Assembly (NCBI GenBank): GCA_017454915.1
Contig: JAFTCC010000062.1
Location: 1-64,000 of the forward strand
Length of the DNA: 64,000 nucleotides
From: Paludibacteraceae bacterium
Lineage (GTDB): Bacteria > Bacteroidota > Bacteroidia > Bacteroidales > Paludibacteraceae
Direction: 5' to 3'
Below are positions 1 to 64,000 of the stretch, piece by piece. Position numbers and translations under genes: made by a program. The notes beneath the pieces are model-generated. The model saw only the letters and a program-made list of their open reading frames with translations, was not told where the DNA came from and ran no database searches. Position 1 is the first letter of the stretch. Each line of letters opens with the position of its first letter.

Positions 1-76
1 ACAAGCGTCCTCCGTATGGAAAAATGTGTCCGAATATATATGTTTTTCCGAGCCTCCGACTAATTCGGGGTCTCTT

Positions 77-127
77 TCGTTACCAATACAATTTTCGGTA
101 ACGAGACAGGTAACGATTTGGTAACGG
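77..127. repeat. Cluster of GGTAACGA octamers
   Basis: GGTAACGA occurs at 97-104 and 109-116, with a one-mismatch copy at 120-127. The inverted form TCGTTACC lies at 77-84. The direct copies start 12 and 11 bp apart, about one helical turn, so a protein could meet them on one DNA face. The rest of the first 200 bases shows no gene, RNA or promoter that I can support. Function is unknown; a regulator binding site is the simplest reading. Confidence 0.4.
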
Positions 128-197
128 AACGATGGTCATATTTCACAATATGCATTCCTGCCCATCGAAACATGGAATACATAATATCAGCAGTTTT

Positions 198-356
198 TCA
201 GGCACTTATGGGAATAACCTCCACATTCGTCACACCCTTGATTTCTTGGTTATAATCCCCTATGCTCGTCACGCTGTTGGGGATGGTGTATGAGCCCTCA
301 AAAAGACTTGGGCAGTTTTCTAATGTTTTGCCGTCGTCAGAAAAACGGAATCCGAA
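198..356 (-). pseudogene. Relic of a BspA-like leucine-rich-repeat protein
   Basis: Between two in-frame stops the minus strand reads about 52 codons containing FSDDGKTL, then YTIPNSVTSIGD, followed by an unrelated tail. The IPNSVTSIGD string is the signature of BspA/LRR_5 surface-protein repeats found in many gut and oral Bacteroidales. There is no start codon, signal peptide or neighbouring repeat, so this is a remnant of one repeat and not a gene. It lies downstream of the msrA stop. Assignment to the family is strong; how it was lost is unknown. Confidence 0.6.
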
Positions 357-394
357 TTAATCTGTGTATGACATGGTTATGGTGTCGCTTGGTT

Positions 395-910
395 TTATTC
401 GTTGTTGTCGTACTGCTTGCGTGCCCACTGGAAGAGTTGGAGCGGGAGGTGGCAGTAGCCGTCGGGGTGCTTGTCAAGATAGTCTTGGTGATACTCGTCG
501 GCAGGATAATAGTTGCGGAGTGGCTCTAACTCCACCACAATAGGCTGGGCGTATTTCTTCTGCTCTTCGTCAAACACGGCTTTTATCTCCTCAAGCTGTT
601 CGGGTTGAGTGTAATACACGCCTGTCCTGTAGCGTGTGCCTTGGTCGTGCCCCTGCTTGTTGAGCGAGAGCGGGTCGATGGCGGTAAAAAACATCTTGAC
701 GAGAAACGTGAGGCTGACTTGCGTGTCATCGTAGGTTACCCTAACGGTTTCGGCATAGCCTGTGGTGTCAGTATAGACCTGCTCGTAAGTGGGATTAGTC
801 GTGGTGCCGTTGGCGAAGCCTGTCTCGGTGGACAGCACGCCTTTTATCTGCTTGAAGAAATGTTCGGTGCCCCAGAAACATCCTCCCGCGAAATAGATGT
901 CATTTGTCAT
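395..910 (-). CDS. msrA: Peptide-methionine (S)-S-oxide reductase MsrA
   Basis: The protein reduces S-epimers of methionine sulfoxide in oxidised proteins, using thioredoxin-type reductant in the cytoplasm. The 171 residues cover the MsrA fold. The catalytic GCFWG motif is at residues 10-14 with nucleophile Cys11, the substrate-site segment GHDQGTRYRTGVYY at 87-100, ADEYHQDYL at 137-145, and a likely resolving cysteine at Cys153 in GYCH. There is no fused MsrB domain and no signal peptide. It starts 13 bp after the metK stop on the same strand, so the two methionine-related genes are probably cotranscribed from the metK promoter. Confidence 0.95.
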   Translation of the reverse strand: MTNDIYFAGGCFWGTEHFFKQIKGVLSTETGFANGTTTNPTYEQVYTDTTGYAETVRVTYDDTQVSLTFLVKMFFTAIDPLSLNKQGHDQGTRYRTGVYYTQPEQLEEIKAVFDEEQKKYAQPIVVELEPLRNYYPADEYHQDYLDKHPDGYCHLPLQLFQWARKQYDNNE

Positions 911-923
911 AAGGCAGTTGATT

Positions 924-2204
924 TCAGAGTTTGAACGCCTCTTTGACTATGTTTTTATAGTCTGTTTTTTCCCACGTGAAGAGTTCCACGTCAATGCTTT
1001 TTTCTGACCCGTCAGGCAGTCTGAAAGACTTACGCGCAATCATAGGTGTGCGACCCATGTGCCCGTAAGCGGCTGTTTCTTCGTATATCGGGTTGAGTAG
1101 TTTAAGCCGTTCGATGATGGCTTGCGGTCTCATGTCGAAAATTGCGGCAGTTTTTTCAGCGATTTCCGCGTCTGTCATGTTTACGTGCGCCGTTCCGTAG
1201 GTGTTGACGTAGAGGCTAACGGGTTTAGCGACTCCGATGGCGTACGCCACCTGCACGAGCACTTCGTCAGCCACTCCAGCCGCCACGAGGTTTTTGGCTA
1301 TATGCCTTGCCGCGTATGCCGCTGAGCGGTCCACCTTGCTGGGGTCTTTGCCCGAGAATGCCCCTCCACCATGTGCCCCCCGGCCACCATAGGTGTCAAC
1401 GATAATTTTTCGTCCTGTGAGTCCGGTGTCGCCGTGTGGTCCGCCAATTACAAATTTGCCCGTGGGGTTGACATAGAGTATGAACTCGCCGTCGGCAAGC
1501 AGGCGCGCGTATTCAGGGTCACGCAGTGCGACGCGCGGCAGCAGTATGTTGCGCACATCGGCTTCTATCTGCATCTGCATGAGGCGGTCGGCTTCGGCTT
1601 GTGTGGTGCCGGCATGGGGTAGTATGAACTCGTCGTGCTGAGTGCTTATTACGAGAGTGTGCAGGCGCACCGCATGTCGGTTTTCGTCATATTCTATCGT
1701 TACTTGGCTCTTGGCGTCGGGGCGGAGATAAGTCATTTGTGTGCCTTCGCGCCTGATTTCGGCGAGCTCGATGAGCAGCGCATGAGCGAGGTCGAGGGTG
1801 AGGGGCATGAGGTTGTTGGTCTCGTTGCTGGCATAGCCGAACATCATGCCTTGGTCGCCTGCGCCTTGGTCGCTGTCGTTCTCAACGCCCCGGTTGATGT
1901 CCTGCGACTGTTCGTGAAGCGCGGAGAAAATGCCGCAGCTGTTGCCGTCGAACATGTAGTCGGACTTGGTGTAGCCAATGCGGTTGATGACGCGGCGTGC
2001 TATGGTCTGCAGGTCGATGTACGCCTCTGACTTGACTTCGCCTGCAATGACGACCTGACCTGTGGTGACCAGTGTCTCACAGGCTACTTTGGAGTTCTTG
2101 TCAAGGGCGAGGAATGCGTCGAGTACGGCGTCTGAAATTTGGTCAGCCACTTTGTCGGGATGACCTTCCGAAACGGATTCGGACGTAAAAAGGTAGTGTG
2201 CCAT
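924..2204 (-). CDS. metK: S-adenosylmethionine synthetase MetK
   Basis: MetK makes S-adenosylmethionine from methionine and ATP, releasing phosphate and pyrophosphate; the family acts as a tetramer in the cytoplasm. The 426 residues contain GHPDK at 14-18, the ATP-binding GAGDQG at 114-119 and the phosphate-binding [16 protein letters not shown] at 279-294. It is longer than the roughly 384-residue E. coli enzyme; part of the excess is an insertion around residues 218-241, a length I associate with Bacteroidetes MetK. The start ATG follows a leader of about 120 nt from a TAACTTTG box at 2328-2335. msrA follows closely on the same strand. Confidence 0.97.
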
Positions 2205-2335
2205 AATGTTTTAGCAATTTTTTTTGGCTGTGGTTGCAATCATCAGAAATCCATCCACAGTGTGGGTTTAACATTTGTTCAAAATCAGCGAAAATGCACT
2301 ATGTTCGCCTTTTCCGCTTTGCGTATGCAAAGTTA
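2205..2335 (-). promoter_or_regulatory. metK promoter -7 box and leader
   Basis: TAACTTTG (minus strand, 2328-2335) matches the Bacteroidetes -7 consensus TAnnTTTG. I see no clear TTG at the -33 distance. The leader of roughly 120 nt contains a perfect 5-bp dyad, CCACA/TGTGG, at 2255-2265. It does not match any SAM riboswitch class that I can verify by eye. Confidence 0.55.
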
Positions 2336-2348
2336 CGATTTTTTTTCT

Positions 2349-2356
2349 TAATTTTG
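2349..2356 (+). promoter_or_regulatory. Promoter -7 box for the PAP2 gene
   Basis: TAATTTTG fits TAnnTTTG and ends 15 bp before the ATG at 2372, giving a short leader. It diverges from the metK box only 13 bp away, so the two promoters overlap and may interfere with each other. No good -33 TTG is visible. Confidence 0.5.
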
Positions 2357-2371
2357 CATAGTTAATAGTGT

Positions 2372-3049
2372 ATGCGCGGCAAACATTTCGTCATAATGCT
2401 TATGATGCTTGTTCCCATGCTGTCACATGGCCAGTCGTGGGAAGCACGCTTTGTGCGCTCGCAGAGCCGAGTTACAGAACTGCACACGTTCAGCGATGTG
2501 ATGTCAAACAGCGTGTATGTGGTAAGCATAGGTCTGCCCATCGCCCAAGTTATAGCCGGTTGCGCGATGCGCGATGATGAGCAGATACACAATGCGATAG
2601 CCAGTGCCGCAGGAGTGGCAATCACCTTTGGACTTAAAGAGGGCATTAAGCACATCGCGCAGCGTCAGCGCCCTTTTCAGCGTTACCCTGGGTACATAGA
2701 GCCATATTATCATGATGACTCATATTCTATGCCGTCGGGTCACACGGCTCTTGCTTTTAACACGGCTACCATGCTCACGCTGCAATACCGCCGGTGGTAT
2801 ATTGCCGTGCCCGCCTACGTGTGGGCAACCGGCGTGGGATATGCCCGCATCAATATGGGTGTCCACTATCCGTCAGATGTGCTTGCGGGTGCCGCACTGG
2901 GAGCATTGAGCGCATGGGGAACATACGAACTCAATAAGTTTATATGGAACGCCACGGGCAACAAGCCACTGTTCAAAAGTTCACGGCGCGAACGCCGCAA
3001 AACTGACCCCGAACAACTCGGAATGTTGTGGCCCAAATGTGAGGAATAA
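2372..3049 (+). CDS. PAP2-family membrane-associated phosphatase
   Basis: This is a type 2 phosphatidic acid phosphatase family protein, which hydrolyses lipid phosphates or pyrophosphates such as undecaprenyl pyrophosphate, phosphatidylglycerol phosphate or lipid A phosphate. All three family motifs are present: K...RP at residues 93-101, PSGH at 121-124, and R159...H165...D169. An N-terminal hydrophobic segment (residues 5-20, ending SHG-Q) looks like a cleaved signal peptide, suggesting a periplasmic or outer-envelope enzyme. The 225 residues are normal for the family. The substrate cannot be told from sequence. The glycosyltransferase gene downstream is on the same strand after a 44-bp gap. 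Confidence 0.85.
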   Translation: MRGKHFVIMLMMLVPMLSHGQSWEARFVRSQSRVTELHTFSDVMSNSVYVVSIGLPIAQVIAGCAMRDDEQIHNAIASAAGVAITFGLKEGIKHIAQRQRPFQRYPGYIEPYYHDDSYSMPSGHTALAFNTATMLTLQYRRWYIAVPAYVWATGVGYARINMGVHYPSDVLAGAALGALSAWGTYELNKFIWNATGNKPLFKSSRRERRKTDPEQLGMLWPKCEE

Positions 3050-3093
3050 AATACTGCATTAAATAACAAGGGTTGAACTTAATAAATTCTTAA

Positions 3094-4317
3094 TTGTCGA
3101 AAATTCTTTTCATATCAGATGCCCACACTCCTCCGCTATACTGCGTGAGAGCGCGTTTCTTTGCCGACTACTTGACGCGCCAAGGACACAGCGTGATGTT
3201 TGTTAGTGAACGTTATGATGATGAATGCGACTGCGATAGTGTAGAAAGTCCTACTTATCTGCACAAACCGGTCGGAGTGTATAGTTCCAACCCATTGGCC
3301 CGTGTCATAAAGCGCACGTTTGTGTGGCTTGCAGACATGGTGTTACCATGCAAGGAGCGCATATTTACCCGTGGTGTGCGTAAGGCTATAGCCGGGCAGA
3401 TGTTCGACGTGGTCATTTGCTCCACCTTCCACAGTTTTCCTCTTTTGACGGCGCAAACGATAGCGCGTGAGCATAATGCCAAACTCATGGTTGATGTGCG
3501 CGATATGGCAGAGCAGATGCATGGCTACGTGTATCATGAGTTTCATCCTCGTGTGCTGCATTGGCTGTTTTCACTGAAACATAAGGCAGAAATACACAGG
3601 CGCAACAGCGTCTTACGCACTGCTGACGCGCTGACGACCGTATCGCCGTGGCACGTTGAGCAATTGCGGCAATATAACCCTCACGTGACGCTTGTGTATA
3701 ATGGCTATAACGAAGGTTTTGTAGTGCCCCGTGCGTTGTGTCAGAAGCGGTTTGAAATTGTGTATTTAGGCAAGTTCTATGGCGAACCGCTTCAATGTGT
3801 TGACCGCTTTTTTGAAGTGGTGGGCAAGATGGTATCCGCCGAAGACATGGACATCAACATAGTGTTCTACACTGATGAGGCAAGCCGTAGCCGCCTGTCA
3901 GAGCATATTCCGCAAGTGTTGGCGGACCGTATTAGTTTTGAAGGCTATGTGCCTCGGAATCAGGTTTACACAGTTCTTTCCGAGGCTTCTGCCGCCCTTG
4001 TGCTGACCAATAAGGAGCGTCCTGAAGGTCCTCATGGCATGATGACCACTAAGTTTTTTGAGGCTCTTGGCGCCGGTACGCCTGTCTTGTGCACCCGCAG
4101 TGACGGCTCGTACCTTGCCACACTTGTCAATAGCACGCATGCCGGCGTTACTGACGATGATTTGCAAGAGTTTGAGGAATATATCCGCAGGCTATACCGC
4201 CAGTGGCAGGCGTCAGGCATTACTACCGCTGATGTGGCTGACGAGGTCAGGGTGGAGTATAGCCGTCAACAGCAGGCTGCTAAACTAAACAGCATAATTG
4301 ACGGTTTTTCAAAATAG
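3094..4317 (+). CDS. GT-B fold glycosyltransferase (family 4-like)
   Basis: The protein is a predicted cytoplasmic glycosyltransferase. The N-terminus (ILFISDAHTPPL) is the first Rossmann strand and loop of a GT-B acceptor domain. The C-terminal half has the family 4-like donor-site pattern, with GPHGMMTTKFFEALGAGTPVL near residues 310-330. The start is a TTG at 3094: an in-frame TAA lies directly before it, and the next ATG would delete the first beta strand. The acceptor and sugar are unknown. No other polysaccharide genes are adjacent, so this is not obviously part of a capsule locus. It ends at a strong shared terminator. Confidence 0.82.
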   Translation: MSKILFISDAHTPPLYCVRARFFADYLTRQGHSVMFVSERYDDECDCDSVESPTYLHKPVGVYSSNPLARVIKRTFVWLADMVLPCKERIFTRGVRKAIAGQMFDVVICSTFHSFPLLTAQTIAREHNAKLMVDVRDMAEQMHGYVYHEFHPRVLHWLFSLKHKAEIHRRNSVLRTADALTTVSPWHVEQLRQYNPHVTLVYNGYNEGFVVPRALCQKRFEIVYLGKFYGEPLQCVDRFFEVVGKMVSAEDMDINIVFYTDEASRSRLSEHIPQVLADRISFEGYVPRNQVYTVLSEASAALVLTNKERPEGPHGMMTTKFFEALGAGTPVLCTRSDGSYLATLVNSTHAGVTDDDLQEFEEYIRRLYRQWQASGITTADVADEVRVEYSRQQQAAKLNSIIDGFSK

Positions 4318-4342
4318 CTTACTGACGAGAGATAGACGGACT

Positions 4343-4383
4343 AAATTAAGCGGGCACATCATAACGATGTACCCGCTTAATTT
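4343..4383. terminator. Bidirectional terminator hairpin
   Basis: Two 18-nt arms (4343-4360 and 4366-4383, one mismatch) enclose a 5-nt loop between convergent genes. The arms begin with A-runs and end with T-runs, so the hairpin can end transcripts arriving from either side. Confidence 0.8.
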
Positions 4384-4408
4384 ATAGGGTAGTGTGCTCT
4401 GTGGATTG

Positions 4409-6877
4409 TTAGCGGATTTCGTTTCCGAGAACGTCAATCATTTTGCCGTTTGGCAACACTATCACAATCTGTCCGTTGAGCAAAATCTTGTATGGTTTTG
4501 CATTTTGTTGAGCATCGTCTTGCGCCTCGTTTATGCCTGTAATGTCGTATTCTTTAGTAACCGACACAGTCATCACTCCTTCTCCTTCGTTAAGCACGCG
4601 GAGGTATGCGAAGTCGCCGGATGACGTTTGCAACCACACTTTAGCCATGTCCTGCGTTACGGTGAAACTGCCTTTGCGAGCCATAATCTGGTTTCCGTTC
4701 TGGAGAATGTGCTCGTCGGTGTTGGTGAGGTATATGTTGCAGTCGTTAGCGAAAAACAATTCGATGCTTGACTCACCCTCCCAGCTCACCTTGATGTCTT
4801 TGTGTTGCCAGTCGGGCAGGTAAATGGTGTAAACTTGCGTGAACCCGTTAGCCGGCATGACAGTTTCTGATTTGATATCAATCAGTTTGGATTGCGTAAG
4901 GCATGTAGGGGTGTATGGCGCTATGCTGGCCTGCCCTGTTTCAGAGGTGTTGAAGCGCAGATAGACATAGCCGTTGACTGCGTTTCTCATCCATGTTTGT
5001 GTTTGTGCGGCAGTGAGGTAGCATCGCCGCTCAATCCCCTCTGGATTGAAAGCGACGGAGTATTGCGCAAAAGGGTGGTTCTCTCCTTCAAGGCAGTTGG
5101 GCAGCATGTCGATATTCAGATCTTCATTTCCAGACCATGTTATCATGACGTTTTTGCCAGCCCATTCGTTGGCAGACACGCGCAATAAATCTCCGTCAGT
5201 GACGGTGTAGGCCTGCGACGCGTTCATTTGAGTAATTGTGTTGGCGCATTGCCTCACTTCTTCGTCAAGCACGAAGTTGATGGTGTAAAGAGCGACATCG
5301 CCGGACTCGGCAGTAACCATAACCTGACCGAACCCCGGAATATGCTTTGGCTGGTCAATCTCCATCGTTGCTTTTTCGTCATTTAGTGTGGCAGTGATAG
5401 TTGGCAGTGATGTTACCACGAGGCGATAGTTGTATGTGCTTGCGCTGAAGTTATCAATCAGTTTGCCGTCCACGTAGAGTGCGGCAAGGCTATTGTCCTT
5501 TGAGCGTTGCTTGATGAAGTTGATTGTGTAGGTCTGTGTGTTGCCGGCTTCAGCCGTTACTGTTATGACAGCTGTTCCGGGTATTGATTTGGCCTGCTTA
5601 ATATCAACTGTTGATGTGCTCTTACGCGCTTCGGCGGCGACAGTGGGTATTTGACCGTCAGGCACTTCTATGTCGTAGTAGTCTGTTACAGCCGGTGAGA
5701 ATCCCGGAATAGCCGCGCCGTCGATGCTAAGTGACTTAAGCGATGCGTCGGTGTTGCCAGTGCTTTGAGCCACAACTATGCCAGAAAGGTCATATTGCAG
5801 AGAGCCGAAGAAGAGGGTGGTGTAGTAAGGTTCGTCGTATTCGGCTTGGTGCCCGTCGTGTGTTGTCAGCGGACGGTAGCGGGCCGCCTTGATGGCTGCC
5901 GCGCGGTCTGTGCCGGCAGGAAGTACAGCAGTAATTGTCATGGCTTCGTTGTCAACAACGGCCGGCACACCGCCCACGATATAGTCGGTGAGGTTGTCGT
6001 TTATCTCATAGGTGTGGATTTTGAGATAGCCTTCGGAGTTGGCGTACATGTGAACGTAGAGTTCTGGTTGTGCGATGTCGTCAATCACGTCAGCAGTAGC
6101 TTCCGGTGTCATTTTCAGCGCGTGGTCTTCGTCCACAGCCGGCAGGTTGTAACGGCCTCTGACCTTGGCAGAGAAGCGGTCAAAATCGCAGTCTTTTGAT
6201 GTGAGGAACAGCAGGCGTGAGTTCTCGTCAGCCCCTTCCCATGTGATTTCGTACTGTTTGTCGCTCCATTCGCCCAGCGGCCATACGTAGGTGTTGATAG
6301 AGTCTTCGGGTGTGAACAGGAAAGAAGTGTTCATGCCGAGCTGGTTGACATAGTCGCGGCAGCGTGAGTGTACAGAGCCTGACGTGATATTGAGCTCAAT
6401 ATTGCCGTAGCAGGTCAGTTTCACGTACGCCGGTATGGCGTATGTTACGCCTTGTCCGTAGAGCATTTCGTTGTAGTTGCTCGGGAAGGTGTAGGTGTAG
6501 TATATTTTGCCGTTTTCGTCTGTTTTTGCGCGCAGAGTGTTAATCATAGGCAGGTAGAGTCCGTAATCGCCGGCTCTCTGCACCATGCTTGCCACTTTGG
6601 GGTCGTCATACACAGCTTGTCCGTCAACGAATGTGCAAGTGAAGTCCACCTGAATCTGCGGAGCCTGTTGCCCTGCCACGGTAGGGTAGCAGTTGATGGT
6701 CATAGGCAGTGCAGAAGTCATTGCCGTGAACCAGTATTCTCCGGCACGGAAGTTATTGGTGTATTCCGCATCAACGTAGATTGCATTGTCGCATGTGCTG
6801 CCGGCTTGTGCCATCACAGGCATTGACGTAGTCAGCAAAAGCAGTAGTGCTGCCAGATGTGAAATGATTTTTTTCAT
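4409..6877 (-). CDS. Secreted protein with tandem cadherin-like beta-sandwich domains
   Basis: The 822-residue protein has a signal peptide (MKKIISHLAALLLLLTTSMPVMA). Two consecutive cadherin-like beta-sandwich domains (PF12733 type) follow at about residues 380-460 and 465-545; both carry the pattern of a Ser/Leu-rich strand, 'F(S)P...YY', 'IPG...V..TAE.G....Y.INF'. The rest looks like beta-rich extracellular domains. The C-terminus (residues ~795-822, NGQIVIVLPNGKMIDVLGNEIR) is a short Bacteroidales tail type distinct from the T9SS sorting domains of its neighbours. The ATG overlaps the TAA stop of the upstream 1321-residue gene by one base (TAATG), so it is translationally coupled as the last gene of operon B. 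Function is likely surface display or adhesion. Confidence 0.75.
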   Translation of the reverse strand: MKKIISHLAALLLLLTTSMPVMAQAGSTCDNAIYVDAEYTNNFRAGEYWFTAMTSALPMTINCYPTVAGQQAPQIQVDFTCTFVDGQAVYDDPKVASMVQRAGDYGLYLPMINTLRAKTDENGKIYYTYTFPSNYNEMLYGQGVTYAIPAYVKLTCYGNIELNITSGSVHSRCRDYVNQLGMNTSFLFTPEDSINTYVWPLGEWSDKQYEITWEGADENSRLLFLTSKDCDFDRFSAKVRGRYNLPAVDEDHALKMTPEATADVIDDIAQPELYVHMYANSEGYLKIHTYEINDNLTDYIVGGVPAVVDNEAMTITAVLPAGTDRAAAIKAARYRPLTTHDGHQAEYDEPYYTTLFFGSLQYDLSGIVVAQSTGNTDASLKSLSIDGAAIPGFSPAVTDYYDIEVPDGQIPTVAAEARKSTSTVDIKQAKSIPGTAVITVTAEAGNTQTYTINFIKQRSKDNSLAALYVDGKLIDNFSASTYNYRLVVTSLPTITATLNDEKATMEIDQPKHIPGFGQVMVTAESGDVALYTINFVLDEEVRQCANTITQMNASQAYTVTDGDLLRVSANEWAGKNVMITWSGNEDLNIDMLPNCLEGENHPFAQYSVAFNPEGIERRCYLTAAQTQTWMRNAVNGYVYLRFNTSETGQASIAPYTPTCLTQSKLIDIKSETVMPANGFTQVYTIYLPDWQHKDIKVSWEGESSIELFFANDCNIYLTNTDEHILQNGNQIMARKGSFTVTQDMAKVWLQTSSGDFAYLRVLNEGEGVMTVSVTKEYDITGINEAQDDAQQNAKPYKILLNGQIVIVLPNGKMIDVLGNEIR

Positions 6878-9800
6878 TAGTTTATAAGTTTAATTGTTGT
6901 TTGCTGTCCTTGGATGATGTAGAGTCCTGTGGTTGCAGGCAGGAATGTTGTTGTTCCGGCTTTTACCAAACCGCTCCAGATGGTGCGTCCGTCGGCGCTG
7001 AACACGCGAATGTTTTGGTCTTCAAACGCTTGCAGGTGAATGCCGTTTTCGGAGTAAGCCACGAGTGATGGTTGCTGCGATGATAGTGTTGGCACGCCTT
7101 CCAGTTCTGTGGTGCCTCCGTTGAGCGATGGCATTGCTGCACGCACAGCGGCGTTATTGCTTGATACCATATAAACTTCGGTTGGCAGCACGCGCTTTAT
7201 GCTTTTATCACTATATTTTACGAAACTATAGTCGATAATTCCAGTCGGATAGCTGCCTCCGTCTGTTGTTTTTTCGGTAACGAATACGGGTTTGCTGTCA
7301 GAGCATGAGATGTCAAAGTTTCCGAAAGTGGTGTTGCCTTGCAGCGCCATGTAGTTTTCGGCGGGGTAGGAAAGGCTTCCGCTTACGTTGCTGGCATAGG
7401 CGCTGTGAGCGCTTTTACCCTGAATCCTTTGTGGACCATAGCCTTCAAAAATGAGGTATTTGTTGCTCCAGAAATAGTTGGTGCCTCCGGGGAAGTAGAG
7501 CGAGTAGATATTACCTTTTTTCATCACTACGGTTTGTTGCGCCTGTCTGTTGCCGTCTTGGTCAACGTAAGGCAGCACTACTTCGATTTCATCGCAGTCA
7601 TACCAGTCGGTGCAGTCAGGGTCTTCAATCTTTTCGCTGAGGAAAGTAGGTGTTGTTTCGCGCGGAGCCGGTTTCCATTTTTCGCCATACTTTTTCTGGT
7701 CTTTCTCAAGTAACCACAGATTGTTGTCCTGATCGGGTTGCAAGACGTTGAGGTAGAAGTTGGCAGTTGTGAAGTTGGTTCCGTTGTAATGCTCAAGTTT
7801 TGTCAGTTTAGTGTTCTTGTTGGTGAGTGTGTTGAGGATTTCCGGCAGCGGTTTGCGGATGCCAGAGCCTCTTCCCGAGAAAATGTCGGGCAGCACTGAT
7901 GTTACGAGGGTTTGAGCCATGTCTCCGTCAGCCGCGCCTTGGCGTTGGAAGTATTCTTCCCACTGGCTTTCGTTCCATGAGGTGTTGACGGTCTCGTTAG
8001 TAGTTTCAAGCACGTAGATGTTTGCAACGTCGTATGGCATTGAGAGCATGAACCATGCGTCGGAGCGTATCGGCAGCATGGAGTAGATGCCGTTTTCAAT
8101 TATGTACGAGTCATTGTTAGTTATTTCGGAGAATACCACGCCGTTTTTGTCCGTGGTGTTCATGATGTTTTGCCCTGAAGCATTAGTTGATGTGCTTGTA
8201 GTGCCCGGCTTGAAATTGTGGTGTTCTGCGCGGTCAATTTGGAATTCCTCTTTGAGCGTGCGGAAAAGTCCTCCGAGGTTCACGCCTGCGTAGTTGTAGG
8301 TGTAGTAGCCTAACTGTGTGTAGAGCAGGTATGAGTTCTTTTGCGGGTACTTGTTTTGGTACAGTGACTGCACTTCCACATTTCCGCCCATGGATAGCAT
8401 TTCAGTGCTCATGTGTTTTTCGCCGAATGGCGCAAGAGCGGTAACATAGTTGCGTATGTAGTCGCGCTCAACCTTGCAGTCGCCGGTTACGTACACGAAC
8501 ACTTTGTCGTTGGCGTCAGGTGTGAGGCTTTGCGTTCCATATTCCACTTGCTGCGTAGCCGTGGTGCTGGTGTTTACGGTGAGCATCTGCCTGTTTTCGT
8601 TAGTAACTTTGACGGTGCCGTTTGGTTTAAGTTTGTCGTTTGGCAGCGCAAGGTCAACAGGCACGTCCAGTTCTTTTCGTTCGCAGAGTTGTGTGATGAA
8701 TTGCGGCGAAGTGGGGTCAGAGGGGTTGGAGATATAAATGTAAACCGGCTTAGCGCCTTGCTCGGCAGCGGCGTCGCACCTGCGGACGTATGTGTCTTCG
8801 GGGAATGTTCCGCCCAGTACTGAAGTGTTGTAGGGCAGACGTAGGTCGGTGTAATGCTCGTACCATCCGTTGGCAACAGCGTCAATTTTGTATTCAGCTC
8901 CATACAAGGCAGCCCTGTCGTCGCTTTTCCATGCTTCGGCGGAGTAGGTTGCGAATGTTCCGTCGTAGAATATGACATTGCGGTAGCTGTCAGTGCGGTT
9001 GTGGTCAGGTCCCCAGCCGACAGATGTGCCTATGCCGCGGTATTTTATGTTACCTGCCAAAGGCATGTTGACGTTAAACTCGCGGTAGCAGATAGCCATT
9101 GTTGCCACGTAGAACATGTTGACGTTACGGTTGCTGACAGGTGTGTGGAACCTGTATTGTCCGCCGTTGAACTCTACTTTACCATTGTGGTTGCCTATGT
9201 CGATAGATGGCGCGTCGAGTTCTTTGCCTTCAACCGGCATTTGCATGATGCCGTTGGTGTGTGTGGTGCCGTCAACCCATACGTCGTCGAACAGGAGGCG
9301 TGTGCAGGTGTATTCGTAGTTGCTGTCGTCTTCGCTTTGCAAGACGTCTGCCGAAGGTCTGACGGCAAACGATGCGGAGCAGAAGTGAACCATGGCTTCG
9401 AACATCACTGCAAGGTCGTTGACCATAGTGGTGATTGATGGGCTGGAACTTACTAATCCTGCCAGCATACCCATTTCAGTGCCGGTGTTTTTGAACTCTC
9501 CTGCAGCGCCGCCAGTGATGGTGTTGGTGCCTTTTGAGTGGATATGCACGTTGAATGCCATGCCGTCGATTTTGGTGCTGTTAGACTTGAAGGCGAATGG
9601 CGATGCGGCACCCTCAACCATTGATGAGAAAATTTTGGGGATGACAAGTGAAAGGTCTGCGCCTCCAAAGAGGAAACCAATCATGTCAATAGTGCTTGAT
9701 GCGCTCAATAGCGGTTGTAGTTGCGCTCCAATGGCATTCATAAGGTTCTCGTTGTTGATTACGTTGGCGGCGTTAAGAGCCTTTTGCGGATCCCCGAAAA

Positions 9801-10842
9801 TGGAGTAGAGTGTAGTTCCTATTTCGTTTTCGTGTCCTATTGCCAACACAATGTCGCTGATGTTGCATAATCCGAGCACTTGTCCTGGCGTGAGCCAACT
9901 GCATTGGTCCGCAGACATTTTTGTGGCGATAAGTTGTATCTGTTCAGTCGAAAACGAGCGTATCTGGTTTTCGTCGAAATAGCTCACGTTCGTCACGGAC
10001 ATTGCTGAAAGTTCAGCATTAGTGTATGTGCTGTAGTTGTCGTCTCTTGGTCCGTCAATGCCCATGAGGTTTATTTGGGCGTTGGTTGCGATTACCGAGC
10101 CGAGGAAGTCGGTTTGTTTGTCTTTCACCTTCATCTGCAGGTTGTCGGTGAAAATGTGCAGGTTCGTTGACTCGCCTCCTGTGAACTGGAAGAAACCTTC
10201 GCAGTTGGGGTTGAAGGTGAAGTCGGGTAGTGTGGACCCTGCCATGCTGTGAATGTATTGCACAAAGATGTCGGAGAAGGACTGGCGCATGCTGTTGAGG
10301 TATGACGGCATGAGCATGGTAACCTTTTCGGGCATTTCGGCGCTCAGTTTTCCTGCTGTGCTGCCCGTGATATATACCTTTTCGGTAGTATTATCAGGTG
10401 TGTTTACTTCTTCGAGTGCCTTTGTTGTAGGGTCAAAAGGCAGCGCTTCGAGCACATACTTTGAGCCGCTTTTTTTGTATGAGAGGCAGACGTCCTGTCC
10501 CGCCCTAAGTGTGAATTTAGGGCTTTCGGTTGACGTGTTAAATCCGTCGTTGAGTGATGCGCCTGCCATTGTGAGCACAATGCGCGGCAGCGGATCAGTG
10601 ATTTCGTAGCTCGTCATACCCGCCGGTATATTCATAAGGATGTAAATCCTGTCCATAGTGGGTTTGCCCGAGCCGTCGAAGACCGAACTGATGAAATCGG
10701 CAGGCAACAGCGCGTTAAGCGCGGGGCGCGCTTGCGTCAGCGTGTTGGTAGTTGGAGTGATTTCAACTTCGTTGTAGTTGACGGCACTCAGCCTTATTGC
10801 AAAAGCAAGGCAGAGAAGTAGAACTTTGAATTGCAGTTTCAT
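6877..10842 (-). CDS. Large T9SS-secreted surface protein of unknown function
   Basis: The 1321-residue protein begins with a signal peptide (MKLQFKVLLLCLAFAIRLSA). It ends in a T9SS type A-like sorting domain: IRVFSADGRTIWSG, then GLYIIQGQQTTIKLIN at the extreme C-terminus. This predicts export across the inner membrane by Sec and across the outer membrane by T9SS. I recognise no catalytic domain. The middle is rich in Asn, Thr and aromatic residues, as in beta-helical or beta-sandwich surface proteins. It overlaps the upstream 341-residue gene by 4 nt (ATGA) and the downstream 822-residue gene by 1 nt. Confidence 0.72.
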   Translation of the reverse strand: MKLQFKVLLLCLAFAIRLSAVNYNEVEITPTTNTLTQARPALNALLPADFISSVFDGSGKPTMDRIYILMNIPAGMTSYEITDPLPRIVLTMAGASLNDGFNTSTESPKFTLRAGQDVCLSYKKSGSKYVLEALPFDPTTKALEEVNTPDNTTEKVYITGSTAGKLSAEMPEKVTMLMPSYLNSMRQSFSDIFVQYIHSMAGSTLPDFTFNPNCEGFFQFTGGESTNLHIFTDNLQMKVKDKQTDFLGSVIATNAQINLMGIDGPRDDNYSTYTNAELSAMSVTNVSYFDENQIRSFSTEQIQLIATKMSADQCSWLTPGQVLGLCNISDIVLAIGHENEIGTTLYSIFGDPQKALNAANVINNENLMNAIGAQLQPLLSASSTIDMIGFLFGGADLSLVIPKIFSSMVEGAASPFAFKSNSTKIDGMAFNVHIHSKGTNTITGGAAGEFKNTGTEMGMLAGLVSSSPSITTMVNDLAVMFEAMVHFCSASFAVRPSADVLQSEDDSNYEYTCTRLLFDDVWVDGTTHTNGIMQMPVEGKELDAPSIDIGNHNGKVEFNGGQYRFHTPVSNRNVNMFYVATMAICYREFNVNMPLAGNIKYRGIGTSVGWGPDHNRTDSYRNVIFYDGTFATYSAEAWKSDDRAALYGAEYKIDAVANGWYEHYTDLRLPYNTSVLGGTFPEDTYVRRCDAAAEQGAKPVYIYISNPSDPTSPQFITQLCERKELDVPVDLALPNDKLKPNGTVKVTNENRQMLTVNTSTTATQQVEYGTQSLTPDANDKVFVYVTGDCKVERDYIRNYVTALAPFGEKHMSTEMLSMGGNVEVQSLYQNKYPQKNSYLLYTQLGYYTYNYAGVNLGGLFRTLKEEFQIDRAEHHNFKPGTTSTSTNASGQNIMNTTDKNGVVFSEITNNDSYIIENGIYSMLPIRSDAWFMLSMPYDVANIYVLETTNETVNTSWNESQWEEYFQRQGAADGDMAQTLVTSVLPDIFSGRGSGIRKPLPEILNTLTNKNTKLTKLEHYNGTNFTTANFYLNVLQPDQDNNLWLLEKDQKKYGEKWKPAPRETTPTFLSEKIEDPDCTDWYDCDEIEVVLPYVDQDGNRQAQQTVVMKKGNIYSLYFPGGTNYFWSNKYLIFEGYGPQRIQGKSAHSAYASNVSGSLSYPAENYMALQGNTTFGNFDISCSDSKPVFVTEKTTDGGSYPTGIIDYSFVKYSDKSIKRVLPTEVYMVSSNNAAVRAAMPSLNGGTTELEGVPTLSSQQPSLVAYSENGIHLQAFEDQNIRVFSADGRTIWSGLVKAGTTTFLPATTGLYIIQGQQTTIKLIN

Positions 10843-11864
10843 ATCGTAACTTCTTTTTTATGCTGTTGTTGTAGATGTTCTTTTTGTGTGGTTTTGCGTG
10901 TCTTGGCTCTGTAAGTCATCAATGCTGCGAGCATGAGCACAATCATTAGCCACGGGATGTCTCCCACCGGAGCTAGCGAGGGGTTGAATACTCCGACGCC
11001 GAGTTTCCAGTTGATGTAGTCTTGCAGTTCCTTGTCGTTGTTGGGGTATCGTCCGAATTCGGCAAAGAAGGCGTCCATCCATTGTCCTTGTATGGTTGGT
11101 ATTCCGCTTCCCGGCTCGTCGTCTTCTGGCGTGGGGTTGAACACGCCTGAACCCATTTTCCAGTTGATGTAGTCCTGCAGTTCCTTGTCGCTGCTTGGGT
11201 ATCGTCCGAACTCGGCATAGAATGCGTCAATCCATTGTCCCTGTACGCCCGGTATGGTGTTCCCGGTGTTGTCGTCATCAGGCGTCGGGTTGTAAATGCC
11301 GTTACCTTGGTTCCACTGTATAAAGTCTTGAAGTTCTTGTTCGGTGCTCGGGTATCGTCCGAAAGCGGCGTAGAAAGCTGCCAGCCATTGTTCTCTAATA
11401 TCGGGCGCATAGTAGCGTGCCGAACCTCCGGCTGCGTTAAGGTTGAAACTCTTGGGTGTTATGCGCCGCGACTTGGTGCGTGAAAGCATAATCTGATATG
11501 CTTTGAACTGCGGTGCGTTGAAATTCATTGTACCTCTGTTTCCCGAATAGTTGCCGGAATTGTAGTTAGGCGTTGCAATTACCGGTGCGCCGCCAGCTTC
11601 GCCACTGAATGTGCCGCTTGGCGAGATAGGGGTATAATTGAACGATGCGTGTTCAACCCCGTATCTATATTTGCTGTAGTATCTGTTATAATTGCCGTTT
11701 ATGGCTGGCTTTCCATGGAATGTCATCGGGTGGGTGTAAAACACTCCTCCTCGGCGTTCGTTTTTATTAGGCATTTGGGTTCTTCCATAATAAGGTTTAC
11801 CGTGAGCATTGGTTAGCACACAGAATGACAACAACACCAGTAACTGCCTAATAATCTTTTTCAT
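10839..11864 (-). CDS. Membrane-anchored protein with three ~50-residue repeats and PVGD-type C-terminal tail
   Basis: The 341-residue protein has a signal peptide (MKKIIRQLLVLLSFCVLTNAHG), a Tyr/Asn-rich low-complexity region, and three repeats at about residues 158-196, 209-247 and 258-296. Each repeat follows the pattern W(L/I/M)(A/D)AF(Y/F)A(A/E)FGRYP..(E/D).ELQD(F/Y)I.W. The C-terminus from residue 299 is PVGDIPW, then a hydrophobic stretch, then a basic tail RAKTRK. The same tail type ends the 253-residue protein of operon A. I do not know the repeat family. As the first gene of operon B it may be an envelope-anchored partner for the two secreted proteins that follow; that role is inferred. 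Confidence 0.7.
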   Translation of the reverse strand: MKKIIRQLLVLLSFCVLTNAHGKPYYGRTQMPNKNERRGGVFYTHPMTFHGKPAINGNYNRYYSKYRYGVEHASFNYTPISPSGTFSGEAGGAPVIATPNYNSGNYSGNRGTMNFNAPQFKAYQIMLSRTKSRRITPKSFNLNAAGGSARYYAPDIREQWLAAFYAAFGRYPSTEQELQDFIQWNQGNGIYNPTPDDDNTGNTIPGVQGQWIDAFYAEFGRYPSSDKELQDYINWKMGSGVFNPTPEDDEPGSGIPTIQGQWMDAFFAEFGRYPNNDKELQDYINWKLGVGVFNPSLAPVGDIPWLMIVLMLAALMTYRAKTRKTTQKEHLQQQHKKEVTI

Positions 11865-12110
11865 TTATTACCTTATTCGTCCTCTCGCGTCGTGGCGTGG
11901 ACGTTAAAACTAACACTTGGTTTAGGTTGGTTGTTATTTTATTTATTCCTAATCAGTCGTAAGACAGAACTCGGATTAGTTTTTACACTCTTGTTTGATT
12001 TTTAGAACTTTACCTTTGCTGCAGTAAAAACTACGCAGTGTAGACTGTGATGCCATAAAAGCAAACAACAATCCACGCTGCAAAGTTACGAATTTATTTT
12101 GAAACTACAA
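11865..12110 (-). promoter_or_regulatory. Operon B promoter and ~210-nt leader
   Basis: TTG (12108-12110), 19 bp, then TAACTTTG (12081-12088), reading on the minus strand, is a full match to the Bacteroidetes promoter consensus. The transcript would have about 210 nt before the ATG at 11864. The leader contains an 11-mer (11948-11958) that recurs inverted in the operon A leader. No known riboswitch was recognised. Confidence 0.8.
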
Positions 12111-12121
12111 TGTGAGTTTCT

Positions 12122-12883
12122 TTAGTTTTTGATAATGCCCCGCCGGTTATTTTTGACTAAGTTTTTTAATTTTGTTCTGATGAATGGTAGGCATTTGTAG
12201 ATAGCCAGCATAATCAGCATAAGGATGAATGGAGTTTCTCCGACAGGTGTGATTTCTGCGATTTGAATCCATCCGGTACCATTCCAGTACCACCACTGTC
12301 CGTCATGGAAGTCCTTGTCGCCGATATTATGTCCGCCACCTCCTGGTATAGGCAGCCAGGCCTCTTCTTCCTCGTCCCAATAGTTGCCTTTGCCGTCCTC
12401 TTCGCTCTCTCCAGCCACGTAAACGTTCATTCTTGTGGATACGTTGGGTTGGATTTGGTTTGACGCAACGGTGTTGCGGTAGTGGCGTGCACTAAATCCC
12501 TTAATTCGCGAGGCGTTGCCCGACTGCATATACGGGACGTACTGCTTGCCGCCATTGCTGACTCGTGCTGAGGTTTGGTTACCTGTGCTGCGCATAGTTG
12601 GGTAGGTGCTGCCATACGATTTGAAGTTTTGTTTGGCAGTCTGGTACATTTCCCACTTGACACCAGTTGTTGAAGACTTGCGCGCTTTGGTGTAATTAGC
12701 ATCGTAATGCGCATTGTGCTTGAACATGATGTCCACGCTTTTGTTGTGAGTGGTTGGGACGGCAAAATCGCTACACAGCTTGTTGCGCCCTGGACGCATT
12801 TCATACGTTACCGCAACTGCCCTGATAGGTGCGCAGAGCGATAGTACAAGTGTCAACAATAGACACGATTTCATTTTTCTCAT
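12122..12883 (-). CDS. Small exported protein with PVGE-type C-terminal membrane tail
   Basis: The 253-residue protein has an N-terminal signal (KMKSCLLLTLVLSLCAPIRAVA), a polar Asn/Thr/Tyr-rich middle, and an aromatic segment DGQWWYWNGTGWIQI near residues 193-207. The C-terminal tail begins at residue 213: PVGETPF, a hydrophobic stretch, then the basic residues RTKLK and further Lys/Arg. This matches the tail of the 341-residue operon B protein. Its ATG overlaps the stop of the giant 3375-residue gene by 4 nt (ATGA), so the two are coupled. I do not recognise a family. It is plausibly an anchored partner of the giant surface protein. Confidence 0.65.
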   Translation of the reverse strand: MRKMKSCLLLTLVLSLCAPIRAVAVTYEMRPGRNKLCSDFAVPTTHNKSVDIMFKHNAHYDANYTKARKSSTTGVKWEMYQTAKQNFKSYGSTYPTMRSTGNQTSARVSNGGKQYVPYMQSGNASRIKGFSARHYRNTVASNQIQPNVSTRMNVYVAGESEEDGKGNYWDEEEEAWLPIPGGGGHNIGDKDFHDGQWWYWNGTGWIQIAEITPVGETPFILMLIMLAIYKCLPFIRTKLKNLVKNNRRGIIKN

Positions 12884-15800
12884 TTAACTACAATCTTTTC
12901 TACCTTATCGGCTGATCTTAAAATGTACACTCCATCGACGCCTACGCGGAATTCTGCCCTTGTGGCATCGCTTGCTTTAACTACATTAATGAGTTGTCCG
13001 AGTGAGTTGTAACAATTGATATCTTTATTTCTAATACCTTCGATTATGATTGTGCGATTTGCCGAATGTGCTGCCCACTTCTGTTCGGTAACGGGCTCCA
13101 AGTCGGTAGGCTGCGCATAGTGGTTAATCACAGTCTTGAGTAAGAATCGTCCTGACAGTGTGCCTGCATTTGCTTGATACTGATAGTCGTTGAACAGCAG
13201 GTCGGTCTGGCTTCCGCTTTGCGTGTCAATCAAGTAAACATGGTCGAGCCTGTCCATGCTGTGGCTGTCGTCAAGTTTGAAGTTCATTGTTCCGCTTGCG
13301 GGGTTGTAAACTGTGATAGGAATTGCCTGTTCAGCCATCTGGTCGGGCACAGCGGCAAATGCGAGGTCGCCGCACTCAAGTGAAGAGTAGATGCGAGGTA
13401 TAGAAGCCGTCTTCGACATCTTAATCACATCGTATCCGCGCTCATATTCGGGGCTGTACTTAGTCGGATGCAGATAGATGCTGGTCTGGTCGCAGGTTTC
13501 GTTGCTCAAACCCTGTGCCATTTCGTTTTGGGTTCCATACCACAGGCGTATCCACTGTGTCTTAACCGAATTGTTATCTTCATTGCTTTGTGCGCGTCGG
13601 CTGAGACTGCCGTTTTTGAATACCAGTGCCTTTTCTCCGTCTGTTGTTTGATAATAGAACGGTGATGCGGGCTTCATGTTTTCGAGCGGCATTTGGTAAT
13701 ATGTCTCGTTGTCGCTGCTGAGCACAGAAATCTTAATTACCTCGTCAGGTTCGCTGCTCACGGTAGTGGAGTAAACGTTGGTGTAGGGCTGTGCGATGAA
13801 GTTCCAGCCTTGGTCGTAACTCTTGGCGGTGCCTGAATAATTGGTGAGGCTGACCTCGGCGTTGTCAGTAGCGCGTGAAGCGTAGTCGCTTGCTTTGACA
13901 GGGAACATGATTTCGTAGTAGTAGGCTGATGTTGAGATGATGACATAGCCTTTGTTCTTGCTCATCGTGGTGCCTGTAACTGCGTTCCAGTTGCCGCCCA
14001 AACCGTTCTCGGCACGCGCTTGTGAGTCATATTCCATCAGGGCGTAGTGCGAACCATGTGTGGCGTTCTTGCCGTTGGAGAACGTTGTTTTGGTCAAGTC
14101 AACGTTGAACGGGAAGCCGATTTGGTATGCGGCTTCTTTGTTTGCCACAATGCGAGAGTAGAACAGGTTGGTGCAGTTGAGTGTTCCGTTGTCGGTGAGC
14201 ACTGCAGATGCGAATGCTTCGGTGCGGAGCACGAGTTTGTTGACTGTGAGAGTTACACCTGCATTGATTTTCAGTTCTGCTCCTGCCGCCACGTAGATTT
14301 CCTTGACGGCAGCGTCATCTTCAACGGTCAGTGTAGCGCCCTTGTGAACGTAAACGACGCTTTCTTCGTTAGTTGCGCCCAGTGTCGCGCTCGCATTGTA
14401 GATGTGAGGCACGGTGTAGGTGTGGTAACTTTCGAGGTTATCGTTCTTGTCCGTAGCAGAGATGACGATCTTCTGGTCAGGCTCCAATCCGCTGACAGCA
14501 ATTTTCATAGTTCTGTCACCAGCGTTAACCGACTTGTCGTCGCGGTTGGCTTTGGTATATGTGGTGCCGTTATATTTGACTTTCCAGTCGGCTTTTGAAG
14601 CCGGTGAACTATAGCCGTTCATGTTGAGCAGCACGTAACTGCTTGTCCAGTCAACTACGTCCAGAACTTCACCCATTTGCCTTGATGTGGCGGTGAACCC
14701 TGCGGTATATGTCGCGTCTTCTGTTACATTGGCAATAGCAGGTGACCATGTGTTGTTGAAGGCATAGGTGTATTCATCCGTTGTAGTCTTCGTGGGTTCT
14801 GTGCCATTGTAGTACGGTGTCGAGCCATATTCCCACTTGTTGTCTGCAGCAGCTGGGTTGTAGAGCGTGTTACCGTCGCCGTCAACGAAAGTGATGGTGT
14901 ACTTGTTGATGGTCCACTGTGCTGTTATGGTCAATGGTTCTGCAGGCATAGTTTGGTTGTCAACAGACCAGCCGGTGAATGTGTAGCCAGTTTTGTTCAT
15001 TGTGCTGGCGTCAGGATAAACGAGCGTAGTTCCGTATGCCACGTTTCCGGCTGCGGTGTGTGTGGTAGAGGTAGTTGTTCCGCCGTCCCAGTTCCACGTC
15101 AGTTTGTAGTTGTTAACTGTCCACTTGGCGTAGAGGTTGATGTCGTCGGTGTAACCTGTTGCCGCAAGCGATGTTACTTTGCCACTTGTGCAGTCTGATA
15201 CCGTGAACCATCCGCCGAATGTGTAGCCTTCACGTGTCGGGTTTACGAGAGTGGTTAATGTTCCGTAGGTGTGTGTGGTTGGGTGGTTCTCGCCATGCGT
15301 GCCCGAGAAGGCTGCTCCGTTCTGGTCATAATAGGTGATGTTGTAAGTGATTGGAGTCCAGAGTGCGTAGAGCGTGATGGCTGCGGTGTAGTCGGTCGCT
15401 CCCAATGTTGTGAGCGCGGTACCTGTGCAGTCTTCAGATATGAACCATCCTCCGAATGTGTAACCTGTGCGTGTCGGGCTGTCGAGAGGCGTTGCCACTC
15501 CATAGGTGTGAGTGGTAGGATAGCCCTCGGCGTGTGTGCCGGTGAACGTCGCGTTGTCTTTGTTTCTATAAGCTATGTTATATGTCTTAGGAGTCCACAT
15601 TGCATAGAGGTTGATGTCGTCGGTGTAGCCCGTAGCAGCAAGCGATGTTACTTTGCCGCTTGTGCAGTCTGATACTGTGAACCATCCTCCGAAGGTGTAG
15701 CCTTCACGTTCTGGTGTTACGAGTGCAGTTGCTGTTCCGTAGGTATGGGTGGTGGGGTGGTTCTCACCATGAGTGCCGGTGAACGCAACGCCATTTTCGT

Positions 15801-18800
15801 CATAGTAGTTGATGTTGTATGTGTTGGCAGTCCATTGGGCCGTGTATGTTGCGGCTTCAGCAGGCATCTTGGCAGCCGGAGTGGGTTCCCAGCCGTTGAA
15901 GGTGTAGCCGGTGCGCTCTACGGTGGGGGTTGTGATGACATCGTCGTACTTGACGTTGGAGTATGGCGAGCCTGTAGCGTCCACTGCGGCTCCTGTTCCG
16001 GCCACGGTTACTTTACCGCCGTTAAGAGCCCATTTCAGTACGTAGCTTAAACGCGGATATTTGTATTCAATAACCAAAGAACCGTCAGCCAATATCGTTT
16101 TGGTTTGTGCTGTTGGCGAAGAGAAGCCCGTGTATGTTTTGCGGTCAGGCGTTACTGTTGTGGCGGTTGTGCCGGTCAGATTGTCGGTGTCGTCCGGTGT
16201 GTCGCTGTAGGTGCCGTCAAGCAATTGTTTGTAGTGCTTAACCGTATAAGCAGTGTTGGTGTTAGGTGTCCAGTTGGCGTAAACGGTGTATGCCGCAGCA
16301 ATGTCAGCAGCCACTTTGGTTATCTTGCCGCTTGAGCAGTCCGCTACAGAGTACCAGCCCTCGAAAGTGTAACCAGTTTTTGTCGGGTCAACAAGGTTGG
16401 TGGCGGTGCCGTAGGTGTGCGTTGTTGGATAATTGGCGCCGTGCGTGCCTGTGAAGGTTTTGTTGTCTTTATCCTTATATGTGATGTTGTAGGTGCGCGG
16501 TGTCTTGGTATATACTGCGGTATATGTTGCGCCGCCAACTTCAACAGCTGCAATGGCTGGTGTCCAGTGGCTGAAAGTGTAAGTATATTGTGCCGTTGCG
16601 GGACGTGCCGGGTTGGCAGGAGCAGTAGGATTAGCGCCTAAAGCGTAGTCAGTTGTCTTGTGAATCTGTTCGACGCAGTCAGGATCGCCGTCGTTCTGGC
16701 CCCAGCAGTCGCTCTTGAAGATAACTTTGTACTTGATGGTCGTCTGCTTGTACTTGGCTACGTATGTTACGTCTTTCGTAACTGCCGCCAGAGTTTTGGT
16801 CCAGCCTATCCAGTCGTAGGAGTAGGCGTCGGTGCTCTCGCGGTAGGGTTCCTCGGCATTGTTAGGATAAGCGGCCACATCGTTGTAGTTGATTAGCGTG
16901 TCGGCAAGGAACGACATGTCGTAGTCAACGAATGTAATAGTATATTTACGCGGCGAGGCGGTGAAGGTGGCCTTATATGTCGCCGCACCCGTGACGGCGG
17001 TGATTGTTGGGTACCATGTTACGGGAGTGGAGAACTCTTGTGATGCTGTCGGGGCTTTGACGAGGTACTCAGCCGGACATTCTGGTGTTGTTCCGGCCTC
17101 AAACATCGCGGAGTAGAGAACCTTGTTGCTTTCGTCCGTAAAGGTAATCAGGTACTCATATTTTGTTTCCTGAATATGCGCGGTATAAACTGAATCCCCC
17201 AATGCTGGAGGCAGGGTCTCGTTCTTGTCGTAGAAATGCCCCGTGGGTCCGTCCCAGCCTGTCCAAGCGTATGTGGCTGTTGATGTGTTGGCTGGTACTT
17301 TCGGGCTTACGCCGGTATATCTTGGTGATGTGTTATAAATCACATTGGTATATGTGGCAAGCGCAGTGCCGTCGTAGTTTTTCCAAGTTACGGTTACCGT
17401 TCTTGGTTTCCAGTAGCCGCTCGAGGCATCCCATGTGTAGTATCCTCCGTAGTTGTCGAACTGCTCTTGGTTAGCCATATAGTCTCCGGCATAGTCGCCA
17501 GAAGTAACCTTCTCGGCTTCCCACCATGTGCAGCCTGCTGTGTTGACGCTCTTGTCGGCATATACGAACTGACGTGTTCCGTCTTCGCTGTGGTATGCGT
17601 TGTCGTCGGTGTTAGGTTTAACAGCTACCACGTCGCTCGGGTGTGCGAGGTCGTGCGTTCCCGTGCCGTCTGTTCTGGTGAGCAGGCATCCGTTTTCTTT
17701 CACGTTAACCCACTGATAGTCCATGTAGGTGTAAGCGTCACCAGCCACGGTTCCGGTGGTAGGAGTATATGGGTTGGTGGTGTCCTCGTTTTTGAGTTGA
17801 GCGGTTGTGAAATTGAGTGTTCGACGATCGCACTCAGTATTTACGACATGCTGTATTGATGTTGGTGCACCAGCAGCAGCGATGAAACGAACTACACCTG
17901 CGTCCTCGTTAGTGGAGTGGATATTGGCTCCGTGCTCGGTGGTATAATACTGACCTTCGGTAGTGCCGTGCACGAAGATTTCAGCATCAGGCAGAGGGGT
18001 CGTGGTAGGCGGATATTGTGTGGCTCTCGGGTTGGTAGTCCAACTCGGTGAATAAGTAGCATGATAATACCACCTCGAGAAAGTTGTATTGTCAGTTTTG
18101 TAGAACCCGGGCCAGTCTTCATTATCCATCACGAATAAGCGTTTGCCAGAAGATACGGTAAGTTTTCCTAATTTACTGATATTTATTTGGGCTCCCGGAA
18201 TGAGCAATGCATCTTGAGTTACTGTGAATTCACCCTCATTGAGATTGATGGTCATATTGTTTGATACCGGCAGGTAATAGTCGGCTGAATTGACTGTTTG
18301 TCCAGCCAAGGAGAACGAGAACTGTCCGAGTTTAGCCCCTGAGTTAACGGTCCAAATACCTCGATCGGTTGCGGGGTCATATTCTTTCTTAACCCAAGTG
18401 TCTGCGCTTGCGTCTGCCTGGTCCATAAGGAACATTGCGCCAGATGTACCAACAAGTTTGATATCGTTAGCTTGCTGTACACCAATTATAGACACGTTAA
18501 CACCTGAATAACCATACAAAGTAGAACCCGGTCTAAAGAGAATAGGTGCCTCCACGTTTTGTATGAAGTAGTCTGTGACAGGGAAAGCGTGCCAAGTACT
18601 TTTATTGCTCAACATATCTGATGTAGCACTACCACCACGCCAGTAACCAAGCTGGAAACCTTCACGAACAGTAGAGCCGCTCATGGCAGTTATCTCTCCC
18701 TTACCTGTAGTGTAGCCCCAGCAGTTGAGGTTTGAGCCAGACTCGAGTGTTATTTTAGAGCCAGCCACGAGGTGGAGACGTCCGTAGTTTCCGTGTGGAG

Positions 18801-21800
18801 CACCTGTTATAGCAGACCCACCGTTGGCTGCATTTTGCATGGCTGTTGTTTCTATAGTACCATAGACAGTCATGTTGACGCCTTTGTCAAAAGTAAGCAT
18901 CAGGAACTGAACAGGAGCCGGAGTGCTTACCGCTTCACGCGTTGGACGCGTTCCCATTGCTGCCTTACGCGTAAGGCTTTCAGGTACAACAAGTGTTGCT
19001 TTTTCAGGAAGGATGTAGTTACCTTTAGGCAGTGTGTGGTTGCCCACCATGACGATAGAGTAGGCAGTGCCCTGATTGGCGTTGACGAATTGCAGTGCTT
19101 CTTTCAGAGTTTTGTATGCACCAATTTCTGTAGTTCCCTGATATACCCGGCATACCACAGCGCCGGAGATGCCGCTGCCGATAGTGTAGCGGTAGCCTTC
19201 GGTGTATTCGGGTGTTCCTGACAGCACGTCGTTGATGTTCTTGCCTTCTTCAACATATTTAGACAAGTTGGTGTTGACATTGTAAAATCCGCCTCCGAGT
19301 ACCACATAGTTCATCTGGGCATTGCCATGCACGCAGCCGTCAGTGCCGCCCGTGGCCTTGCCCCAGAACTTGCCGTTGTTGACGGTTATCACAGGGCGGG
19401 CCACTACGCTACCCTGTGTCATTTGGGCTGCCATGCCGAGAGCGTATGCCGTCGTGCCTGTGGCTGTGGCAGTGTAATAGCCGCTGTTGATTGTCGCAGT
19501 ACCCGCTATGGCATGGTCGCCGGTGAACGGACCGGATGTGTAGGCGGCTTTCACGGCATTGACATAAATGCCGTAAGCCGTATTGCCTGCGGTGGCGGTG
19601 GCAGTTACAGTATTGTTTGTCGCTTCCAGTTCGCCAATGCATTCAAAGCCCGCAACGCCGGCATATTCTGTGTTGACATTTTGATTGCTGTTGACAGCCG
19701 CCAAACGAGCGTTGACAAAAATGCCGCGCACGGTTTCGGTGCCTGATGCTGTGATGGTAGAGCCTGAAATGGTTGTTTTCCCGGCCTCGATGAACACGCC
19801 AGAACATGTTGTTGTCTTGGCCTCTGCGGTGATTTCGGAATTAGTGATTGTGGTGGGGCCACCGGTAAATACACCATAACATGTTGTGGTGCCGTTGGTC
19901 TGCGCATGGATTTCGGCGTTGGTGATGCTCAACTCGCCGTATGAGTGCGCCACCGTGCCATCCTCGTTGGCGTCAGTTGTTATCGCCGGGCCGTTGAGGC
20001 GCACGCCGTATGCGGTGGAGGTGGCAGATTTTGCTGTGTATGTGCCGCCGTTGATGACGCACTTGGGGCTGACGGCATATTCGCCATACTGATATATGTC
20101 GCTGTATTGCTGGTAGGCAGTTGCAGACCATTTGTTGCTTGTGCTGTCAGACTTAAGGGTTGCCGCAGTCAACTGTCTGCGGTTGTTCCAAATGGACACA
20201 GCATCGGCTTCAGCGCCGGTGCGTGTGGTGGCTGTAACGGTCAGGTTCTTTAGTGTGGCGTTGGCAAAATAGGGGAACGCGGTGTATGCGTTGGTGCCGC
20301 AGTCGAGCACTATACCCATTGCGGTGCTGTTGGCCTCGGCGCTGATTTCGGCAGCCGTAACGTTAAGCGTGCCAGCCACAGCGTAGATACCGTATGCAGT
20401 AGTGGTTGTTGCGTTGGCAGTGAACGTACCACCGGTAATGGTTGTGTTACCACCGGAACTTACCGCGCGGGCGGTTGTCGTTCCCGATGTGGCGATAAAC
20501 TCGCCGCCCTTGATGATAAGAGTGGCATAGCCTTCGGCATTGCCGCCAAGTTTGCATTCACCAGCCACGTTTGTTTCAGAATCGAATGTGGTTTTTGAGC
20601 GTGTTGTCGAGCATGCGGCATAGGCGTTAGTGGTACCCGTTGTGGCGGTGTATTTTCCGCTGTTGATGGTAACGGTGGCTCCGCCGGCGTATTCGCCGTA
20701 GTAATTGGGCTGGACGTTCTGATATACCGTGGCGGCAGAACTTGCCGCGTAAATGCCGTATGCTGTGGTGTAAGTGGTGGCAGTTGCGTTTACTTCGCAG
20801 TCGGTGAGTTCCATCCGCGCAAAGTAGATGGCGCCATGAGTTCCGTTCACGCCGCCGGTGGCATACACACCGTATGCATAATAGTATTTAGCCGTGACGT
20901 CAATCTTGGTGTTCTTAATCTTGATGACGCTGTAAGAGTTGTTTTTCGACTGGTAACTGCCGTAGGCAATAATGCCGTAGGCGTAGCGGCCAAGAGTATT
21001 TACATTAATTGTTGCATTCTCTATTGTGCCGGTTCCGGCAGCCTTGTTGGCGTGCGAGCCGTCGGTGGCAGTCGCCGTGCCCATAGCGGTGTTGGCAACG
21101 TCAAAATATATGCCGTATGCGTCGTATGTGCCGTTCGCGTCCTTGAGGTTGTTAACATTAAGCGTGCCGCCCTTCATTGTCAGCGTGCCATAGTAGCAGC
21201 TGGCAGCCGTGGCATTAGATGATGCCAGCATGCGGATGCCGTATGCGTATCTGCCGGTGGTGGCGGTTGAATTTATTGTGCCGGCGTTGATGTTGACCTT
21301 GCCGTATGCCCTGATGCCATATACCGTGACATTGCCCTCGGCGGTTACCTCGCCGCCGTTGATGGTGAGGGTGGTGGTGTTATTCTTGTTTGATTGTTGG
21401 TCAATGCCGAACGTGTTGGTGTGTCCGTAGGCCTCTACCTTACCGCCGTTGATGGTTATCGTGGTGGCGGCTTTCTGCAGAATGCCGCAGGATCCGTAAC
21501 TTGACTTGACATTGCTTGCATACAATGTTCCGCTCTCGAGAATTAGATTACCGGCTGTTAAGTTAACGCAATAGGCAGTGCCGGAATAGGATCCGTTAAG
21601 ATTCTTAACCGTACCGCCGGTTTTCGAGTCCTTGATGGTCAGCGTCTTGCCTGATTTGTTTATATAAATGATGGAGCCGTTATATGTTGCTGTCAACACT
21701 TTACCGTTCAGGTCAAGGGTGAAAGTGTTGGTCACTGTTTGGTTGGCGTTCAGGCTACCGCCTGTTATATCGCGCAGCACTTGCAGCGTGCAGCCGGCGT

Positions 21801-23007
21801 TGGCGGCGGTGTTGGCCTTTGTCCATGCCGTTGCCCAGTCGCCCTGATAGATGAGCGTGGTGCCGTCGGCGGCTATGACCTTGGCGTCGTCGGTGGCTTC
21901 CGCCTCGGCCTCACCGGTAACGGTAACTGTCGATACCAAACCGCCAACTGAGGTAACGGTCAGTTCCTCAATGGTGGTGCCGGCAGCGTTGTTGGGGTTG
22001 AATGAGTAGCTGACCACAACTTTACAGGTTCCTGCGGAGAAGTCCGGCGTAACGGTATAGCCCGTGACGGAGAATGCTCCCGCGCCGCTGGTGTGGGTGA
22101 ATGCTGGTGTTGTGGGGAAGTCGTCCTCTGCGCCATAGTTGAAGTTGAACTCCGCCGTGCCGGTCTTGGTGGCGTCGTTGGTTGTGGTGAACACGTCAGT
22201 AGCCGTGCCGCCGACATATTCAAGTGCCGGGAAGCTGGCATTGACGGTGCAAGTTTTTGTGCCTCCGCCTGTGCCCTTCGAGGCGAGCGTTATTGTGGTG
22301 GAGTAACTGCGGTTTGCCGCACCATAAGAGCCGCCTCCGTTGAAATTGCCGGTAGCGACAACGTCGGTGCCGTCCATGCTCCAGTTGGTGAGGGTGAAGC
22401 CGTTAGCAGTAGTGTTCTTTGCCGGCGTTGCGTTAAGGTCGGTGGCAAGCGCCTTAAGATATTGTGTGGTGAACCTGACGGTGAACGGATAATCCTCGCT
22501 CGGATTAGTGGGCGTGAGGTTAATAACGGTGTTGTCAACCCCCGTAACACCTACCGGCACGAAAGTGGCAGTGGCAGTGTATGCTTTCGTGCCATTGGCG
22601 GAGGTTGAAGCGTTAAGCGCGACACTATTTGCTGCTCCACTTGTGATTGAGCCATAAACTTTTGTTATGTCTCCAGTGAGTTGAGCATTGTAACCGTCAT
22701 TGATGTCAATCCAATAATAAAAGGTTCTGCTTCCGCCTGATGTGGTTGTGGCGTCACTCGTGACAACCGTACCGGGATTAGCCGCTGGCTTGGTGCTGGT
22801 TTTTGCCACGTACACCGAGCCGGCGCCAGTGGGTTTGTTGTTGGCTTCGCTGATTTTCAAGCTCGCGTAGTAGTTAGAGCTCAACGACCACGCATCACTA
22901 ATGCCCAGCCCAAGCATCAACAGTATGGAAACCATGAATTTCCACGCTCTAAATCCACGCACGTTCAACCTCGTTGGATTGATACCGTTTTTAACAACAT
23001 CTTTCAT
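12880..23007 (-). CDS. Giant T9SS-secreted beta-helix / InlB-repeat surface protein
   Basis: This 3375-residue protein is probably an adhesin or cell-surface scaffold. The N-terminus has an extended basic region, then a hydrophobic signal (FMVSILLMLGLGISDAWS, residues ~29-46). Residues ~400-1290 carry about 17 copies, counted by eye, of an (A/V/C)YG(I/V)-type turn in segments like TINGGxxTA, consistent with a right-handed beta helix. Residues ~1890-2770 hold tandem InlB B-repeat/Flg_new modules with GYTFGGWF...NLYAxWT. The last ~70 residues form a T9SS sorting domain (INCYNSLGQL ... GVYILRSADKVEKIVVK). It is the first gene of operon A, with a 172-nt leader and a strong promoter. Calling the N-terminal region a beta helix is inference from pattern only. 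Confidence 0.8.
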   Translation of the reverse strand: MKDVVKNGINPTRLNVRGFRAWKFMVSILLMLGLGISDAWSLSSNYYASLKISEANNKPTGAGSVYVAKTSTKPAANPGTVVTSDATTTSGGSRTFYYWIDINDGYNAQLTGDITKVYGSITSGAANSVALNASTSANGTKAYTATATFVPVGVTGVDNTVINLTPTNPSEDYPFTVRFTTQYLKALATDLNATPAKNTTANGFTLTNWSMDGTDVVATGNFNGGGSYGAANRSYSTTITLASKGTGGGTKTCTVNASFPALEYVGGTATDVFTTTNDATKTGTAEFNFNYGAEDDFPTTPAFTHTSGAGAFSVTGYTVTPDFSAGTCKVVVSYSFNPNNAAGTTIEELTVTSVGGLVSTVTVTGEAEAEATDDAKVIAADGTTLIYQGDWATAWTKANTAANAGCTLQVLRDITGGSLNANQTVTNTFTLDLNGKVLTATYNGSIIYINKSGKTLTIKDSKTGGTVKNLNGSYSGTAYCVNLTAGNLILESGTLYASNVKSSYGSCGILQKAATTITINGGKVEAYGHTNTFGIDQQSNKNNTTTLTINGGEVTAEGNVTVYGIRAYGKVNINAGTINSTATTGRYAYGIRMLASSNATAASCYYGTLTMKGGTLNVNNLKDANGTYDAYGIYFDVANTAMGTATATDGSHANKAAGTGTIENATINVNTLGRYAYGIIAYGSYQSKNNSYSVIKIKNTKIDVTAKYYYAYGVYATGGVNGTHGAIYFARMELTDCEVNATATTYTTAYGIYAASSAATVYQNVQPNYYGEYAGGATVTINSGKYTATTGTTNAYAACSTTRSKTTFDSETNVAGECKLGGNAEGYATLIIKGGEFIATSGTTTARAVSSGGNTTITGGTFTANATTTTAYGIYAVAGTLNVTAAEISAEANSTAMGIVLDCGTNAYTAFPYFANATLKNLTVTATTRTGAEADAVSIWNNRRQLTAATLKSDSTSNKWSATAYQQYSDIYQYGEYAVSPKCVINGGTYTAKSATSTAYGVRLNGPAITTDANEDGTVAHSYGELSITNAEIHAQTNGTTTCYGVFTGGPTTITNSEITAEAKTTTCSGVFIEAGKTTISGSTITASGTETVRGIFVNARLAAVNSNQNVNTEYAGVAGFECIGELEATNNTVTATATAGNTAYGIYVNAVKAAYTSGPFTGDHAIAGTATINSGYYTATATGTTAYALGMAAQMTQGSVVARPVITVNNGKFWGKATGGTDGCVHGNAQMNYVVLGGGFYNVNTNLSKYVEEGKNINDVLSGTPEYTEGYRYTIGSGISGAVVCRVYQGTTEIGAYKTLKEALQFVNANQGTAYSIVMVGNHTLPKGNYILPEKATLVVPESLTRKAAMGTRPTREAVSTPAPVQFLMLTFDKGVNMTVYGTIETTAMQNAANGGSAITGAPHGNYGRLHLVAGSKITLESGSNLNCWGYTTGKGEITAMSGSTVREGFQLGYWRGGSATSDMLSNKSTWHAFPVTDYFIQNVEAPILFRPGSTLYGYSGVNVSIIGVQQANDIKLVGTSGAMFLMDQADASADTWVKKEYDPATDRGIWTVNSGAKLGQFSFSLAGQTVNSADYYLPVSNNMTINLNEGEFTVTQDALLIPGAQINISKLGKLTVSSGKRLFVMDNEDWPGFYKTDNTTFSRWYYHATYSPSWTTNPRATQYPPTTTPLPDAEIFVHGTTEGQYYTTEHGANIHSTNEDAGVVRFIAAAGAPTSIQHVVNTECDRRTLNFTTAQLKNEDTTNPYTPTTGTVAGDAYTYMDYQWVNVKENGCLLTRTDGTGTHDLAHPSDVVAVKPNTDDNAYHSEDGTRQFVYADKSVNTAGCTWWEAEKVTSGDYAGDYMANQEQFDNYGGYYTWDASSGYWKPRTVTVTWKNYDGTALATYTNVIYNTSPRYTGVSPKVPANTSTATYAWTGWDGPTGHFYDKNETLPPALGDSVYTAHIQETKYEYLITFTDESNKVLYSAMFEAGTTPECPAEYLVKAPTASQEFSTPVTWYPTITAVTGAATYKATFTASPRKYTITFVDYDMSFLADTLINYNDVAAYPNNAEEPYRESTDAYSYDWIGWTKTLAAVTKDVTYVAKYKQTTIKYKVIFKSDCWGQNDGDPDCVEQIHKTTDYALGANPTAPANPARPATAQYTYTFSHWTPAIAAVEVGGATYTAVYTKTPRTYNITYKDKDNKTFTGTHGANYPTTHTYGTATNLVDPTKTGYTFEGWYSVADCSSGKITKVAADIAAAYTVYANWTPNTNTAYTVKHYKQLLDGTYSDTPDDTDNLTGTTATTVTPDRKTYTGFSSPTAQTKTILADGSLVIEYKYPRLSYVLKWALNGGKVTVAGTGAAVDATGSPYSNVKYDDVITTPTVERTGYTFNGWEPTPAAKMPAEAATYTAQWTANTYNINYYDENGVAFTGTHGENHPTTHTYGTATALVTPEREGYTFGGWFTVSDCTSGKVTSLAATGYTDDINLYAMWTPKTYNIAYRNKDNATFTGTHAEGYPTTHTYGVATPLDSPTRTGYTFGGWFISEDCTGTALTTLGATDYTAAITLYALWTPITYNITYYDQNGAAFSGTHGENHPTTHTYGTLTTLVNPTREGYTFGGWFTVSDCTSGKVTSLAATGYTDDINLYAKWTVNNYKLTWNWDGGTTTSTTHTAAGNVAYGTTLVYPDASTMNKTGYTFTGWSVDNQTMPAEPLTITAQWTINKYTITFVDGDGNTLYNPAAADNKWEYGSTPYYNGTEPTKTTTDEYTYAFNNTWSPAIANVTEDATYTAGFTATSRQMGEVLDVVDWTSSYVLLNMNGYSSPASKADWKVKYNGTTYTKANRDDKSVNAGDRTMKIAVSGLEPDQKIVISATDKNDNLESYHTYTVPHIYNASATLGATNEESVVYVHKGATLTVEDDAAVKEIYVAAGAELKINAGVTLTVNKLVLRTEAFASAVLTDNGTLNCTNLFYSRIVANKEAAYQIGFPFNVDLTKTTFSNGKNATHGSHYALMEYDSQARAENGLGGNWNAVTGTTMSKNKGYVIISTSAYYYEIMFPVKASDYASRATDNAEVSLTNYSGTAKSYDQGWNFIAQPYTNVYSTTVSSEPDEVIKISVLSSDNETYYQMPLENMKPASPFYYQTTDGEKALVFKNGSLSRRAQSNEDNNSVKTQWIRLWYGTQNEMAQGLSNETCDQTSIYLHPTKYSPEYERGYDVIKMSKTASIPRIYSSLECGDLAFAAVPDQMAEQAIPITVYNPASGTMNFKLDDSHSMDRLDHVYLIDTQSGSQTDLLFNDYQYQANAGTLSGRFLLKTVINHYAQPTDLEPVTEQKWAAHSANRTIIIEGIRNKDINCYNSLGQLINVVKASDATRAEFRVGVDGVYILRSADKVEKIVVK
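15121..15820. repeat. Near-identical InlB-repeat DNA modules inside the giant gene
   Basis: The segment starting near 15121 and the one near 15594 are highly similar over about 180 bp. A more diverged copy lies between them. They encode InlB-type modules sharing GREGYTFGGWFTVSDCTSGK-like sequence (given here as a pattern). Such recent duplicates can recombine, so the module count may vary between strains and is prone to collapse in short-read assembly. Confidence 0.75.
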
Positions 23008-23216
23008 TTTTTATATCTTAAATTACGTTATTATCTTGTTATTTTAGTTGTTGTTGCGGACACACATAGACATTCCCGCCGTCACAAGAGTTGTTTGCTC
23101 TAAAGTGATGGCAGAAACGATTGTCTGATAATCAGTGATATACACTTTTCTTTGCACTGACTGATTAGGTGTAGGTTATCGTTTGCAAAGTTAGTGTAAT
23201 TTTATGAAACGCCAAA
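23008..23216 (-). promoter_or_regulatory. Operon A promoter and ~172-nt leader
   Basis: On the minus strand TTTG (23213-23216), 19 bp, TAACTTTG (23186-23193) is a perfect consensus promoter. Transcription would begin near 23180, leaving about 172 nt before the giant gene. The leader holds the 11-mer CCTAATCAGTC (minus strand, 23159-23169), which is shared in inverted orientation with the operon B leader. Confidence 0.85.
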
Positions 23217-23230
23217 GAAAATGTATCAAT

Positions 23231-24076
23231 TTAGCAACATTTTATAATTTGGCAGTCCGCTGGTTCTCGGCGGTGTTCGTCAATGATGATTTCGTCGCAG
23301 CCTTGGCAGGCGATTTTTCCGGTAGTAGGGTTTTTGATAGATGTGATGGGGCTATGCAGTGTTGCCTGCACGTCGGAGTATTCAAACGCGAGGTCAGCGT
23401 CCGGTCCGAAGGTGCAGTCTTCGAGCACGAGGTTGCGGCAGTAGCATAGGGGTTGCGTGCCGGTGATGTGGCATCTGACGAGGCGCAGGTTGTTGGAATA
23501 CCATCCGAGGTACTCGCCCTTGACTTGCGAATCGAATATGGTGCAGTTCTCGCTCATCCAGAATGCGTCCTTGGTGTCGAGTGTGGAGTCGTGAATTTCA
23601 ATGTTGCGTGTGTATTGGAACGAGTACTTGCCTTGAAGGGCGAGTCTGTTTATCTTAATTTGTGCAGATTTGAAGAACGCGTACTCCGCGTTTTTCAGTA
23701 GTGCAGTGTCAATCACTCCCTCTTTGCAGAACCAGAACGCCTCTGCCCCCTGTTTGACGGTAAGGTTGCTGATAGAGAAGCCGCAAATTTCGCGCAGCGG
23801 CTTAACGCTGTTGATACGGCACTGGTTGAGCTTCAGATTCTTCACGTACCATAGGCTTGCGCGCGAGTCTTTGTCAAAGAGGCAGTCTTCGCACTGGATG
23901 TCTTGCCCTTCCCACAGAATGTACATTCCCCTGAAATGGCACCGTTGTGCATGTATTTGCCGGCACTCTTTGAGTCCGGACTCTCCCTCGTTGATGGTTA
24001 CGGATTGAAGTTGCAGTTCTCGGCTTGCGTAGAGCGGGCGCTCGCCGGCAAAGACTTTCTTATATATATGTGTCAT
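23231..24076 (-). CDS. DUF3737 family beta-helix protein
   Basis: The 281-residue protein matches the DUF3737 family: short strands of about 20 residues such as CHFRGMYILWEGQDIQCEDC, LWYVKNLKLNQCRI and FWMSENCTIFDSQV, forming a right-handed beta helix of stacked polar and Cys/His/aromatic turns. There is no signal peptide, so it is probably cytoplasmic. No enzymatic role is established for the family. Its ATG abuts the TAA of the acyl ligase gene with no gap, so translation is likely coupled and the two proteins may work together. Family confidence is high, function unknown. Confidence 0.8.
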   Translation of the reverse strand: MTHIYKKVFAGERPLYASRELQLQSVTINEGESGLKECRQIHAQRCHFRGMYILWEGQDIQCEDCLFDKDSRASLWYVKNLKLNQCRINSVKPLREICGFSISNLTVKQGAEAFWFCKEGVIDTALLKNAEYAFFKSAQIKINRLALQGKYSFQYTRNIEIHDSTLDTKDAFWMSENCTIFDSQVKGEYLGWYSNNLRLVRCHITGTQPLCYCRNLVLEDCTFGPDADLAFEYSDVQATLHSPITSIKNPTTGKIACQGCDEIIIDEHRREPADCQIIKCC

Positions 24077-25609
24077 TTATTTATAAAGATACCTTTTCAG
24101 TGTTTGTTTTTCGGTTCGCTGCAGGGGTGCGTCGAGGAACTCGACATCGTAAAGTTGTGAGTATAGTGGCAGTTGCGGGTTTATTGTGCGGAGAATATGC
24201 AGGCGCAACGCTTTATTGTCTTGATGTTGTCGAGCATCATTGTTATCCCTCACCAGCAACGCCACGAGTTTGCCGTCGCGGGCGAGGACGATGGACTCCG
24301 CCACTTCGGGCAGGGCGTTGATTTTACTTTCTATGTCCTCGGGGTGAATGTTCTCGCCGTTAGGGAGCACTATGATGTCCTGCTCAAGGCGGCCCTCGAC
24401 GTATAGATAGTTGTCCTCGTCAAGGCGGCCGCGGTCGCCGGTGTGCAGCCAGCCGTCCTTGTCGATCTTCCGAGCCGTGGCCTCGGGGTCTTTGTAGTAA
24501 CCAAGCATGACGTTGTCGCCCTTGACAAGGATTTCGCCGTTGGGGGCAATGCGGGCAGTCATGACAGGACAAACTTTTCCGCAGGATTGTGACTTGTATG
24601 ACGCTGGAACCACTTGACTAATAAGTGCACATGCTTCTGTAACCCCATACCCAATTGTTAAAGGAATATTTAGACCTATTATTTTATTTTCTATATTATT
24701 TGACAGTACTGCCCCTCCAACAACAAAATATTCAATAAAGCGTGAAATGGTTTTTAATAGTTCCAAATGCTTTTCTAACAGAAAATGTTCGACTATTAAT
24801 GGAGGCGCTACAAATTCAAATGGCTTTATAATGTTTATAGATTTTAACAGACATTCCAGAGACAAATTGTTTACATATATGTATATTTCGCAACCTTGGT
24901 TAATGTTAGACAATAATTCACCAATTGTTGACAGTATGTGTGCCATTGATAAATATAGTAGCATTTTTCTATTGTTTGCCTTTCTGTACACAGAACTAAC
25001 AGATGAAATGGTAGCACTCAGATTACTATAACTCAACATCACTCCCTTGGGTGTCCCTGTTGACCCCGATGTGAAACATATCATGGCAAGGTCGTCCATA
25101 GCGCCATGTGGTATGGTGATTGGAAGTGTCGGCTTTTCATCTACTGGCTCGATGCCAGCAATGGTTTCTAATGGCTTTAGGTCGTCCAATAATATCACGT
25201 GCTTCACCTGCGGCATGTTTTGCTGTTTGAGTTGGCTCCACAGGCTGCTGTCGGTGAATAGCGCCACGGCGTCGGAGAAGTTTATCTGCCGCGCGATGTC
25301 CTCAGTCGCCTGCGTGTGCAGCACCGTGACGGCCACGCCTCGGTAGGCGGCTATGGCAAGGTACGCCACCGCCCAGTTAGCGGAGTTGGCGCCGCAGATG
25401 GCGATGTGGTCGCCGGACTTTATGCCAAGAGCATTCATCATCTTGCCGAGACGCAGCATCGCAAGGTACATCTCCCCGTAGGTGTAATGGTTGCCGCGCG
25501 TGGTGTCCTGCGCAGTGCCGTCGGCGGTGAGGTAAAAATCGGTCAGCGCGGGCTGGTCCCAGTTCTCGCTTATCGTGCGAGCCAGCCGGTCAAGATAATG
25601 TTCGGTCAT
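24077..25609 (-). CDS. AMP-dependent acyl (fatty acid-type) synthetase/ligase
   Basis: This ANL-superfamily enzyme activates a carboxylic acid as acyl-AMP and passes it to CoA or a carrier protein. With the start at 25609 (510 residues) the motifs are A3 TSGSTGTPKGV at 180-190, A5 YGVTE at 321-325, A7 TGD, the hinge segment after EGRLEQD, and a C-terminal lysine-rich A10-like end RTEKQTLKR. A longer frame to 25666 adds 19 residues of AT-rich sequence; the ATG at 25609 follows an A-rich leader and starts at the usual domain edge. Codons ~197-317, between A3 and A5, are only about 30% GC while flanking codons are 45-72%: a mosaic gene. Nearby ACP suggests an acyl-ACP product (inferred). Confidence 0.85.
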   Translation of the reverse strand: MTEHYLDRLARTISENWDQPALTDFYLTADGTAQDTTRGNHYTYGEMYLAMLRLGKMMNALGIKSGDHIAICGANSANWAVAYLAIAAYRGVAVTVLHTQATEDIARQINFSDAVALFTDSSLWSQLKQQNMPQVKHVILLDDLKPLETIAGIEPVDEKPTLPITIPHGAMDDLAMICFTSGSTGTPKGVMLSYSNLSATISSVSSVYRKANNRKMLLYLSMAHILSTIGELLSNINQGCEIYIYVNNLSLECLLKSINIIKPFEFVAPPLIVEHFLLEKHLELLKTISRFIEYFVVGGAVLSNNIENKIIGLNIPLTIGYGVTEACALISQVVPASYKSQSCGKVCPVMTARIAPNGEILVKGDNVMLGYYKDPEATARKIDKDGWLHTGDRGRLDEDNYLYVEGRLEQDIIVLPNGENIHPEDIESKINALPEVAESIVLARDGKLVALLVRDNNDARQHQDNKALRLHILRTINPQLPLYSQLYDVEFLDAPLQRTEKQTLKRYLYK

Positions 25610-25699
25610 AGCGGTTGAGATTTTTATTTTTACGGAGTTGAGGGGATATAATTCTTGAAAATTCATGGGAAATTTATGGGCATTTATGTTAAGGACTAA

Positions 25700-25754
25700 A
25701 ACACGAATTATCGCGAATTATCCATTAATTTTCATATAATATTCTATTCGTGTT
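25700..25754. repeat. 9-bp inverted repeat between the ATPase and ligase genes
   Basis: AACACGAAT (25700-25708) and ATTCGTGTT (25746-25754) are perfect complements 37 bp apart. They lie in the AT-rich gap downstream of the ATPase gene and upstream of the ligase. The repeat may be a weak terminator or operator for the ligase. No consensus promoter is visible in this gap. Confidence 0.4.
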
Positions 25755-25787
25755 ATTCGTTCAATTAGTGGTAAAATTGTTTGAAAA

Positions 25788-27212
25788 TCATATAAATAAG
25801 TCGTTTAATGTCAATGTTTTGACAATAGATGCGGAATGTTGGTTCGGCCTTAGCCCGTATGGGGCGATAAATGTGAGGTTTGCTGTCTGGCGGGAGCCGG
25901 TTTCGAAGAGGAAATTCTGCGTCCTGACTTTTAGTTTGTCTGCCTCGTCTTTCTTGATAAGATATGGCTCATGGCCATATTTGATTTCGCAGATGTTGAC
26001 GATTCTGTCCGCGCGGTCAAGTATCAGGTCGATTTGTGACTTGGGTTGCGTCTTTTTGCTGCGCCATGCGTAATACTCCACTGCCATGCCGTTTATGCCA
26101 AGAGCAGTCTTTATCTCCCGTATGTGGTGCATAACAACCTGCTCAAATGCCAGCCCTTGCCATGCCTTCACTGCAGGAGTTTCCACTTTGTGCTCCCAGT
26201 AATTAGGGTTGGTCCTCACCTTGCCCGAAAAATGAAGGTGGAACAGCGAAAACATGTCTGTTAAGGCGTAGAAACACTCGCGTTTGCTGACTTTGGACTT
26301 GTTCCTGACATAATATACACGGATGAAATCGCAGTTGACCAAGTCCTGCAAAATGACCGACATGCGTCCGCTTGTTGTGGCGTTCAACTCCGCCGCTATT
26401 TCGTCGCGTGTCAGCCCCTGTTTATGCTCTGACAGAACCTTGATGATGTTGACGTAGGGCTCCGGCGAGTTGAACAGCGATGAGAACAGCCGCTCAAACT
26501 CCAGTTGCAGCGGGGCATGTTGGGCGAAATATATCCTGTCGATAGCTTGCGCAAAACTTTCGTCTTTTTTCAGCATATTAAGGTAATATGGTATCCCGCC
26601 CAAGGCCATATACGCCTCTACTATCATCTCGCGCTCCCAATGGATGCTTTTGCCCTTCAGGTACTGTTCTGTTTCGGCGAGTGTGAAGGGGCGCAGATAG
26701 ATTTGCGCGGTGAGACGGTTGTGCAGTCCGCCATGGTTGTTAATCAGTTTTTTTATCATCCACGAAGTCGCGCTGCCGCACACGATGAGTTTGACGTTTG
26801 AATGCCTTGATGCCCACGAGTTCCAAAAATGGTCCAGTGCGGCAAGAAAACCTGAACGCGGTGTATCAAAACATGGCAACTCGTCAATGAAAATAATACA
26901 TTTGGATTTTGACGCCACTCTTTCTTTAAGCATATCCTCAAGGTCAAAGAACAGTTCCATCCAGTCGGTGGCAGCCGTGTCGGTTTTCCCGTATTCTTTT
27001 AGCGCATGTCTAAAAACAGTTTTCTGCTCTTCGGCACCGGCATTCAAAGTTCCGGAAACGTAAAATGCAAAACTGTCGTTGAAAAACTCCCTAACGAGAA
27101 ACGTCTTGCCTATCCGCCTCCTGCCATAAATTGCCACGAATTCTGGCTGTGTGGAGTTCATCAGCTCTTTTAGCTGCTGCTGCTCACTCTCTCTGCCAAA
27201 TATTTTAGTCAT
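25788..27212 (-). CDS. AAA-type ATPase with PD-(D/E)XK nuclease-like C-terminus (PF01637/DUF234-like)
   Basis: This ATPase belongs to the archaeal-type ATPase group (PF01637) common in Bacteroidetes and archaea; biological roles are largely unknown. With the start at 27212 (474 residues) the Walker A GRRRIGKT is at 30-37 and Walker B IIFIDE at 106-111. A winged-helix-like segment containing GLTRDEIAAELN follows, and a C-terminal PD-(D/E)XK-like core has Asp395, Glu409 and Lys411 (EIK). The predicted promoter (27236-27266) lies inside the longer reading frame that begins at 27266, which argues for the 27212 ATG. A four-copy palindrome array sits immediately upstream of that promoter. The gene interrupts a set of acyl-chemistry genes and looks like an insertion. 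Confidence 0.85.
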   Translation of the reverse strand: MTKIFGRESEQQQLKELMNSTQPEFVAIYGRRRIGKTFLVREFFNDSFAFYVSGTLNAGAEEQKTVFRHALKEYGKTDTAATDWMELFFDLEDMLKERVASKSKCIIFIDELPCFDTPRSGFLAALDHFWNSWASRHSNVKLIVCGSATSWMIKKLINNHGGLHNRLTAQIYLRPFTLAETEQYLKGKSIHWEREMIVEAYMALGGIPYYLNMLKKDESFAQAIDRIYFAQHAPLQLEFERLFSSLFNSPEPYVNIIKVLSEHKQGLTRDEIAAELNATTSGRMSVILQDLVNCDFIRVYYVRNKSKVSKRECFYALTDMFSLFHLHFSGKVRTNPNYWEHKVETPAVKAWQGLAFEQVVMHHIREIKTALGINGMAVEYYAWRSKKTQPKSQIDLILDRADRIVNICEIKYGHEPYLIKKDEADKLKVRTQNFLFETGSRQTANLTFIAPYGLRPNQHSASIVKTLTLNDLFI

Positions 27213-27235
27213 AATATGGGCTTTTTTTTCGATGA

Positions 27236-27266
27236 CAAAGTTATGATTTTTTTTTCTATTATGCAA
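27236..27266 (-). promoter_or_regulatory. ATPase promoter
   Basis: On the minus strand TTG (27264-27266), 20 bp, TAACTTTG (27236-27243). The expected start point is near 27230, leaving about 18 nt before the ATG at 27212. Confidence 0.75.
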
Positions 27267-27273
27267 GCAAAAG

Positions 27274-27467
27274 TTTCCAAAAGTCGTGTTTTTATCCTAC
27301 TTTTGGAAAGTTTTCATGGTTAAGGCGTTCCAAAAGTCGTGTTTTTGTCCTACTTTTGGAAATGTTTGATGGCGAAGATGTTCCAAAAGTCGTGTTTTTA
27401 TACTACTTTTGGAAAGGTTTGTGGGCGAAGTCGTTCCAAAAGTCGTATTTTCCTCCTACATTTGGAA
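27274..27467. repeat. Array 1: four palindromes with an exact 53-bp period
   Basis: Four 34-bp units start at 27275, 27328, 27381 and 27434, each exactly 53 bp apart. Each has 10-bp arms TTCCAAAAGT / ACTTTTGGAA (one mismatch in the fourth; 11 bp in the first) around a 14-nt T-rich centre such as CGTGTTTTTATCCT. The 19-bp spacers are related to one another, with a pattern near GTTTGATGGCGAAG. The array begins 8 bp upstream of the -33 element of the ATPase promoter. It contains no reading frame and fills the gap between the ATPase and ACP genes. Confidence 0.93.
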
Positions 27468-27545
27468 CCGTTTGAGGATTTTGCAAAATGAATTATGCAA
27501 AATGCATAAAATTGTGGAAATTGCCGCTAAAGGTTTGGTATTGGG

Positions 27546-27791
27546 CTATTTACATCCATTTCTTTCTATGTAGTCATAGAGATCTTGGAGTGTTACGATG
27601 GCTTTAAGTTCCGGCAGGAGTATGTCACAGCCGAACGTTTTTTGGATATAGTCGGCAGTGGCCGCAGTGTCCACGCTACTCAATCCCAAGTCGCGGCGCA
27701 GTTCGGTGTCCGGCTCAAGCGTGGCGTATTCAATGCGCAGTTCTTTAAGCAAAAAACTATTGGTAAGTGAAATGATGTCTTGTTTAGTCAT
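27546..27791 (-). CDS. Acyl carrier protein
   Basis: The 81-residue acidic helical protein carries acyl groups on a phosphopantetheine arm. The attachment motif is DLGLSSVD at residues 34-41, with Ser39 at the expected position; the usual Asp before it is Ser38. Length and composition are normal for a free-standing ACP. It has its own promoter and is flanked on both sides by palindrome arrays. It sits between a PsiD-like decarboxylase and, beyond the ATPase, an acyl-AMP ligase. This suggests a dedicated carrier for a specialised acyl product, not the main fatty-acid ACP (inferred). Confidence 0.9.
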   Translation of the reverse strand: MTKQDIISLTNSFLLKELRIEYATLEPDTELRRDLGLSSVDTAATADYIQKTFGCDILLPELKAIVTLQDLYDYIERNGCK

Positions 27792-27813
27792 GACTCTTTT
27801 TGTTTTAGCATTA

Positions 27814-27845
27814 CAAAGTTATGCTTTTTTTGGGTGGATTACAAA
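27814..27845 (-). promoter_or_regulatory. ACP gene promoter
   Basis: On the minus strand TTTG/TTG at 27842-27845, about 20 bp, TAACTTTG at 27814-27821. It predicts a leader of about 17 nt. Array 2 begins about 9 bp upstream of the -33 element. Confidence 0.75.
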
Positions 27846-27852
27846 CAAAACT

Positions 27853-27939
27853 CCGCCAAAACGAGCGATTTTGTTATCGTTTTGGCGGGATTTGATGGTG
27901 AAAATAAGCCAAAACGAGCGATTTTTTATCGTTTTGGCG
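27853..27939. repeat. Array 2: two palindromes with the same 53-bp period
   Basis: Unit A has perfect 12-bp arms CCGCCAAAACGA (27853-27864) and TCGTTTTGGCGG (27877-27888). Unit B has 10-bp arms at 27908-27917 and 27929-27938. The GCCAAAACGA arms start at 27855 and 27908, exactly 53 bp apart. The spacer contains TTTGATGGTGAA, clearly related to the array 1 spacers, although the palindrome arms differ. The T-rich centre has the same orientation as in array 1. Confidence 0.9.
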
Positions 27940-27952
27940 GAGTTAGCGGCGG

Positions 27953-29083
27953 TTAATTAGTGAGTAATACGATGTCGCTGCCCCCAAACAGGAAGCGGCC
28001 TAATTCTTGTCCCTGATGGACTTCGTTGCCGACCGCAATGCCGTCAGCCAATACTATTGACCCCACCTGTGCAACGCCCACCGGAATGATAGCGATGTAT
28101 GCGCGCATATCGGTTTCGGCATTGGTGTTGGTGTGTTGGCCTTTTAACGCAGCTGGCTTTTGTCTTTTCACGTAGTGTTCTTTAGTCTCTATCACTATTG
28201 CCATGCGTTTTTCAATCATCTGGAAACCGATATTGTCATATTGCTTGTAGCGGTATTTTTGTTGCTCCTCGTCCCAGATGATGTTGCCCCCTGCGCTGAG
28301 CATGCCGTTGATGTCCCTAATGTCAATGATTGTGCCGCTGACGGGTGAGTGGAAGCGGTGATAATTATGAACGTCAAGTGTGATGTGTGTGAAGAATCCG
28401 TTTTGAAAGAGAGTCTTGCAGTGGCTGTCGCCGAGCAGGTCGGTAACGTTCTCAATTCGTGCTGTTTTTATGTCAAGAGCATTGTCATTGACGTTTAGCC
28501 ATGGGAATGTAAGTCCGTCGGCAACCGTTGGCGGCGGTGTGTTGACCGATTGCCTGCGTGCGAAGAAGTCGTTCCAGCAATGCCAGTTGTCGGGGGATTC
28601 GTAACGGCCGGTATGAAGGTCAAAGCGGGTATCCTCGCGCGCGAGCATATAATAAGTGTTATTCCAGCTGTCCGGTCCATTGAGCCATTCGCCCCATGCG
28701 GTATTATACTCCTGCAGCCAAGCGGCAATGCGAGGCTCGTATTGGAGTGATGGATAGATATAGCCGCGGTTGGCAAGAGCGTCAAGAGGTTGGTCTATGA
28801 GGAAATAGAAATAGCCGATATTCTGGTCAATCCGTTGGAAGAAAGAGGCGTCCTCGCCAATGTCCATAGCTTGCCACGGCATGCAATGCAGAAAACGGTC
28901 CATATAGGTAAACCATTCTTCAAGCGATCGCACAGGGTTTGTGGACAAGTGCGGGTTGGCACAAGCCGCCATTTGGAGCGATTGCTCTGCCAGTTGGCGA
29001 AGTTCATTGTCTGCGTCCAGCAACAGGCGCAACTGCGATACTATGTGATTATGTTTAGTCAATATCGGTAATCCATTCGGCAT
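27953..29083 (-). CDS. PsiD-like pyruvoyl-dependent decarboxylase (phosphatidylserine decarboxylase superfamily)
   Basis: The C-terminal half matches the phosphatidylserine decarboxylase fold: LDVHNYHRFHSPVSG near residues 240-255, GVAQVGSI, and a terminal GRFLFGGSDIVLL. Ser369 in GGS is the expected self-cleavage site that becomes the pyruvoyl group. The N-terminal ~180 residues resemble the PsiD-like/PSDC domain (PF12588) of fungal L-tryptophan decarboxylases, with MDRFLHCMPW and WHCWNDFFARR segments. I therefore favour an amino-acid decarboxylase over a phospholipid enzyme, but the substrate is unproven. No membrane anchor is seen. The ATG at 29083 overlaps the upstream gene by 29 nt; an in-frame TTG at 29062 would reduce the overlap to 8 nt. 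Confidence 0.78.
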   Translation of the reverse strand: MPNGLPILTKHNHIVSQLRLLLDADNELRQLAEQSLQMAACANPHLSTNPVRSLEEWFTYMDRFLHCMPWQAMDIGEDASFFQRIDQNIGYFYFLIDQPLDALANRGYIYPSLQYEPRIAAWLQEYNTAWGEWLNGPDSWNNTYYMLAREDTRFDLHTGRYESPDNWHCWNDFFARRQSVNTPPPTVADGLTFPWLNVNDNALDIKTARIENVTDLLGDSHCKTLFQNGFFTHITLDVHNYHRFHSPVSGTIIDIRDINGMLSAGGNIIWDEEQQKYRYKQYDNIGFQMIEKRMAIVIETKEHYVKRQKPAALKGQHTNTNAETDMRAYIAIIPVGVAQVGSIVLADGIAVGNEVHQGQELGRFLFGGSDIVLLTN

Positions 29084-30197
29084 ATTTTCTTACGATTGCC
29101 GCAAAACGTTGTATAGACTCTGCTTGATAGTGCGTGGCGGAATAGTTAAACCAAAGTTCCAACTTGTTTGGATGCTCATGTATTTCCACGTCCAAAAGCG
29201 CGTATGCATATTTCTGCGGCCGTATATGCAGTTCCATTTGCTCAGTCAGCAGGCTTTGGACATATTCTTCATCAGGCACTCGCAACACATTAACCGCATA
29301 GTTCCACCGCTTGTCGTATGGTTCTGTAAGCGTGTATGGGTAATTGCTGTGCGCAATTCCGGAACGGATTTGGTTGCGGGCTTGGTTGATTGCAGTTAGG
29401 GGATTAGTGATGTCTGTTTTCCTGATACGAAACGGAATGTCGCGGTGCAGGCTTCCGAAGATGCGCTGTTCGCCAGCAGTTTCTCTTCCTTCGTAAGCCC
29501 ATGTGAGGGCCGCCTCTTCTGTTCCGCAGTATTCCGCTATTGCCAAAGCCGTACATAGTGAGAAAAAACCGTCAGCGTTGAGATAGTGCGATGAAGTGAT
29601 ACTCTGTATTTTGGCATGCAAATCAGAGTAGTCTGCTTTGTGGCATCCGGGTTTTGGAGGCAGGAGAGTGCTAAGCCACCTGCAGTCTGTTGTCGGGCGC
29701 ACAGGAATGCTTTCGTCGGCAAACTCTCTTTTGAGCCACTCTTGGCTCGTGAGGTAATGCGGCTCCTGCTTTAGGCGTTCGTATTCATCCACATACCCCC
29801 AGTAATCGTCCTTTTCCAATGGTTCACCGCGCAATGCCTTAAGGAAATCGTCTATCAGGATTTCAATGCTGCGGCCATCGCCTAAAATTCTGTTCAGACT
29901 AAGGTCTATGTGCAGGTCATTGTCCTGAACGTTAATGTCGAAATGGTGATGCTTGCCGTGCAGTATATTTGTTAGTTTTGCAGCATATTGCTTCCCGCAC
30001 CAGTTTGTCCTCATTGAAAAAACCGGGTGGTTGCTTAATGCAGTCCGCAGGGCTTGCTCAACGCGTGCCGTGTCGGCGGCATGTCCATGCCAAATGAGTT
30101 TGGCGTGGAAGCGGTACACGCAAGGCATCCACCGTGACATGTGATAGACGAGTTGCGAGAACGGCAAAAGCGGATATGTTGGCGTGGCATTATTCAT
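29055..30197 (-). CDS. Condensation-domain-like acyltransferase with altered HHxxxDG motif
   Basis: The 380-residue protein has the chloramphenicol acetyltransferase/NRPS condensation-domain layout: an N-terminal PLLPFSQLVYHMSRW, RTALSNHPVFSMR near residues 51-63, and the core motif region LSLNRILGDGRSIEIL. At the HHxxxDG position (residues 102-108) it reads NRILGDG, so both histidines, including the usual catalytic one, are replaced while DG is kept. It may use different chemistry, be inactive, or act as a binding protein. It starts with a 4-nt ATGA overlap with the DUF4105 gene and overlaps the decarboxylase gene downstream, so it is in the middle of a tightly coupled operon. Confidence 0.72.
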   Translation of the reverse strand: MNNATPTYPLLPFSQLVYHMSRWMPCVYRFHAKLIWHGHAADTARVEQALRTALSNHPVFSMRTNWCGKQYAAKLTNILHGKHHHFDINVQDNDLHIDLSLNRILGDGRSIEILIDDFLKALRGEPLEKDDYWGYVDEYERLKQEPHYLTSQEWLKREFADESIPVRPTTDCRWLSTLLPPKPGCHKADYSDLHAKIQSITSSHYLNADGFFSLCTALAIAEYCGTEEAALTWAYEGRETAGEQRIFGSLHRDIPFRIRKTDITNPLTAINQARNQIRSGIAHSNYPYTLTEPYDKRWNYAVNVLRVPDEEYVQSLLTEQMELHIRPQKYAYALLDVEIHEHPNKLELWFNYSATHYQAESIQRFAAIVRKYAEWITDID

Positions 30198-31123
30198 TTG
30201 CCGTTGTCTGTATTCTCTTCCCTTTTTTTACGTCGTCTTGCAATGCCCCATATGACACCGCCTGCAATAAATAGTAGTAGTAAGATTAGGCATAAGCGCG
30301 GAGTGAACCATGGCTTGGGGACAACAACAGGTTCGGCTTCAACCAAATCGCCGACGTATGTCAGCAACGGCTCTCCATTGAATGTGGCATTAGACCACAC
30401 CTCAAGAAGGTCGTAAGGTGATATGATTTTACGTTTAGGGGTGTGAAATTCATTTAGTTGTCTGCCAGCCACAATGCGGATTAGCAAACTTGTCCACGGG
30501 TGATTTTCGTAGTGTTCGACAAAAATGTCGGTTGTTGACTTGTTATAGAATTTTTCAGGGAAGCGTCCGTACGAAATAGTGTCGGGCCGTAGTGCTTCTT
30601 CGACATATTTGAGCAGTGTGTTTGTACATCCGAACTTCACCAAGTCCATTGTGATGTTTTGTTCGCTCATCATGTGGTTGTCGAGTTGTTCCCAGAGTCG
30701 TTGTTCCGCTGCTGGCGGCATTGTGATTCGGTATTCGTGTACAGCGCGCTGCCAGCGCTGGTAGTCTTTGATGTATATGTCCGTCTTAAATGCGAACATG
30801 CTCATTTTAAGGTTGCCGGAGAGATAGTCAAATAGTTGTCCTTTGAGTTTCTCACTTTCGTACGAGAAGCAATAGTCGAGGCCGTAGTAGGGGCATTGCA
30901 GTCGCAAGAATGCGTGGCCTGCTATCCCGAGATAGTCTTGGCTGTGTTCGGTAGGTTCGGCAATGCACAGGCTCACGAATACAAAGTCCTCCGCGGAGCG
31001 GTCGGGCTCGGCCTGCTGCTCAGGTGTGCTGCCGGCATTGGCATTGAGTTTTGCGGGTTCTGCCCATGCCAATGAGATGAACATAAGCAGTGCTAAAAAT
31101 GATATGGCACGTTGGTAACGCAT
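30194..31123 (-). CDS. DUF4105 (Lnb-like) envelope protein
   Basis: With the ATG at 31123 the protein has 309 residues: a signal peptide (MRYQRAISFLALLMFISLAWA), a DUF4105 domain with the expected histidine (His70 in AGHAFLRL) and cysteine (Cys166 in FGCTNTLLKYV), and a C-terminal transmembrane helix near residues 268-286 followed by a basic tail. DUF4105 includes Lnb, reported as a lipoprotein N-acyltransferase domain in Bacteroides; whether this paralogue acylates lipoproteins is inference. A longer frame to 31213 is rejected because the promoter at 31148-31178 lies inside it and the shorter start begins a signal peptide. It leads a promoter-driven operon with the condensation-like and decarboxylase genes. 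Confidence 0.8.
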   Translation of the reverse strand: MRYQRAISFLALLMFISLAWAEPAKLNANAGSTPEQQAEPDRSAEDFVFVSLCIAEPTEHSQDYLGIAGHAFLRLQCPYYGLDYCFSYESEKLKGQLFDYLSGNLKMSMFAFKTDIYIKDYQRWQRAVHEYRITMPPAAEQRLWEQLDNHMMSEQNITMDLVKFGCTNTLLKYVEEALRPDTISYGRFPEKFYNKSTTDIFVEHYENHPWTSLLIRIVAGRQLNEFHTPKRKIISPYDLLEVWSNATFNGEPLLTYVGDLVEAEPVVVPKPWFTPRLCLILLLLFIAGGVIWGIARRRKKREENTDNGK

Positions 31124-31147
31124 ATTATGTAATGTGATTTTGTTTTG

Positions 31148-31178
31148 CAAAGTTACGATTATGTGAGTGAAAAAGCAA
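31148..31178 (-). promoter_or_regulatory. Promoter of the DUF4105 operon
   Basis: On the minus strand TTG (31176-31178), 20 bp, TAACTTTG (31148-31155). The start point near 31142 leaves about 18 nt before the ATG at 31123. Confidence 0.75.
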
Positions 31179-31189
31179 ATGATATTTCT

Positions 31190-31231
31190 TACTGAAAAGT
31201 TGCTAAAAGTCATTTTAGCAACTTTTCAGTA
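31190..31231. repeat. Perfect 19-bp inverted repeat containing a stop codon
   Basis: The arms 31190-31208 and 31213-31231 are perfectly complementary around a 4-nt loop. The TAA stop of the GT2-acyltransferase gene (31215-31217) is inside one arm. Neither strand has a strong T-run after it, so it is not a textbook intrinsic terminator, though it may still end transcripts just before the next promoter. Confidence 0.85.
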
Positions 31232-32633
31232 GTTTCAAGTATTCGTTGTGCATTTTAATTGCAAGTTGCCGGTAGTTGGCAAGCCCTACGTCTTGTTGGC
31301 TGAGCAGTGGCATCATGTCAACGGTCATTTTTGCCTTTCCGAGCCTGAACTCGTTATGCGATAGCGCTTCGTAGAAGTTGTGTAGCAGGAATGGTTGAAC
31401 AGGCAGTTTTAGTTTTTGTGCTATGTAGAATGCTCCGGCGTGGAAACTGGCAAGTCTCCCGTCGCGGCTTCGTGACCCTTCGGGGAAAATCAGCAGGCTG
31501 TATCCGTCTTCAATCAGTGGTTTGAGTTCGTCGAGTAAGACGTCCACTCCCTCGTCGGCACTGGGGAAATCGGCAGTCCGCGCAATGATTCCGAACAAAG
31601 GGTGGTTGCAGACCCAGCGCCGTGACAGGATGACGACTTTGGGGTTGACGGACATCATAGCGAGTGTGTCGAGCAGTGAGTTGTGGTTGGCGATGTACAC
31701 TGCCGGGGTAGTGTCAGTAATTTTTGGCAGACGTTTGACACGGCTTCCGGGCGGCATCAGTGCTATGAGCAGCCTGCAGATGTTGCTGAACAGCCTGTGG
31801 TAGTTGTCACGGACAGGTATGCTGAGTCCCTTAAGCACATCATAGACAATGCTGACAATCACGAATGGCACAACGACGAGCAGAACCAAGATGCCGAAAT
31901 ATATTGACCTCCAATAGCGTCTTGGCAGTCCGTAGATGAGCGCAAGCAGGCACAATACGGTGTTGAGCAGGCTGATGCGTGTGAAGTCTTTTGCCGGCTT
32001 GAAATGGCTCACGCGCTCCTCTTGTGGCGGGTAGAAGACATCGATGGGGCATGGCATGATTTTGACGTTAGCCCACGCTGCCCACACGAGCAGTTCGAGT
32101 TCCGCCTCATAGCGCGCGGTAATGAAATTAAGTCCGTGCAGGGCTTCGAGCGGATATACGCGCATGCCACTTTGCGTGTCGGGCAGACGGAGCCCTGTCT
32201 GCACAGTAAACCAGAAGTTAGAGAACTTGTTGGCGAACAGGCTTCCGGCGTTGATGTCCTTCCCTGCCAGAGTCCGACTGCCCACGATGATGGCTTTGGG
32301 GTGCATGAGCGACAGATCGGTGAGTGCAGGTATCTGTTCGGGTAGGTGTTGCCCGTCGCTGTCAAGAGTTATTACGTGTGTGAAGCCAAGTCTTTTGGCT
32401 TTACGGAAGCCTTCACGCAGAGCATATCCTTTGCCTCTGTTGACAGGCAGCTGAACAACATGGAGCGGCATGTCAGCGTCCTGCAGCACTTGCTGTGTGC
32501 CGTCAGTGCTCCCGTCATTAACGACAATGATGCCCTCCACGAAGTGGTATGTGCGGCGCAGAACATCGGCAAGTGTGCCAGCATTGTTATACGTCGGTAT
32601 CAGAGCGCAGATATGTGATGGACATTTTGGCAT
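31215..32633 (-). CDS. Fusion of GT2 glycosyltransferase and PlsC-type acyltransferase
   Basis: Residues 1-~215 form a family 2 glycosyltransferase (IPTYNNAGTL, VVNDGSTDGT at 38-46, DSDGQH at 91-96), like dolichol-phosphate sugar transferases. A membrane segment spans about 245-268. Residues ~295-440 form a lysophospholipid-type acyltransferase with the catalytic NHNSLLD at 316-322 and FPEGSRS at 383-389. Similar fusions occur in Bacteroidetes aryl-polyene/flexirubin-type clusters, which join a lipid or polyene to a sugar or acyl anchor; the ketosynthases of such clusters are missing here. The start at 32633 lies within the hotdog gene (47-nt overlap); no later start keeps the first GT2 strand. 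Confidence 0.85.
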   Translation of the reverse strand: MPKCPSHICALIPTYNNAGTLADVLRRTYHFVEGIIVVNDGSTDGTQQVLQDADMPLHVVQLPVNRGKGYALREGFRKAKRLGFTHVITLDSDGQHLPEQIPALTDLSLMHPKAIIVGSRTLAGKDINAGSLFANKFSNFWFTVQTGLRLPDTQSGMRVYPLEALHGLNFITARYEAELELLVWAAWANVKIMPCPIDVFYPPQEERVSHFKPAKDFTRISLLNTVLCLLALIYGLPRRYWRSIYFGILVLLVVVPFVIVSIVYDVLKGLSIPVRDNYHRLFSNICRLLIALMPPGSRVKRLPKITDTTPAVYIANHNSLLDTLAMMSVNPKVVILSRRWVCNHPLFGIIARTADFPSADEGVDVLLDELKPLIEDGYSLLIFPEGSRSRDGRLASFHAGAFYIAQKLKLPVQPFLLHNFYEALSHNEFRLGKAKMTVDMMPLLSQQDVGLANYRQLAIKMHNEYLKLLKSC

Positions 32634-32931
32634 ACACGGTGTCGCTGTCTTTAATTGTTATGTCGCATAGTTGGTCGTTTTTGTGAAGCAGTTCGACACA
32701 AACGCGGCATTGTGGAGTAATAGGCCTGAGGAATTTGGAGTTCTTCAGCCCTGTTACCTTAATTGGTGTTCCGGTGTCAATTTCTATGGCTTGTGCGGCA
32801 AGGTCAATGAGGCAAGCAGCCGGTGTGATGGGGTTGCCGGGGAAGTGTGCTATAAAGATTTCGTGCGAGGCATTGAACCGCACCTCATAGCGGTGCTCCT
32901 CAAGTTGCTGTATGTCGAACAGTAGTGACAT
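32587..32931 (-). CDS. Hotdog-fold 3-hydroxyacyl-ACP dehydratase-like protein
   Basis: The 114-residue protein has the FabZ-type signature HFPGNPITPAACLIDLAAQA at residues 29-48. His29 is in the place of the FabZ catalytic histidine, and Asp43 stands where FabZ has Glu, a conservative change. Enzymes of this group dehydrate 3-hydroxyacyl-ACPs; small versions occur in aryl polyene clusters. It overlaps the GT2-acyltransferase gene by 47 nt and lies 83 bp after the S41 protease gene, with no convincing promoter of its own, so it may be read from upstream. Whether it is catalytic with Asp in place of Glu is unknown. Confidence 0.75.
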   Translation of the reverse strand: MSLLFDIQQLEEHRYEVRFNASHEIFIAHFPGNPITPAACLIDLAAQAIEIDTGTPIKVTGLKNSKFLRPITPQCRVCVELLHKNDQLCDITIKDSDTVYAKMSITYLRSDTDV

Positions 32932-33014
32932 TTTATGTCGAAAGCCAAGTTATTAGACAATACTTCGAGTTACCTCTTAACACACAAATTCTTTGTATGG
33001 CACTTATGCTGCTG

Positions 33015-34583
33015 TTATTTGTCTTGTAGCACTTCGAGGGCTTTCTTGTATGTGTCGGACTCGGAGTTGACAATGTAGAAATATCCGTTATAGTTCCAGA
33101 TGTTGCGTGCGATGAGTGCTTTGATTTGCAGCTCAATACCTTTCCTCGCTTTAGTTCTTTCCTCGTCGTCTTTAGGCTCAAGGTCTTTTTCTTTTGCAAG
33201 TTTGTCCACTTTGTCTAACGCATGCTCAGGCACGCTGAAATTCTGCGCGAATGCTTGTGGCGTTTTGAATTTGCGTGTGATGTCCGCGCGGAGACTGTCG
33301 GTGAGCTGCGCACTGACGTCGAGTATGATACCCTGTGCCGTAATACGGTTTTCGTATGGTGTGTAGCGTGTGGTGTCGGCAGGTATGAATATGTCTGGCA
33401 TGATGCCACCTCCTCCATATACCGTGCGGTGTTCTCTGAGAGTGTAGTATTTGAGTGAGTCTGCAAAGTGAATGCTGTCTGCGTTGGTCATTTCCCCGTG
33501 TTTGTAGCGCTGGTTGATGTCGTCCCGGTAGTCGACGCCTTTATATGGTTTTTGAATGCATCGTCCGGCAGGAGTATAGTATCTTGACACGGTAAGCCTG
33601 TATGCCCCTTCGGCAGGAGCGGGGAACTGCCGTTGCACAAGGCCTTTGCCGAACGTGCGCCGCCCTATGATGGTTCCGCGGTCCCAGTCCTGTATGGCTC
33701 CGCTGACGATTTCCGCCGCCGAAGCAGAGTATTCGTCGACGAGGATAACGAGCGGAACATCCTTGAGTGAACCTTTGCCGTCAGCCACGAGCACTTGCCT
33801 GCGTTGGTGAATGCCTTCGGTGTATGTGATCAGGTCGCCAAGTCGCAGAAATTCGTTGGCTATTTGATGTGCGGCGGTGAGGTATCCTCCTCCGTTGCTC
33901 CGCAGGTCAATGATGAGTTTTGTGGCTTTCTGTTTTTTCAGTGCCGTCCACGCCTCCATGAATTCCTCATACGTTTTTGCCCCGAAGCTGTTAATCTTGA
34001 TGTATCCGATTTGTGGCTGTGCCATAAAGCTTGCGTCAACGCTGAGCACTGGGATTTTGTCGCGCTTGAGAGTGAAAGTGAGTGGTTCAGCTACGCCGTT
34101 TCGGACCACGCCGACAGTAACGAGTGTGCCTCTTGGTCCTCGCAGCAGTTTCTGAATGCGTGTGTTAGTGATTTTGACACCGGCAATTGTGCTGTCGCCC
34201 ACACTGATGATTTTGTCGCCAGGTCTCATTCCAGCACGCTCTGCAGGGCATCCGCTGATAGTCTGTATGACATATAGAGTGTCATTGGTCATTTGATACT
34301 GAACGCCGATGCCTTCGAACTCGCCGTTAAGGTGCTCTTGTGACTGCTTGAGCTCTTGCTCGGAGAGGTAGGCAGAGTGGGGGTCGAGTTGTTTTAGCGT
34401 TTCCTTGACGTTGTTGACAATCAACTGTTTCATGTTGACGGTGTCAACATAGCTGTTTTCGACGTGCAGCAGGAAACGGAAGTATTCTTCGAGCAGTTGT
34501 CGCTGGTTGTACATTTCTGTTTGCCCCCACATCGTGGCAGCGGCAAACATGGCGGTGATAAGTATTGTGAGTTTTTTGAGCAT
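33015..34583 (-). CDS. S41 family C-terminal processing peptidase with PDZ domain
   Basis: This periplasmic serine protease belongs to the CtpA/Prc group, which trims or degrades proteins from their C-termini. It has a signal peptide (MLKKLTILITAMFAAATMWG), a PDZ domain at about residues 85-170, and the S41 catalytic core, with SASAAE at 286-291 holding the nucleophile and Lys313 in FGKGLVQ as general base. The 522-residue length is normal. It follows nusB on the same strand after 84 bp and precedes the hotdog gene. The substrate is not predictable. Confidence 0.92.
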   Translation of the reverse strand: MLKKLTILITAMFAAATMWGQTEMYNQRQLLEEYFRFLLHVENSYVDTVNMKQLIVNNVKETLKQLDPHSAYLSEQELKQSQEHLNGEFEGIGVQYQMTNDTLYVIQTISGCPAERAGMRPGDKIISVGDSTIAGVKITNTRIQKLLRGPRGTLVTVGVVRNGVAEPLTFTLKRDKIPVLSVDASFMAQPQIGYIKINSFGAKTYEEFMEAWTALKKQKATKLIIDLRSNGGGYLTAAHQIANEFLRLGDLITYTEGIHQRRQVLVADGKGSLKDVPLVILVDEYSASAAEIVSGAIQDWDRGTIIGRRTFGKGLVQRQFPAPAEGAYRLTVSRYYTPAGRCIQKPYKGVDYRDDINQRYKHGEMTNADSIHFADSLKYYTLREHRTVYGGGGIMPDIFIPADTTRYTPYENRITAQGIILDVSAQLTDSLRADITRKFKTPQAFAQNFSVPEHALDKVDKLAKEKDLEPKDDEERTKARKGIELQIKALIARNIWNYNGYFYIVNSESDTYKKALEVLQDK

Positions 34584-34667
34584 TGTAATGAGTAGTTATT
34601 TGGCAAAAGGGCAAGATATTTTACAATATACAATTTTACAATTACGCTTAGCAATTTGCGAATATGT

Positions 34668-35645
34668 TTATTCTTCCAGCCTTGGTATCACGGCTTTCAT
34701 GACTTTGCGCTCGTTGACGAGTTTTTTGCTGATGTTGTCGAGCAGGCCGTTGATGAATTTATGGCTGTCGTCGGAGCCGTATTCGCGCGCAAGGTTGATG
34801 TATTCGTTGATTGTAACTTGAATTGGAATTGTCGGTATAGACATGATTTCGGCAATAGCGATGATAAGCACGATTCGGTCGGTCATTACGATTCTGTCGA
34901 GACTCCAGTTTTTCAGTTGCTCCTCAATCATGTCGTTGTATTGGTGGTAGTTGACACAAGCGTCAATGATGATTTTTTCACCGATTTTGGTGTCTCTCTC
35001 GTCGTTGAATATAGGCTGTAGTTTTGCCTCGCTTCCGTCTTCCTGCTTGATTTTTTTTATTGTTTTGAGCGCGAAGTCAAGCGCTTGGTCAAAGTCAGAC
35101 GCTCCGTATAGGCTGCGCTCCTCCATGATTTCGAAGAGTTGTGTGGAATTGACGAGCACGTTTCTGAAGATTTTTTTCCAGATTTCTTTGTCCTCATCGT
35201 ATCCGCATTCTTGTGCGCTCATATATTCGGAGTAAAAAGGCTGCAGCATGATGTCGTCAAGCAGAATTTTGACAGTTTCGGGCTGTTCGTCCCACGTGAG
35301 GTGTGCAGTTCTGGCGTAGGAGTTGAGTTCGTCGTTGTCTGCTATTTGCGCTGCAAACCTATTGTTGACGAATCTCATGTTTGGATTCTTTTCCTCTTCC
35401 GTTGGCAGGTATTTGTTTCGTGCCGTTTCGATTCTGTCTTCAGCCTCTTGCGTCAATGCTTTTATGAGCATGAGCATGAGTGCGTATGTGTCATACGTTT
35501 CGGCATAGGACTTTAGAAGTTTTTTTGCTGCGTTTCTGCCTTCGGTAAGTAGCAGTTTTTGGTCAGTGGTTTCGAGGCTGTTGTTGCTGACCTCTGCATA
35601 GAGCACCAGCATTGCTTTGGTGCGTATAAGTGTGCGGTTAATCAT
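34668..35645 (-). CDS. nusB: Transcription antitermination factor NusB (long Bacteroidetes form)
   Basis: NusB binds boxA RNA with NusE (S10) to prevent premature termination of rRNA transcription. The C-terminal ~130 residues are the NusB fold, with RIVLIIAIAEIMSIPTIPIQ and INEYINLAREYGSDDSHKFINGLLDNI. The first ~190 residues extend the N-terminal RTKAMLVLYAEV helix with a Bacteroidetes-type insertion, making 325 residues against about 140 in E. coli. No consensus promoter was found immediately upstream. It is followed by the S41 protease gene. Confidence 0.92.
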   Translation of the reverse strand: MINRTLIRTKAMLVLYAEVSNNSLETTDQKLLLTEGRNAAKKLLKSYAETYDTYALMLMLIKALTQEAEDRIETARNKYLPTEEEKNPNMRFVNNRFAAQIADNDELNSYARTAHLTWDEQPETVKILLDDIMLQPFYSEYMSAQECGYDEDKEIWKKIFRNVLVNSTQLFEIMEERSLYGASDFDQALDFALKTIKKIKQEDGSEAKLQPIFNDERDTKIGEKIIIDACVNYHQYNDMIEEQLKNWSLDRIVMTDRIVLIIAIAEIMSIPTIPIQVTINEYINLAREYGSDDSHKFINGLLDNISKKLVNERKVMKAVIPRLEE

Positions 35646-35708
35646 ATTGATAAAAATAGTCGAAAGTCGAACGTCTAAAGTTGCCAGGCAAGTGATTTGA
35701 TGATTTGG

Positions 35709-35753
35709 TAAAAAACAAGAGGCACGTTAGCCTGCGACTCACGTGCCTCTTGT
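35709..35753 (-). terminator. Intrinsic terminator after tRNA-Leu(GAG)
   Basis: Perfect 13-bp arms (35715-35727 and 35741-35753) are followed on the minus strand by a run of T. The hairpin sits just downstream of the tRNA 3' end at 35761. Confidence 0.88.
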
Positions 35754-35760
35754 CGTATGG

Positions 35761-35845
35761 TGCGCAGGATGAGACTCGAACTCACACGGCCGTAATGGCC
35801 ACTACCCCCTCAAAGTAGCGTGTATACCAATTTCACCACCTGCGC
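35761..35845 (-). tRNA. tRNA-Leu (anticodon GAG)
   Basis: The 85-nt sequence folds with acceptor GCGCAGG/CCTGCGC, an anticodon loop TTGAGGG giving GAG (reads CUC/CUU), a long class II variable arm, and T-loop GTTCGAGTC. CCA is not encoded. It is the last tRNA before the terminator. Confidence 0.95.
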
Positions 35846-35896
35846 ATAAGAGTAATAATTTAAGTTTTGTTAATTGTTATGTTCTCCGACTTTAGG

Positions 35897-35980
35897 TGCC
35901 CAAAACAGGACTCGAACCTGCACGACCTTGCGATCACTAGTCCCTGAAACTAGCGCGTCTACCAATTCCGCCATTTGGGC
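35897..35980 (-). tRNA. tRNA-Leu (anticodon CAG)
   Basis: The 84-nt class II tRNA has acceptor GCCCAAA/TTTGGGC, anticodon loop TTCAGGG (CAG, reads CUG), a long variable arm and T-loop GTTCGAGTC. It lies between tRNA-Gly and tRNA-Leu(GAG) on the same strand. Confidence 0.95.
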
Positions 35981-36018
35981 ATTTGGGATTTGTGCTGGTA
36001 GGAAATCCCTTTGTCAGA

Positions 36019-36046
36019 GAAAAAAAGCGAAACCACCGTCTCGCTT
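36019..36046 (-). terminator. Hairpin with T-run after tRNA-Gly
   Basis: Arms AAGCGA/TCGCTT (36025-36030, 36041-36046) are followed on the minus strand by about seven T. It could end some transcripts before the two leucine tRNAs, giving more tRNA-Gly, or act in processing. Confidence 0.6.
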
Positions 36047-36048
36047 AG

Positions 36049-36121
<73 letters not shown>

Positions 36122-36180
36122 GTTAGCTGCAACTTAACGGCTTTTGGCAATGCCCTCATTGCCCCTTTCAGTTGCGACTG

Positions 36181-36210
36181 CAAAGGTAAGACTATTTTTT
36201 GAATTGACAA
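36181..36210 (-). promoter_or_regulatory. Promoter of the Gly-Leu-Leu tRNA group
   Basis: On the minus strand TTG (36208-36210), 19 bp, TACCTTTG (36181-36188), an exact consensus match about 60 bp upstream of mature tRNA-Gly. Confidence 0.85.
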
Positions 36211-36251
36211 AACTTTTTACCTATTTTTTTTTGAAAAAAATGTGTGCCTCA

Positions 36252-36289
36252 TAAAAAACGGCGGCGCAAACTTGTCTGCACCGCCGTTT
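36252..36289 (-). terminator. Intrinsic terminator of the 409-residue T9SS protein gene
   Basis: Thirteen-nt GC-rich arms (36256-36268 and 36277-36289, one mismatch) are followed on the minus strand by a T-run. It also separates this gene from the tRNA promoter. Confidence 0.85.
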
Positions 36290-36307
36290 CGCGTTAGTCT
36301 TAAATGT

Positions 36308-37537
36308 TTATTTGACAATGATTTTTGCTGATTTTCTTTCGACATTGAGTATCACAGCGCCTGTTGGCAGTTCGATGCTGTTAAGTCCTTCGTTAGCTTT
36401 TCCGCTTGTGATGCAGCGCCCTGTGGTGTCGAAAATCCGGAACAATTGTCCGCCTTGAGCGTTAAAGTGGAGTCTTCCGTCGGCTGCGAATGCTCCGAGT
36501 TCTGTGGCATCAACGGTTGTGAGGCCTGTGTTTGTAGCCTCGGAGTATGCGAAACTAATCACAGAACCGTGAGCGGTGGTGACCGTGCCGGTTAGTGTGA
36601 GTCTGCCGTTGGCGTCATAGTTGACACTGAAGCTGCCGCCAGTGATGAAGTAGATGTCAACATTTTCTCCGTTAGGAATGGTGGCAAGGCTGTAGGCATA
36701 TCCGTCAATGCTGTACCCAGTGCTCGCCCAGACGAACCAGTTGAGCCCGTTCGCTTTTGAGACATCGAGGATGGGGAAGTTGCCTTCAGGCAGATGTCCT
36801 TGGCTTGCGAGCCCGTGGTCGAGCCAGATTTCGAACATCAGTCGTTCGCCGTTTTCGCCCTGCAGCGATATTATGTAGTCGTCGACTTGATAAAGGCTAT
36901 AGGTTGAGCCGTCGTAGTTGTGCTCAATGCTGGCGACTTTCACGTTGAAATTGGAGCGCGCTGTTGGTTCTTGGTTGTATGCCTCGTCGTTGCTGATTTC
37001 GGCGGCTGCCGGGTCGAAGACGTCAGCTGTGGGATACTTGAATGTAACGGTGCTTCCGAAATATGTCTTGCCGTTGAGCGCAACGGTGAGTTGCTGTTCG
37101 ATGTAACCTATGGTCAGCGAGCCGCTTGTGACGAAAAGGTAAGGTGTGCTTTCGCCCAAAGCCGGGTCGTAGATGTAGCATCCGGTCGGGTTGCCATCCT
37201 CGTCAATACCGTCACTTGCCTCTGCGTCGCCAAACATCTCGATGGTGTATGTTCCGGCGGGGATTGCGTTTTCTGCATTTTTTAGCGTTAGCATAGCTCC
37301 TCCCTTTATGCCGTCGGCGTTCTCAAATGCCAGGTGCCAGACGTAGAGTCCCCATTCCTCTGACAGTTCGTCGTCTTTGGTGGCGGTAACGCTTGTCAGG
37401 ACATAGTTTATGTTACGGACTTCGCGGCTTTCCAGTTCGAAATACTCGTCGCGGCTGAATGGAAACTCTACTTCAGCCCGCAGCATGTCAGCACATGCCA
37501 TCAATCCACAAATGGTAAATAATAAAAGTTTTTTCAT
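36308..37537 (-). CDS. T9SS-secreted protein of unknown function
   Basis: The 409-residue protein has a signal peptide (MKKLLLFTICGLMACADMLRA) and a T9SS type A-like sorting domain at the C-terminus: FRIFDTTGRCITSG ... IELPTGAVILNVERKSAKIIVK, given here in two parts. The middle appears to be two related beta-sandwich halves of about 150 residues; each contains a 'Y(V/S)L..V' start, a 'G.LP.G.(Y/F)(T/P)I' turn and a 'G(S/G)..(I/V).Y' strand, so it may be an internal duplication. No catalytic motif is recognised. It is a single-gene unit with its own promoter and terminator. Confidence 0.75.
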   Translation of the reverse strand: MKKLLLFTICGLMACADMLRAEVEFPFSRDEYFELESREVRNINYVLTSVTATKDDELSEEWGLYVWHLAFENADGIKGGAMLTLKNAENAIPAGTYTIEMFGDAEASDGIDEDGNPTGCYIYDPALGESTPYLFVTSGSLTIGYIEQQLTVALNGKTYFGSTVTFKYPTADVFDPAAAEISNDEAYNQEPTARSNFNVKVASIEHNYDGSTYSLYQVDDYIISLQGENGERLMFEIWLDHGLASQGHLPEGNFPILDVSKANGLNWFVWASTGYSIDGYAYSLATIPNGENVDIYFITGGSFSVNYDANGRLTLTGTVTTAHGSVISFAYSEATNTGLTTVDATELGAFAADGRLHFNAQGGQLFRIFDTTGRCITSGKANEGLNSIELPTGAVILNVERKSAKIIVK

Positions 37538-37583
37538 TTATAAGGCTTGTATTGTTTTTATTTTTTTATACTCCAAAACTGCG

Positions 37584-37614
37584 CAAAGTTACGAAATTCA
37601 GTGTAATTATGCAA
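37584..37614 (-). promoter_or_regulatory. Promoter of the 409-residue T9SS protein gene
   Basis: On the minus strand TTG (37612-37614), 20 bp, TAACTTTG (37584-37591). The leader is about 40 nt. Confidence 0.75.
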
Positions 37615-37662
37615 ACCGCAGCATGTTGTTGGGGGGATTTGCGGCATGTCAATAGTGTGTGT

Positions 37663-38754
37663 TTATTCCACGATGAGGCATAGTCCGAACTGGTTGTAGT
37701 TTTTCTGGTTTCGGAATTGTCCGTATGGATTGCTGCCGTGGTAGAGCCTTAGCCCCGCTGAGAAGCGTGAGAATAATCCGGTATAGTGCAGGTTGTTATA
37801 TCTGAAACCGATGAAGACATTGTAGGTGAAAATCCGTTTTTCCTTTTGTATTGCATAATCGATGGCGCCGTTGTCGTGCCACGTGAATGACGGGTATCCG
37901 AGAAGCGCTCGGTTGCGTATTTCAATAGACGCCACTCCTTGGAATCCCTTTTTTGCAGGACTCTGGTATTGGTATTGCAGATATGCTTCCCACGGCGAGC
38001 GTTTTTTGCGCGCAAGTGTAGGGTCTCCCTCGTTTTCATCGATGAAGTACCATCCGGACTTAGGGTTCCAGAGCATGACCAGCCCGACGCGGAAGCAATG
38101 GTTTTGCGTCAGCCTGTCCTCTTCGGCATTGAGCGTGAACTGCAGTTCCCACCAGTTGGCAGACACATTGACGCGCTCAATAGGCAATCCGTGCCGCCTG
38201 TGCTGCAGTGCCAACTCGTCGCCGAGGTGTGTGCTCTCGTGGGTGAACGGGGCAAAAGTGATGGCATAGTTTTTTGCAAAGCCTCGGTTGAGCCGGTGCA
38301 GGAAAGTCCAAATAGGCAGGCCGATGCGATAGTCTGTATCCACGACAGGTGATGTGCGAGGTTCGAGAAGGTCGAGCCATATCTGCGCTTGAACGGGCAT
38401 TGTTAAGCCAATGGCAAAACGTGAGCTTTGACTATCTGACAATGCATCCGCATCCTTATTTTCGCCCTTTCGTCTTTGGTTTTCGGCAGATTTAATGTTA
38501 GCCCAGAACACAGGAATGTTGACACCTATGTTTCCATAGAAGCCAATGCGGTAGGCTTTGTCTGTCTGTCCGTAGTCGTATTCAGAGTGGTTGGTGGCGC
38601 CGGCGACGTCAAACCTAAGGAAATGCGGATTGATGTCTGCCAGCAGCGACTGTGTTGCAGGGCTGTATCTGAAAAATCCAGTCCGCAGGCTATCGGCTCT
38701 GCCCCACGAAGTCAAGGAGGTGCTCAATAGTATGATGATGAGGTATTTCCGCAT
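37663..38754 (-). CDS. DUF1207-like outer-membrane protein
   Basis: With the ATG at 38754 the protein has 363 residues and starts with a signal peptide (MRKYLIIILLSTSLTSWGRA). The sequence FFRYSPATQSLLADINPHF, a TDYRIGLPIW segment and HESTHLGDEL match the DUF1207 pattern. Alternating amphipathic strands and a C-terminus of QFGLCLIVE suggest an outer-membrane beta barrel. A longer frame to 38808 would overlap the stress-protein gene and add a charged non-signal N-terminus, so I reject it. It lies 4 bp after the upstream gene's stop and is probably cotranscribed with it. The function of DUF1207 proteins is not known to me. Confidence 0.7.
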   Translation of the reverse strand: MRKYLIIILLSTSLTSWGRADSLRTGFFRYSPATQSLLADINPHFLRFDVAGATNHSEYDYGQTDKAYRIGFYGNIGVNIPVFWANIKSAENQRRKGENKDADALSDSQSSRFAIGLTMPVQAQIWLDLLEPRTSPVVDTDYRIGLPIWTFLHRLNRGFAKNYAITFAPFTHESTHLGDELALQHRRHGLPIERVNVSANWWELQFTLNAEEDRLTQNHCFRVGLVMLWNPKSGWYFIDENEGDPTLARKKRSPWEAYLQYQYQSPAKKGFQGVASIEIRNRALLGYPSFTWHDNGAIDYAIQKEKRIFTYNVFIGFRYNNLHYTGLFSRFSAGLRLYHGSNPYGQFRNQKNYNQFGLCLIVE

Positions 38755-38758
38755 AGAA

Positions 38759-39436
38759 TTAGTCGCAGAGCGCGTAGAGGTCGCCCCGCGGGTTGACGAG
38801 CATGACATTGATAGCTGAATTTAGCACGGCATGCAATTCTGGCGGTCCGAACAGGATGTCGTCAAGCCCGTAGTCGCGTGAGGCGGAGAGGAGCAACATG
38901 TCCCATTTGCCGTCTTTTGTTTTGCCGGTGATTTCCTTATAGACTTTGAAGCTGTCCTTTTCCGCATCGTAACTCTCATAGCCGAGGTTAAACTTGTCAA
39001 GCAACGCAGCGATTTTGTTGATAGTTAGCGATGCCTTGCTGCCGTAGTCTTTAGCCCTGATAAGGTCAATTTTAGTGCCGCAATACCTTGCGAAAGCGGC
39101 TGCAAACTGGCCTTTCTCGACTTCTTCCTCAAGGAATGTTATAGGGCAGGCGATGTGAGTGGGGATAATGGTGGAAACACTGTTGTTGATGAACGTGTAG
39201 GGTATTCGCAGTTCGCGCGAGGCGTTAAGATAAGCCTTGACGGTCTTGCGGTCGTGAGGCACGGCGTAGAAGACCATTGATGTTTCGTCATCGATGGCAA
39301 ACTGCAGTTCGTTGGCTTGGCAAATCTGTTCGGCGTAGTCCTTGTCAAGCTTAGTGCACAATAGCCTGATGCTGTCGTTCAGCGATTCATTAGGGCTTAT
39401 TGAGGGGTGGTATATAATTTTGATTTTCATTTTCAT
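38759..39436 (-). CDS. Universal stress protein-like (UspA-type) protein
   Basis: The 225-residue protein resembles the Rossmann-like UspA fold in its C-terminal part, with a GKWDMLLLSASRDYGLDDILFGPPE segment (split: GKWDMLLLSASRDYG, then LDDILFGPPE). The usual ATP-binding glycine motif is not clearly present, so nucleotide binding is doubtful. No signal peptide is seen, so it is probably cytoplasmic. It is followed after 4 bp by the DUF1207-like gene and preceded 22 bp away by the EEP-family gene, forming a likely three-gene unit. The family call is moderate. Confidence 0.55.
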   Translation of the reverse strand: MKMKIKIIYHPSISPNESLNDSIRLLCTKLDKDYAEQICQANELQFAIDDETSMVFYAVPHDRKTVKAYLNASRELRIPYTFINNSVSTIIPTHIACPITFLEEEVEKGQFAAAFARYCGTKIDLIRAKDYGSKASLTINKIAALLDKFNLGYESYDAEKDSFKVYKEITGKTKDGKWDMLLLSASRDYGLDDILFGPPELHAVLNSAINVMLVNPRGDLYALCD

Positions 39437-39458
39437 AATCAGCTTTTTCTCCGGTTGA

Positions 39459-40517
39459 TTATTTTCTGGTGCTTATGTTTAATGTAACAGGCAGATGGTC
39501 GCTTACCCCACCTTTGTAAAAAGTGCCGCGGTAAGTTCGGTATGGGTATCTGACGCCCTGTTTGTTAGGTTTGTCGAGCATCCAGTCCTGCGCAAATATC
39601 TCAACGTTCTGACTGCTTAATTTTAGTGTGCCGCAGTTTTCGCAGGTAGTCATTGGCAGCGATGCAAGCACATGGTCGATGCAACTGTAGATGCCTTTGA
39701 AACAATATGTTCCCGTGTTTGTGCCATCGTATTTCGTCATCATATCCACCAGCAAGCCGTCGTTGAGCAGCGCTTTCTGATAATGTCTGTCCGAAGTGGG
39801 GCAGTTGAAGTCGCCCATGACAATGATGTTTGCGCACGAGTTTGCCATTATGATGCTGTCGGTCAAAAGTTTGATGATGCTGAATGCGCACTGCCTTTTT
39901 TCGCTTGAGTTCACGTTGTCGGCTCGCTGCGATGGCAGGTGGCACATCATAATATGCAGTGTGTCCGACTTGCCGAGCAGAGCCTTGCAATATAGTATGT
40001 CGCGTGTTGTGAACTCTGGCTCGTCAGGGTAGGCCACTTTTACAAAACGAGTATGCAAAGGCTTGAAAATCTTAGGATTGTAGAGCAATGCCACGTCAAT
40101 GCCCCGTTTGTCAGGCGAATCCTGGTGTATTACCCGATATCCAAACCTCTTGAGTGGTCCGTTAGTCATACGCTCGAGCAGTGCCCTGTTCTCCACCTCA
40201 CACAGCCCGATGCACGCAAATGGCTCAAAACCGCCGGCATTGACAATCACCCGGCTTATGTCCACTATTTTCCTCTGCAAGCGGCATTCGTTCCAACCGC
40301 GAGCGCTGTCGGGTAAAAACTCGTAATCGTTCTTGAGGCTGTCGTGGTGGCAATCAAACAGATTCTCAACATTGTAGGTCATCATCCTGTAGTTGCTTCC
40401 GCCCTTGTTTTGGGCATGGCAATATGATGCCATGAAATAAAAACAAAGTGTTGCAAGAATGATTTTTTCGCTGCTACAGAACACTTTGCGCATTGCCGCT
40501 GAAACAACTTTGAACAT
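39459..40517 (-). CDS. Exported endonuclease/exonuclease/phosphatase (EEP) family protein
   Basis: The 352-residue protein carries EEP-fold motifs: TYNVENLFD at the start of the domain, CIGLCEVEN with the catalytic Glu, VMGDFNCP with Asp/Asn, and SDHLPVTLNI with the C-terminal His. Members are Mg-dependent nucleases or phosphodiesterases. A hydrophobic N-terminal segment (ILATLCFYFMASYCHAQ) predicts export. The first ATG (40517) and an ATG 8 codons later (40493) are both possible. A TAATTTTG -7 box at 40526-40533 leaves almost no leader for the first. It lies upstream of and is likely cotranscribed with the stress-protein gene. Confidence 0.85.
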   Translation of the reverse strand: MFKVVSAAMRKVFCSSEKIILATLCFYFMASYCHAQNKGGSNYRMMTYNVENLFDCHHDSLKNDYEFLPDSARGWNECRLQRKIVDISRVIVNAGGFEPFACIGLCEVENRALLERMTNGPLKRFGYRVIHQDSPDKRGIDVALLYNPKIFKPLHTRFVKVAYPDEPEFTTRDILYCKALLGKSDTLHIMMCHLPSQRADNVNSSEKRQCAFSIIKLLTDSIIMANSCANIIVMGDFNCPTSDRHYQKALLNDGLLVDMMTKYDGTNTGTYCFKGIYSCIDHVLASLPMTTCENCGTLKLSSQNVEIFAQDWMLDKPNKQGVRYPYRTYRGTFYKGGVSDHLPVTLNISTRK

Positions 40518-40525
40518 ATCAGTTG

Positions 40526-40564
40526 CAAAATTACGTTTTTTTTGGCGAATTTTGTGTAAATTTG
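40526..40564. promoter_or_regulatory. Divergent -7 boxes between the EEP and deacetylase-like genes
   Basis: TAATTTTG lies on the minus strand (40526-40533) and TAAATTTG on the plus strand (40557-40564); both fit TAnnTTTG. Clear -33 elements are not visible. The plus box implies a start point near 40570, which supports the 40583 ATG of the rightward gene. Confidence 0.5.
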
Positions 40565-40582
40565 CAGAAACAAAAGTTTTTT

Positions 40583-41371
40583 ATGCCCGAATTTTCGCTT
40601 GATATTTATCGCGCTTTGCTTATTGCGCTTCGTTCGGCAGGTTATCAGTTTATGACTGTGGAGCAGTACGCGTCATCTCAAATTGGTGAAAACCAGCGTG
40701 TGGCAGTGATGCGCCACGATGTTGACAAGCTGCCCCGCAACTCGGTTCTGATGGCAGATGTGGAGCACCGTGAGGGTATGCGCGCGACGTATTATTTCCG
40801 TTGTGTGAGCGACAGCTACGATGAGCCGAGCATCAGAAAAATAGCCTCTCTGGGACATGAGATAGGTTACCACTATGAGGACATGAGCATATCCGACGGC
40901 AATGTGGAAGAAGCGTATGCGCATTTCTGCCATTGGCTCGAAAAATTGCGTGCCTTTTATTCTGTTCGCACGATTTGCATGCACGGAGCCCCTACGAGCA
41001 GATGGGACGGGCGAGACCTCTGGAAAACATTTGACTATCATCAACTTGATATAATCTGTGAGCCTTATTTTGACATTGATTACGGCTCCACGTTTTACTT
41101 GACAGATACAGGACGCTGTTGGGACGGCTTCAAAGTTTCGGTGCGCGACAAGATACCGACATATCAGGACCAGTGGGTGCGTCAAGGACTTGTATTCCAC
41201 ACGACAGCCGAAATCATCAGGGCGTTGGAGCAGCAAAAGTTGCCGTCGCATGTGCTTTTCACCACACATCCGCAGCGGTGGAGCAACGATTTCTGGGCCC
41301 GTCAAGTAGAACTTGTTTCACAGACATTGAAAAATGTCATCAAACGCGCCTTCATAGTCTTGAAAAAGTGA
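40583..41371 (+). CDS. Polysaccharide deacetylase-like (NodB-fold) protein
   Basis: The 262-residue protein shows a divergent NodB/carbohydrate esterase 4 pattern: MRHDVDKLP with the catalytic/metal Asp pair, ATYYFR, HEIGYHYE with metal histidines, and MHGAPTSRW. No signal peptide is seen, so it may act on a cytoplasmic sugar or lipid-linked sugar; similar proteins occur in polysaccharide loci. A longer frame from 40523 would start upstream of the predicted transcription start and adds 20 residues with no domain similarity. Enzyme activity is inferred from the metal-site residues only. Confidence 0.65.
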   Translation: MPEFSLDIYRALLIALRSAGYQFMTVEQYASSQIGENQRVAVMRHDVDKLPRNSVLMADVEHREGMRATYYFRCVSDSYDEPSIRKIASLGHEIGYHYEDMSISDGNVEEAYAHFCHWLEKLRAFYSVRTICMHGAPTSRWDGRDLWKTFDYHQLDIICEPYFDIDYGSTFYLTDTGRCWDGFKVSVRDKIPTYQDQWVRQGLVFHTTAEIIRALEQQKLPSHVLFTTHPQRWSNDFWARQVELVSQTLKNVIKRAFIVLKK

Positions 41372-41423
41372 TTATAATGACCGTCAAATTTTGGGATCAA
41401 CTGAAAAAAATACGGGAAAAATT

Positions 41424-41453
41424 TTGCGGGATTAAATATTTTGTCTAACTTTG
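41424..41453 (+). promoter_or_regulatory. tRNA-Ala promoter
   Basis: TTG (41424-41426), 19 bp, TAACTTTG (41446-41453) is an exact consensus promoter ending 11 bp before the mature tRNA. Confidence 0.88.
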
Positions 41454-41464
41454 CGGTCACAAAA

Positions 41465-41537
41465 GGGGTATTAGCTCATCTGGTAGAGCGCAACACTGGC
41501 AGTGTTGAGGTAAGCGGTTCGAGTCCGCTATGCTCCA
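41465..41537 (+). tRNA. tRNA-Ala (anticodon GGC)
   Basis: The 73-nt cloverleaf has acceptor GGGGTAT/ATGCTCC with G-U pairs, anticodon loop CTGGCAG (GGC, reads GCC), T-loop GTTCGAGTC and discriminator A. It is a single-gene transcription unit. Confidence 0.95.
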
Positions 41538-41580
41538 CAAGAACAACGGCGCACAATGGTGCGCCGTTGTTCTTGTGTGT
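41538..41580 (+). terminator. Terminator of tRNA-Ala
   Basis: Perfect 17-bp arms (41538-41554 and 41559-41575) with a 4-nt loop are followed by T-rich sequence. Confidence 0.88.
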
Positions 41581-41607
41581 TTATTGCCTCGTTATCTGAC
41601 ATTTATT

Positions 41608-41925
41608 TTACAGCGAGCCATATATTTTCCACGCAAGCCATAAAGCAAAGGCAATTTGTGCCAGCAGGATGAGCGGAATGCCGATGCGGAACTTGTTATG
41701 CAGAGTCTTGTGGTGCCACACTTTCATGCCCAATAGCGCACCAACACTACCTCCAAATACAGCAAGCCAAATCAGTGTGCTTTCTGATATGCGCCACTTG
41801 CTTCGCTGTGCTTTCCATTTGTCAATGCCGTAAACGAAAAACGCCGTCGCATTGATAACCGCAAGGTAAATCAGTGCGACATAAACGATATCAATATTGC
41901 TGTCAAACGAAAATGAAATAGGCAT
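41608..41925 (-). CDS. DUF1294 family small membrane protein
   Basis: The protein of about 105 residues has three or four transmembrane segments and the DUF1294 core FVYGIDKWKAQRSKWRISES, then GGSVGALLGMKVWHHKT and a last hydrophobic helix. The family function is not established. The ATG at 41925 is preferred to the TTG at 41931, because the TAACTTTG box at 41929-41936 overlaps the latter. Even the ATG starts only 3 bp after the box, so the mRNA would be leaderless or nearly so. Confidence 0.8.
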   Translation of the reverse strand: MPISFSFDSNIDIVYVALIYLAVINATAFFVYGIDKWKAQRSKWRISESTLIWLAVFGGSVGALLGMKVWHHKTLHNKFRIGIPLILLAQIAFALWLAWKIYGSL

Positions 41926-42029
41926 GTGCAAAGTTACTGATTTTTTTTGGCCTCATCACACTCGCAAGTTTAATTACATCTTTAACGCGTAAAAACTCAT
42001 ATTTACACTAAATATGTCAGAAAATGCAC

Positions 42030-42059
42030 TTGTCGTTTCAAAACATTTGTGTAACTTTG
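42030..42059 (+). promoter_or_regulatory. Promoter of the IgGFc-binding-like gene
   Basis: TTG (42030-42032), 19 bp, TAACTTTG (42052-42059) is a full consensus match. It lies inside the longest possible reading frame (from 42014), so translation must start later, at 42092. Confidence 0.88.
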
Positions 42060-42091
42060 CGTGTCTAAATATTGAAACTCATCATAAGATC

Positions 42092-44830
42092 ATGAAAAAT
42101 ATAATCAGGACCACTGCTTGCATTTTATTGTGCGGGCTGTTTTTCAGTTGTTATTCCCCTTTGCGCGCCCAGACACCTTCGACAGAAGGCACTGCATTTT
42201 GGCTGTCTTTTATGCAGAATGAATCGGACAGCAAGGTTGATTTGACGATTAACGTGTCGGCCAAGCGCGCTTGCCAGCTGACGATAGAAAATCCGAACAC
42301 TGGTTTTGTGAAACGCTACAACCTCCAGCCCGGTTTGAATGAGATAGAAGAGGCCGCCACGCCACTCAACGAGTGCTATAACAACAATTCGGAAGTGGTT
42401 AACAAACGTGCTCTCTACATTACGTCCACCGACACGATTTCGCTGTTTGCGTCCAACTACCAGCAATCGGTTTTTGACAATGCGGCGATACTCCCCGAAC
42501 CGGCATTGCGCGACGAGTACTTGGTTCAGACATACCCCAATTCTGACGGTAAAAAGTCGTATCCGCCAGAGTTTGTGATTGTTGCGGCAGAGAACAACAC
42601 GATAGTTGACATCACCCCGACCTATGCCACTGCCGGTGGCAAACAGCCCGGCGCGACTTTCAATGTAACGCTGAACCGTGGTGAGTCCTATCAGGTTAAG
42701 GCTCAAGGCTCTAATGTCGGTTCAGACTTCTCGGGCACGAGGGTTAAGGCCCGCAACGGCAAAAAGATTGCTGTGTTCAACGGCAACCAGTCGGAGTCCA
42801 TACCTTATGCCGAAGGAAGTGACGGTGACCACCTTTTTGAGCAGGCGATGCCAGTGGCATATTGGGGCTCGGAGTTCATCCTGACCCGCACTATGAACCA
42901 GTTGTGCGCCATATTCCGCATCACAGCCAAGAACAACAACACCGTGCTGACGCTTGACGGCAACCAGATTGCGACTTTGCGGGCCGGTGAAACGTATCAG
43001 TATGAAATGACAAGCCCCAAGGAGGTTGCTTATCTTGAGTCCTCGTGTCCTGTAGGTGTTTATATGTACCTCACATCTGGCCACAAATTCCCTGGAGCAT
43101 TTGAAGGCGATAAAATGGGCGGACCAGCAAGCGTGTGGATAAGCCCTGTGGAGCAGATGATTAAGGAGGTTAACTTTGCTACCGACGACAGGCGATGCAA
43201 ATACCACTATGTGAACATCGTGGTTCTTTCAGCGTACGCCAGCACAGTGACACTGACAGGAAAAAACTCGGGCGCACTGCCTTTGCAGTTCGTGCCGGTG
43301 CCTGGATATGATGACTACTCGTTCACTAAAGTCAATATCGCTCACGACAGTTATAACATCAAGAGTAGCCGTGGCGTGATAGCATACGTTTATGGCTTGG
43401 GTAAGACGGAGAGTTACGCCTATTCGGCAGGCTCGTCGGTTAAGGTCACCAATGGTATATCTATCAACGGCGAGCCATTCTCGCCTGATGATGACGAGAA
43501 TACAAACCGGTTCAAGAGTTGCTTTGGCGATATGCTTCACTTTGGCAGCAGCATGAAGGACGTAGATTACATAGAGTGGGACATGGCTGACGGCGTAACC
43601 TACACTGGCAATGATTTTGACTATATGTACGATGCTCCAGGCATTTATGACATGGAATGCACTGTACACCGTTTCTCCAACCCCTGCGACGGCAGCTCGA
43701 TGGAGGCAGTGATAAAGGTTAGGGTAGAGGTCAACGTTCCCAAAGAATACACGCGCTACACATTCGAGTGTGCCGAGCCCGAGGACGGTGATATGTGGCG
43801 TCCTCAGGAGATACGCGAATACACAGAGGAGTATGGCTGCGACAGCATTGTTCATAAGATAGCCGCCGTTAACTTCTCGGCTGAAGTTAACGAGAGTATC
43901 ACAGCAGAGGACGAATACACCTTTGACGGTCAGACCTACACCAGTTCGACCACTGTGGACAAGCTTTATCAGCGCAATTTCACAGGCTGTGACAGTCTTG
44001 TGCATTACGATATAAAGATAGTTACTTGCCTACACATGGAGATGACTCCGCCAGATGCTGCCATTTGCACTGACGAGCAGAGCAGTTTCCTTGTTCCGTT
44101 CCACGTGTCGCGCGGCGAATACAGCGGATGGGAAGTTAAGTTTAACGCTTCGGCTCATGCTGCTGGCTTCCGTCCGAACATGGTCAGCGAGGTTGACGGC
44201 GCACTACAAGTGGCATTGCCAGAGAACGCTGAGCCTAACGACGCATATGTGATGCACGTTAAGTTCTTCGATATGTATGAGTGCAGCGACCGCGAATTTG
44301 ACATTCCGTTCACAATTAACTATGCAGTATCAACGACCTTCGCCCAGAAGTGGGACGATGTTCTGGCGCTGTACAACGAGCACCATAACGGCGGTCACAA
44401 GTTCTCGGCATACCAGTGGTATAAGAATGGTGAGCCGGTTCCGGGTGCGATAGGCTCCTATTATTACGCTAAGAAATTTGAGCCTTCAGGTGTGCTTGAG
44501 GGTTGTTCGCAATACTCGGTGCTGCTGACCGATGAAAATGGTAAACAACTGATGTCTTGCGAATACCAGGTGGCTTGTGAGGATGAGCCGGCTGATGAGC
44601 CGACGGTAGAAGTAGAACCCACACTTGCTGACGGCAGTGAGCAACTGCATGTGCTCGCTTCTGACGCGGCTGTGATGACCATCTATAACACTGTAGGTCT
44701 GCCTGTTTCTTCGCTTCGCATTGAGGCTGGTGAAACGCAAATTCAAGCTCCGGCAATGCAGGGGACATACTTGATACGCACAGTGTTCAATAATGGCAAA
44801 ACCAGCACTAACCGCTTGATTGTAAAATAG
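42092..44830 (+). CDS. T9SS-secreted IgGFc-binding-like surface protein
   Basis: The 912-residue protein has an N-terminal signal (MKNIIRTTACILLCGLFFSC...LRAQ), then an IgGFc-binding-like N-terminal module over about residues 30-430, with TEGTAFWLSFMQN, LPEPALRDEYLVQTYP, and GDKMGGPASVWISPVEQM (a strong landmark of this module). A PKD-like segment DVDYIEWDMADGVTYTG follows at about 490-550. The end is a T9SS type A sorting domain (VMTIYNTVGLPVSSL ... TYLIRTVFNNGKTSTNRLIVK, quoted in parts). Such proteins are usually displayed on or released from the outer membrane; binding of IgG is not implied by the name. It has its own promoter and terminator. Confidence 0.85.
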   Translation: MKNIIRTTACILLCGLFFSCYSPLRAQTPSTEGTAFWLSFMQNESDSKVDLTINVSAKRACQLTIENPNTGFVKRYNLQPGLNEIEEAATPLNECYNNNSEVVNKRALYITSTDTISLFASNYQQSVFDNAAILPEPALRDEYLVQTYPNSDGKKSYPPEFVIVAAENNTIVDITPTYATAGGKQPGATFNVTLNRGESYQVKAQGSNVGSDFSGTRVKARNGKKIAVFNGNQSESIPYAEGSDGDHLFEQAMPVAYWGSEFILTRTMNQLCAIFRITAKNNNTVLTLDGNQIATLRAGETYQYEMTSPKEVAYLESSCPVGVYMYLTSGHKFPGAFEGDKMGGPASVWISPVEQMIKEVNFATDDRRCKYHYVNIVVLSAYASTVTLTGKNSGALPLQFVPVPGYDDYSFTKVNIAHDSYNIKSSRGVIAYVYGLGKTESYAYSAGSSVKVTNGISINGEPFSPDDDENTNRFKSCFGDMLHFGSSMKDVDYIEWDMADGVTYTGNDFDYMYDAPGIYDMECTVHRFSNPCDGSSMEAVIKVRVEVNVPKEYTRYTFECAEPEDGDMWRPQEIREYTEEYGCDSIVHKIAAVNFSAEVNESITAEDEYTFDGQTYTSSTTVDKLYQRNFTGCDSLVHYDIKIVTCLHMEMTPPDAAICTDEQSSFLVPFHVSRGEYSGWEVKFNASAHAAGFRPNMVSEVDGALQVALPENAEPNDAYVMHVKFFDMYECSDREFDIPFTINYAVSTTFAQKWDDVLALYNEHHNGGHKFSAYQWYKNGEPVPGAIGSYYYAKKFEPSGVLEGCSQYSVLLTDENGKQLMSCEYQVACEDEPADEPTVEVEPTLADGSEQLHVLASDAAVMTIYNTVGLPVSSLRIEAGETQIQAPAMQGTYLIRTVFNNGKTSTNRLIVK

Positions 44831-44850
44831 TTTTTTACAATAATTATGCT

Positions 44851-44888
44851 AAACATCCCTCGCGCCCGTGGCACGGGGGATGTTTTTT
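44851..44888 (+). terminator. Terminator of the IgGFc-binding-like gene
   Basis: Arms AAACATCCC (44851-44859) and GGGATGTTT (44877-44885) enclose a further CCCGTG/CACGGG pairing, followed by a T-run. Confidence 0.85.
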
Positions 44889-44925
44889 AGATTAGATGAG
44901 GAACCATTTTCAAATGCCGTTTAAT

Positions 44926-45780
44926 ATGCGTAAAAATGCTTTTTTAATACTTTTGCTATGCTCGTTAATACCTTTGCGTGCAGTAACGATTCACACCATA
45001 GGTGACTCGACGATGGCAAACTATGACTCTATGCGTGTAACGCGAGGGTGGGGTATGTATCTCGGGCTTTTTCTTGATGACAGCGTGCGTGTTAACAACC
45101 GCGCGAAAAACGGGTCGAGTACACGCACCTACTATGAGAATGACACTCTGTGGACTAAGGTCAAAACGCAAATTGTAAGAGGTGACTACGTGTTCATACA
45201 GTTTGCGCACAACGACGAGAAGTCGAATGGAGCTGATGCAGAACAATTGATAGAGTATTACACTTCTGTTGGTGACACGGCTAAAGCAGACAGCGTGGAC
45301 CGCCGCGGGACGACGCCCGCAACGACCTACATCCAAAATTTACGCCGCTATGTAACCGAGGCGCGTGCGTTGGGTGCCATCCCTGTTTTGATTGCTCCGG
45401 CGGCGCGAATGTATTTTTCCGCAGACACCATACGCCGCGCCGGACTTCATGACCTGGGCGATAAATTTACGATAGTTACGCCACATGGCGTTGTGGAGGG
45501 TAATAAAGTGCCGGCCGCAGATCACTCAATGGACTATGTGTGGCACATGAGGCAAGTGGCGGAGGAGATGCAGGTGCCTTTTATGGATCTGACGACAGCC
45601 ACGCGGCAACTATATGAACGTCTGGGCGATGAGCGGTGCCACCAGCTGCTATCTGACGGCAAGGGGCACACGCATTTCAGTGCTCAGGGAGCAAAGCAGG
45701 TGGCAAAGTTGTGCGCAATTTTGATGAAACAAAACATGATACTTGCCGAGCATGTAAAAGCAGAAATACCCGAAGAGTGA
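44926..45780 (+). CDS. Exported SGNH/GDSL esterase (rhamnogalacturonan acetylesterase-like)
   Basis: This predicted esterase removes acetyl groups from pectic or other polysaccharides. The SGNH blocks are visible: GDST near residue 28 (nucleophile Ser), FAHND (block III Asn), and the C-terminal DGKGHTHFS with the His of the catalytic pair. The chosen ATG (44926; 284 residues) starts a clean signal peptide (MRKNAFLILLLCSLIPLRA). An ATG at 44896 would add 10 residues before it and is also possible. No pectin-utilisation genes lie nearby, so the substrate is uncertain. It follows a terminator and has no consensus promoter. Confidence 0.78.
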   Translation: MRKNAFLILLLCSLIPLRAVTIHTIGDSTMANYDSMRVTRGWGMYLGLFLDDSVRVNNRAKNGSSTRTYYENDTLWTKVKTQIVRGDYVFIQFAHNDEKSNGADAEQLIEYYTSVGDTAKADSVDRRGTTPATTYIQNLRRYVTEARALGAIPVLIAPAARMYFSADTIRRAGLHDLGDKFTIVTPHGVVEGNKVPAADHSMDYVWHMRQVAEEMQVPFMDLTTATRQLYERLGDERCHQLLSDGKGHTHFSAQGAKQVAKLCAILMKQNMILAEHVKAEIPEE

Positions 45781-45815
45781 CCTGTTCGGGTGCAAGTGTG
45801 ACAGTGTAGATAGCT

Positions 45816-45863
45816 AAAACTAAACGTCAGCCATGCAAATTAGCGTGACTGACGTTTAGTTTT
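45816..45863. terminator. Bidirectional terminator hairpin
   Basis: Perfect 15-bp arms (45816-45830 and 45849-45863) lie between convergent genes, with A-rich and T-rich outer ends. They serve the esterase gene and the EF-hand protein gene. Confidence 0.85.
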
Positions 45864-45894
45864 GTGTTGTGAGATAATAGCCAGAAATACTATG

Positions 45895-48156
45895 TTACTC
45901 TGTTGCGGTTTGCTCTTGTGCCGGCTCGGCGATAGTCTCTTTTGCCGCTTCCGCCGCAGGTTCTTCGACGAGAGCCTCGTCAGGGTTTTCAGCTAATGCC
46001 TCCTCCACAGGCTCTGGCTCGCACAATGGGGAATGCAGACCCCAATTGCAGAACACGTCAGCGAGCCATAGTCCGCAGCAAACAAGTGCTGCAATGAGCA
46101 AGGTGATGAGTGTTATCTGCCATCCTGAAAGTCCCTTTTTGGCATACGGGTCTTTGAGTTTCACAATCGGGTATTTGGCAATTTCCGTTAATGTTGCGCC
46201 GAACGGGATGTTGACTATTGACGATGCGTTGACTGCCCATCCGTTTGCGTTTAGCAGCGGAGCTATGTTGCGTTTGCGCAATTTGAGCCATGCCATAATC
46301 ATGCTTGGTCCTGAAATTACCAGCAGTATTCCGAGCACTACGAGTATGCCTTGCCACCATGTAAGTGACACGAAACCTTTAGCAACGCTCACGAGTGCTG
46401 TGCCTATCATGCCTAATGCCATGCCTATTGCGGCAAAAATGCCTGCGAATTTAGCGATGTCGAATGGTTGTGCGGCTTTTGGCGCGTTGGGGTCAGCAGG
46501 TGCAGGTTCGGTAGCGAGTTTTGCTGTTGCGTCCCCCATCACTTTGTTGTCTTTTTCAGCCGCACGCTTGTTAATGAAGTCTTCCACCCACTTTGCCATA
46601 CGCCGGTATGGGCTCCAGAACGCTTGTCTGATGCTTATTGGGTTCTCGACGATTTTGGTTATTGTAGCGTCCCAGTCGAGTCCGTCACGGTCGTAGAATA
46701 TGGCATGTTTGCCTACCATGAGGTCGCCTGTTTCACCCACTGTCATAGCCGCCACGATGGGCATCACTCCGGGTTTCGCTTTGCTGCGGCAATCGCAGTA
46801 GATGAGGTACATTCCGCTTGCAGGTGCCATTGCTGCGTGTGCTCCGGCGTCGGTTACGCGCAGGCATAGATGACATGCGCGCTGGTCAATCATAAGCGTG
46901 CCGGCTTGGAACACAGCCTTGATGTCTTTGTCAGGTGAATAGAAATCCTGCAGTGTGACGAAGTTCTTGAGCAGCGTGAAGAAGTCGCGGCGGAGGTGTG
47001 TGAGCCGGTCCACCGTGCTGATGGCGTTGGCTTCTTCCTCAAGTGCTTTGTCTTTCTCTACTATTGCGAGTAGTTCGTCCTTTATGTTCTCTTTAGCCAG
47101 TTTAGCCACGAGTTCGGCTTCGAGCGCTTCAACACATTCGCCTTTTTTGGCAGCCAGCCATGCTGTGTATTCTGCGAATTGTGCGCCGAGTTGAGTCCAA
47201 TCGCTTTCGCTCAATGTTTTAGCTTTGGGGAATGCGATGGCTTTTAGTGTGGCGAATGGTGCTGCCCATGCAGGGTTGACAGGTGCTGCGAGGTCTATTT
47301 CAGCGTTTCCTGTGATTCGTGCGATGGGGTATGCCGCAATCTGGTCGGTTTTCTCTGTGAGGTTGTCAGCGCTAATGGCTTCTATGCTTGCTGTCTGCAC
47401 GTCGAGTGCAGCAGTGCTTTCGGCGCTATATGCGGCGAGTTTGTTTCGCAGGAAATAGTCGCGCACTTTAGCGTCGAGCGCATTATATGCTGCGAGTGCG
47501 TTGTCGGTGTCGTCACCAAATGGCAGCGCAGGCTTGGCAGCAAGCCATGCCTGATGCTCGGCAAGCGCAGTGTAGAATGCCTCAATTTGCTCACTGTTTA
47601 CGCCGTCTTCACCGCTGCGGTCTTTCACGCCGGCGGTAACTTTGATTGCCGCTTCGATGGCCTCTCGCTGACTATCGTTGTCAGCGGATGCCGGTGTGAT
47701 TATGCCGTCGCCGTTGTAGCGTGTCTTGGCAAAAATGGCGATACTGTCTGATGTGTCTGCCACGCTGATTATGTCGCCTTCTTTACCGAGGTTGCTAAGT
47801 ATTTGCTGTGCTGATTTATGAAGTTTTTGTCCTTCTTCAGAATCGGTGTTTATGTCGGTGAGCTTGATGCTGTCCGCAGCCTCGAGCAGGTCGTCAGGAT
47901 TGCGCAACACTTCGCACAGCCATTGTGAGGTCTTAACCACGTCGTTAACGTGTATCTTGCCGTCGCCGTCCATGTCGGCATATCTCATGCTGGCGGTGTC
48001 CGTTTCCAGCCCCTCGACTGGACATGAGAGTACAGTCCACATTTTCTGGTCGAGTTCGCCAAGGTGGCGTATGTCTTCTCCTGACTGAATGCAGACGCGT
48101 GTCGTGCCGCCCACATTCTGGAATGTCCACTTGTAGTTGTTTTTCTTTTCAGCCAT
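45895..48156 (-). CDS. EF-hand-containing membrane protein of unknown function
   Basis: I do not recognise the family of this 753-residue protein. It has no signal peptide. A canonical EF-hand calcium loop lies at residues 61-72 (DMDGDGKIHVND) and a second DG-type loop near 148-160 (YNGDGIITPAS). The middle is alpha-helical and Ala/Glu/Lys-rich. Around residue 480 there are CHLC and YCDC Cys pairs about 40 residues apart. Three transmembrane helices fall at about 570-595, 600-622 and 690-712, and the tail is acidic and Pro/Ala/Glu-rich. Calcium-dependent behaviour is inferred from the EF-hands only. It is a single-gene unit with its own promoter. Confidence 0.7.
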   Translation of the reverse strand: MAEKKNNYKWTFQNVGGTTRVCIQSGEDIRHLGELDQKMWTVLSCPVEGLETDTASMRYADMDGDGKIHVNDVVKTSQWLCEVLRNPDDLLEAADSIKLTDINTDSEEGQKLHKSAQQILSNLGKEGDIISVADTSDSIAIFAKTRYNGDGIITPASADNDSQREAIEAAIKVTAGVKDRSGEDGVNSEQIEAFYTALAEHQAWLAAKPALPFGDDTDNALAAYNALDAKVRDYFLRNKLAAYSAESTAALDVQTASIEAISADNLTEKTDQIAAYPIARITGNAEIDLAAPVNPAWAAPFATLKAIAFPKAKTLSESDWTQLGAQFAEYTAWLAAKKGECVEALEAELVAKLAKENIKDELLAIVEKDKALEEEANAISTVDRLTHLRRDFFTLLKNFVTLQDFYSPDKDIKAVFQAGTLMIDQRACHLCLRVTDAGAHAAMAPASGMYLIYCDCRSKAKPGVMPIVAAMTVGETGDLMVGKHAIFYDRDGLDWDATITKIVENPISIRQAFWSPYRRMAKWVEDFINKRAAEKDNKVMGDATAKLATEPAPADPNAPKAAQPFDIAKFAGIFAAIGMALGMIGTALVSVAKGFVSLTWWQGILVVLGILLVISGPSMIMAWLKLRKRNIAPLLNANGWAVNASSIVNIPFGATLTEIAKYPIVKLKDPYAKKGLSGWQITLITLLIAALVCCGLWLADVFCNWGLHSPLCEPEPVEEALAENPDEALVEEPAAEAAKETIAEPAQEQTATE

Positions 48157-48189
48157 AATTTATGTATTTTTAGATTATTTGCTTAACTG

Positions 48190-48221
48190 CAAAAGTAGTG
48201 ATTATTTTTTATTCCGCCAAA
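48190..48221 (-). promoter_or_regulatory. Promoter of the EF-hand protein gene
   Basis: On the minus strand TTG (48219-48221), 21 bp, TACTTTTG (48190-48197). The -7 box fits TAnnTTTG; the spacing is slightly long. Confidence 0.5.
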
Positions 48222-48227
48222 ATTTTT

Positions 48228-48256
48228 TGCCTATTCAGAAAAAAGTGTTACCTTTG
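48228..48256 (+). promoter_or_regulatory. tRNA-Leu(UAA) promoter
   Basis: TTG (48228-48230), 18 bp, TACCTTTG (48249-48256), about 37 bp upstream of the tRNA. Confidence 0.7.
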
Positions 48257-48293
48257 CACCCACATTGGCGATTATGTTTGCCATTGTTTATGG

Positions 48294-48377
48294 GCTCCGG
48301 TGGTGGAATCGGTAGACACGAGGGACTTAAAATCCCTTGGCCTCACGGCTGTGCGGGTTCAAGTCCCGCCCGGAGTA
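48294..48377 (+). tRNA. tRNA-Leu (anticodon UAA)
   Basis: The 84-nt class II tRNA has acceptor GCTCCGG/CCGGAGT (terminal G-U), anticodon loop CTTAAAA (TAA, reads UUA/UUG), a long variable arm and T-loop GTTCAAGTC. Confidence 0.95.
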
Positions 48378-48378
48378 C

Positions 48379-48408
48379 AAAACGCTCTCCTTGCGAGTGC
48401 GTTTTTTT
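48379..48408 (+). terminator. Terminator of tRNA-Leu(UAA)
   Basis: Arms AACGC/GCGTT with inner CTC/GAG pairing are followed by eight T. The ~150 bp from here to the next promoter box hold no feature I can support. Confidence 0.85.
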
Positions 48409-48561
48409 TATGTTTTGTCGAAAGCATGGTTAGTGATTATCCAATTTTGAATTTTTGTCGATAATTTTCTGTGTATGCGTAGTGCCGCGCCTCTACATGC
48501 TGCAGCACCAATGAAGTATAAAACAAAACCGCGGGTAGGCGGTAGTGTCAGAAAAAAATAG

Positions 48562-48569
48562 TAACTTTG
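48562..48569 (+). promoter_or_regulatory. -7 box of the TonB-dependent receptor gene
   Basis: TAACTTTG ends 8 bp before the ATG at 48578, implying a leader of only a few nt. No -33 TTG is seen at the usual distance. Confidence 0.55.
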
Positions 48570-48577
48570 CAGTGAGA

Positions 48578-51022
48578 ATGTTCAGAACATTTATTAGGCA
48601 TATCGCAGTTCTTTTTGTGTTGCTGTACCTGCCGTTGCATGGCGGTGCGGCGACGCGTGTGCGCGTGTTCGGCTATGTGATGGATGAGTTTAACAAGGGC
48701 ATTGAGCTGGCTGACGTTTATGTGATGGGGACAACGCAAGGCACCACGACAAACAAAAATGGTTATTTTAACCTTGAACTTGAGGTTGTAGATTCATTGT
48801 CGCTTCGCTTCAGCATGGTTGGTTATGTACCGATTATCAACACAGTGCTTGAGAATCAGTTGCCATCGTCACACATAGTTCAGATGACAGTTGTTATGCC
48901 TACCGATGTTACGATGCTTGACGAGGTGGAGATCAAGGGTCATGCAATTCAGACAGGTCAGATGGAGAGCCTTGAGGCTAAGGCAATACGTTTGATGCCT
49001 GATGCCACAGGCGGCAGCATAGAGAGCCTGCTGATTACGTTTGCAGGTGTTACACAGACCAACGAGTTGAGTTCACAGTACAGCGTTCGTGGCGGTAATT
49101 TTGATGAGAACAGCGTGTATGTAAACGGTATCGAGGTCTATCGTCCTCAACTGATACGCGCTGGTCAGCAAGAGGGGTTGAGTTTTGTTAACCCTGACAT
49201 GGTTGACCGTCTTCAGTTTTCGGCCGGCGGCTATGATGCCACGTATGCCGATAAGATGTCGTCAATCCTTGACATCACCTACAAGAAGCCGACACGTACT
49301 GAAGGCGTGATAGACGTGAGTCTGCTCGGTGCATCGGTATATTTCGGAGCTGGCAACGACCGTTTTACCCAGATGCACGGCGTGAGGTACAAGACTAACC
49401 AGTATATGCTCGGCAGTCTTGACGCCAAGGGCACATATAGACCTAACTTTCTTGACTATCAAACGTATATGACGTGGAAGCTTGGCAAGTCGAAGAAGTG
49501 GGAGTTGGCGGTGTTGGGCAACTATTCGCAAAACGTGTACAAGTTTATTCCCACCGAGAGCAGTTCGGCTTTTGGCACATACAGCACCTCGCGTCAGCTG
49601 ACGACGTATTTTGACGGTCAGGAGAAAGATGTGTTCCGCACTGCTTTTGCCGCTTTGCAACTCAACTATATGCCACGCAAGGGGCTTCGCTTTGGTGTGG
49701 ACGTGTCGGGCTACTACAGCCACGAGCAGGAGAAATATGACATCACCGGACAGTATGTGTTGACAGATTCTCCGCAAGACGAGAGTCAAGAACGCACCAC
49801 ACTTGGTGTTGGCACGTATCACCAGCATGCCCGCAACGAGCTTAGGCTTGGAGTAGTTAATGTGGCTCACAACGGCGAGTGGAAGCATGGCGAGAACACG
49901 CTGAAATGGGGCTTGGGCTGGCAAGGCCAGTATATTGACGACAAGATAGGTGAGTGGCAGTTGCGCGATTCGGCAGGCTATAGCTTACCACAGAGCAGCA
50001 AGGCGTTGTTGATGCACTATAATATGCACAGTGACGCATCGCTTCGCAGCAACCGTATGCAGGCTTATTTGCAGAATGACCACCGCTTCATTACCGACCG
50101 CGGCAACGTGTATCTCAATGCCGGTGTGCGCGCCAACTATTGGGACTACACCGGTGAGTTTATCGCCTCGCCGCGTGTGTCGCTGACGTATATGCCGACT
50201 TGGAAACGTGATTTTGTGTTCCGATTTGCCACTGGTCTTTACTACCAGACGCCCTTCTACAAAGAGTTGCGCGACACGCTGACCGATGAGTTTGGTGTTA
50301 CGCGTATGATGCTTAACAATAATCTGAAGTCGCAGCGTTCTGTTCATGCCATTCTTGGTGCTGACTACTATTTCCGCGCTTTCGGGCGTCCGTTCAAACT
50401 GACAGCCGAGGCGTATTACAAGTATGCTGACCGTGTGATTTCATACACAGTAGATAATGTTCAAATCAGGTATTCTGGTGAGAACGATGCAGTAGCCTAC
50501 ACCACAGGCGTAGATGTGAAGCTGTATGGCGAGCTTGTTCCTGGTGCCGACTCGTGGATTTCGGTGTCCTATATGCGCAGCCGCGAGAACCTGCTCAATG
50601 ACGGACGTGGTTGGATACCTCGTCCCAATGAGCAGCAGTACAGCGTGTCGGTGTTCTTCCAAGATTATCTTCCGCGTCATCCAGAATACCGCCTTCACCT
50701 TAAGTTCATTTGGGCGCAGGGTTTTCCGTTTGGTCCTCCGCGCAACCAGAATCTGCGTGCCGCAGCTCGCAGCCGCGACTATCGCCGCGTTGACATAGGC
50801 GCAAGCCGGACATTTAGCGCCAAGACCGATAAATTCATGCGCAAGCCGTCTGCAAGGCACATTGATTTTTGGACACTGCAGGTTGAACTATTTAACCTGC
50901 TCAATCTTCGCAATGTTGATTCATATTACTGGATTACAGATATATACGCTAATCAGTATGCGGTGCCCAACTACCTGACAGGGTTCCTCTTCAATTTCCG
51001 CGTGAGCGTCGGATTCAAGTAA
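48578..51022 (+). CDS. TonB-dependent outer-membrane receptor with carboxypeptidase-like domain
   Basis: The 814-residue protein has a signal peptide (MFRTFIRHIAVLFVLLYLPLHGGA), then an N-terminal carboxypeptidase-D-like regulatory domain (VRVFGYVMDEFNKGIELADVYV to about residue 105, quoted here in part), a plug domain with YSVRGGNFDENSVYVNGIEVY near residues 168-190, and a 22-strand-type barrel ending in FRVSVGFK. No SusD partner gene follows, so this is not a classical Sus-type polysaccharide locus. The ligand may be an iron complex, vitamin or other small molecule. A longer frame from a GTG at 48545 is rejected because it would begin upstream of the promoter box. Confidence 0.88.
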   Translation: MFRTFIRHIAVLFVLLYLPLHGGAATRVRVFGYVMDEFNKGIELADVYVMGTTQGTTTNKNGYFNLELEVVDSLSLRFSMVGYVPIINTVLENQLPSSHIVQMTVVMPTDVTMLDEVEIKGHAIQTGQMESLEAKAIRLMPDATGGSIESLLITFAGVTQTNELSSQYSVRGGNFDENSVYVNGIEVYRPQLIRAGQQEGLSFVNPDMVDRLQFSAGGYDATYADKMSSILDITYKKPTRTEGVIDVSLLGASVYFGAGNDRFTQMHGVRYKTNQYMLGSLDAKGTYRPNFLDYQTYMTWKLGKSKKWELAVLGNYSQNVYKFIPTESSSAFGTYSTSRQLTTYFDGQEKDVFRTAFAALQLNYMPRKGLRFGVDVSGYYSHEQEKYDITGQYVLTDSPQDESQERTTLGVGTYHQHARNELRLGVVNVAHNGEWKHGENTLKWGLGWQGQYIDDKIGEWQLRDSAGYSLPQSSKALLMHYNMHSDASLRSNRMQAYLQNDHRFITDRGNVYLNAGVRANYWDYTGEFIASPRVSLTYMPTWKRDFVFRFATGLYYQTPFYKELRDTLTDEFGVTRMMLNNNLKSQRSVHAILGADYYFRAFGRPFKLTAEAYYKYADRVISYTVDNVQIRYSGENDAVAYTTGVDVKLYGELVPGADSWISVSYMRSRENLLNDGRGWIPRPNEQQYSVSVFFQDYLPRHPEYRLHLKFIWAQGFPFGPPRNQNLRAAARSRDYRRVDIGASRTFSAKTDKFMRKPSARHIDFWTLQVELFNLLNLRNVDSYYWITDIYANQYAVPNYLTGFLFNFRVSVGFK

Positions 51023-51032
51023 GGTTGGTTAA

Positions 51033-51902
51033 GTGAAAAAGGAAAGAAATAGCAACGGCGGTGAACTGAAATCAAAGGGCGTGAAGGTTCATCCAGACAC
51101 TCATAAACAGTCGCGTAAATCAAGGCAGGCACGTAAAAGCAAACTGACTGCAACAGGCGACCGCAACTGGCTTTATGGCGTGCTGGCGGCAGTGGTTACG
51201 TGCGTCATCATTGTTGTCATATTCTTTTTCGGGGGGCGTCTTTGGCGTTTTGGCGGCGGCCTTTTTTCTAACGGCAATTTTGGCGGCACACCTGACTGGC
51301 TTAATGACAGCATATACTCGGAGTGTCCCGACGGGATTGACATGTCGCACCACCAGAATGACATCGAATGGGAAGTGCTGGGCGCTCATCCAACGGTTAA
51401 ATTTATATACCTGAAGGCCACCGAGGGCGCCACTCATCACGACAGGCACTACAAGAAGCATTATGCCAATGCCCGCCGGGTTGGACTGCAAATTGGCAGT
51501 TATCACTACTACCAGCCTCGTGTGCCGGTAATGGATCAAGTGAACAATTTTGTGCGGCACACCGATTTTGAGTTGGACAACCTGCGTCCCGTAATAGACA
51601 TAGAGGTCCATAAGGGCATGAAGAAGAAGGCTCTGCAGGACTCATTGCGGCTGTGTCTTGACACGCTGACCGCTATCATAGGCGACAAGCCTATCATCTA
51701 CACTTCGCGCAATTTCTACCATGAAGTGCTCGATGACCGCTTTGGCGATTATCCTCTTTGGATAGCCGATTATCGTCATGGCGAAAGCCTTCCCACCAAC
51801 TGTGTGCTGTGGCAGTATTCAGAAAGCGGCAAGGTTGTGGGTGTCAGACATGACGTGGACTGCAATAAACTCATAAAAACTTTGAGCGACATTCAGCTGT
51901 AA
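51033..51902 (+). CDS. GH25-family lysozyme-like muramidase, membrane-anchored
   Basis: Glycoside hydrolase family 25 enzymes cleave MurNAc-GlcNAc bonds in peptidoglycan. After a basic cytoplasmic N-terminus, one transmembrane helix spans about residues 47-68. The GH25 core follows: GIDMSHHQ (catalytic Asp), FIYLKATEG, GSYHYYQP, PVIDIE (catalytic Asp/Glu) and WQYSESGKV. The start is a GTG at 51033, 10 bp after the receptor stop. No ATG occurs before the hydrophobic segment, so GTG is needed. It is likely cotranscribed with the receptor gene. Confidence 0.88.
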   Translation: MKKERNSNGGELKSKGVKVHPDTHKQSRKSRQARKSKLTATGDRNWLYGVLAAVVTCVIIVVIFFFGGRLWRFGGGLFSNGNFGGTPDWLNDSIYSECPDGIDMSHHQNDIEWEVLGAHPTVKFIYLKATEGATHHDRHYKKHYANARRVGLQIGSYHYYQPRVPVMDQVNNFVRHTDFELDNLRPVIDIEVHKGMKKKALQDSLRLCLDTLTAIIGDKPIIYTSRNFYHEVLDDRFGDYPLWIADYRHGESLPTNCVLWQYSESGKVVGVRHDVDCNKLIKTLSDIQL

Positions 51903-51931
51903 ATGCGCTTTAATTATTAAATTATCTAACT

Positions 51932-52990
51932 ATGGATTTAAGGCAAGAAAAACAGGCGTTATCGCATAGCGGCAGGGTGTTATATCTTGACGTGTTGAGA
52001 TGTGCCGCGATTTTTGCCGTGGTGGTGATACATGTTTCTTGCGATTATGATAGCCATGCTGGTGTGTCGGCATATGCAGGCGCCCTTTTCAATAGCTTGA
52101 GCCGTTGGTGTGTTCCGGTGTTTGTCATGATAAGCGGTGCGCTGTTTCTTCAGCCAGACAAGACCGTGAGTATTCGCCAGTTATTTTTCAAGTACATACT
52201 TCGCCTTGCTGCTGTTTATCTGGTGTGGGTTCTGCTTTATTCTTTTGCATTATATCCGCTATATCGCGCGATATGGCTTTTTGCAAAAGGTCAACCTGTC
52301 TGTTATGTCAGTTTCACTCGTCCAGAATGTTATTTTCATTTGTGGTTTCTGCCGATGTTGATGGGTGTGTACATAACGATACCTGTTTGCCAAGCAATTA
52401 TAAAGCATGGTGTGGCGGGCTACTTTTTGTTAGTTTGGGCATTTTTCAATCTTGTTCTGTTTGATGGTTTGTATGTCCCCAAATTCTTGCACATTCCCTA
52501 TGTTTTTGCAGGCTTGATACGCCCCGAGATGATGACGGGCTATTGTGGTTATTTTCTGCTTGGGGCATATTTGTCGCAGAGGGAACCGACACGCCGTGAA
52601 GCCATAATGGCTGGAAGCGCGGCTGTTATCGCAATGCTGATAACACTGGCTGGAAAACTTGTGCAGGGAAAAGTCTTTCATGAGTATTTAAGCCCAAACG
52701 TGATGCTTATGTCAGCAGGCGTTTTTGTGGCTACTCAATATTTCTTTAGCGTCAGAGGGACAGAGCATAAGGTATTGGAGCGTTTTACTCGTGCGGTGCG
52801 TCCTGACGTTTTTGGCATCTACCTCATTCACTTGTTTTTTATCTATCTGCTTAACCGTGGTTTATTGCTTCCTCACAATGGCTGGGCTTGGGTGGCGATA
52901 CCTTGTGTTTCGCTGCTCGTGTTCATGCTTAGCTGGCTATGCGCAAAAGTGTTGCGAAGGATTCCGTATGTCGGTTATTTTTGCGGTTAA
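51932..52990 (+). CDS. Acyltransferase family 3 membrane protein
   Basis: The 352-residue integral membrane protein has about ten predicted transmembrane helices and the family 3 (PF01757) start: RVLYLDVLRCAAIFAVVVIHVSCDYD, with the conserved Arg and the catalytic-type His in VVIHVS (quoted in part). These enzymes acylate sugars, peptidoglycan or lipids, often at the cell surface. It follows the lysozyme gene by 29 bp, suggesting an envelope-related operon. Acetylation of peptidoglycan or surface glycans is plausible but not shown. Confidence 0.85.
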   Translation: MDLRQEKQALSHSGRVLYLDVLRCAAIFAVVVIHVSCDYDSHAGVSAYAGALFNSLSRWCVPVFVMISGALFLQPDKTVSIRQLFFKYILRLAAVYLVWVLLYSFALYPLYRAIWLFAKGQPVCYVSFTRPECYFHLWFLPMLMGVYITIPVCQAIIKHGVAGYFLLVWAFFNLVLFDGLYVPKFLHIPYVFAGLIRPEMMTGYCGYFLLGAYLSQREPTRREAIMAGSAAVIAMLITLAGKLVQGKVFHEYLSPNVMLMSAGVFVATQYFFSVRGTEHKVLERFTRAVRPDVFGIYLIHLFFIYLLNRGLLLPHNGWAWVAIPCVSLLVFMLSWLCAKVLRRIPYVGYFCG

Positions 52991-53095
52991 GCGTGTTGAC
53001 TTAACCCAAATCGGTAGTTAAACAGGAATGTGGGCTCCTATCATAATGAAAATCTGATAAATCAATAAGTTTTTAATCCATGAAGTTTTTAATCC

Positions 53096-55084
53096 ATGAC
53101 AGTATGTATAGCGGAGAAGCCGTCGGTAGGGCGTGAGATAGCCAAGGTTCTTGGCGCCAACGATCGCCATGACGGGTATATGGAGGGTAACGGCTGGCAG
53201 GTAACGTGGGTATTCGGGCACTTATGCCAACTCTACGAGCCTCATGAATATCAAGAGCAGTGGCGTCGATGGAGCATGGACGTGCTGCCCATGATACCCG
53301 ACCGCTTCCGCATACGCGTGTCGGACAATGATGGCGTTCAGAAGCAATTTGAAATTATCAAGAACCTGTGTGCCAATGCTGATGCGGTTGTCAACTGCGG
53401 TGATGCAGGGCAAGAGGGTGAACTTATACAGCGTTGGGTGCAGCAGCAGGCTGGGGTGAAATGCCCGATACAACGCTTGTGGATATCGTCGTTGACAGAG
53501 GATGCAATACGCGAAGGTTTTCAGAACCTAAAGCCGCAGTCTGAGTATGACAGGCTTTACTATGCAGGCTTGATGCGCGCCATAGGCGACTGGCTGCTGG
53601 GCATGAACGCAAGCAGGGCTTATACTCTCAGGTATGGAGCCTACAAGCAAACGCTGTCGGTGGGGCGCGTGCAGACGCCAACGCTTGCTCTTATGGCGGC
53701 AAGACAAAGGGAGATAGAGAACTTTGTGCCACGTACGTATTGGGAGCTGAAAACTGTGTACCGCGAAACAGTGTTCAGCGCGATAATGGCCAAAGATGAT
53801 GAGGAGAACCCCGAGGCAGGCTCCAAGCCCGTGCAACAGGAGCAGGGGACCAAACATCAAGAAGAGTGGAATTTTGTCCCGCTGCCGCCCATACAGAGCG
53901 TGGAGGAGGGTGAGGCGCTGGTCAGTCGCCTTAAAGAAAAGCCTCTGACGATACTTGATGTGCAGAAAAAGCCCGGCAAGGAATATGCCCCCAAACTGTT
54001 TGATTTGACGAGTCTGCAGGTGGAGTGTAATAAAAAATTCGGTTTCACCGCCGAGAACACGCTCAACCTCATTCAGAGCCTATATGAGAAAAAGATAACC
54101 ACCTATCCGCGCGTTGACACAACTTACTTGAGCGACGACATATATCCTAAAGTTCGCGGCACGCTGCAGGGCATCGGTGGCGGCGATTATTACGGTAAAC
54201 TCGTTGCTCCGCTGCTCGGTATGTCGAGCCTGCCCAAGTCAAAGCGCGTGTTCGACAACAGCAAGGTGACAGACCACCATGCTATCATACCAACGGGCGT
54301 TCCGCCTAACGCGCTGACTGCTGACGAGCGGAAAGTCTTTGACCTTGTGGCAAGGCGTTTCATAGCCGCATTCTATCCCGAATGTAAAATTTCGACTACG
54401 ACTGTGCTTGCTGAGGCTGACAGGGTGGGCTTCAGAGTGTCGGGCAAACAGATTATTGAGCCTGGTTGGCGTGTGGTGTTCGACAAGGACAAAAATAAGG
54501 ACGAAGAAGAGCGCGCTGACGAGCGCGAGAAGACCCTTCCGTCGTTCGTCAAAGGCGAAAGCGGTCCGCATGACCCGCAACTGGCAGAAAAGCAGACCAC
54601 GCCCCCCAAACCCTATACCGAGGCGACACTGCTGCGGGCTATGGAAACCGCAGGCAAGACTGTTGACGACGAAGAATTGCGCGCCATGATGAAAGAAAAC
54701 GGCATAGGCAGACCAAGCACACGAGCTTCAATTATCGAAACACTATTCAAACGGCAATATATCATTCGCGGCAATAAGTCGTTGTCAGTTACGACATTAG
54801 GATTGAAACTCATTGATAGTATTCAGACCGAACTGCTCAAAAGCGCCGAACTTACCGGTCTCTGGGAAAAGAAGTTACGGCAGATAGAGTCAGGCGGCTA
54901 CGAGCCCAAACAGTTTATGGAAGAGCTGAAACGTCTTGCGCTCGAGGTAGTTACCGACTTGCGCTATGTGGGTTTGTCATGCCCCACTTGCCGACAAGGT
55001 ACGGTGGTAAAGGGCAAACACGCCTATGGCTGCTCCAACTGGCGCTCCGGATGCCAATACCGCGTCCAGTTCCCGTGGGAATAA
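53096..55084 (+). CDS. topB: DNA topoisomerase III (type IA)
   Basis: TopB cuts and reseals one DNA strand to decatenate DNA. The 662 residues show the Toprim domain (MTVCIAEKPSVGREIAKVLG, then VNCGDAGQEGELI), the catalytic Tyr337 in TTYPRVDTTYL, and a C-terminal four-cysteine zinc element (CPTC ... YGCSNWRSGC). Its neighbours are housekeeping genes and there is no integrase or conjugation gene, so it is probably the chromosomal copy. Just before the start, a 16-bp stretch ending in TTTTTAATCCATGA is directly repeated. No consensus promoter was found in the 105-bp gap. Confidence 0.93.
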   Translation: MTVCIAEKPSVGREIAKVLGANDRHDGYMEGNGWQVTWVFGHLCQLYEPHEYQEQWRRWSMDVLPMIPDRFRIRVSDNDGVQKQFEIIKNLCANADAVVNCGDAGQEGELIQRWVQQQAGVKCPIQRLWISSLTEDAIREGFQNLKPQSEYDRLYYAGLMRAIGDWLLGMNASRAYTLRYGAYKQTLSVGRVQTPTLALMAARQREIENFVPRTYWELKTVYRETVFSAIMAKDDEENPEAGSKPVQQEQGTKHQEEWNFVPLPPIQSVEEGEALVSRLKEKPLTILDVQKKPGKEYAPKLFDLTSLQVECNKKFGFTAENTLNLIQSLYEKKITTYPRVDTTYLSDDIYPKVRGTLQGIGGGDYYGKLVAPLLGMSSLPKSKRVFDNSKVTDHHAIIPTGVPPNALTADERKVFDLVARRFIAAFYPECKISTTTVLAEADRVGFRVSGKQIIEPGWRVVFDKDKNKDEEERADEREKTLPSFVKGESGPHDPQLAEKQTTPPKPYTEATLLRAMETAGKTVDDEELRAMMKENGIGRPSTRASIIETLFKRQYIIRGNKSLSVTTLGLKLIDSIQTELLKSAELTGLWEKKLRQIESGGYEPKQFMEELKRLALEVVTDLRYVGLSCPTCRQGTVVKGKHAYGCSNWRSGCQYRVQFPWE

Positions 55085-55127
55085 CACACGTTTATTTTGA
55101 TGTGTCAACGATTTGCATTTTTTTTCG

Positions 55128-55135
55128 TAACTTTG
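55128..55135 (+). promoter_or_regulatory. -7 box upstream of the CapD-like gene
   Basis: TAACTTTG lies 26 bp before the GTG start. The -33 element is not clear. Confidence 0.5.
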
Positions 55136-55161
55136 CAAGTTAAACAAAAACATCTACCACT

Positions 55162-57120
55162 GTGGCATTAAAAAATCTGCTGTTTCATCTTAAGAGTTCC
55201 GAAACGTTTACTCATCTGACGTCAATGCGCTATTTGTCGCGTTGGGTGTTGCTGCTGTTGGATATCACAATATGCGGAGTATCGGCATTGTTGACGCTGG
55301 TTCTCCTGCGGCATTTCAGTTCTGTTCAGTACGACATAAAGCCTATTTACGTTTTCACCCGCGGGCTTGCGCTTTTGGCGGCAGAGCTGATAGGGTTCTG
55401 GACGTTTCACACCTATGCTGGCGTGTTGCGCTACTCAGGATATATAGATGCCGTTAAACTGCTTTTGGCTCAATTGATTAGCATCTCTCTGCTGTTGATT
55501 TTGCATTTCATTTATTTGGCGATATATCACACAGAAGGCTTCTTTTTCACACCATTGTTTATCACGGCTTACGGGCTTATATCATACGTAATGCTTGTGT
55601 CGTTGCGAATGTTTGTTAAAGTGATATTCGACTACATGAACATTAGTCTTCAGGAGCAGAAACGTGTTGTGATCTACGGCATAGATCAGCAGGCGGTTGC
55701 ATTGGCTAAGTTGATGCGCACGTCCTACAACAGTGCCAACCGGCTTGTCGGAATGATAGACATAGACAGAAACCAAGGCGTTAAAGACATATTAGGCAAC
55801 AGGGTATTTCAGAATGATGACAAGCTTGTCAGCAGGCTAAAAAAGCATCAGGTCAGTGCCATAGTGGTCCCAGACCGTAAAACCGCACAGCAGCATTCGG
55901 AAAGCCTTAGCGAGTTGTTGAGCAGCGGGTTCCAATTGCTTGTGTCGTCGGGTTTGGCAGACATGGGCAGAGGCTTGACCAATAGCGAACGGTTACAGTC
56001 AATGCGGATTGAAGACTTGTTGGAACGTCCCAGCATCAGCGTGAACCTGGATGCTGTTGAGCAACAGTTGAAAGGCAAGATAGTGATGGTTACCGGCGCT
56101 GCTGGTTCCATAGGTTCAGAGATAGTGCGCCAAGTTGCGGCATATCAGCCTCTGCTGCTTATTCTGCTTGAAGAGGCGGAAACACCCCTGCATGAACTGT
56201 CGCTGCAAATCAGGGAACTTTATCCGCAATTGAATTTCCTTGCCACGATAGCCGATGTGCGCAACAAGAACCGTCTTGAGCAGATTTTCAGACAATATAC
56301 TCCGCAGACCATCTATCATGCCGCCGCATATAAGCATGTCCCGCTAATGGAGGAGCACCCTAATGAAGCGGTGCTGACCAACGTGGGGGGTACAAAAAAC
56401 TTGGCTGACCTTGCGGTAAAGTACAAAACGGAGTGCTTTGTGATGATTTCGACCGACAAAGCGGTGAATCCCACAAACATAATGGGTGCGTCAAAAAGGA
56501 TAGCGGAAATTTATGTGCAGTCGTTGTTCCTCAAGCGTCAGGCAGACGGCAACAATGAGCAGCAGGCGACCACAAAGTTCATCACCACCCGCTTTGGCAA
56601 TGTGCTTGGATCCAATGGCTCTGTGGTGCCATATTTCAAGCGGCAGATTGAAAGCGGTGGTCCTGTAACAGTAACTCACCCTGACATAATCCGCTACTTC
56701 ATGACCATCCCTGAGGCTTGCCAGTTAGTGCTTGAGGCCGGATGCATGGGCAAGGGAGGAGAGATATTCGTGTTTGACATGGGCAAGCCCGTGCGCATTT
56801 TGGATCTTGCGCAAAAGATGATTCGTCTGGCGGGCTACGAACCTGGCAAGGACATCGAGATACGCTTTACGGGACTGAGACCGGGTGAGAAACTCTATGA
56901 AGAGCTCTTGGGCAACAAGGAAACGACATTGCCAACTGACAACAAAAAGATAATGATAGCACGTGTTCGCAAGAGCGATTTCGACACTGTGGCTCCGATG
57001 ATAGACAAACTGCTGTCAATAAGCCATGAGGGTAAGGAGTTCTTGACGGTTAAGCAGATGAAGAAAATCGTACCTGAGTTTATCTCTCAAAATTCGCCAT
57101 TCCAAGTTCTTGACGAGTGA
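55162..57120 (+). CDS. Membrane nucleotide-sugar epimerase/4,6-dehydratase (CapD/FlaA1 family)
   Basis: The 652-residue protein has four N-terminal transmembrane helices (about residues 25-140), a CoA-binding-like Rossmann domain, then a short-chain dehydrogenase domain with the NAD(P) motif TGAAGSIGSE near residues 312-321 and the active-site segment STDKAVNPTNIMGASKR near 430-446. The Met-x-x-x-Lys version in place of Tyr-x-x-x-Lys is typical of this UDP-GlcNAc 4,6-dehydratase-type group. It makes modified sugars for surface polysaccharides or glycoproteins. The start is a GTG at 55162 and panB follows 48 bp downstream. Confidence 0.9.
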   Translation: MALKNLLFHLKSSETFTHLTSMRYLSRWVLLLLDITICGVSALLTLVLLRHFSSVQYDIKPIYVFTRGLALLAAELIGFWTFHTYAGVLRYSGYIDAVKLLLAQLISISLLLILHFIYLAIYHTEGFFFTPLFITAYGLISYVMLVSLRMFVKVIFDYMNISLQEQKRVVIYGIDQQAVALAKLMRTSYNSANRLVGMIDIDRNQGVKDILGNRVFQNDDKLVSRLKKHQVSAIVVPDRKTAQQHSESLSELLSSGFQLLVSSGLADMGRGLTNSERLQSMRIEDLLERPSISVNLDAVEQQLKGKIVMVTGAAGSIGSEIVRQVAAYQPLLLILLEEAETPLHELSLQIRELYPQLNFLATIADVRNKNRLEQIFRQYTPQTIYHAAAYKHVPLMEEHPNEAVLTNVGGTKNLADLAVKYKTECFVMISTDKAVNPTNIMGASKRIAEIYVQSLFLKRQADGNNEQQATTKFITTRFGNVLGSNGSVVPYFKRQIESGGPVTVTHPDIIRYFMTIPEACQLVLEAGCMGKGGEIFVFDMGKPVRILDLAQKMIRLAGYEPGKDIEIRFTGLRPGEKLYEELLGNKETTLPTDNKKIMIARVRKSDFDTVAPMIDKLLSISHEGKEFLTVKQMKKIVPEFISQNSPFQVLDE

Positions 57121-57168
57121 GTAAACAATAATAATTGAATATTACAAAAATAAATAACAATAACAATC

Positions 57169-57987
57169 ATGTCAGTACATAGTGCAGCAAATCAGAAAAT
57201 AACTACGGTTAAAATTCAGCAGATGGCTGATAACCATGAGAAAATCAGTGTGGTAACCGCCTACGACTTTACTATGGCAAGCCTTGTGGAGCGTAGCGGA
57301 ATAGATATAATTTTGGTAGGTGATTCCGCCTCAAATGTTATGCAGGGCAATTCGACGACCCTGCCCATAACCGTTGACGAGATGATAACTTACGCCAAGA
57401 CTGTTGTTCGCGCATGCAGCCGTACAATGGTAGGCATTGACATGCCATTTGGAAGTTATCAGGGTGATACACAACTTGGCTTGCACAATGCGGTTCGCAT
57501 GATCAAGGAAACCGGCGCGGACTATCTCAAACTTGAAGGTGGCGAGGACATCATTGACACCGTACAGGCTATAATCAAAGCCGGAATCCCTGTTATGGGG
57601 CATCTTGGACTCACTCCGCAGTCGGTTAATAAATTTGGAGGTTACGGACTTCGCGCCAAAGAGGAAAAAGAGGCTAAAGAACTCATAAAGAACGCTCATA
57701 TGCTTGAGGAAGCGGGCTGTTTTTCGCTCGTGCTCGAAAAAATTCCCGCGGCGCTTGCCAAGCAAGTGGCGGATGAGCTTCGCATCCCTGTAATCGGAAT
57801 AGGGGCTGGAAACGATGTTGACGGACAGGTGCTCGTGTTGCAGGATATGCTGGGTATGAACCAAGGTTTCAAACCAAAATTCCTACGCGTATATGCCAAC
57901 ATAGGTGACCAGATAGTGGACGCTCTGCAGCGTTATGGGGCGGACGTGAAGTCAGGCGACTTTCCGAACCAGGATGAAAGTTATTGA
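57169..57987 (+). CDS. panB: 3-methyl-2-oxobutanoate hydroxymethyltransferase PanB
   Basis: PanB transfers a hydroxymethyl group from methylene-tetrahydrofolate to 2-oxoisovalerate, the first committed step to pantothenate and so to CoA and ACP cofactors. The 272 residues contain the TIM-barrel signatures VTAYDFTMASLVE, ILVGDSASNVMQG, MPFGSYQ, KLEGG, GHLGLTPQSVNKFGG and IGIGAGNDVDGQVLV. The length is typical. No other pantothenate gene is adjacent. It lies 48 bp after the CapD-like gene on the same strand and may share its transcript. Confidence 0.96.
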   Translation: MSVHSAANQKITTVKIQQMADNHEKISVVTAYDFTMASLVERSGIDIILVGDSASNVMQGNSTTLPITVDEMITYAKTVVRACSRTMVGIDMPFGSYQGDTQLGLHNAVRMIKETGADYLKLEGGEDIIDTVQAIIKAGIPVMGHLGLTPQSVNKFGGYGLRAKEEKEAKELIKNAHMLEEAGCFSLVLEKIPAALAKQVADELRIPVIGIGAGNDVDGQVLVLQDMLGMNQGFKPKFLRVYANIGDQIVDALQRYGADVKSGDFPNQDESY

Positions 57988-58069
57988 ATCGAGAAAAGTC
58001 GTGCCGAGTTTTACGGCTCGTCTTTCTGCTGAAATTTATAAATCGTAAATCGTAAAATCGTATAATAGT

Positions 58070-60259
58070 ATGGGTAATCTGCGTTTCAAAGCAGTGGAAG
58101 AAGCGTTCCGCAAGAAAGCTGTGTCAGTAAGTGCGCCGGCTAACAATCTTGACGAATACTATGGCAAGTATGTGTTTAACAAAAAGGCGATGTCCCGTTA
58201 TTTGCAGCCAGATATCGTTCAAGCGATAGGCGATGCCGTGCAGCATGGTAAGACGCTTGATGCCAATGTGGCTGATATTGTGGCATCTGCCATGAAACGC
58301 TGGGCTAAGGAACTCGGTGCCACACACTACACCCACTGGTTTCAGCCCCTTACGGAGGGCACTGCGCAGAAACATGAGTCGTTCATCGAATATGACGGGG
58401 AGCCAGGCGACAAAGTTATCGAGAGCTTTTCTGGTAAACTGCTTGTTCAGCAAGAGTCTGACGCGTCGTCGTTTCCCAACGGTGGCACACGCTCCACATT
58501 TGAGGCGCGTGGCTATACTGCTTGGGATCCGTCATCTCCGGCTTTCGTAATGGGCGATACGCTCTGCATACCTACTATTTTTATCTCATACACGGGAGAC
58601 ACGCTCGACATGAAGGCTCCATTGCTTAAGTCATTGTCGGCGGTGAACAAGGCTGCCACAGAGGTTTGCCGGATGTTTGACGCCAATGTTGACCATGTGG
58701 TGTCGTATTTGGGTTGGGAGCAGGAATATTTTCTTGTTGACGAGGGACTGTATGCCACACGTCCCGACTTGATGATAACAGGACGCACGCTGTTAGGACA
58801 TCTTTCAGCAAAGAACCAACAGCTTGAGGACCACTATTTTGGCGCTATTCCAAGCCGTGTTACAGAATTTATGAAAGACCTTGAGTTTGAGGCTTATAAG
58901 TATGCGATACCGCTCAAGACGCGTCATAATGAGGTAGCGCCAAATCAGTTTGAACTTGCTCCGATATACGGCGAAACGAACCTTAGCGTTGACCAGAACC
59001 TGATAGTTATGTCGCTGATGAAGCGTGTGGCGCGCCGCCACGGTTTCCGCGTGCTATTCCACGAAAAACCATTTGCCGGCGTCAACGGCTCGGGTAAGCA
59101 TTGCAACTGGAGTCTTGGAACGAATACTGGAGTAGGACTCTTTACCCCAGGAAAAACGGCAGCGCAAAACCTGCAGTTCGTTACATTCCTTGTCAATGCC
59201 CTAACCGCGGTTTATAAGCACAATGCCCTGCTCAAGGCATCCATCGCTTCTGCCACCAATGCTCATCGTCTTGGCGCTAACGAGGCTCCACCGGCCATAA
59301 TATCCGTGTTCCTCGGCAAGCAGATGTCTGAAGTGTTGGAAACCATAGCCGGAGCCACATCCGAACAGGCAATTGTGCTTGACGAAAAGAAAAAAATGTC
59401 GCTCGGCATAGCGCATATCCCTGAAGTGCTGTTAGACAACACCGACCGCAACCGCACTTCGCCATTCGCTTTCACAGGCAACCGCTTTGAGTTCCGTGCC
59501 GTAGGTTCATCGGCCAGCTGCTCGTCGGCATTGATAGCTCTCAACAGCGTCATGGCGGAGCAGTTGATGCAGTTCAAAGCCGACGTCGATACGTTACTCG
59601 CCAAAGGTAAAACGTTGCAGCAGGCGATTTTTGATGTGCTAAAGGAATATATCGCTGTAAGCCGTCCCGTACATTTTGAGGGTAATGGCTATTCTGATGA
59701 GTGGCAGCAAGAGGCTTGCAAACGCGGCTTGGACTGCGAAACGTCGGTGCCAGAGATATTCAAGGCGTACACTTCAGAACAGTCTGTTAAGATGTTCGAG
59801 CACCTCGGCGTGTTCAGCAAGGCAGAGTTGCATGCCCGCAACGAGGTCAAGTGGGAAACTTACACCAAGAAACTTCAGATTGAGGAGCGTATGCTTGCCG
59901 ACCTGACGGTTAACCACATAATTCCTATAGCCCTTCGCTATCAAAATATGCTGTTGGACAGCGTAACGAAATATCAGATAGCGTTCCCCAATAGGGATAA
60001 GTCAAGCAGCCTTGAGGCGCAGTTGACAGACCAGATTGCCAACCACACCACCAGCTTGTTTGCGCTTGTCAAAGAAATGAATGAAGCCGCAGCCGCCGCA
60101 GCTGCGTGCGCCGAGGGATACGAAATGGCAAAGGCATACCACGACAGCGTTCTGCCTTATTTCGCAAAAATCAGAAGTCATGCCGATGCGCTGGAACTCA
60201 TTGTGGATGACGAGATGTGGACGCTGCCCAAATACCGCGAACTGTTATTCATACACTAA
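58070..60259 (+). CDS. glnN: Type III glutamine synthetase
   Basis: This enzyme makes glutamine from glutamate, ammonia and ATP. The 729 residues match the long GSIII form common in Bacteroidetes, about 1.6 times GSI. Landmarks are YTHWFQPLTEGTAQKHESF, HEKPFAGVNGSGKHCNWSLG in the ATP/metal site (both given as landmarks), and NRTSPFAFTGNRFEFRAVGS. The upstream 82-bp gap contains three near-copies of AAATCGT just before the start and no consensus promoter. The stop overlaps the ATG of the RsmI-like gene by one base (TAATG), so the two are coupled. Confidence 0.96.
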   Translation: MGNLRFKAVEEAFRKKAVSVSAPANNLDEYYGKYVFNKKAMSRYLQPDIVQAIGDAVQHGKTLDANVADIVASAMKRWAKELGATHYTHWFQPLTEGTAQKHESFIEYDGEPGDKVIESFSGKLLVQQESDASSFPNGGTRSTFEARGYTAWDPSSPAFVMGDTLCIPTIFISYTGDTLDMKAPLLKSLSAVNKAATEVCRMFDANVDHVVSYLGWEQEYFLVDEGLYATRPDLMITGRTLLGHLSAKNQQLEDHYFGAIPSRVTEFMKDLEFEAYKYAIPLKTRHNEVAPNQFELAPIYGETNLSVDQNLIVMSLMKRVARRHGFRVLFHEKPFAGVNGSGKHCNWSLGTNTGVGLFTPGKTAAQNLQFVTFLVNALTAVYKHNALLKASIASATNAHRLGANEAPPAIISVFLGKQMSEVLETIAGATSEQAIVLDEKKKMSLGIAHIPEVLLDNTDRNRTSPFAFTGNRFEFRAVGSSASCSSALIALNSVMAEQLMQFKADVDTLLAKGKTLQQAIFDVLKEYIAVSRPVHFEGNGYSDEWQQEACKRGLDCETSVPEIFKAYTSEQSVKMFEHLGVFSKAELHARNEVKWETYTKKLQIEERMLADLTVNHIIPIALRYQNMLLDSVTKYQIAFPNRDKSSSLEAQLTDQIANHTTSLFALVKEMNEAAAAAAACAEGYEMAKAYHDSVLPYFAKIRSHADALELIVDDEMWTLPKYRELLFIH

Positions 60260-60960
60260 TGGCTTCGCTTTATCTCATCCCGACCACACTCGGCGACAAC
60301 AACTTCAGCCGCGTCTTGCCGCAGCACACTCTTGACGTGCTTCGCAGTGTCAAGTATCTTATTGTGGAGAACGTGCGCACCACGCGGCGTTATCTCAAGG
60401 CGGTTGACAAAGACATTGACATCGACGGGTTGACGTTCTACACCCTCAACCGTCATACCGACCCGGCTGTGATAGCGTCTTACTTGTCGCCTTTGGCTCA
60501 AGGTGAGGACATGGCAGTGATTTCTGAAGCCGGTTGCCCGGCAATAGCGGACCCTGGGGCTGACGTTGTGGCGATAGCGCAGCAAAAAGGCATCAAAGTG
60601 GTGCCGCTCGTGGGACCTTCATCTATTCTTCTCGCACTGATGGCAAGCGGGTTCAATGGGCAAAGTTTCGCGTTCAACGGCTACCTGCCTATCGACAATG
60701 TTCAACGACAAAAAGCCATAAAACATTTTGAAAACCGAGCGAGGACAGAACAGCAGTCGCAGATTTTTATCGAAACGCCATACCGCAATAATGCTCTTCG
60801 TGACGCTATGCTAACAACACTCGCACCGCAGACGAGGCTTGCTATCGCAACTGACATCACGCTGCCAACAGAAAGTATTTCTGCAAAAACAGTCATGCAG
60901 TGGCGTAAGGGACAGATGGAAGACATTAACCACCGGCCGTCAATTTTCATTATATATTAA
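60259..60960 (+). CDS. RsmI-like tetrapyrrole-methylase family SAM-dependent methyltransferase
   Basis: The 233-residue protein has the tetrapyrrole methylase fold used by RsmI, which 2'-O-methylates 16S rRNA C1402. It shows LYLIPTTLGD, ISEAGCPAIADPGADVV and VVPLVGPSSILLALMASGF. The start is set at 60259, where ATG overlaps the glnN stop by one nucleotide; a longer frame from 60217 lies inside glnN. Divergence from classic RsmI at the N-terminus (no SDAG stretch before the ISE motif) leaves the exact substrate uncertain. Confidence 0.85.
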   Translation: MASLYLIPTTLGDNNFSRVLPQHTLDVLRSVKYLIVENVRTTRRYLKAVDKDIDIDGLTFYTLNRHTDPAVIASYLSPLAQGEDMAVISEAGCPAIADPGADVVAIAQQKGIKVVPLVGPSSILLALMASGFNGQSFAFNGYLPIDNVQRQKAIKHFENRARTEQQSQIFIETPYRNNALRDAMLTTLAPQTRLAIATDITLPTESISAKTVMQWRKGQMEDINHRPSIFIIY

Positions 60961-61072
60961 CCCCGAACGGGCTATTGATATTTGGATATGTGCCCGGTTT
61001 AATAGACTTCCTTTTACTAATTTTCAACCCCGGTCGGTCTAATGACCGATTCTGGTTAAATACTAAGCTATT

Positions 61073-61438
61073 ATGAAAACAACAAAACTATTTATTGTGC
61101 TTTCGCTCTGTGTTGTGTTGCTTGGCGGATGCACTAAAGAGGCTTGGCAGGAAATGTATCTGTCAGACATACTGGGCACTTGGTCAGGGTATTCGTTAAT
61201 AGATTCGCACTATCTCACTGTTACTTTTGACAAAGACAAAAAATTCTCCTATCGACTTGATAATGATGCCGAAGTGGTTGGATCTTACAAATATGTCAGT
61301 GTAGGCGGTATGATTACGCTCATTCCCGTGGAGGGGGATGAAATAAAGTGGTACATTTCTGACCGCGAAGAGTATTCCATGAATATAATATGGCAATTCA
61401 GGACATTCAAAATGTCGCGTTCGGGACAATCGCACTAA
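61073..61438 (+). CDS. Small lipoprotein of unknown function
   Basis: The 121-residue protein has a lipoprotein signal: a hydrophobic stretch then LLGGC with the lipidated Cys20. The mature part is beta-rich (LGTWSGYSL, YLTVTFDKDKKFSYRLD, VGSYKYVSVGGMITLIP) and resembles small lipocalin-like Bacteroidales lipoproteins, but I cannot assign a family. It lies after a hairpin-rich 112-bp gap downstream of the RsmI-like gene and before the 73-bp tandem repeats. Confidence 0.7.
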   Translation: MKTTKLFIVLSLCVVLLGGCTKEAWQEMYLSDILGTWSGYSLIDSHYLTVTFDKDKKFSYRLDNDAEVVGSYKYVSVGGMITLIPVEGDEIKWYISDREEYSMNIIWQFRTFKMSRSGQSH

Positions 61439-61462
61439 TGAAATAAAATTGCTGCTCATTCG

Positions 61463-61640
61463 TTTGGCATTTCTCTCGTTTTTTCGTAACATTGGCTTCG
61501 CCGAAGTTACTGTCACTCGGAAATGCTCAAATAAATTTGGCATTTCTCTCGTTTTTTCGTAACATTGGCATTGCCGAAGTTACTGTCACTCGGAAATGCT
61601 CAAATAAATTTGGCATTTCTCTCGTTTTTTCGTAACTTTG
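61463..61640 (+). repeat. 73-bp tandem repeats carrying promoter elements
   Basis: Two full units (61463-61535 and 61536-61608) differ at only two positions, and a third partial unit (61609-61640) runs into the next gene. Each begins with TTTGGC and, 20 bp later, has TAACATTG in units 1 and 2 but TAACTTTG in unit 3. Within the full units GCATTTC/GAAATGC, GTAAC/GTTAC and GGC-TTC-GCC (GGC-ATT-GCC in unit 2) form nested inverted repeats. Confidence 0.93.
61609..61640 (+). promoter_or_regulatory. Promoter of the DUF6242 lipoprotein gene
   Basis: TTTG (61609-61612), 20 bp, TAACTTTG (61633-61640). The ATG is 8 bp beyond the box, so the leader is only a few nt. Confidence 0.8.
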
Positions 61641-61648
61641 TGGACGTT

Positions 61649-62968
61649 ATGCGAAATTATATACTGACATCAATTCTTATTTCTGTAGTGTTGCTTGCCG
61701 TCTGTGCGTGCAAGTCAGGAAATTCATATTCAGATAACATCCCTACCGACAATACTGTCATTAGCCGTATCACTTTTGTGGCTAATGACAAAAATCCTGG
61801 CATAGAAAAGGCCTCTTTCAATATTGAACTGATAGGCGACACGGGTGCTGTGGTGTTCAATAAGGACTCCCTGCCTGTTGGCACAAAGATTGATTCTGTT
61901 GTTACTCGTTTCACTTTCCAGTATGCGATAGCCGGCATGGTATTGTTGAGCCCCAAAGACACTTCGGTGCTACGCAACAACGACACGATTGACTTCACTC
62001 ACCAGCCGGTGCATATTCGCGTGATTTCTGCTGACTATACCAAGCAGCGCAACTATCGCATACGCGTTCTTGTGCATAAGATAAACCCAGAACTATATCA
62101 ATGGAATCTGTTGTCAGACAATGCGTTCAGCGAATCTGGCTCGTGTCAGTGCGCCGTGATGCGCAACGACAAGTTCTATTGGTTAGTAAGCAGTGGCTTT
62201 AATATCCGCCTTTACACTTCTGCTGATGGAGTGGAGTGGGCTTCTTCGGATGTCGTGGGACTAATGCCGCAATGTGATGTTCGCGGTCTTTATGCCACAG
62301 ACGAAGGTTTCTACATCGCCAGTGGCGGAACCTTGTTCAAGTCGGAAGATGCCGTTAACTGGACAATGCTCAACGACAAAGATTACCTTTATATACTTGG
62401 CGATTTTACGGGAGGCTTATGGTGCGTTGTGCGTGACGAACAGGGCAAATTGTATGTTGATGATTTGCGTGGCTCGTTAGGTAGGTATCCTTTGCCGGAT
62501 AATTTCCCGGTTACAGGTGCCGCCAAGACGGCCTACCTCTCTCCGTCAATGCGTATGCAGTTCATGGCGATAGGCGGTGTTGACGTTAATGGAAACCAAC
62601 TCAACTCTCGGTGGTTGACTCAAGATATGCAACATTGGGTAAATCTTACTGAAGGCCAGCCCGGATACGAAAGCATGGAAGGCGCGTCGCTGATTTCATA
62701 CGGCGGAAGGCTGTTGCTTATTGGCGGACTGAATTCGGATGGCATGTTACGCGACAGATTTTTCCTGCAGTCGTTCGACGACGGATTGTTTTGGGAGCAG
62801 TTGAGTGCTGATGACTTGTCGCTGCCAGAACAAATCACCGAACGTGCTTATTGCAATGTGATTTCCTCCGCTGATGGTTATGACTTGTTCTTTATGGGTG
62901 GTATGGACTTGTCGAAAGTGTATGCCGATGTGTGGAAAACACGCAAGAATTCAATAGACTGGGAATAA
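61649..62968 (+). CDS. DUF6242-like lipoprotein with kelch/BNR-type repeats
   Basis: With the ATG at 61649 the protein has 439 residues. The signal is a lipoprotein type (ISVVLLAVCACKSG; the lipidated cysteine is most likely Cys21). Residues ~30-150 form an N-terminal beta-sandwich like the Bacteroidales DUF6242 proteins. The rest has beta-propeller-like repeats with Asp/Trp turns such as YTSADGVEWAS, KSEDAVNWTM and QSFDDGLFWEQ. A longer frame from 61565 runs through the promoter repeats and is rejected. Function is unknown; outer-membrane location is likely. Confidence 0.72.
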   Translation: MRNYILTSILISVVLLAVCACKSGNSYSDNIPTDNTVISRITFVANDKNPGIEKASFNIELIGDTGAVVFNKDSLPVGTKIDSVVTRFTFQYAIAGMVLLSPKDTSVLRNNDTIDFTHQPVHIRVISADYTKQRNYRIRVLVHKINPELYQWNLLSDNAFSESGSCQCAVMRNDKFYWLVSSGFNIRLYTSADGVEWASSDVVGLMPQCDVRGLYATDEGFYIASGGTLFKSEDAVNWTMLNDKDYLYILGDFTGGLWCVVRDEQGKLYVDDLRGSLGRYPLPDNFPVTGAAKTAYLSPSMRMQFMAIGGVDVNGNQLNSRWLTQDMQHWVNLTEGQPGYESMEGASLISYGGRLLLIGGLNSDGMLRDRFFLQSFDDGLFWEQLSADDLSLPEQITERAYCNVISSADGYDLFFMGGMDLSKVYADVWKTRKNSIDWE

Positions 62969-63676
62969 TCAGGATTTGATTTCCAGCACATATCCTCTTC
63001 CTCTTTTGTTGATTATTTTCACGTTTGTGTCCTCCTTGAGCATTCGTCTTAGCTTGCTGACATAGACGTCCATAGACCTTGCGCAGAAATAAGTATCGTT
63101 AGCCCACAGGGTTTTTAGTGTCCAGTCGCGCTCGATTACTTCACCTGGCTTTGATGCTAACATTCTTAGCAGTTCACATTCTTTGTATGTCATCTGAATG
63201 ATGTTGCCGTCCTGACGGTTTGTTAGCGTCTGTAAATTTGTGTCAAGCAGATATGCACCTATTTCATACACATTTTTTTTCTCTTCACGGCAAATGTGCG
63301 AATACGTCATGAGCCTCTTTATGCGCAAGGCAATCTCTTCATTGTCGAGTGAGGCTTTGATATATTCTGCCGCCCCAAGGCGTAGTCCCTGCAGGATATC
63401 TTCGCGGTTTTCGCGCAGAGTGAGAAATGCTATTATTGTGTTGTTATTGTGCTCTTTTATACGTGCTACCAGGTTGAAACCGTCGCTACCTTTTAATTCC
63501 ACATCAATGACGCACAAAGCCGGCGCATGGATAGCGAAATGCTTGAGTGCCATCTTGGCATTATTACATATAGTAACGCTATGCCCTTCGGCCTCAAGCT
63601 TTTCCTTTAGTATGGCAAATTTGTCGGTCAGCGCCTCGCCATGACAGAGTAATATGTTGACGCGTGAGTGTGTGAT
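62969..63676 (-). CDS. OmpR-family response regulator with altered acidic pocket and no standard start
   Basis: The protein is a two-component response regulator: a receiver domain (first ~125 residues) with the phospho-acceptor in CVIDVELKGSDGF and the conserved Lys in EYIKAS, then an OmpR/PhoB winged helix with YKECELLRMLASKPGEVIE and SMDVYVSKLRRML. The receiver's first strand (NILLCHGE) reads upstream of the first ATG (63553), back to in-frame TAA codons. No ATG, GTG or TTG exists there, so ATC (63676; 235 residues) or ATA (63655) may start it. HG replaces the usual Asp pair, so Mg binding and phosphorylation are doubtful. Its partner kinase is not in the window. Confidence 0.7.
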   Translation of the reverse strand: MTHSRVNILLCHGEALTDKFAILKEKLEAEGHSVTICNNAKMALKHFAIHAPALCVIDVELKGSDGFNLVARIKEHNNNTIIAFLTLRENREDILQGLRLGAAEYIKASLDNEEIALRIKRLMTYSHICREEKKNVYEIGAYLLDTNLQTLTNRQDGNIIQMTYKECELLRMLASKPGEVIERDWTLKTLWANDTYFCARSMDVYVSKLRRMLKEDTNVKIINKRGRGYVLEIKS

Positions 63677-63688
63677 GCTATTAAATTA

Positions 63689-64000
63689 TTAAAACTGGAA
63701 CGACGCGCCAGCAATGAATGAGGTGAGTTGTTGTTCATATCCGTAGAAGCTCATGCGCTTGTTGAAAGCCAAATTTGTGGCGTTGAGGAACAAAGCGACT
63801 TTTTTGTTGAGATTGTATGTTACTCCAATGTTGAGGTCATACACCGGATTAAGTTTTGCGGCATGATTTGTTCTGGCAACGAAGTCGTTCCCGGTCTCTT
63901 CATCCACCTTCTTGTCAAACTGTGCAACCAGAGCGTACGATGGTGTGGCAAAATAGCTGTCGAATTGGAGTGTCCACTTCGGGGTTATGTGCCAAGCCAA
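63689..64000 (-). CDS. 3' end of an outer-membrane beta-barrel (TonB-dependent receptor-type) gene
   Basis: The gene runs off the right edge of the window; only the last 103 codons are present. They encode amphipathic strands typical of an outer-membrane barrel, with YDLNIGVTYNLNKKVALFLNATNLAFN (quoted in part) and a C-terminal Phe (SFQF), the usual barrel-insertion signal. Its two consecutive TAA stops lie in the same frame as the following response regulator, only 13 bp from that gene's possible ATC start. Assignment beyond 'TonB-dependent receptor-like barrel' is not possible from this fragment. Confidence 0.75.
   Translation of the reverse strand: MAWHITPKWTLQFDSYFATPSYALVAQFDKKVDEETGNDFVARTNHAAKLNPVYDLNIGVTYNLNKKVALFLNATNLAFNKRMSFYGYEQQLTSFIAGASFQF

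Follow-up and report, generated by a model that had tools for sequence, protein, structure and literature searches.

A probable self-read operator array beside the gene for the candidate phage-defence ATPase PDC-S27

Why do two arrays of palindromes stand in front of two neighbouring genes, one for an ATPase and one for an acyl carrier protein (ACP), in a Paludibacteraceae bacterium? The window, i.e., the whole 64,000-nucleotide stretch of DNA that was analysed (contig JAFTCC010000062.1), contains array A1 at 27275..27467 on the minus strand, with four palindromes made of eight alternating half-sites. Its units start at 27275, 27328, 27381, and 27434, a period of exactly 53 bp, and each has the layout TTCCAAAAGT-14 bp-ACTTTTGGAA. 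In the gene sense, the ACTTTTGGAA half-sites are located at 27275-27284, 27328-27337, 27381-27390, and 27434-27443 and the TTCCAAAAGT half-sites at 27299-27308, 27352-27361, 27405-27414, and 27458-27467 (the last with one mismatch). Array A2 (27853..27940, minus strand) has two palindromes, 27853-27888 and 27906-27940, which are 52-53 bp apart and contain the half-sites TCGTTTTGGC/GCCAAAACGA at 27855-27864, 27877-27886, 27908-27917, and 27929-27938; a possible fifth half-site with two mismatches is found at 27800-27809. A2 is an orphan array, and the promoter that bears it drives the ACP gene (27546..27791, minus strand).

Both promoters have the -7 box TAACTTTG, at 27236..27243 for the ATPase gene and at 27814..27821 for the ACP gene (both minus strand), 31 and 30 bp, respectively, from the ATG. 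The TTG of the -33 element (27264-27266 and 27842-27844) is 20 bp upstream of the -7 box in both cases. A1 begins 8 bp and A2 9 bp upstream of the -33 element, and both arrays lie wholly upstream of it with their dyads on one face of the DNA. These coordinates, boxes, and offsets agree with the original prediction, which had described two arrays with a 53-bp period at 8 and 9 bp from the -33 elements and had interpreted them as stacked class I activator sites.

The phased half-site scores of A1 (15.3) and A2 (6.0) are far above the maximum of 2.2 seen in 1500 shuffles of local composition, and the arrays are therefore not due to chance. No other tile of the window scored as a phased half-site array. 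Other repeated elements of the window are a tandem repeat of 73 bp at 61463-61640 (2.4 copies, 97% alike) and near-perfect hairpins of 17-18 bp at 4342-4384, 31190-31231, 41536-41577, and 45816-45863, which are probably terminators; in addition, an ORF of 3375 aa with internal repeats (12880-23007, minus strand) encodes a very large probable surface protein. No further A1- or A2-like copy was identified in the bacterium's own genome (a 2.19-Mb MAG, 88% complete). The same result ruled out regulon sites, as well as REP- or MITE-like dispersed palindromes, for which many genomic copies would be expected.

A1 and A2 have a common linker, TTTGATGGYGAARA, and the differences between their stems are compensated (paired) changes, suggesting that the arrays are related yet different in sequence identity. 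A blastn search of the fetched ATPase loci revealed no relative of either array. Stems that covary between A1 and A2, together with the position of A1 downstream of the ACP gene, are what hairpins acting as RNA (terminators, small RNAs, or mRNA structure) could produce, but no Rfam match was obtained, homologous arrays are also found upstream of divergent or unrelated genes, and the helical-turn spacing and the covariation with a DNA-binding domain described below concern duplex DNA. An RNA function is thus hardly credible.

The ATPase gene (25788..27212, minus strand) encodes a protein of 474 aa that is annotated as ATPase_2/AAA+ and matches the PADLOC PDC-S27 profile PDLC04984 over its full length (residues 2-474 of 474; 602.9 bits; E, 1e-181). 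It is predicted to consist of an AAA+/STAND-like ATPase, a winged helix, and a PD-(D/E)XK nuclease. The AAA+ motifs GRRRxGK and FxDE are intact and invariant, and E357, D395, E409, and K411 are invariant in the nuclease core (25980..26144, minus strand). In the AlphaFold2 model (pLDDT, 91.7), the AAA+ and nuclease domains are accompanied by a winged helix at residues 251-317 (26262..26462, minus strand), for which a homologue has a MarR_2 match and which we propose to be the half-site reader. Residues 280-293 (26334..26375, minus strand) comprise an N-cap and the recognition helix, with residues 280-285 placed at the latter, and residue 311 (R; 26280..26282, minus strand) is on the wing. The window ATPase can therefore be assigned to PDC-S27, a candidate phage-defence protein whose anti-phage role is suspected. 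In the parts of the two papers accessible to us, the same architecture is presented as an abundant defence candidate, with most PDCs called unvalidated (PMC12988326), and arCOG03166 is described as an AAA+ domain fused to HTH and RecB nuclease domains, likely in defence (PMC4158269); those parts say nothing about arrays, private operators, or mobile cassettes. Our search of the accessible literature found no paper on these arrays.

The best neighbours in a structure search were a Walker-type ATPase (2qen), STAND proteins, and archaeal Orc1/Cdc6 bound to DNA. The last match brings to mind a replication-initiator system of the iteron or ORB type, in which the ATPase would start replication or partition at the array; indeed, haloarchaeal Orc1/Cdc6 genes are known to have adjacent inverted repeats (origin recognition boxes [ORBs]) whose sequence follows the protein family (PMC3528665). 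However, most copies of the PDC-S27 gene are chromosomal single genes beside unrelated operons, and the unit is only ~1.7 kb long, with up to nine in one genome, and includes a nuclease domain, which makes an initiator very unlikely.

How far does the association between ATPase and array extend? The comparison set comprised ~230 nonredundant family members; homologues were fetched from the family (about 80), by a phylum search (15), and from named genomes (80), and nearly all of them proved to have palindromes immediately in front of the gene. Searching 200 family genomes with a covariance model built from the window units gave weak matches, many of them ordinary hairpins; a closer look at the repeated ones uncovered two more ATPase genes. 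Alternating half-sites were then scored by a fixed scheme in 161 upstream regions (set 1), with 1420 windows from the same loci as controls, and in an independent set of 66 regions, mostly from one genus (set 2). Phased arrays were found upstream of 51.6% of the 161 ATPase genes in set 1 versus 1 of 1420 control windows, and this sole passing control proved to be another array, one that carries the half-site of the ATPase next to it. Set 2 scored lower (28.8% of 66 versus 1 of 277 controls). At least one upstream palindrome was present in 198 of 226 nonredundant genes (88%) versus 14% of controls, and about half of the ATPase genes had a single palindrome or a degenerate array only. Upstream palindromes were also identified in the cultured species Segatella hominis, Butyrivibrio fibrisolvens, and Emticicia oligotrophica. 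The array pattern holds and extends far beyond the window, and the link to the ATPase, originally drawn from adjacency, is now seen across hundreds of homologues.

Single loci showed further variants. One ATPase is found in two species (L094 and L095) with different numbers of array units, indicating that array length varies. Locus L111 has a second array with the half-site of its ATPase ~1 kb downstream (4492-4583, gene sense), with a glycosyltransferase-like ORF in between. At L026:1503-1643 (G164:C12), three palindromes with logo-like arms are 52-53 bp apart in a 3-kb locus with no ATPase and form a possible further orphan array. GC-rich palindromes of ~58-64 bp (CTCCCCTAACCCCTCC...) were seen in L024 and L038, two copies in one genome (G173).

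Half-sites of the same orientation are 51-54 bp apart, and inverted ones are 23-31 bp apart. The palindromes themselves are spaced by 51-54 bp in 46 of 58 genes and by 63-64, 73-75, 83, or 107-109 bp in the rest, with nothing between; such steps of one helical turn suggest that duplex DNA is read on one face. The placement on one face is thus supported by the additional spacings of 63, 74, and 83 bp, and the distance of about five helical turns in a fixed promoter register holds in the window and extends to the homologues. A TAnnTTTG box was present upstream of the ATG in 74 of 83 arrays, mostly 24-36 bp away, with the half-sites phased to it.

The register relative to the promoter bears on the sign of regulation. 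Were the arrays stacked class I activator sites that recruit RNA polymerase to the ATPase promoter, the location of A1 and A2 exclusively upstream of -33, with their dyads facing the same side, would be accounted for, as would 44 of the 82 homologous arrays with one clear box, which are likewise upstream only. Yet 38 of these 82 (46%) extend into the -33/-7 spacer, 14 covering the -7 box, which an activator would not tolerate. As a general rule, the activator interpretation is not supported, and we consider it unlikely. Because 38 of 82 arrays reach the promoter core, repression fits better than class I activation, and the ATPase is probably autoregulated, with repression as the probable sign. 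A1 itself, lying wholly upstream of -33, would suit a repressor no better than an activator or an upstream nucleoprotein.

A single half-site logo, AGWTTTnGCnn, fits all arrays, and within it the paralogues of one genome differ: the nine paralogues of G062 have nine different arms, and half-site distances measured in other genomes agree with private half-sites for each paralogue. For example, residues 280-283 are NNGH with the half-site GATTTCGCCC and of the TTGG type with TTTTGGCCA. The idea of a shared regulatory repeat is not borne out, as each ATPase has its own half-site and the window's genome has no other targets. The strongest covariation was seen between half-site position 6 and residue 280 (Z, 13.5) and between position 2 and residue 311 (Z, 10.1), followed by the pairs 5-280 and 6-281. 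Among 57 representatives with <60% identity, the pairs 6-280, 2-311, and 4-311 ranked highest of 4290; with 32 representatives, the covariation loses power. When the code trained on the first set was applied to 23 new arrays, position 6 was best predicted by residues 281 and 280 (ranks 1 and 2 of 413) and position 2 by residue 311 (rank 1 of 413); out of sample, the link between position 9 and residue 283 was weaker, and some columns outside the winged helix scored too. Sister-pair contrasts were not specific, being confounded by divergence. Whole-protein similarity did not predict half-site similarity (Spearman, -0.02), and in leave-one-out prediction, residues 280-283, 285, and 311 beat random column sets and only slightly beat the nearest whole protein. 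Since the half-site bases covary with residues 280/281 and 311, the most likely situation is that every ATPase recognises the array of its own gene via the winged helix, for which the evidence is good, if short of proof.

The explanation that we consider probable is that A1 serves as a private operator array for the adjoining ATPase gene, read by the gene's own product, mobile, and autoregulatory. As in an autoregulatory operator, the sites are in register with the gene's own promoter, and the residues of DNA-binding specificity covary with the site. From the association, phasing, privacy, and covariation that sequence comparison brought out, we infer direct binding and an oligomer on the array. 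The winged helix would bind the alternating half-sites, with the N-cap residues 280/281 reading position 6 and wing residue 311 reading positions 2 and 4. Half-sites of the same orientation ~53 bp (five turns) apart on one face could allow several subunits to assemble side by side, beside the promoter and, in many homologues, over it. The outcome would be autoregulation, and the inferred sign is repression, which would keep a potentially toxic nuclease at a low level. Each lineage may have diverged its half-site, so that paralogues would not cross-bind, and array, promoter, and ORF may travel jointly as a mobile unit.

What, then, is A2? The recurrence at two promoters noted in the original prediction is real, as A2 is located at the ACP promoter, but it is exceptional: no array is found at this promoter in relatives that share the PSD-ACP-ligase cluster, and A2 was therefore rejected as an ancestral ACP control element. 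Position 9 of the A2 half-sites is G or T. The window ATPase has R at residue 283, and in all 15 cases with R283 this position is A or C. This mismatch suggests that A2 probably belongs to a different, absent ATPase. A2 could thus be a control region of the same kind whose ATPase was lost or was never present and which is now at the ACP promoter, and it may represent the footprint of a departed cassette.

Array, promoter, and ORF appear to move together as a unit of ~1.6-1.9 kb, judging from sharp homology boundaries. Near-identical ATPase genes (89-99% DNA identity) occur in unrelated contexts, and their cassettes share sequence from the array's outer edge (about -100 to -320) to near the stop codon (stop -15 to +110); in several pairs, the similarity extends from the outermost half-site to 0-27 bp past the stop. 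One copy is located before murF, where 15 of 15 genus mates have no ATPase match or recognisable array; these sites are unoccupied, but their flanks have diverged too far for a target duplication to be defined. The gap between the ACP and ligase genes is 6-99 bp in relatives and is filled in the window by A1 and the ATPase gene. In L250-L252 (G184, G161, and G141), other ATPases (P-loop/DUF4143-like) adjoin the PS-decarboxylase gene and occupy the place of the window's ACP and PDC-S27 genes, and this site is a possible insertion hot spot. In L127, a cassette with the half-site ATTCCGCTA is seemingly nested between pieces of an array of another type (TTACGGAGG/TTGCGGAGG) on both sides of the ATPase.

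Array-containing repeats flank the gene in 70 of 263 loci (27%), 68 of them direct and 2 inverted, and the downstream copy often begins at the first base after the stop. Given these numbers and the 193 loci with no such repeats, a transposon with terminal inverted repeats was rejected. Palindromes of a gene's own half-site recur near it in 22 of 102 loci versus 1.5% for foreign half-sites. It is conceivable, though doubtful, that the arrays serve primarily as the recombination or transposition ends of a mobile element with a single gene, at which the ATPase-nuclease would act to excise, circularise, or home, with any effect on the promoter being secondary. The near-identical cassettes in unrelated contexts with their ends near the stop, the repeats on both sides, the recurring own palindromes, and the murF-side copy all speak for it, and an array-promoter-ORF-array layout would be expected from a circle integrating through the array. 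However, tandem duplication followed by deletion yields the same layout, 73% of the loci have no flanking repeat, direct repeats misfit classical transposon ends, and the fixed promoter register and the overlap with the -7 box point to transcription. We offer only tentatively the broader proposal that PDC-S27 represents a new class of mobile elements with a single gene, in which the private promoter-embedded array would be both operator and recombination end, units flanked by direct repeats would spread between genomes while their recognition code changes, and A2 would mark a departed copy.

PDC-S27 and related proteins rank with the most abundant phage-defence candidates reported in rumen bacteria and Archaea, and a DNA target and a mode of control can now be proposed for them. 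With the covariation between the bases of a private array and named residues, a DNA substrate, a code of recognition, and a mobile unit become available for testing, and private arrays show how many paralogues can share one genome without cross-talk. With more than 200 genes, each having its own site matched to the reading residues, the function of such a gene becomes accessible to direct tests.

Sites that belong to one protein and travel with an element are familiar from Tn7-type transposon ends, which have multiple transposase sites, and in integrons an attC palindrome lies beside a single-gene cassette. The PDC-S27 unit differs from both in having no DDE transposase or integron integrase, mostly direct repeats, and sites phased to a promoter. 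The Orc1/Cdc6-ORB pairs resemble PDC-S27 in combining an AAA+ domain and a winged helix with adjacent cognate inverted repeats, but those initiators have no nuclease, their repeats form origins rather than promoter-phased 53-bp arrays, and they do not form small mobile cassettes. RptR, the autorepressor of a phage-defence island, is a separate 9-kDa regulator with one conserved TAGCTA site; it is not the nuclease itself and has no private site per paralogue, but, like the autoregulation proposed here, it acts at a defence locus by binding repeated palindromes in its own promoter (PMC12255303).
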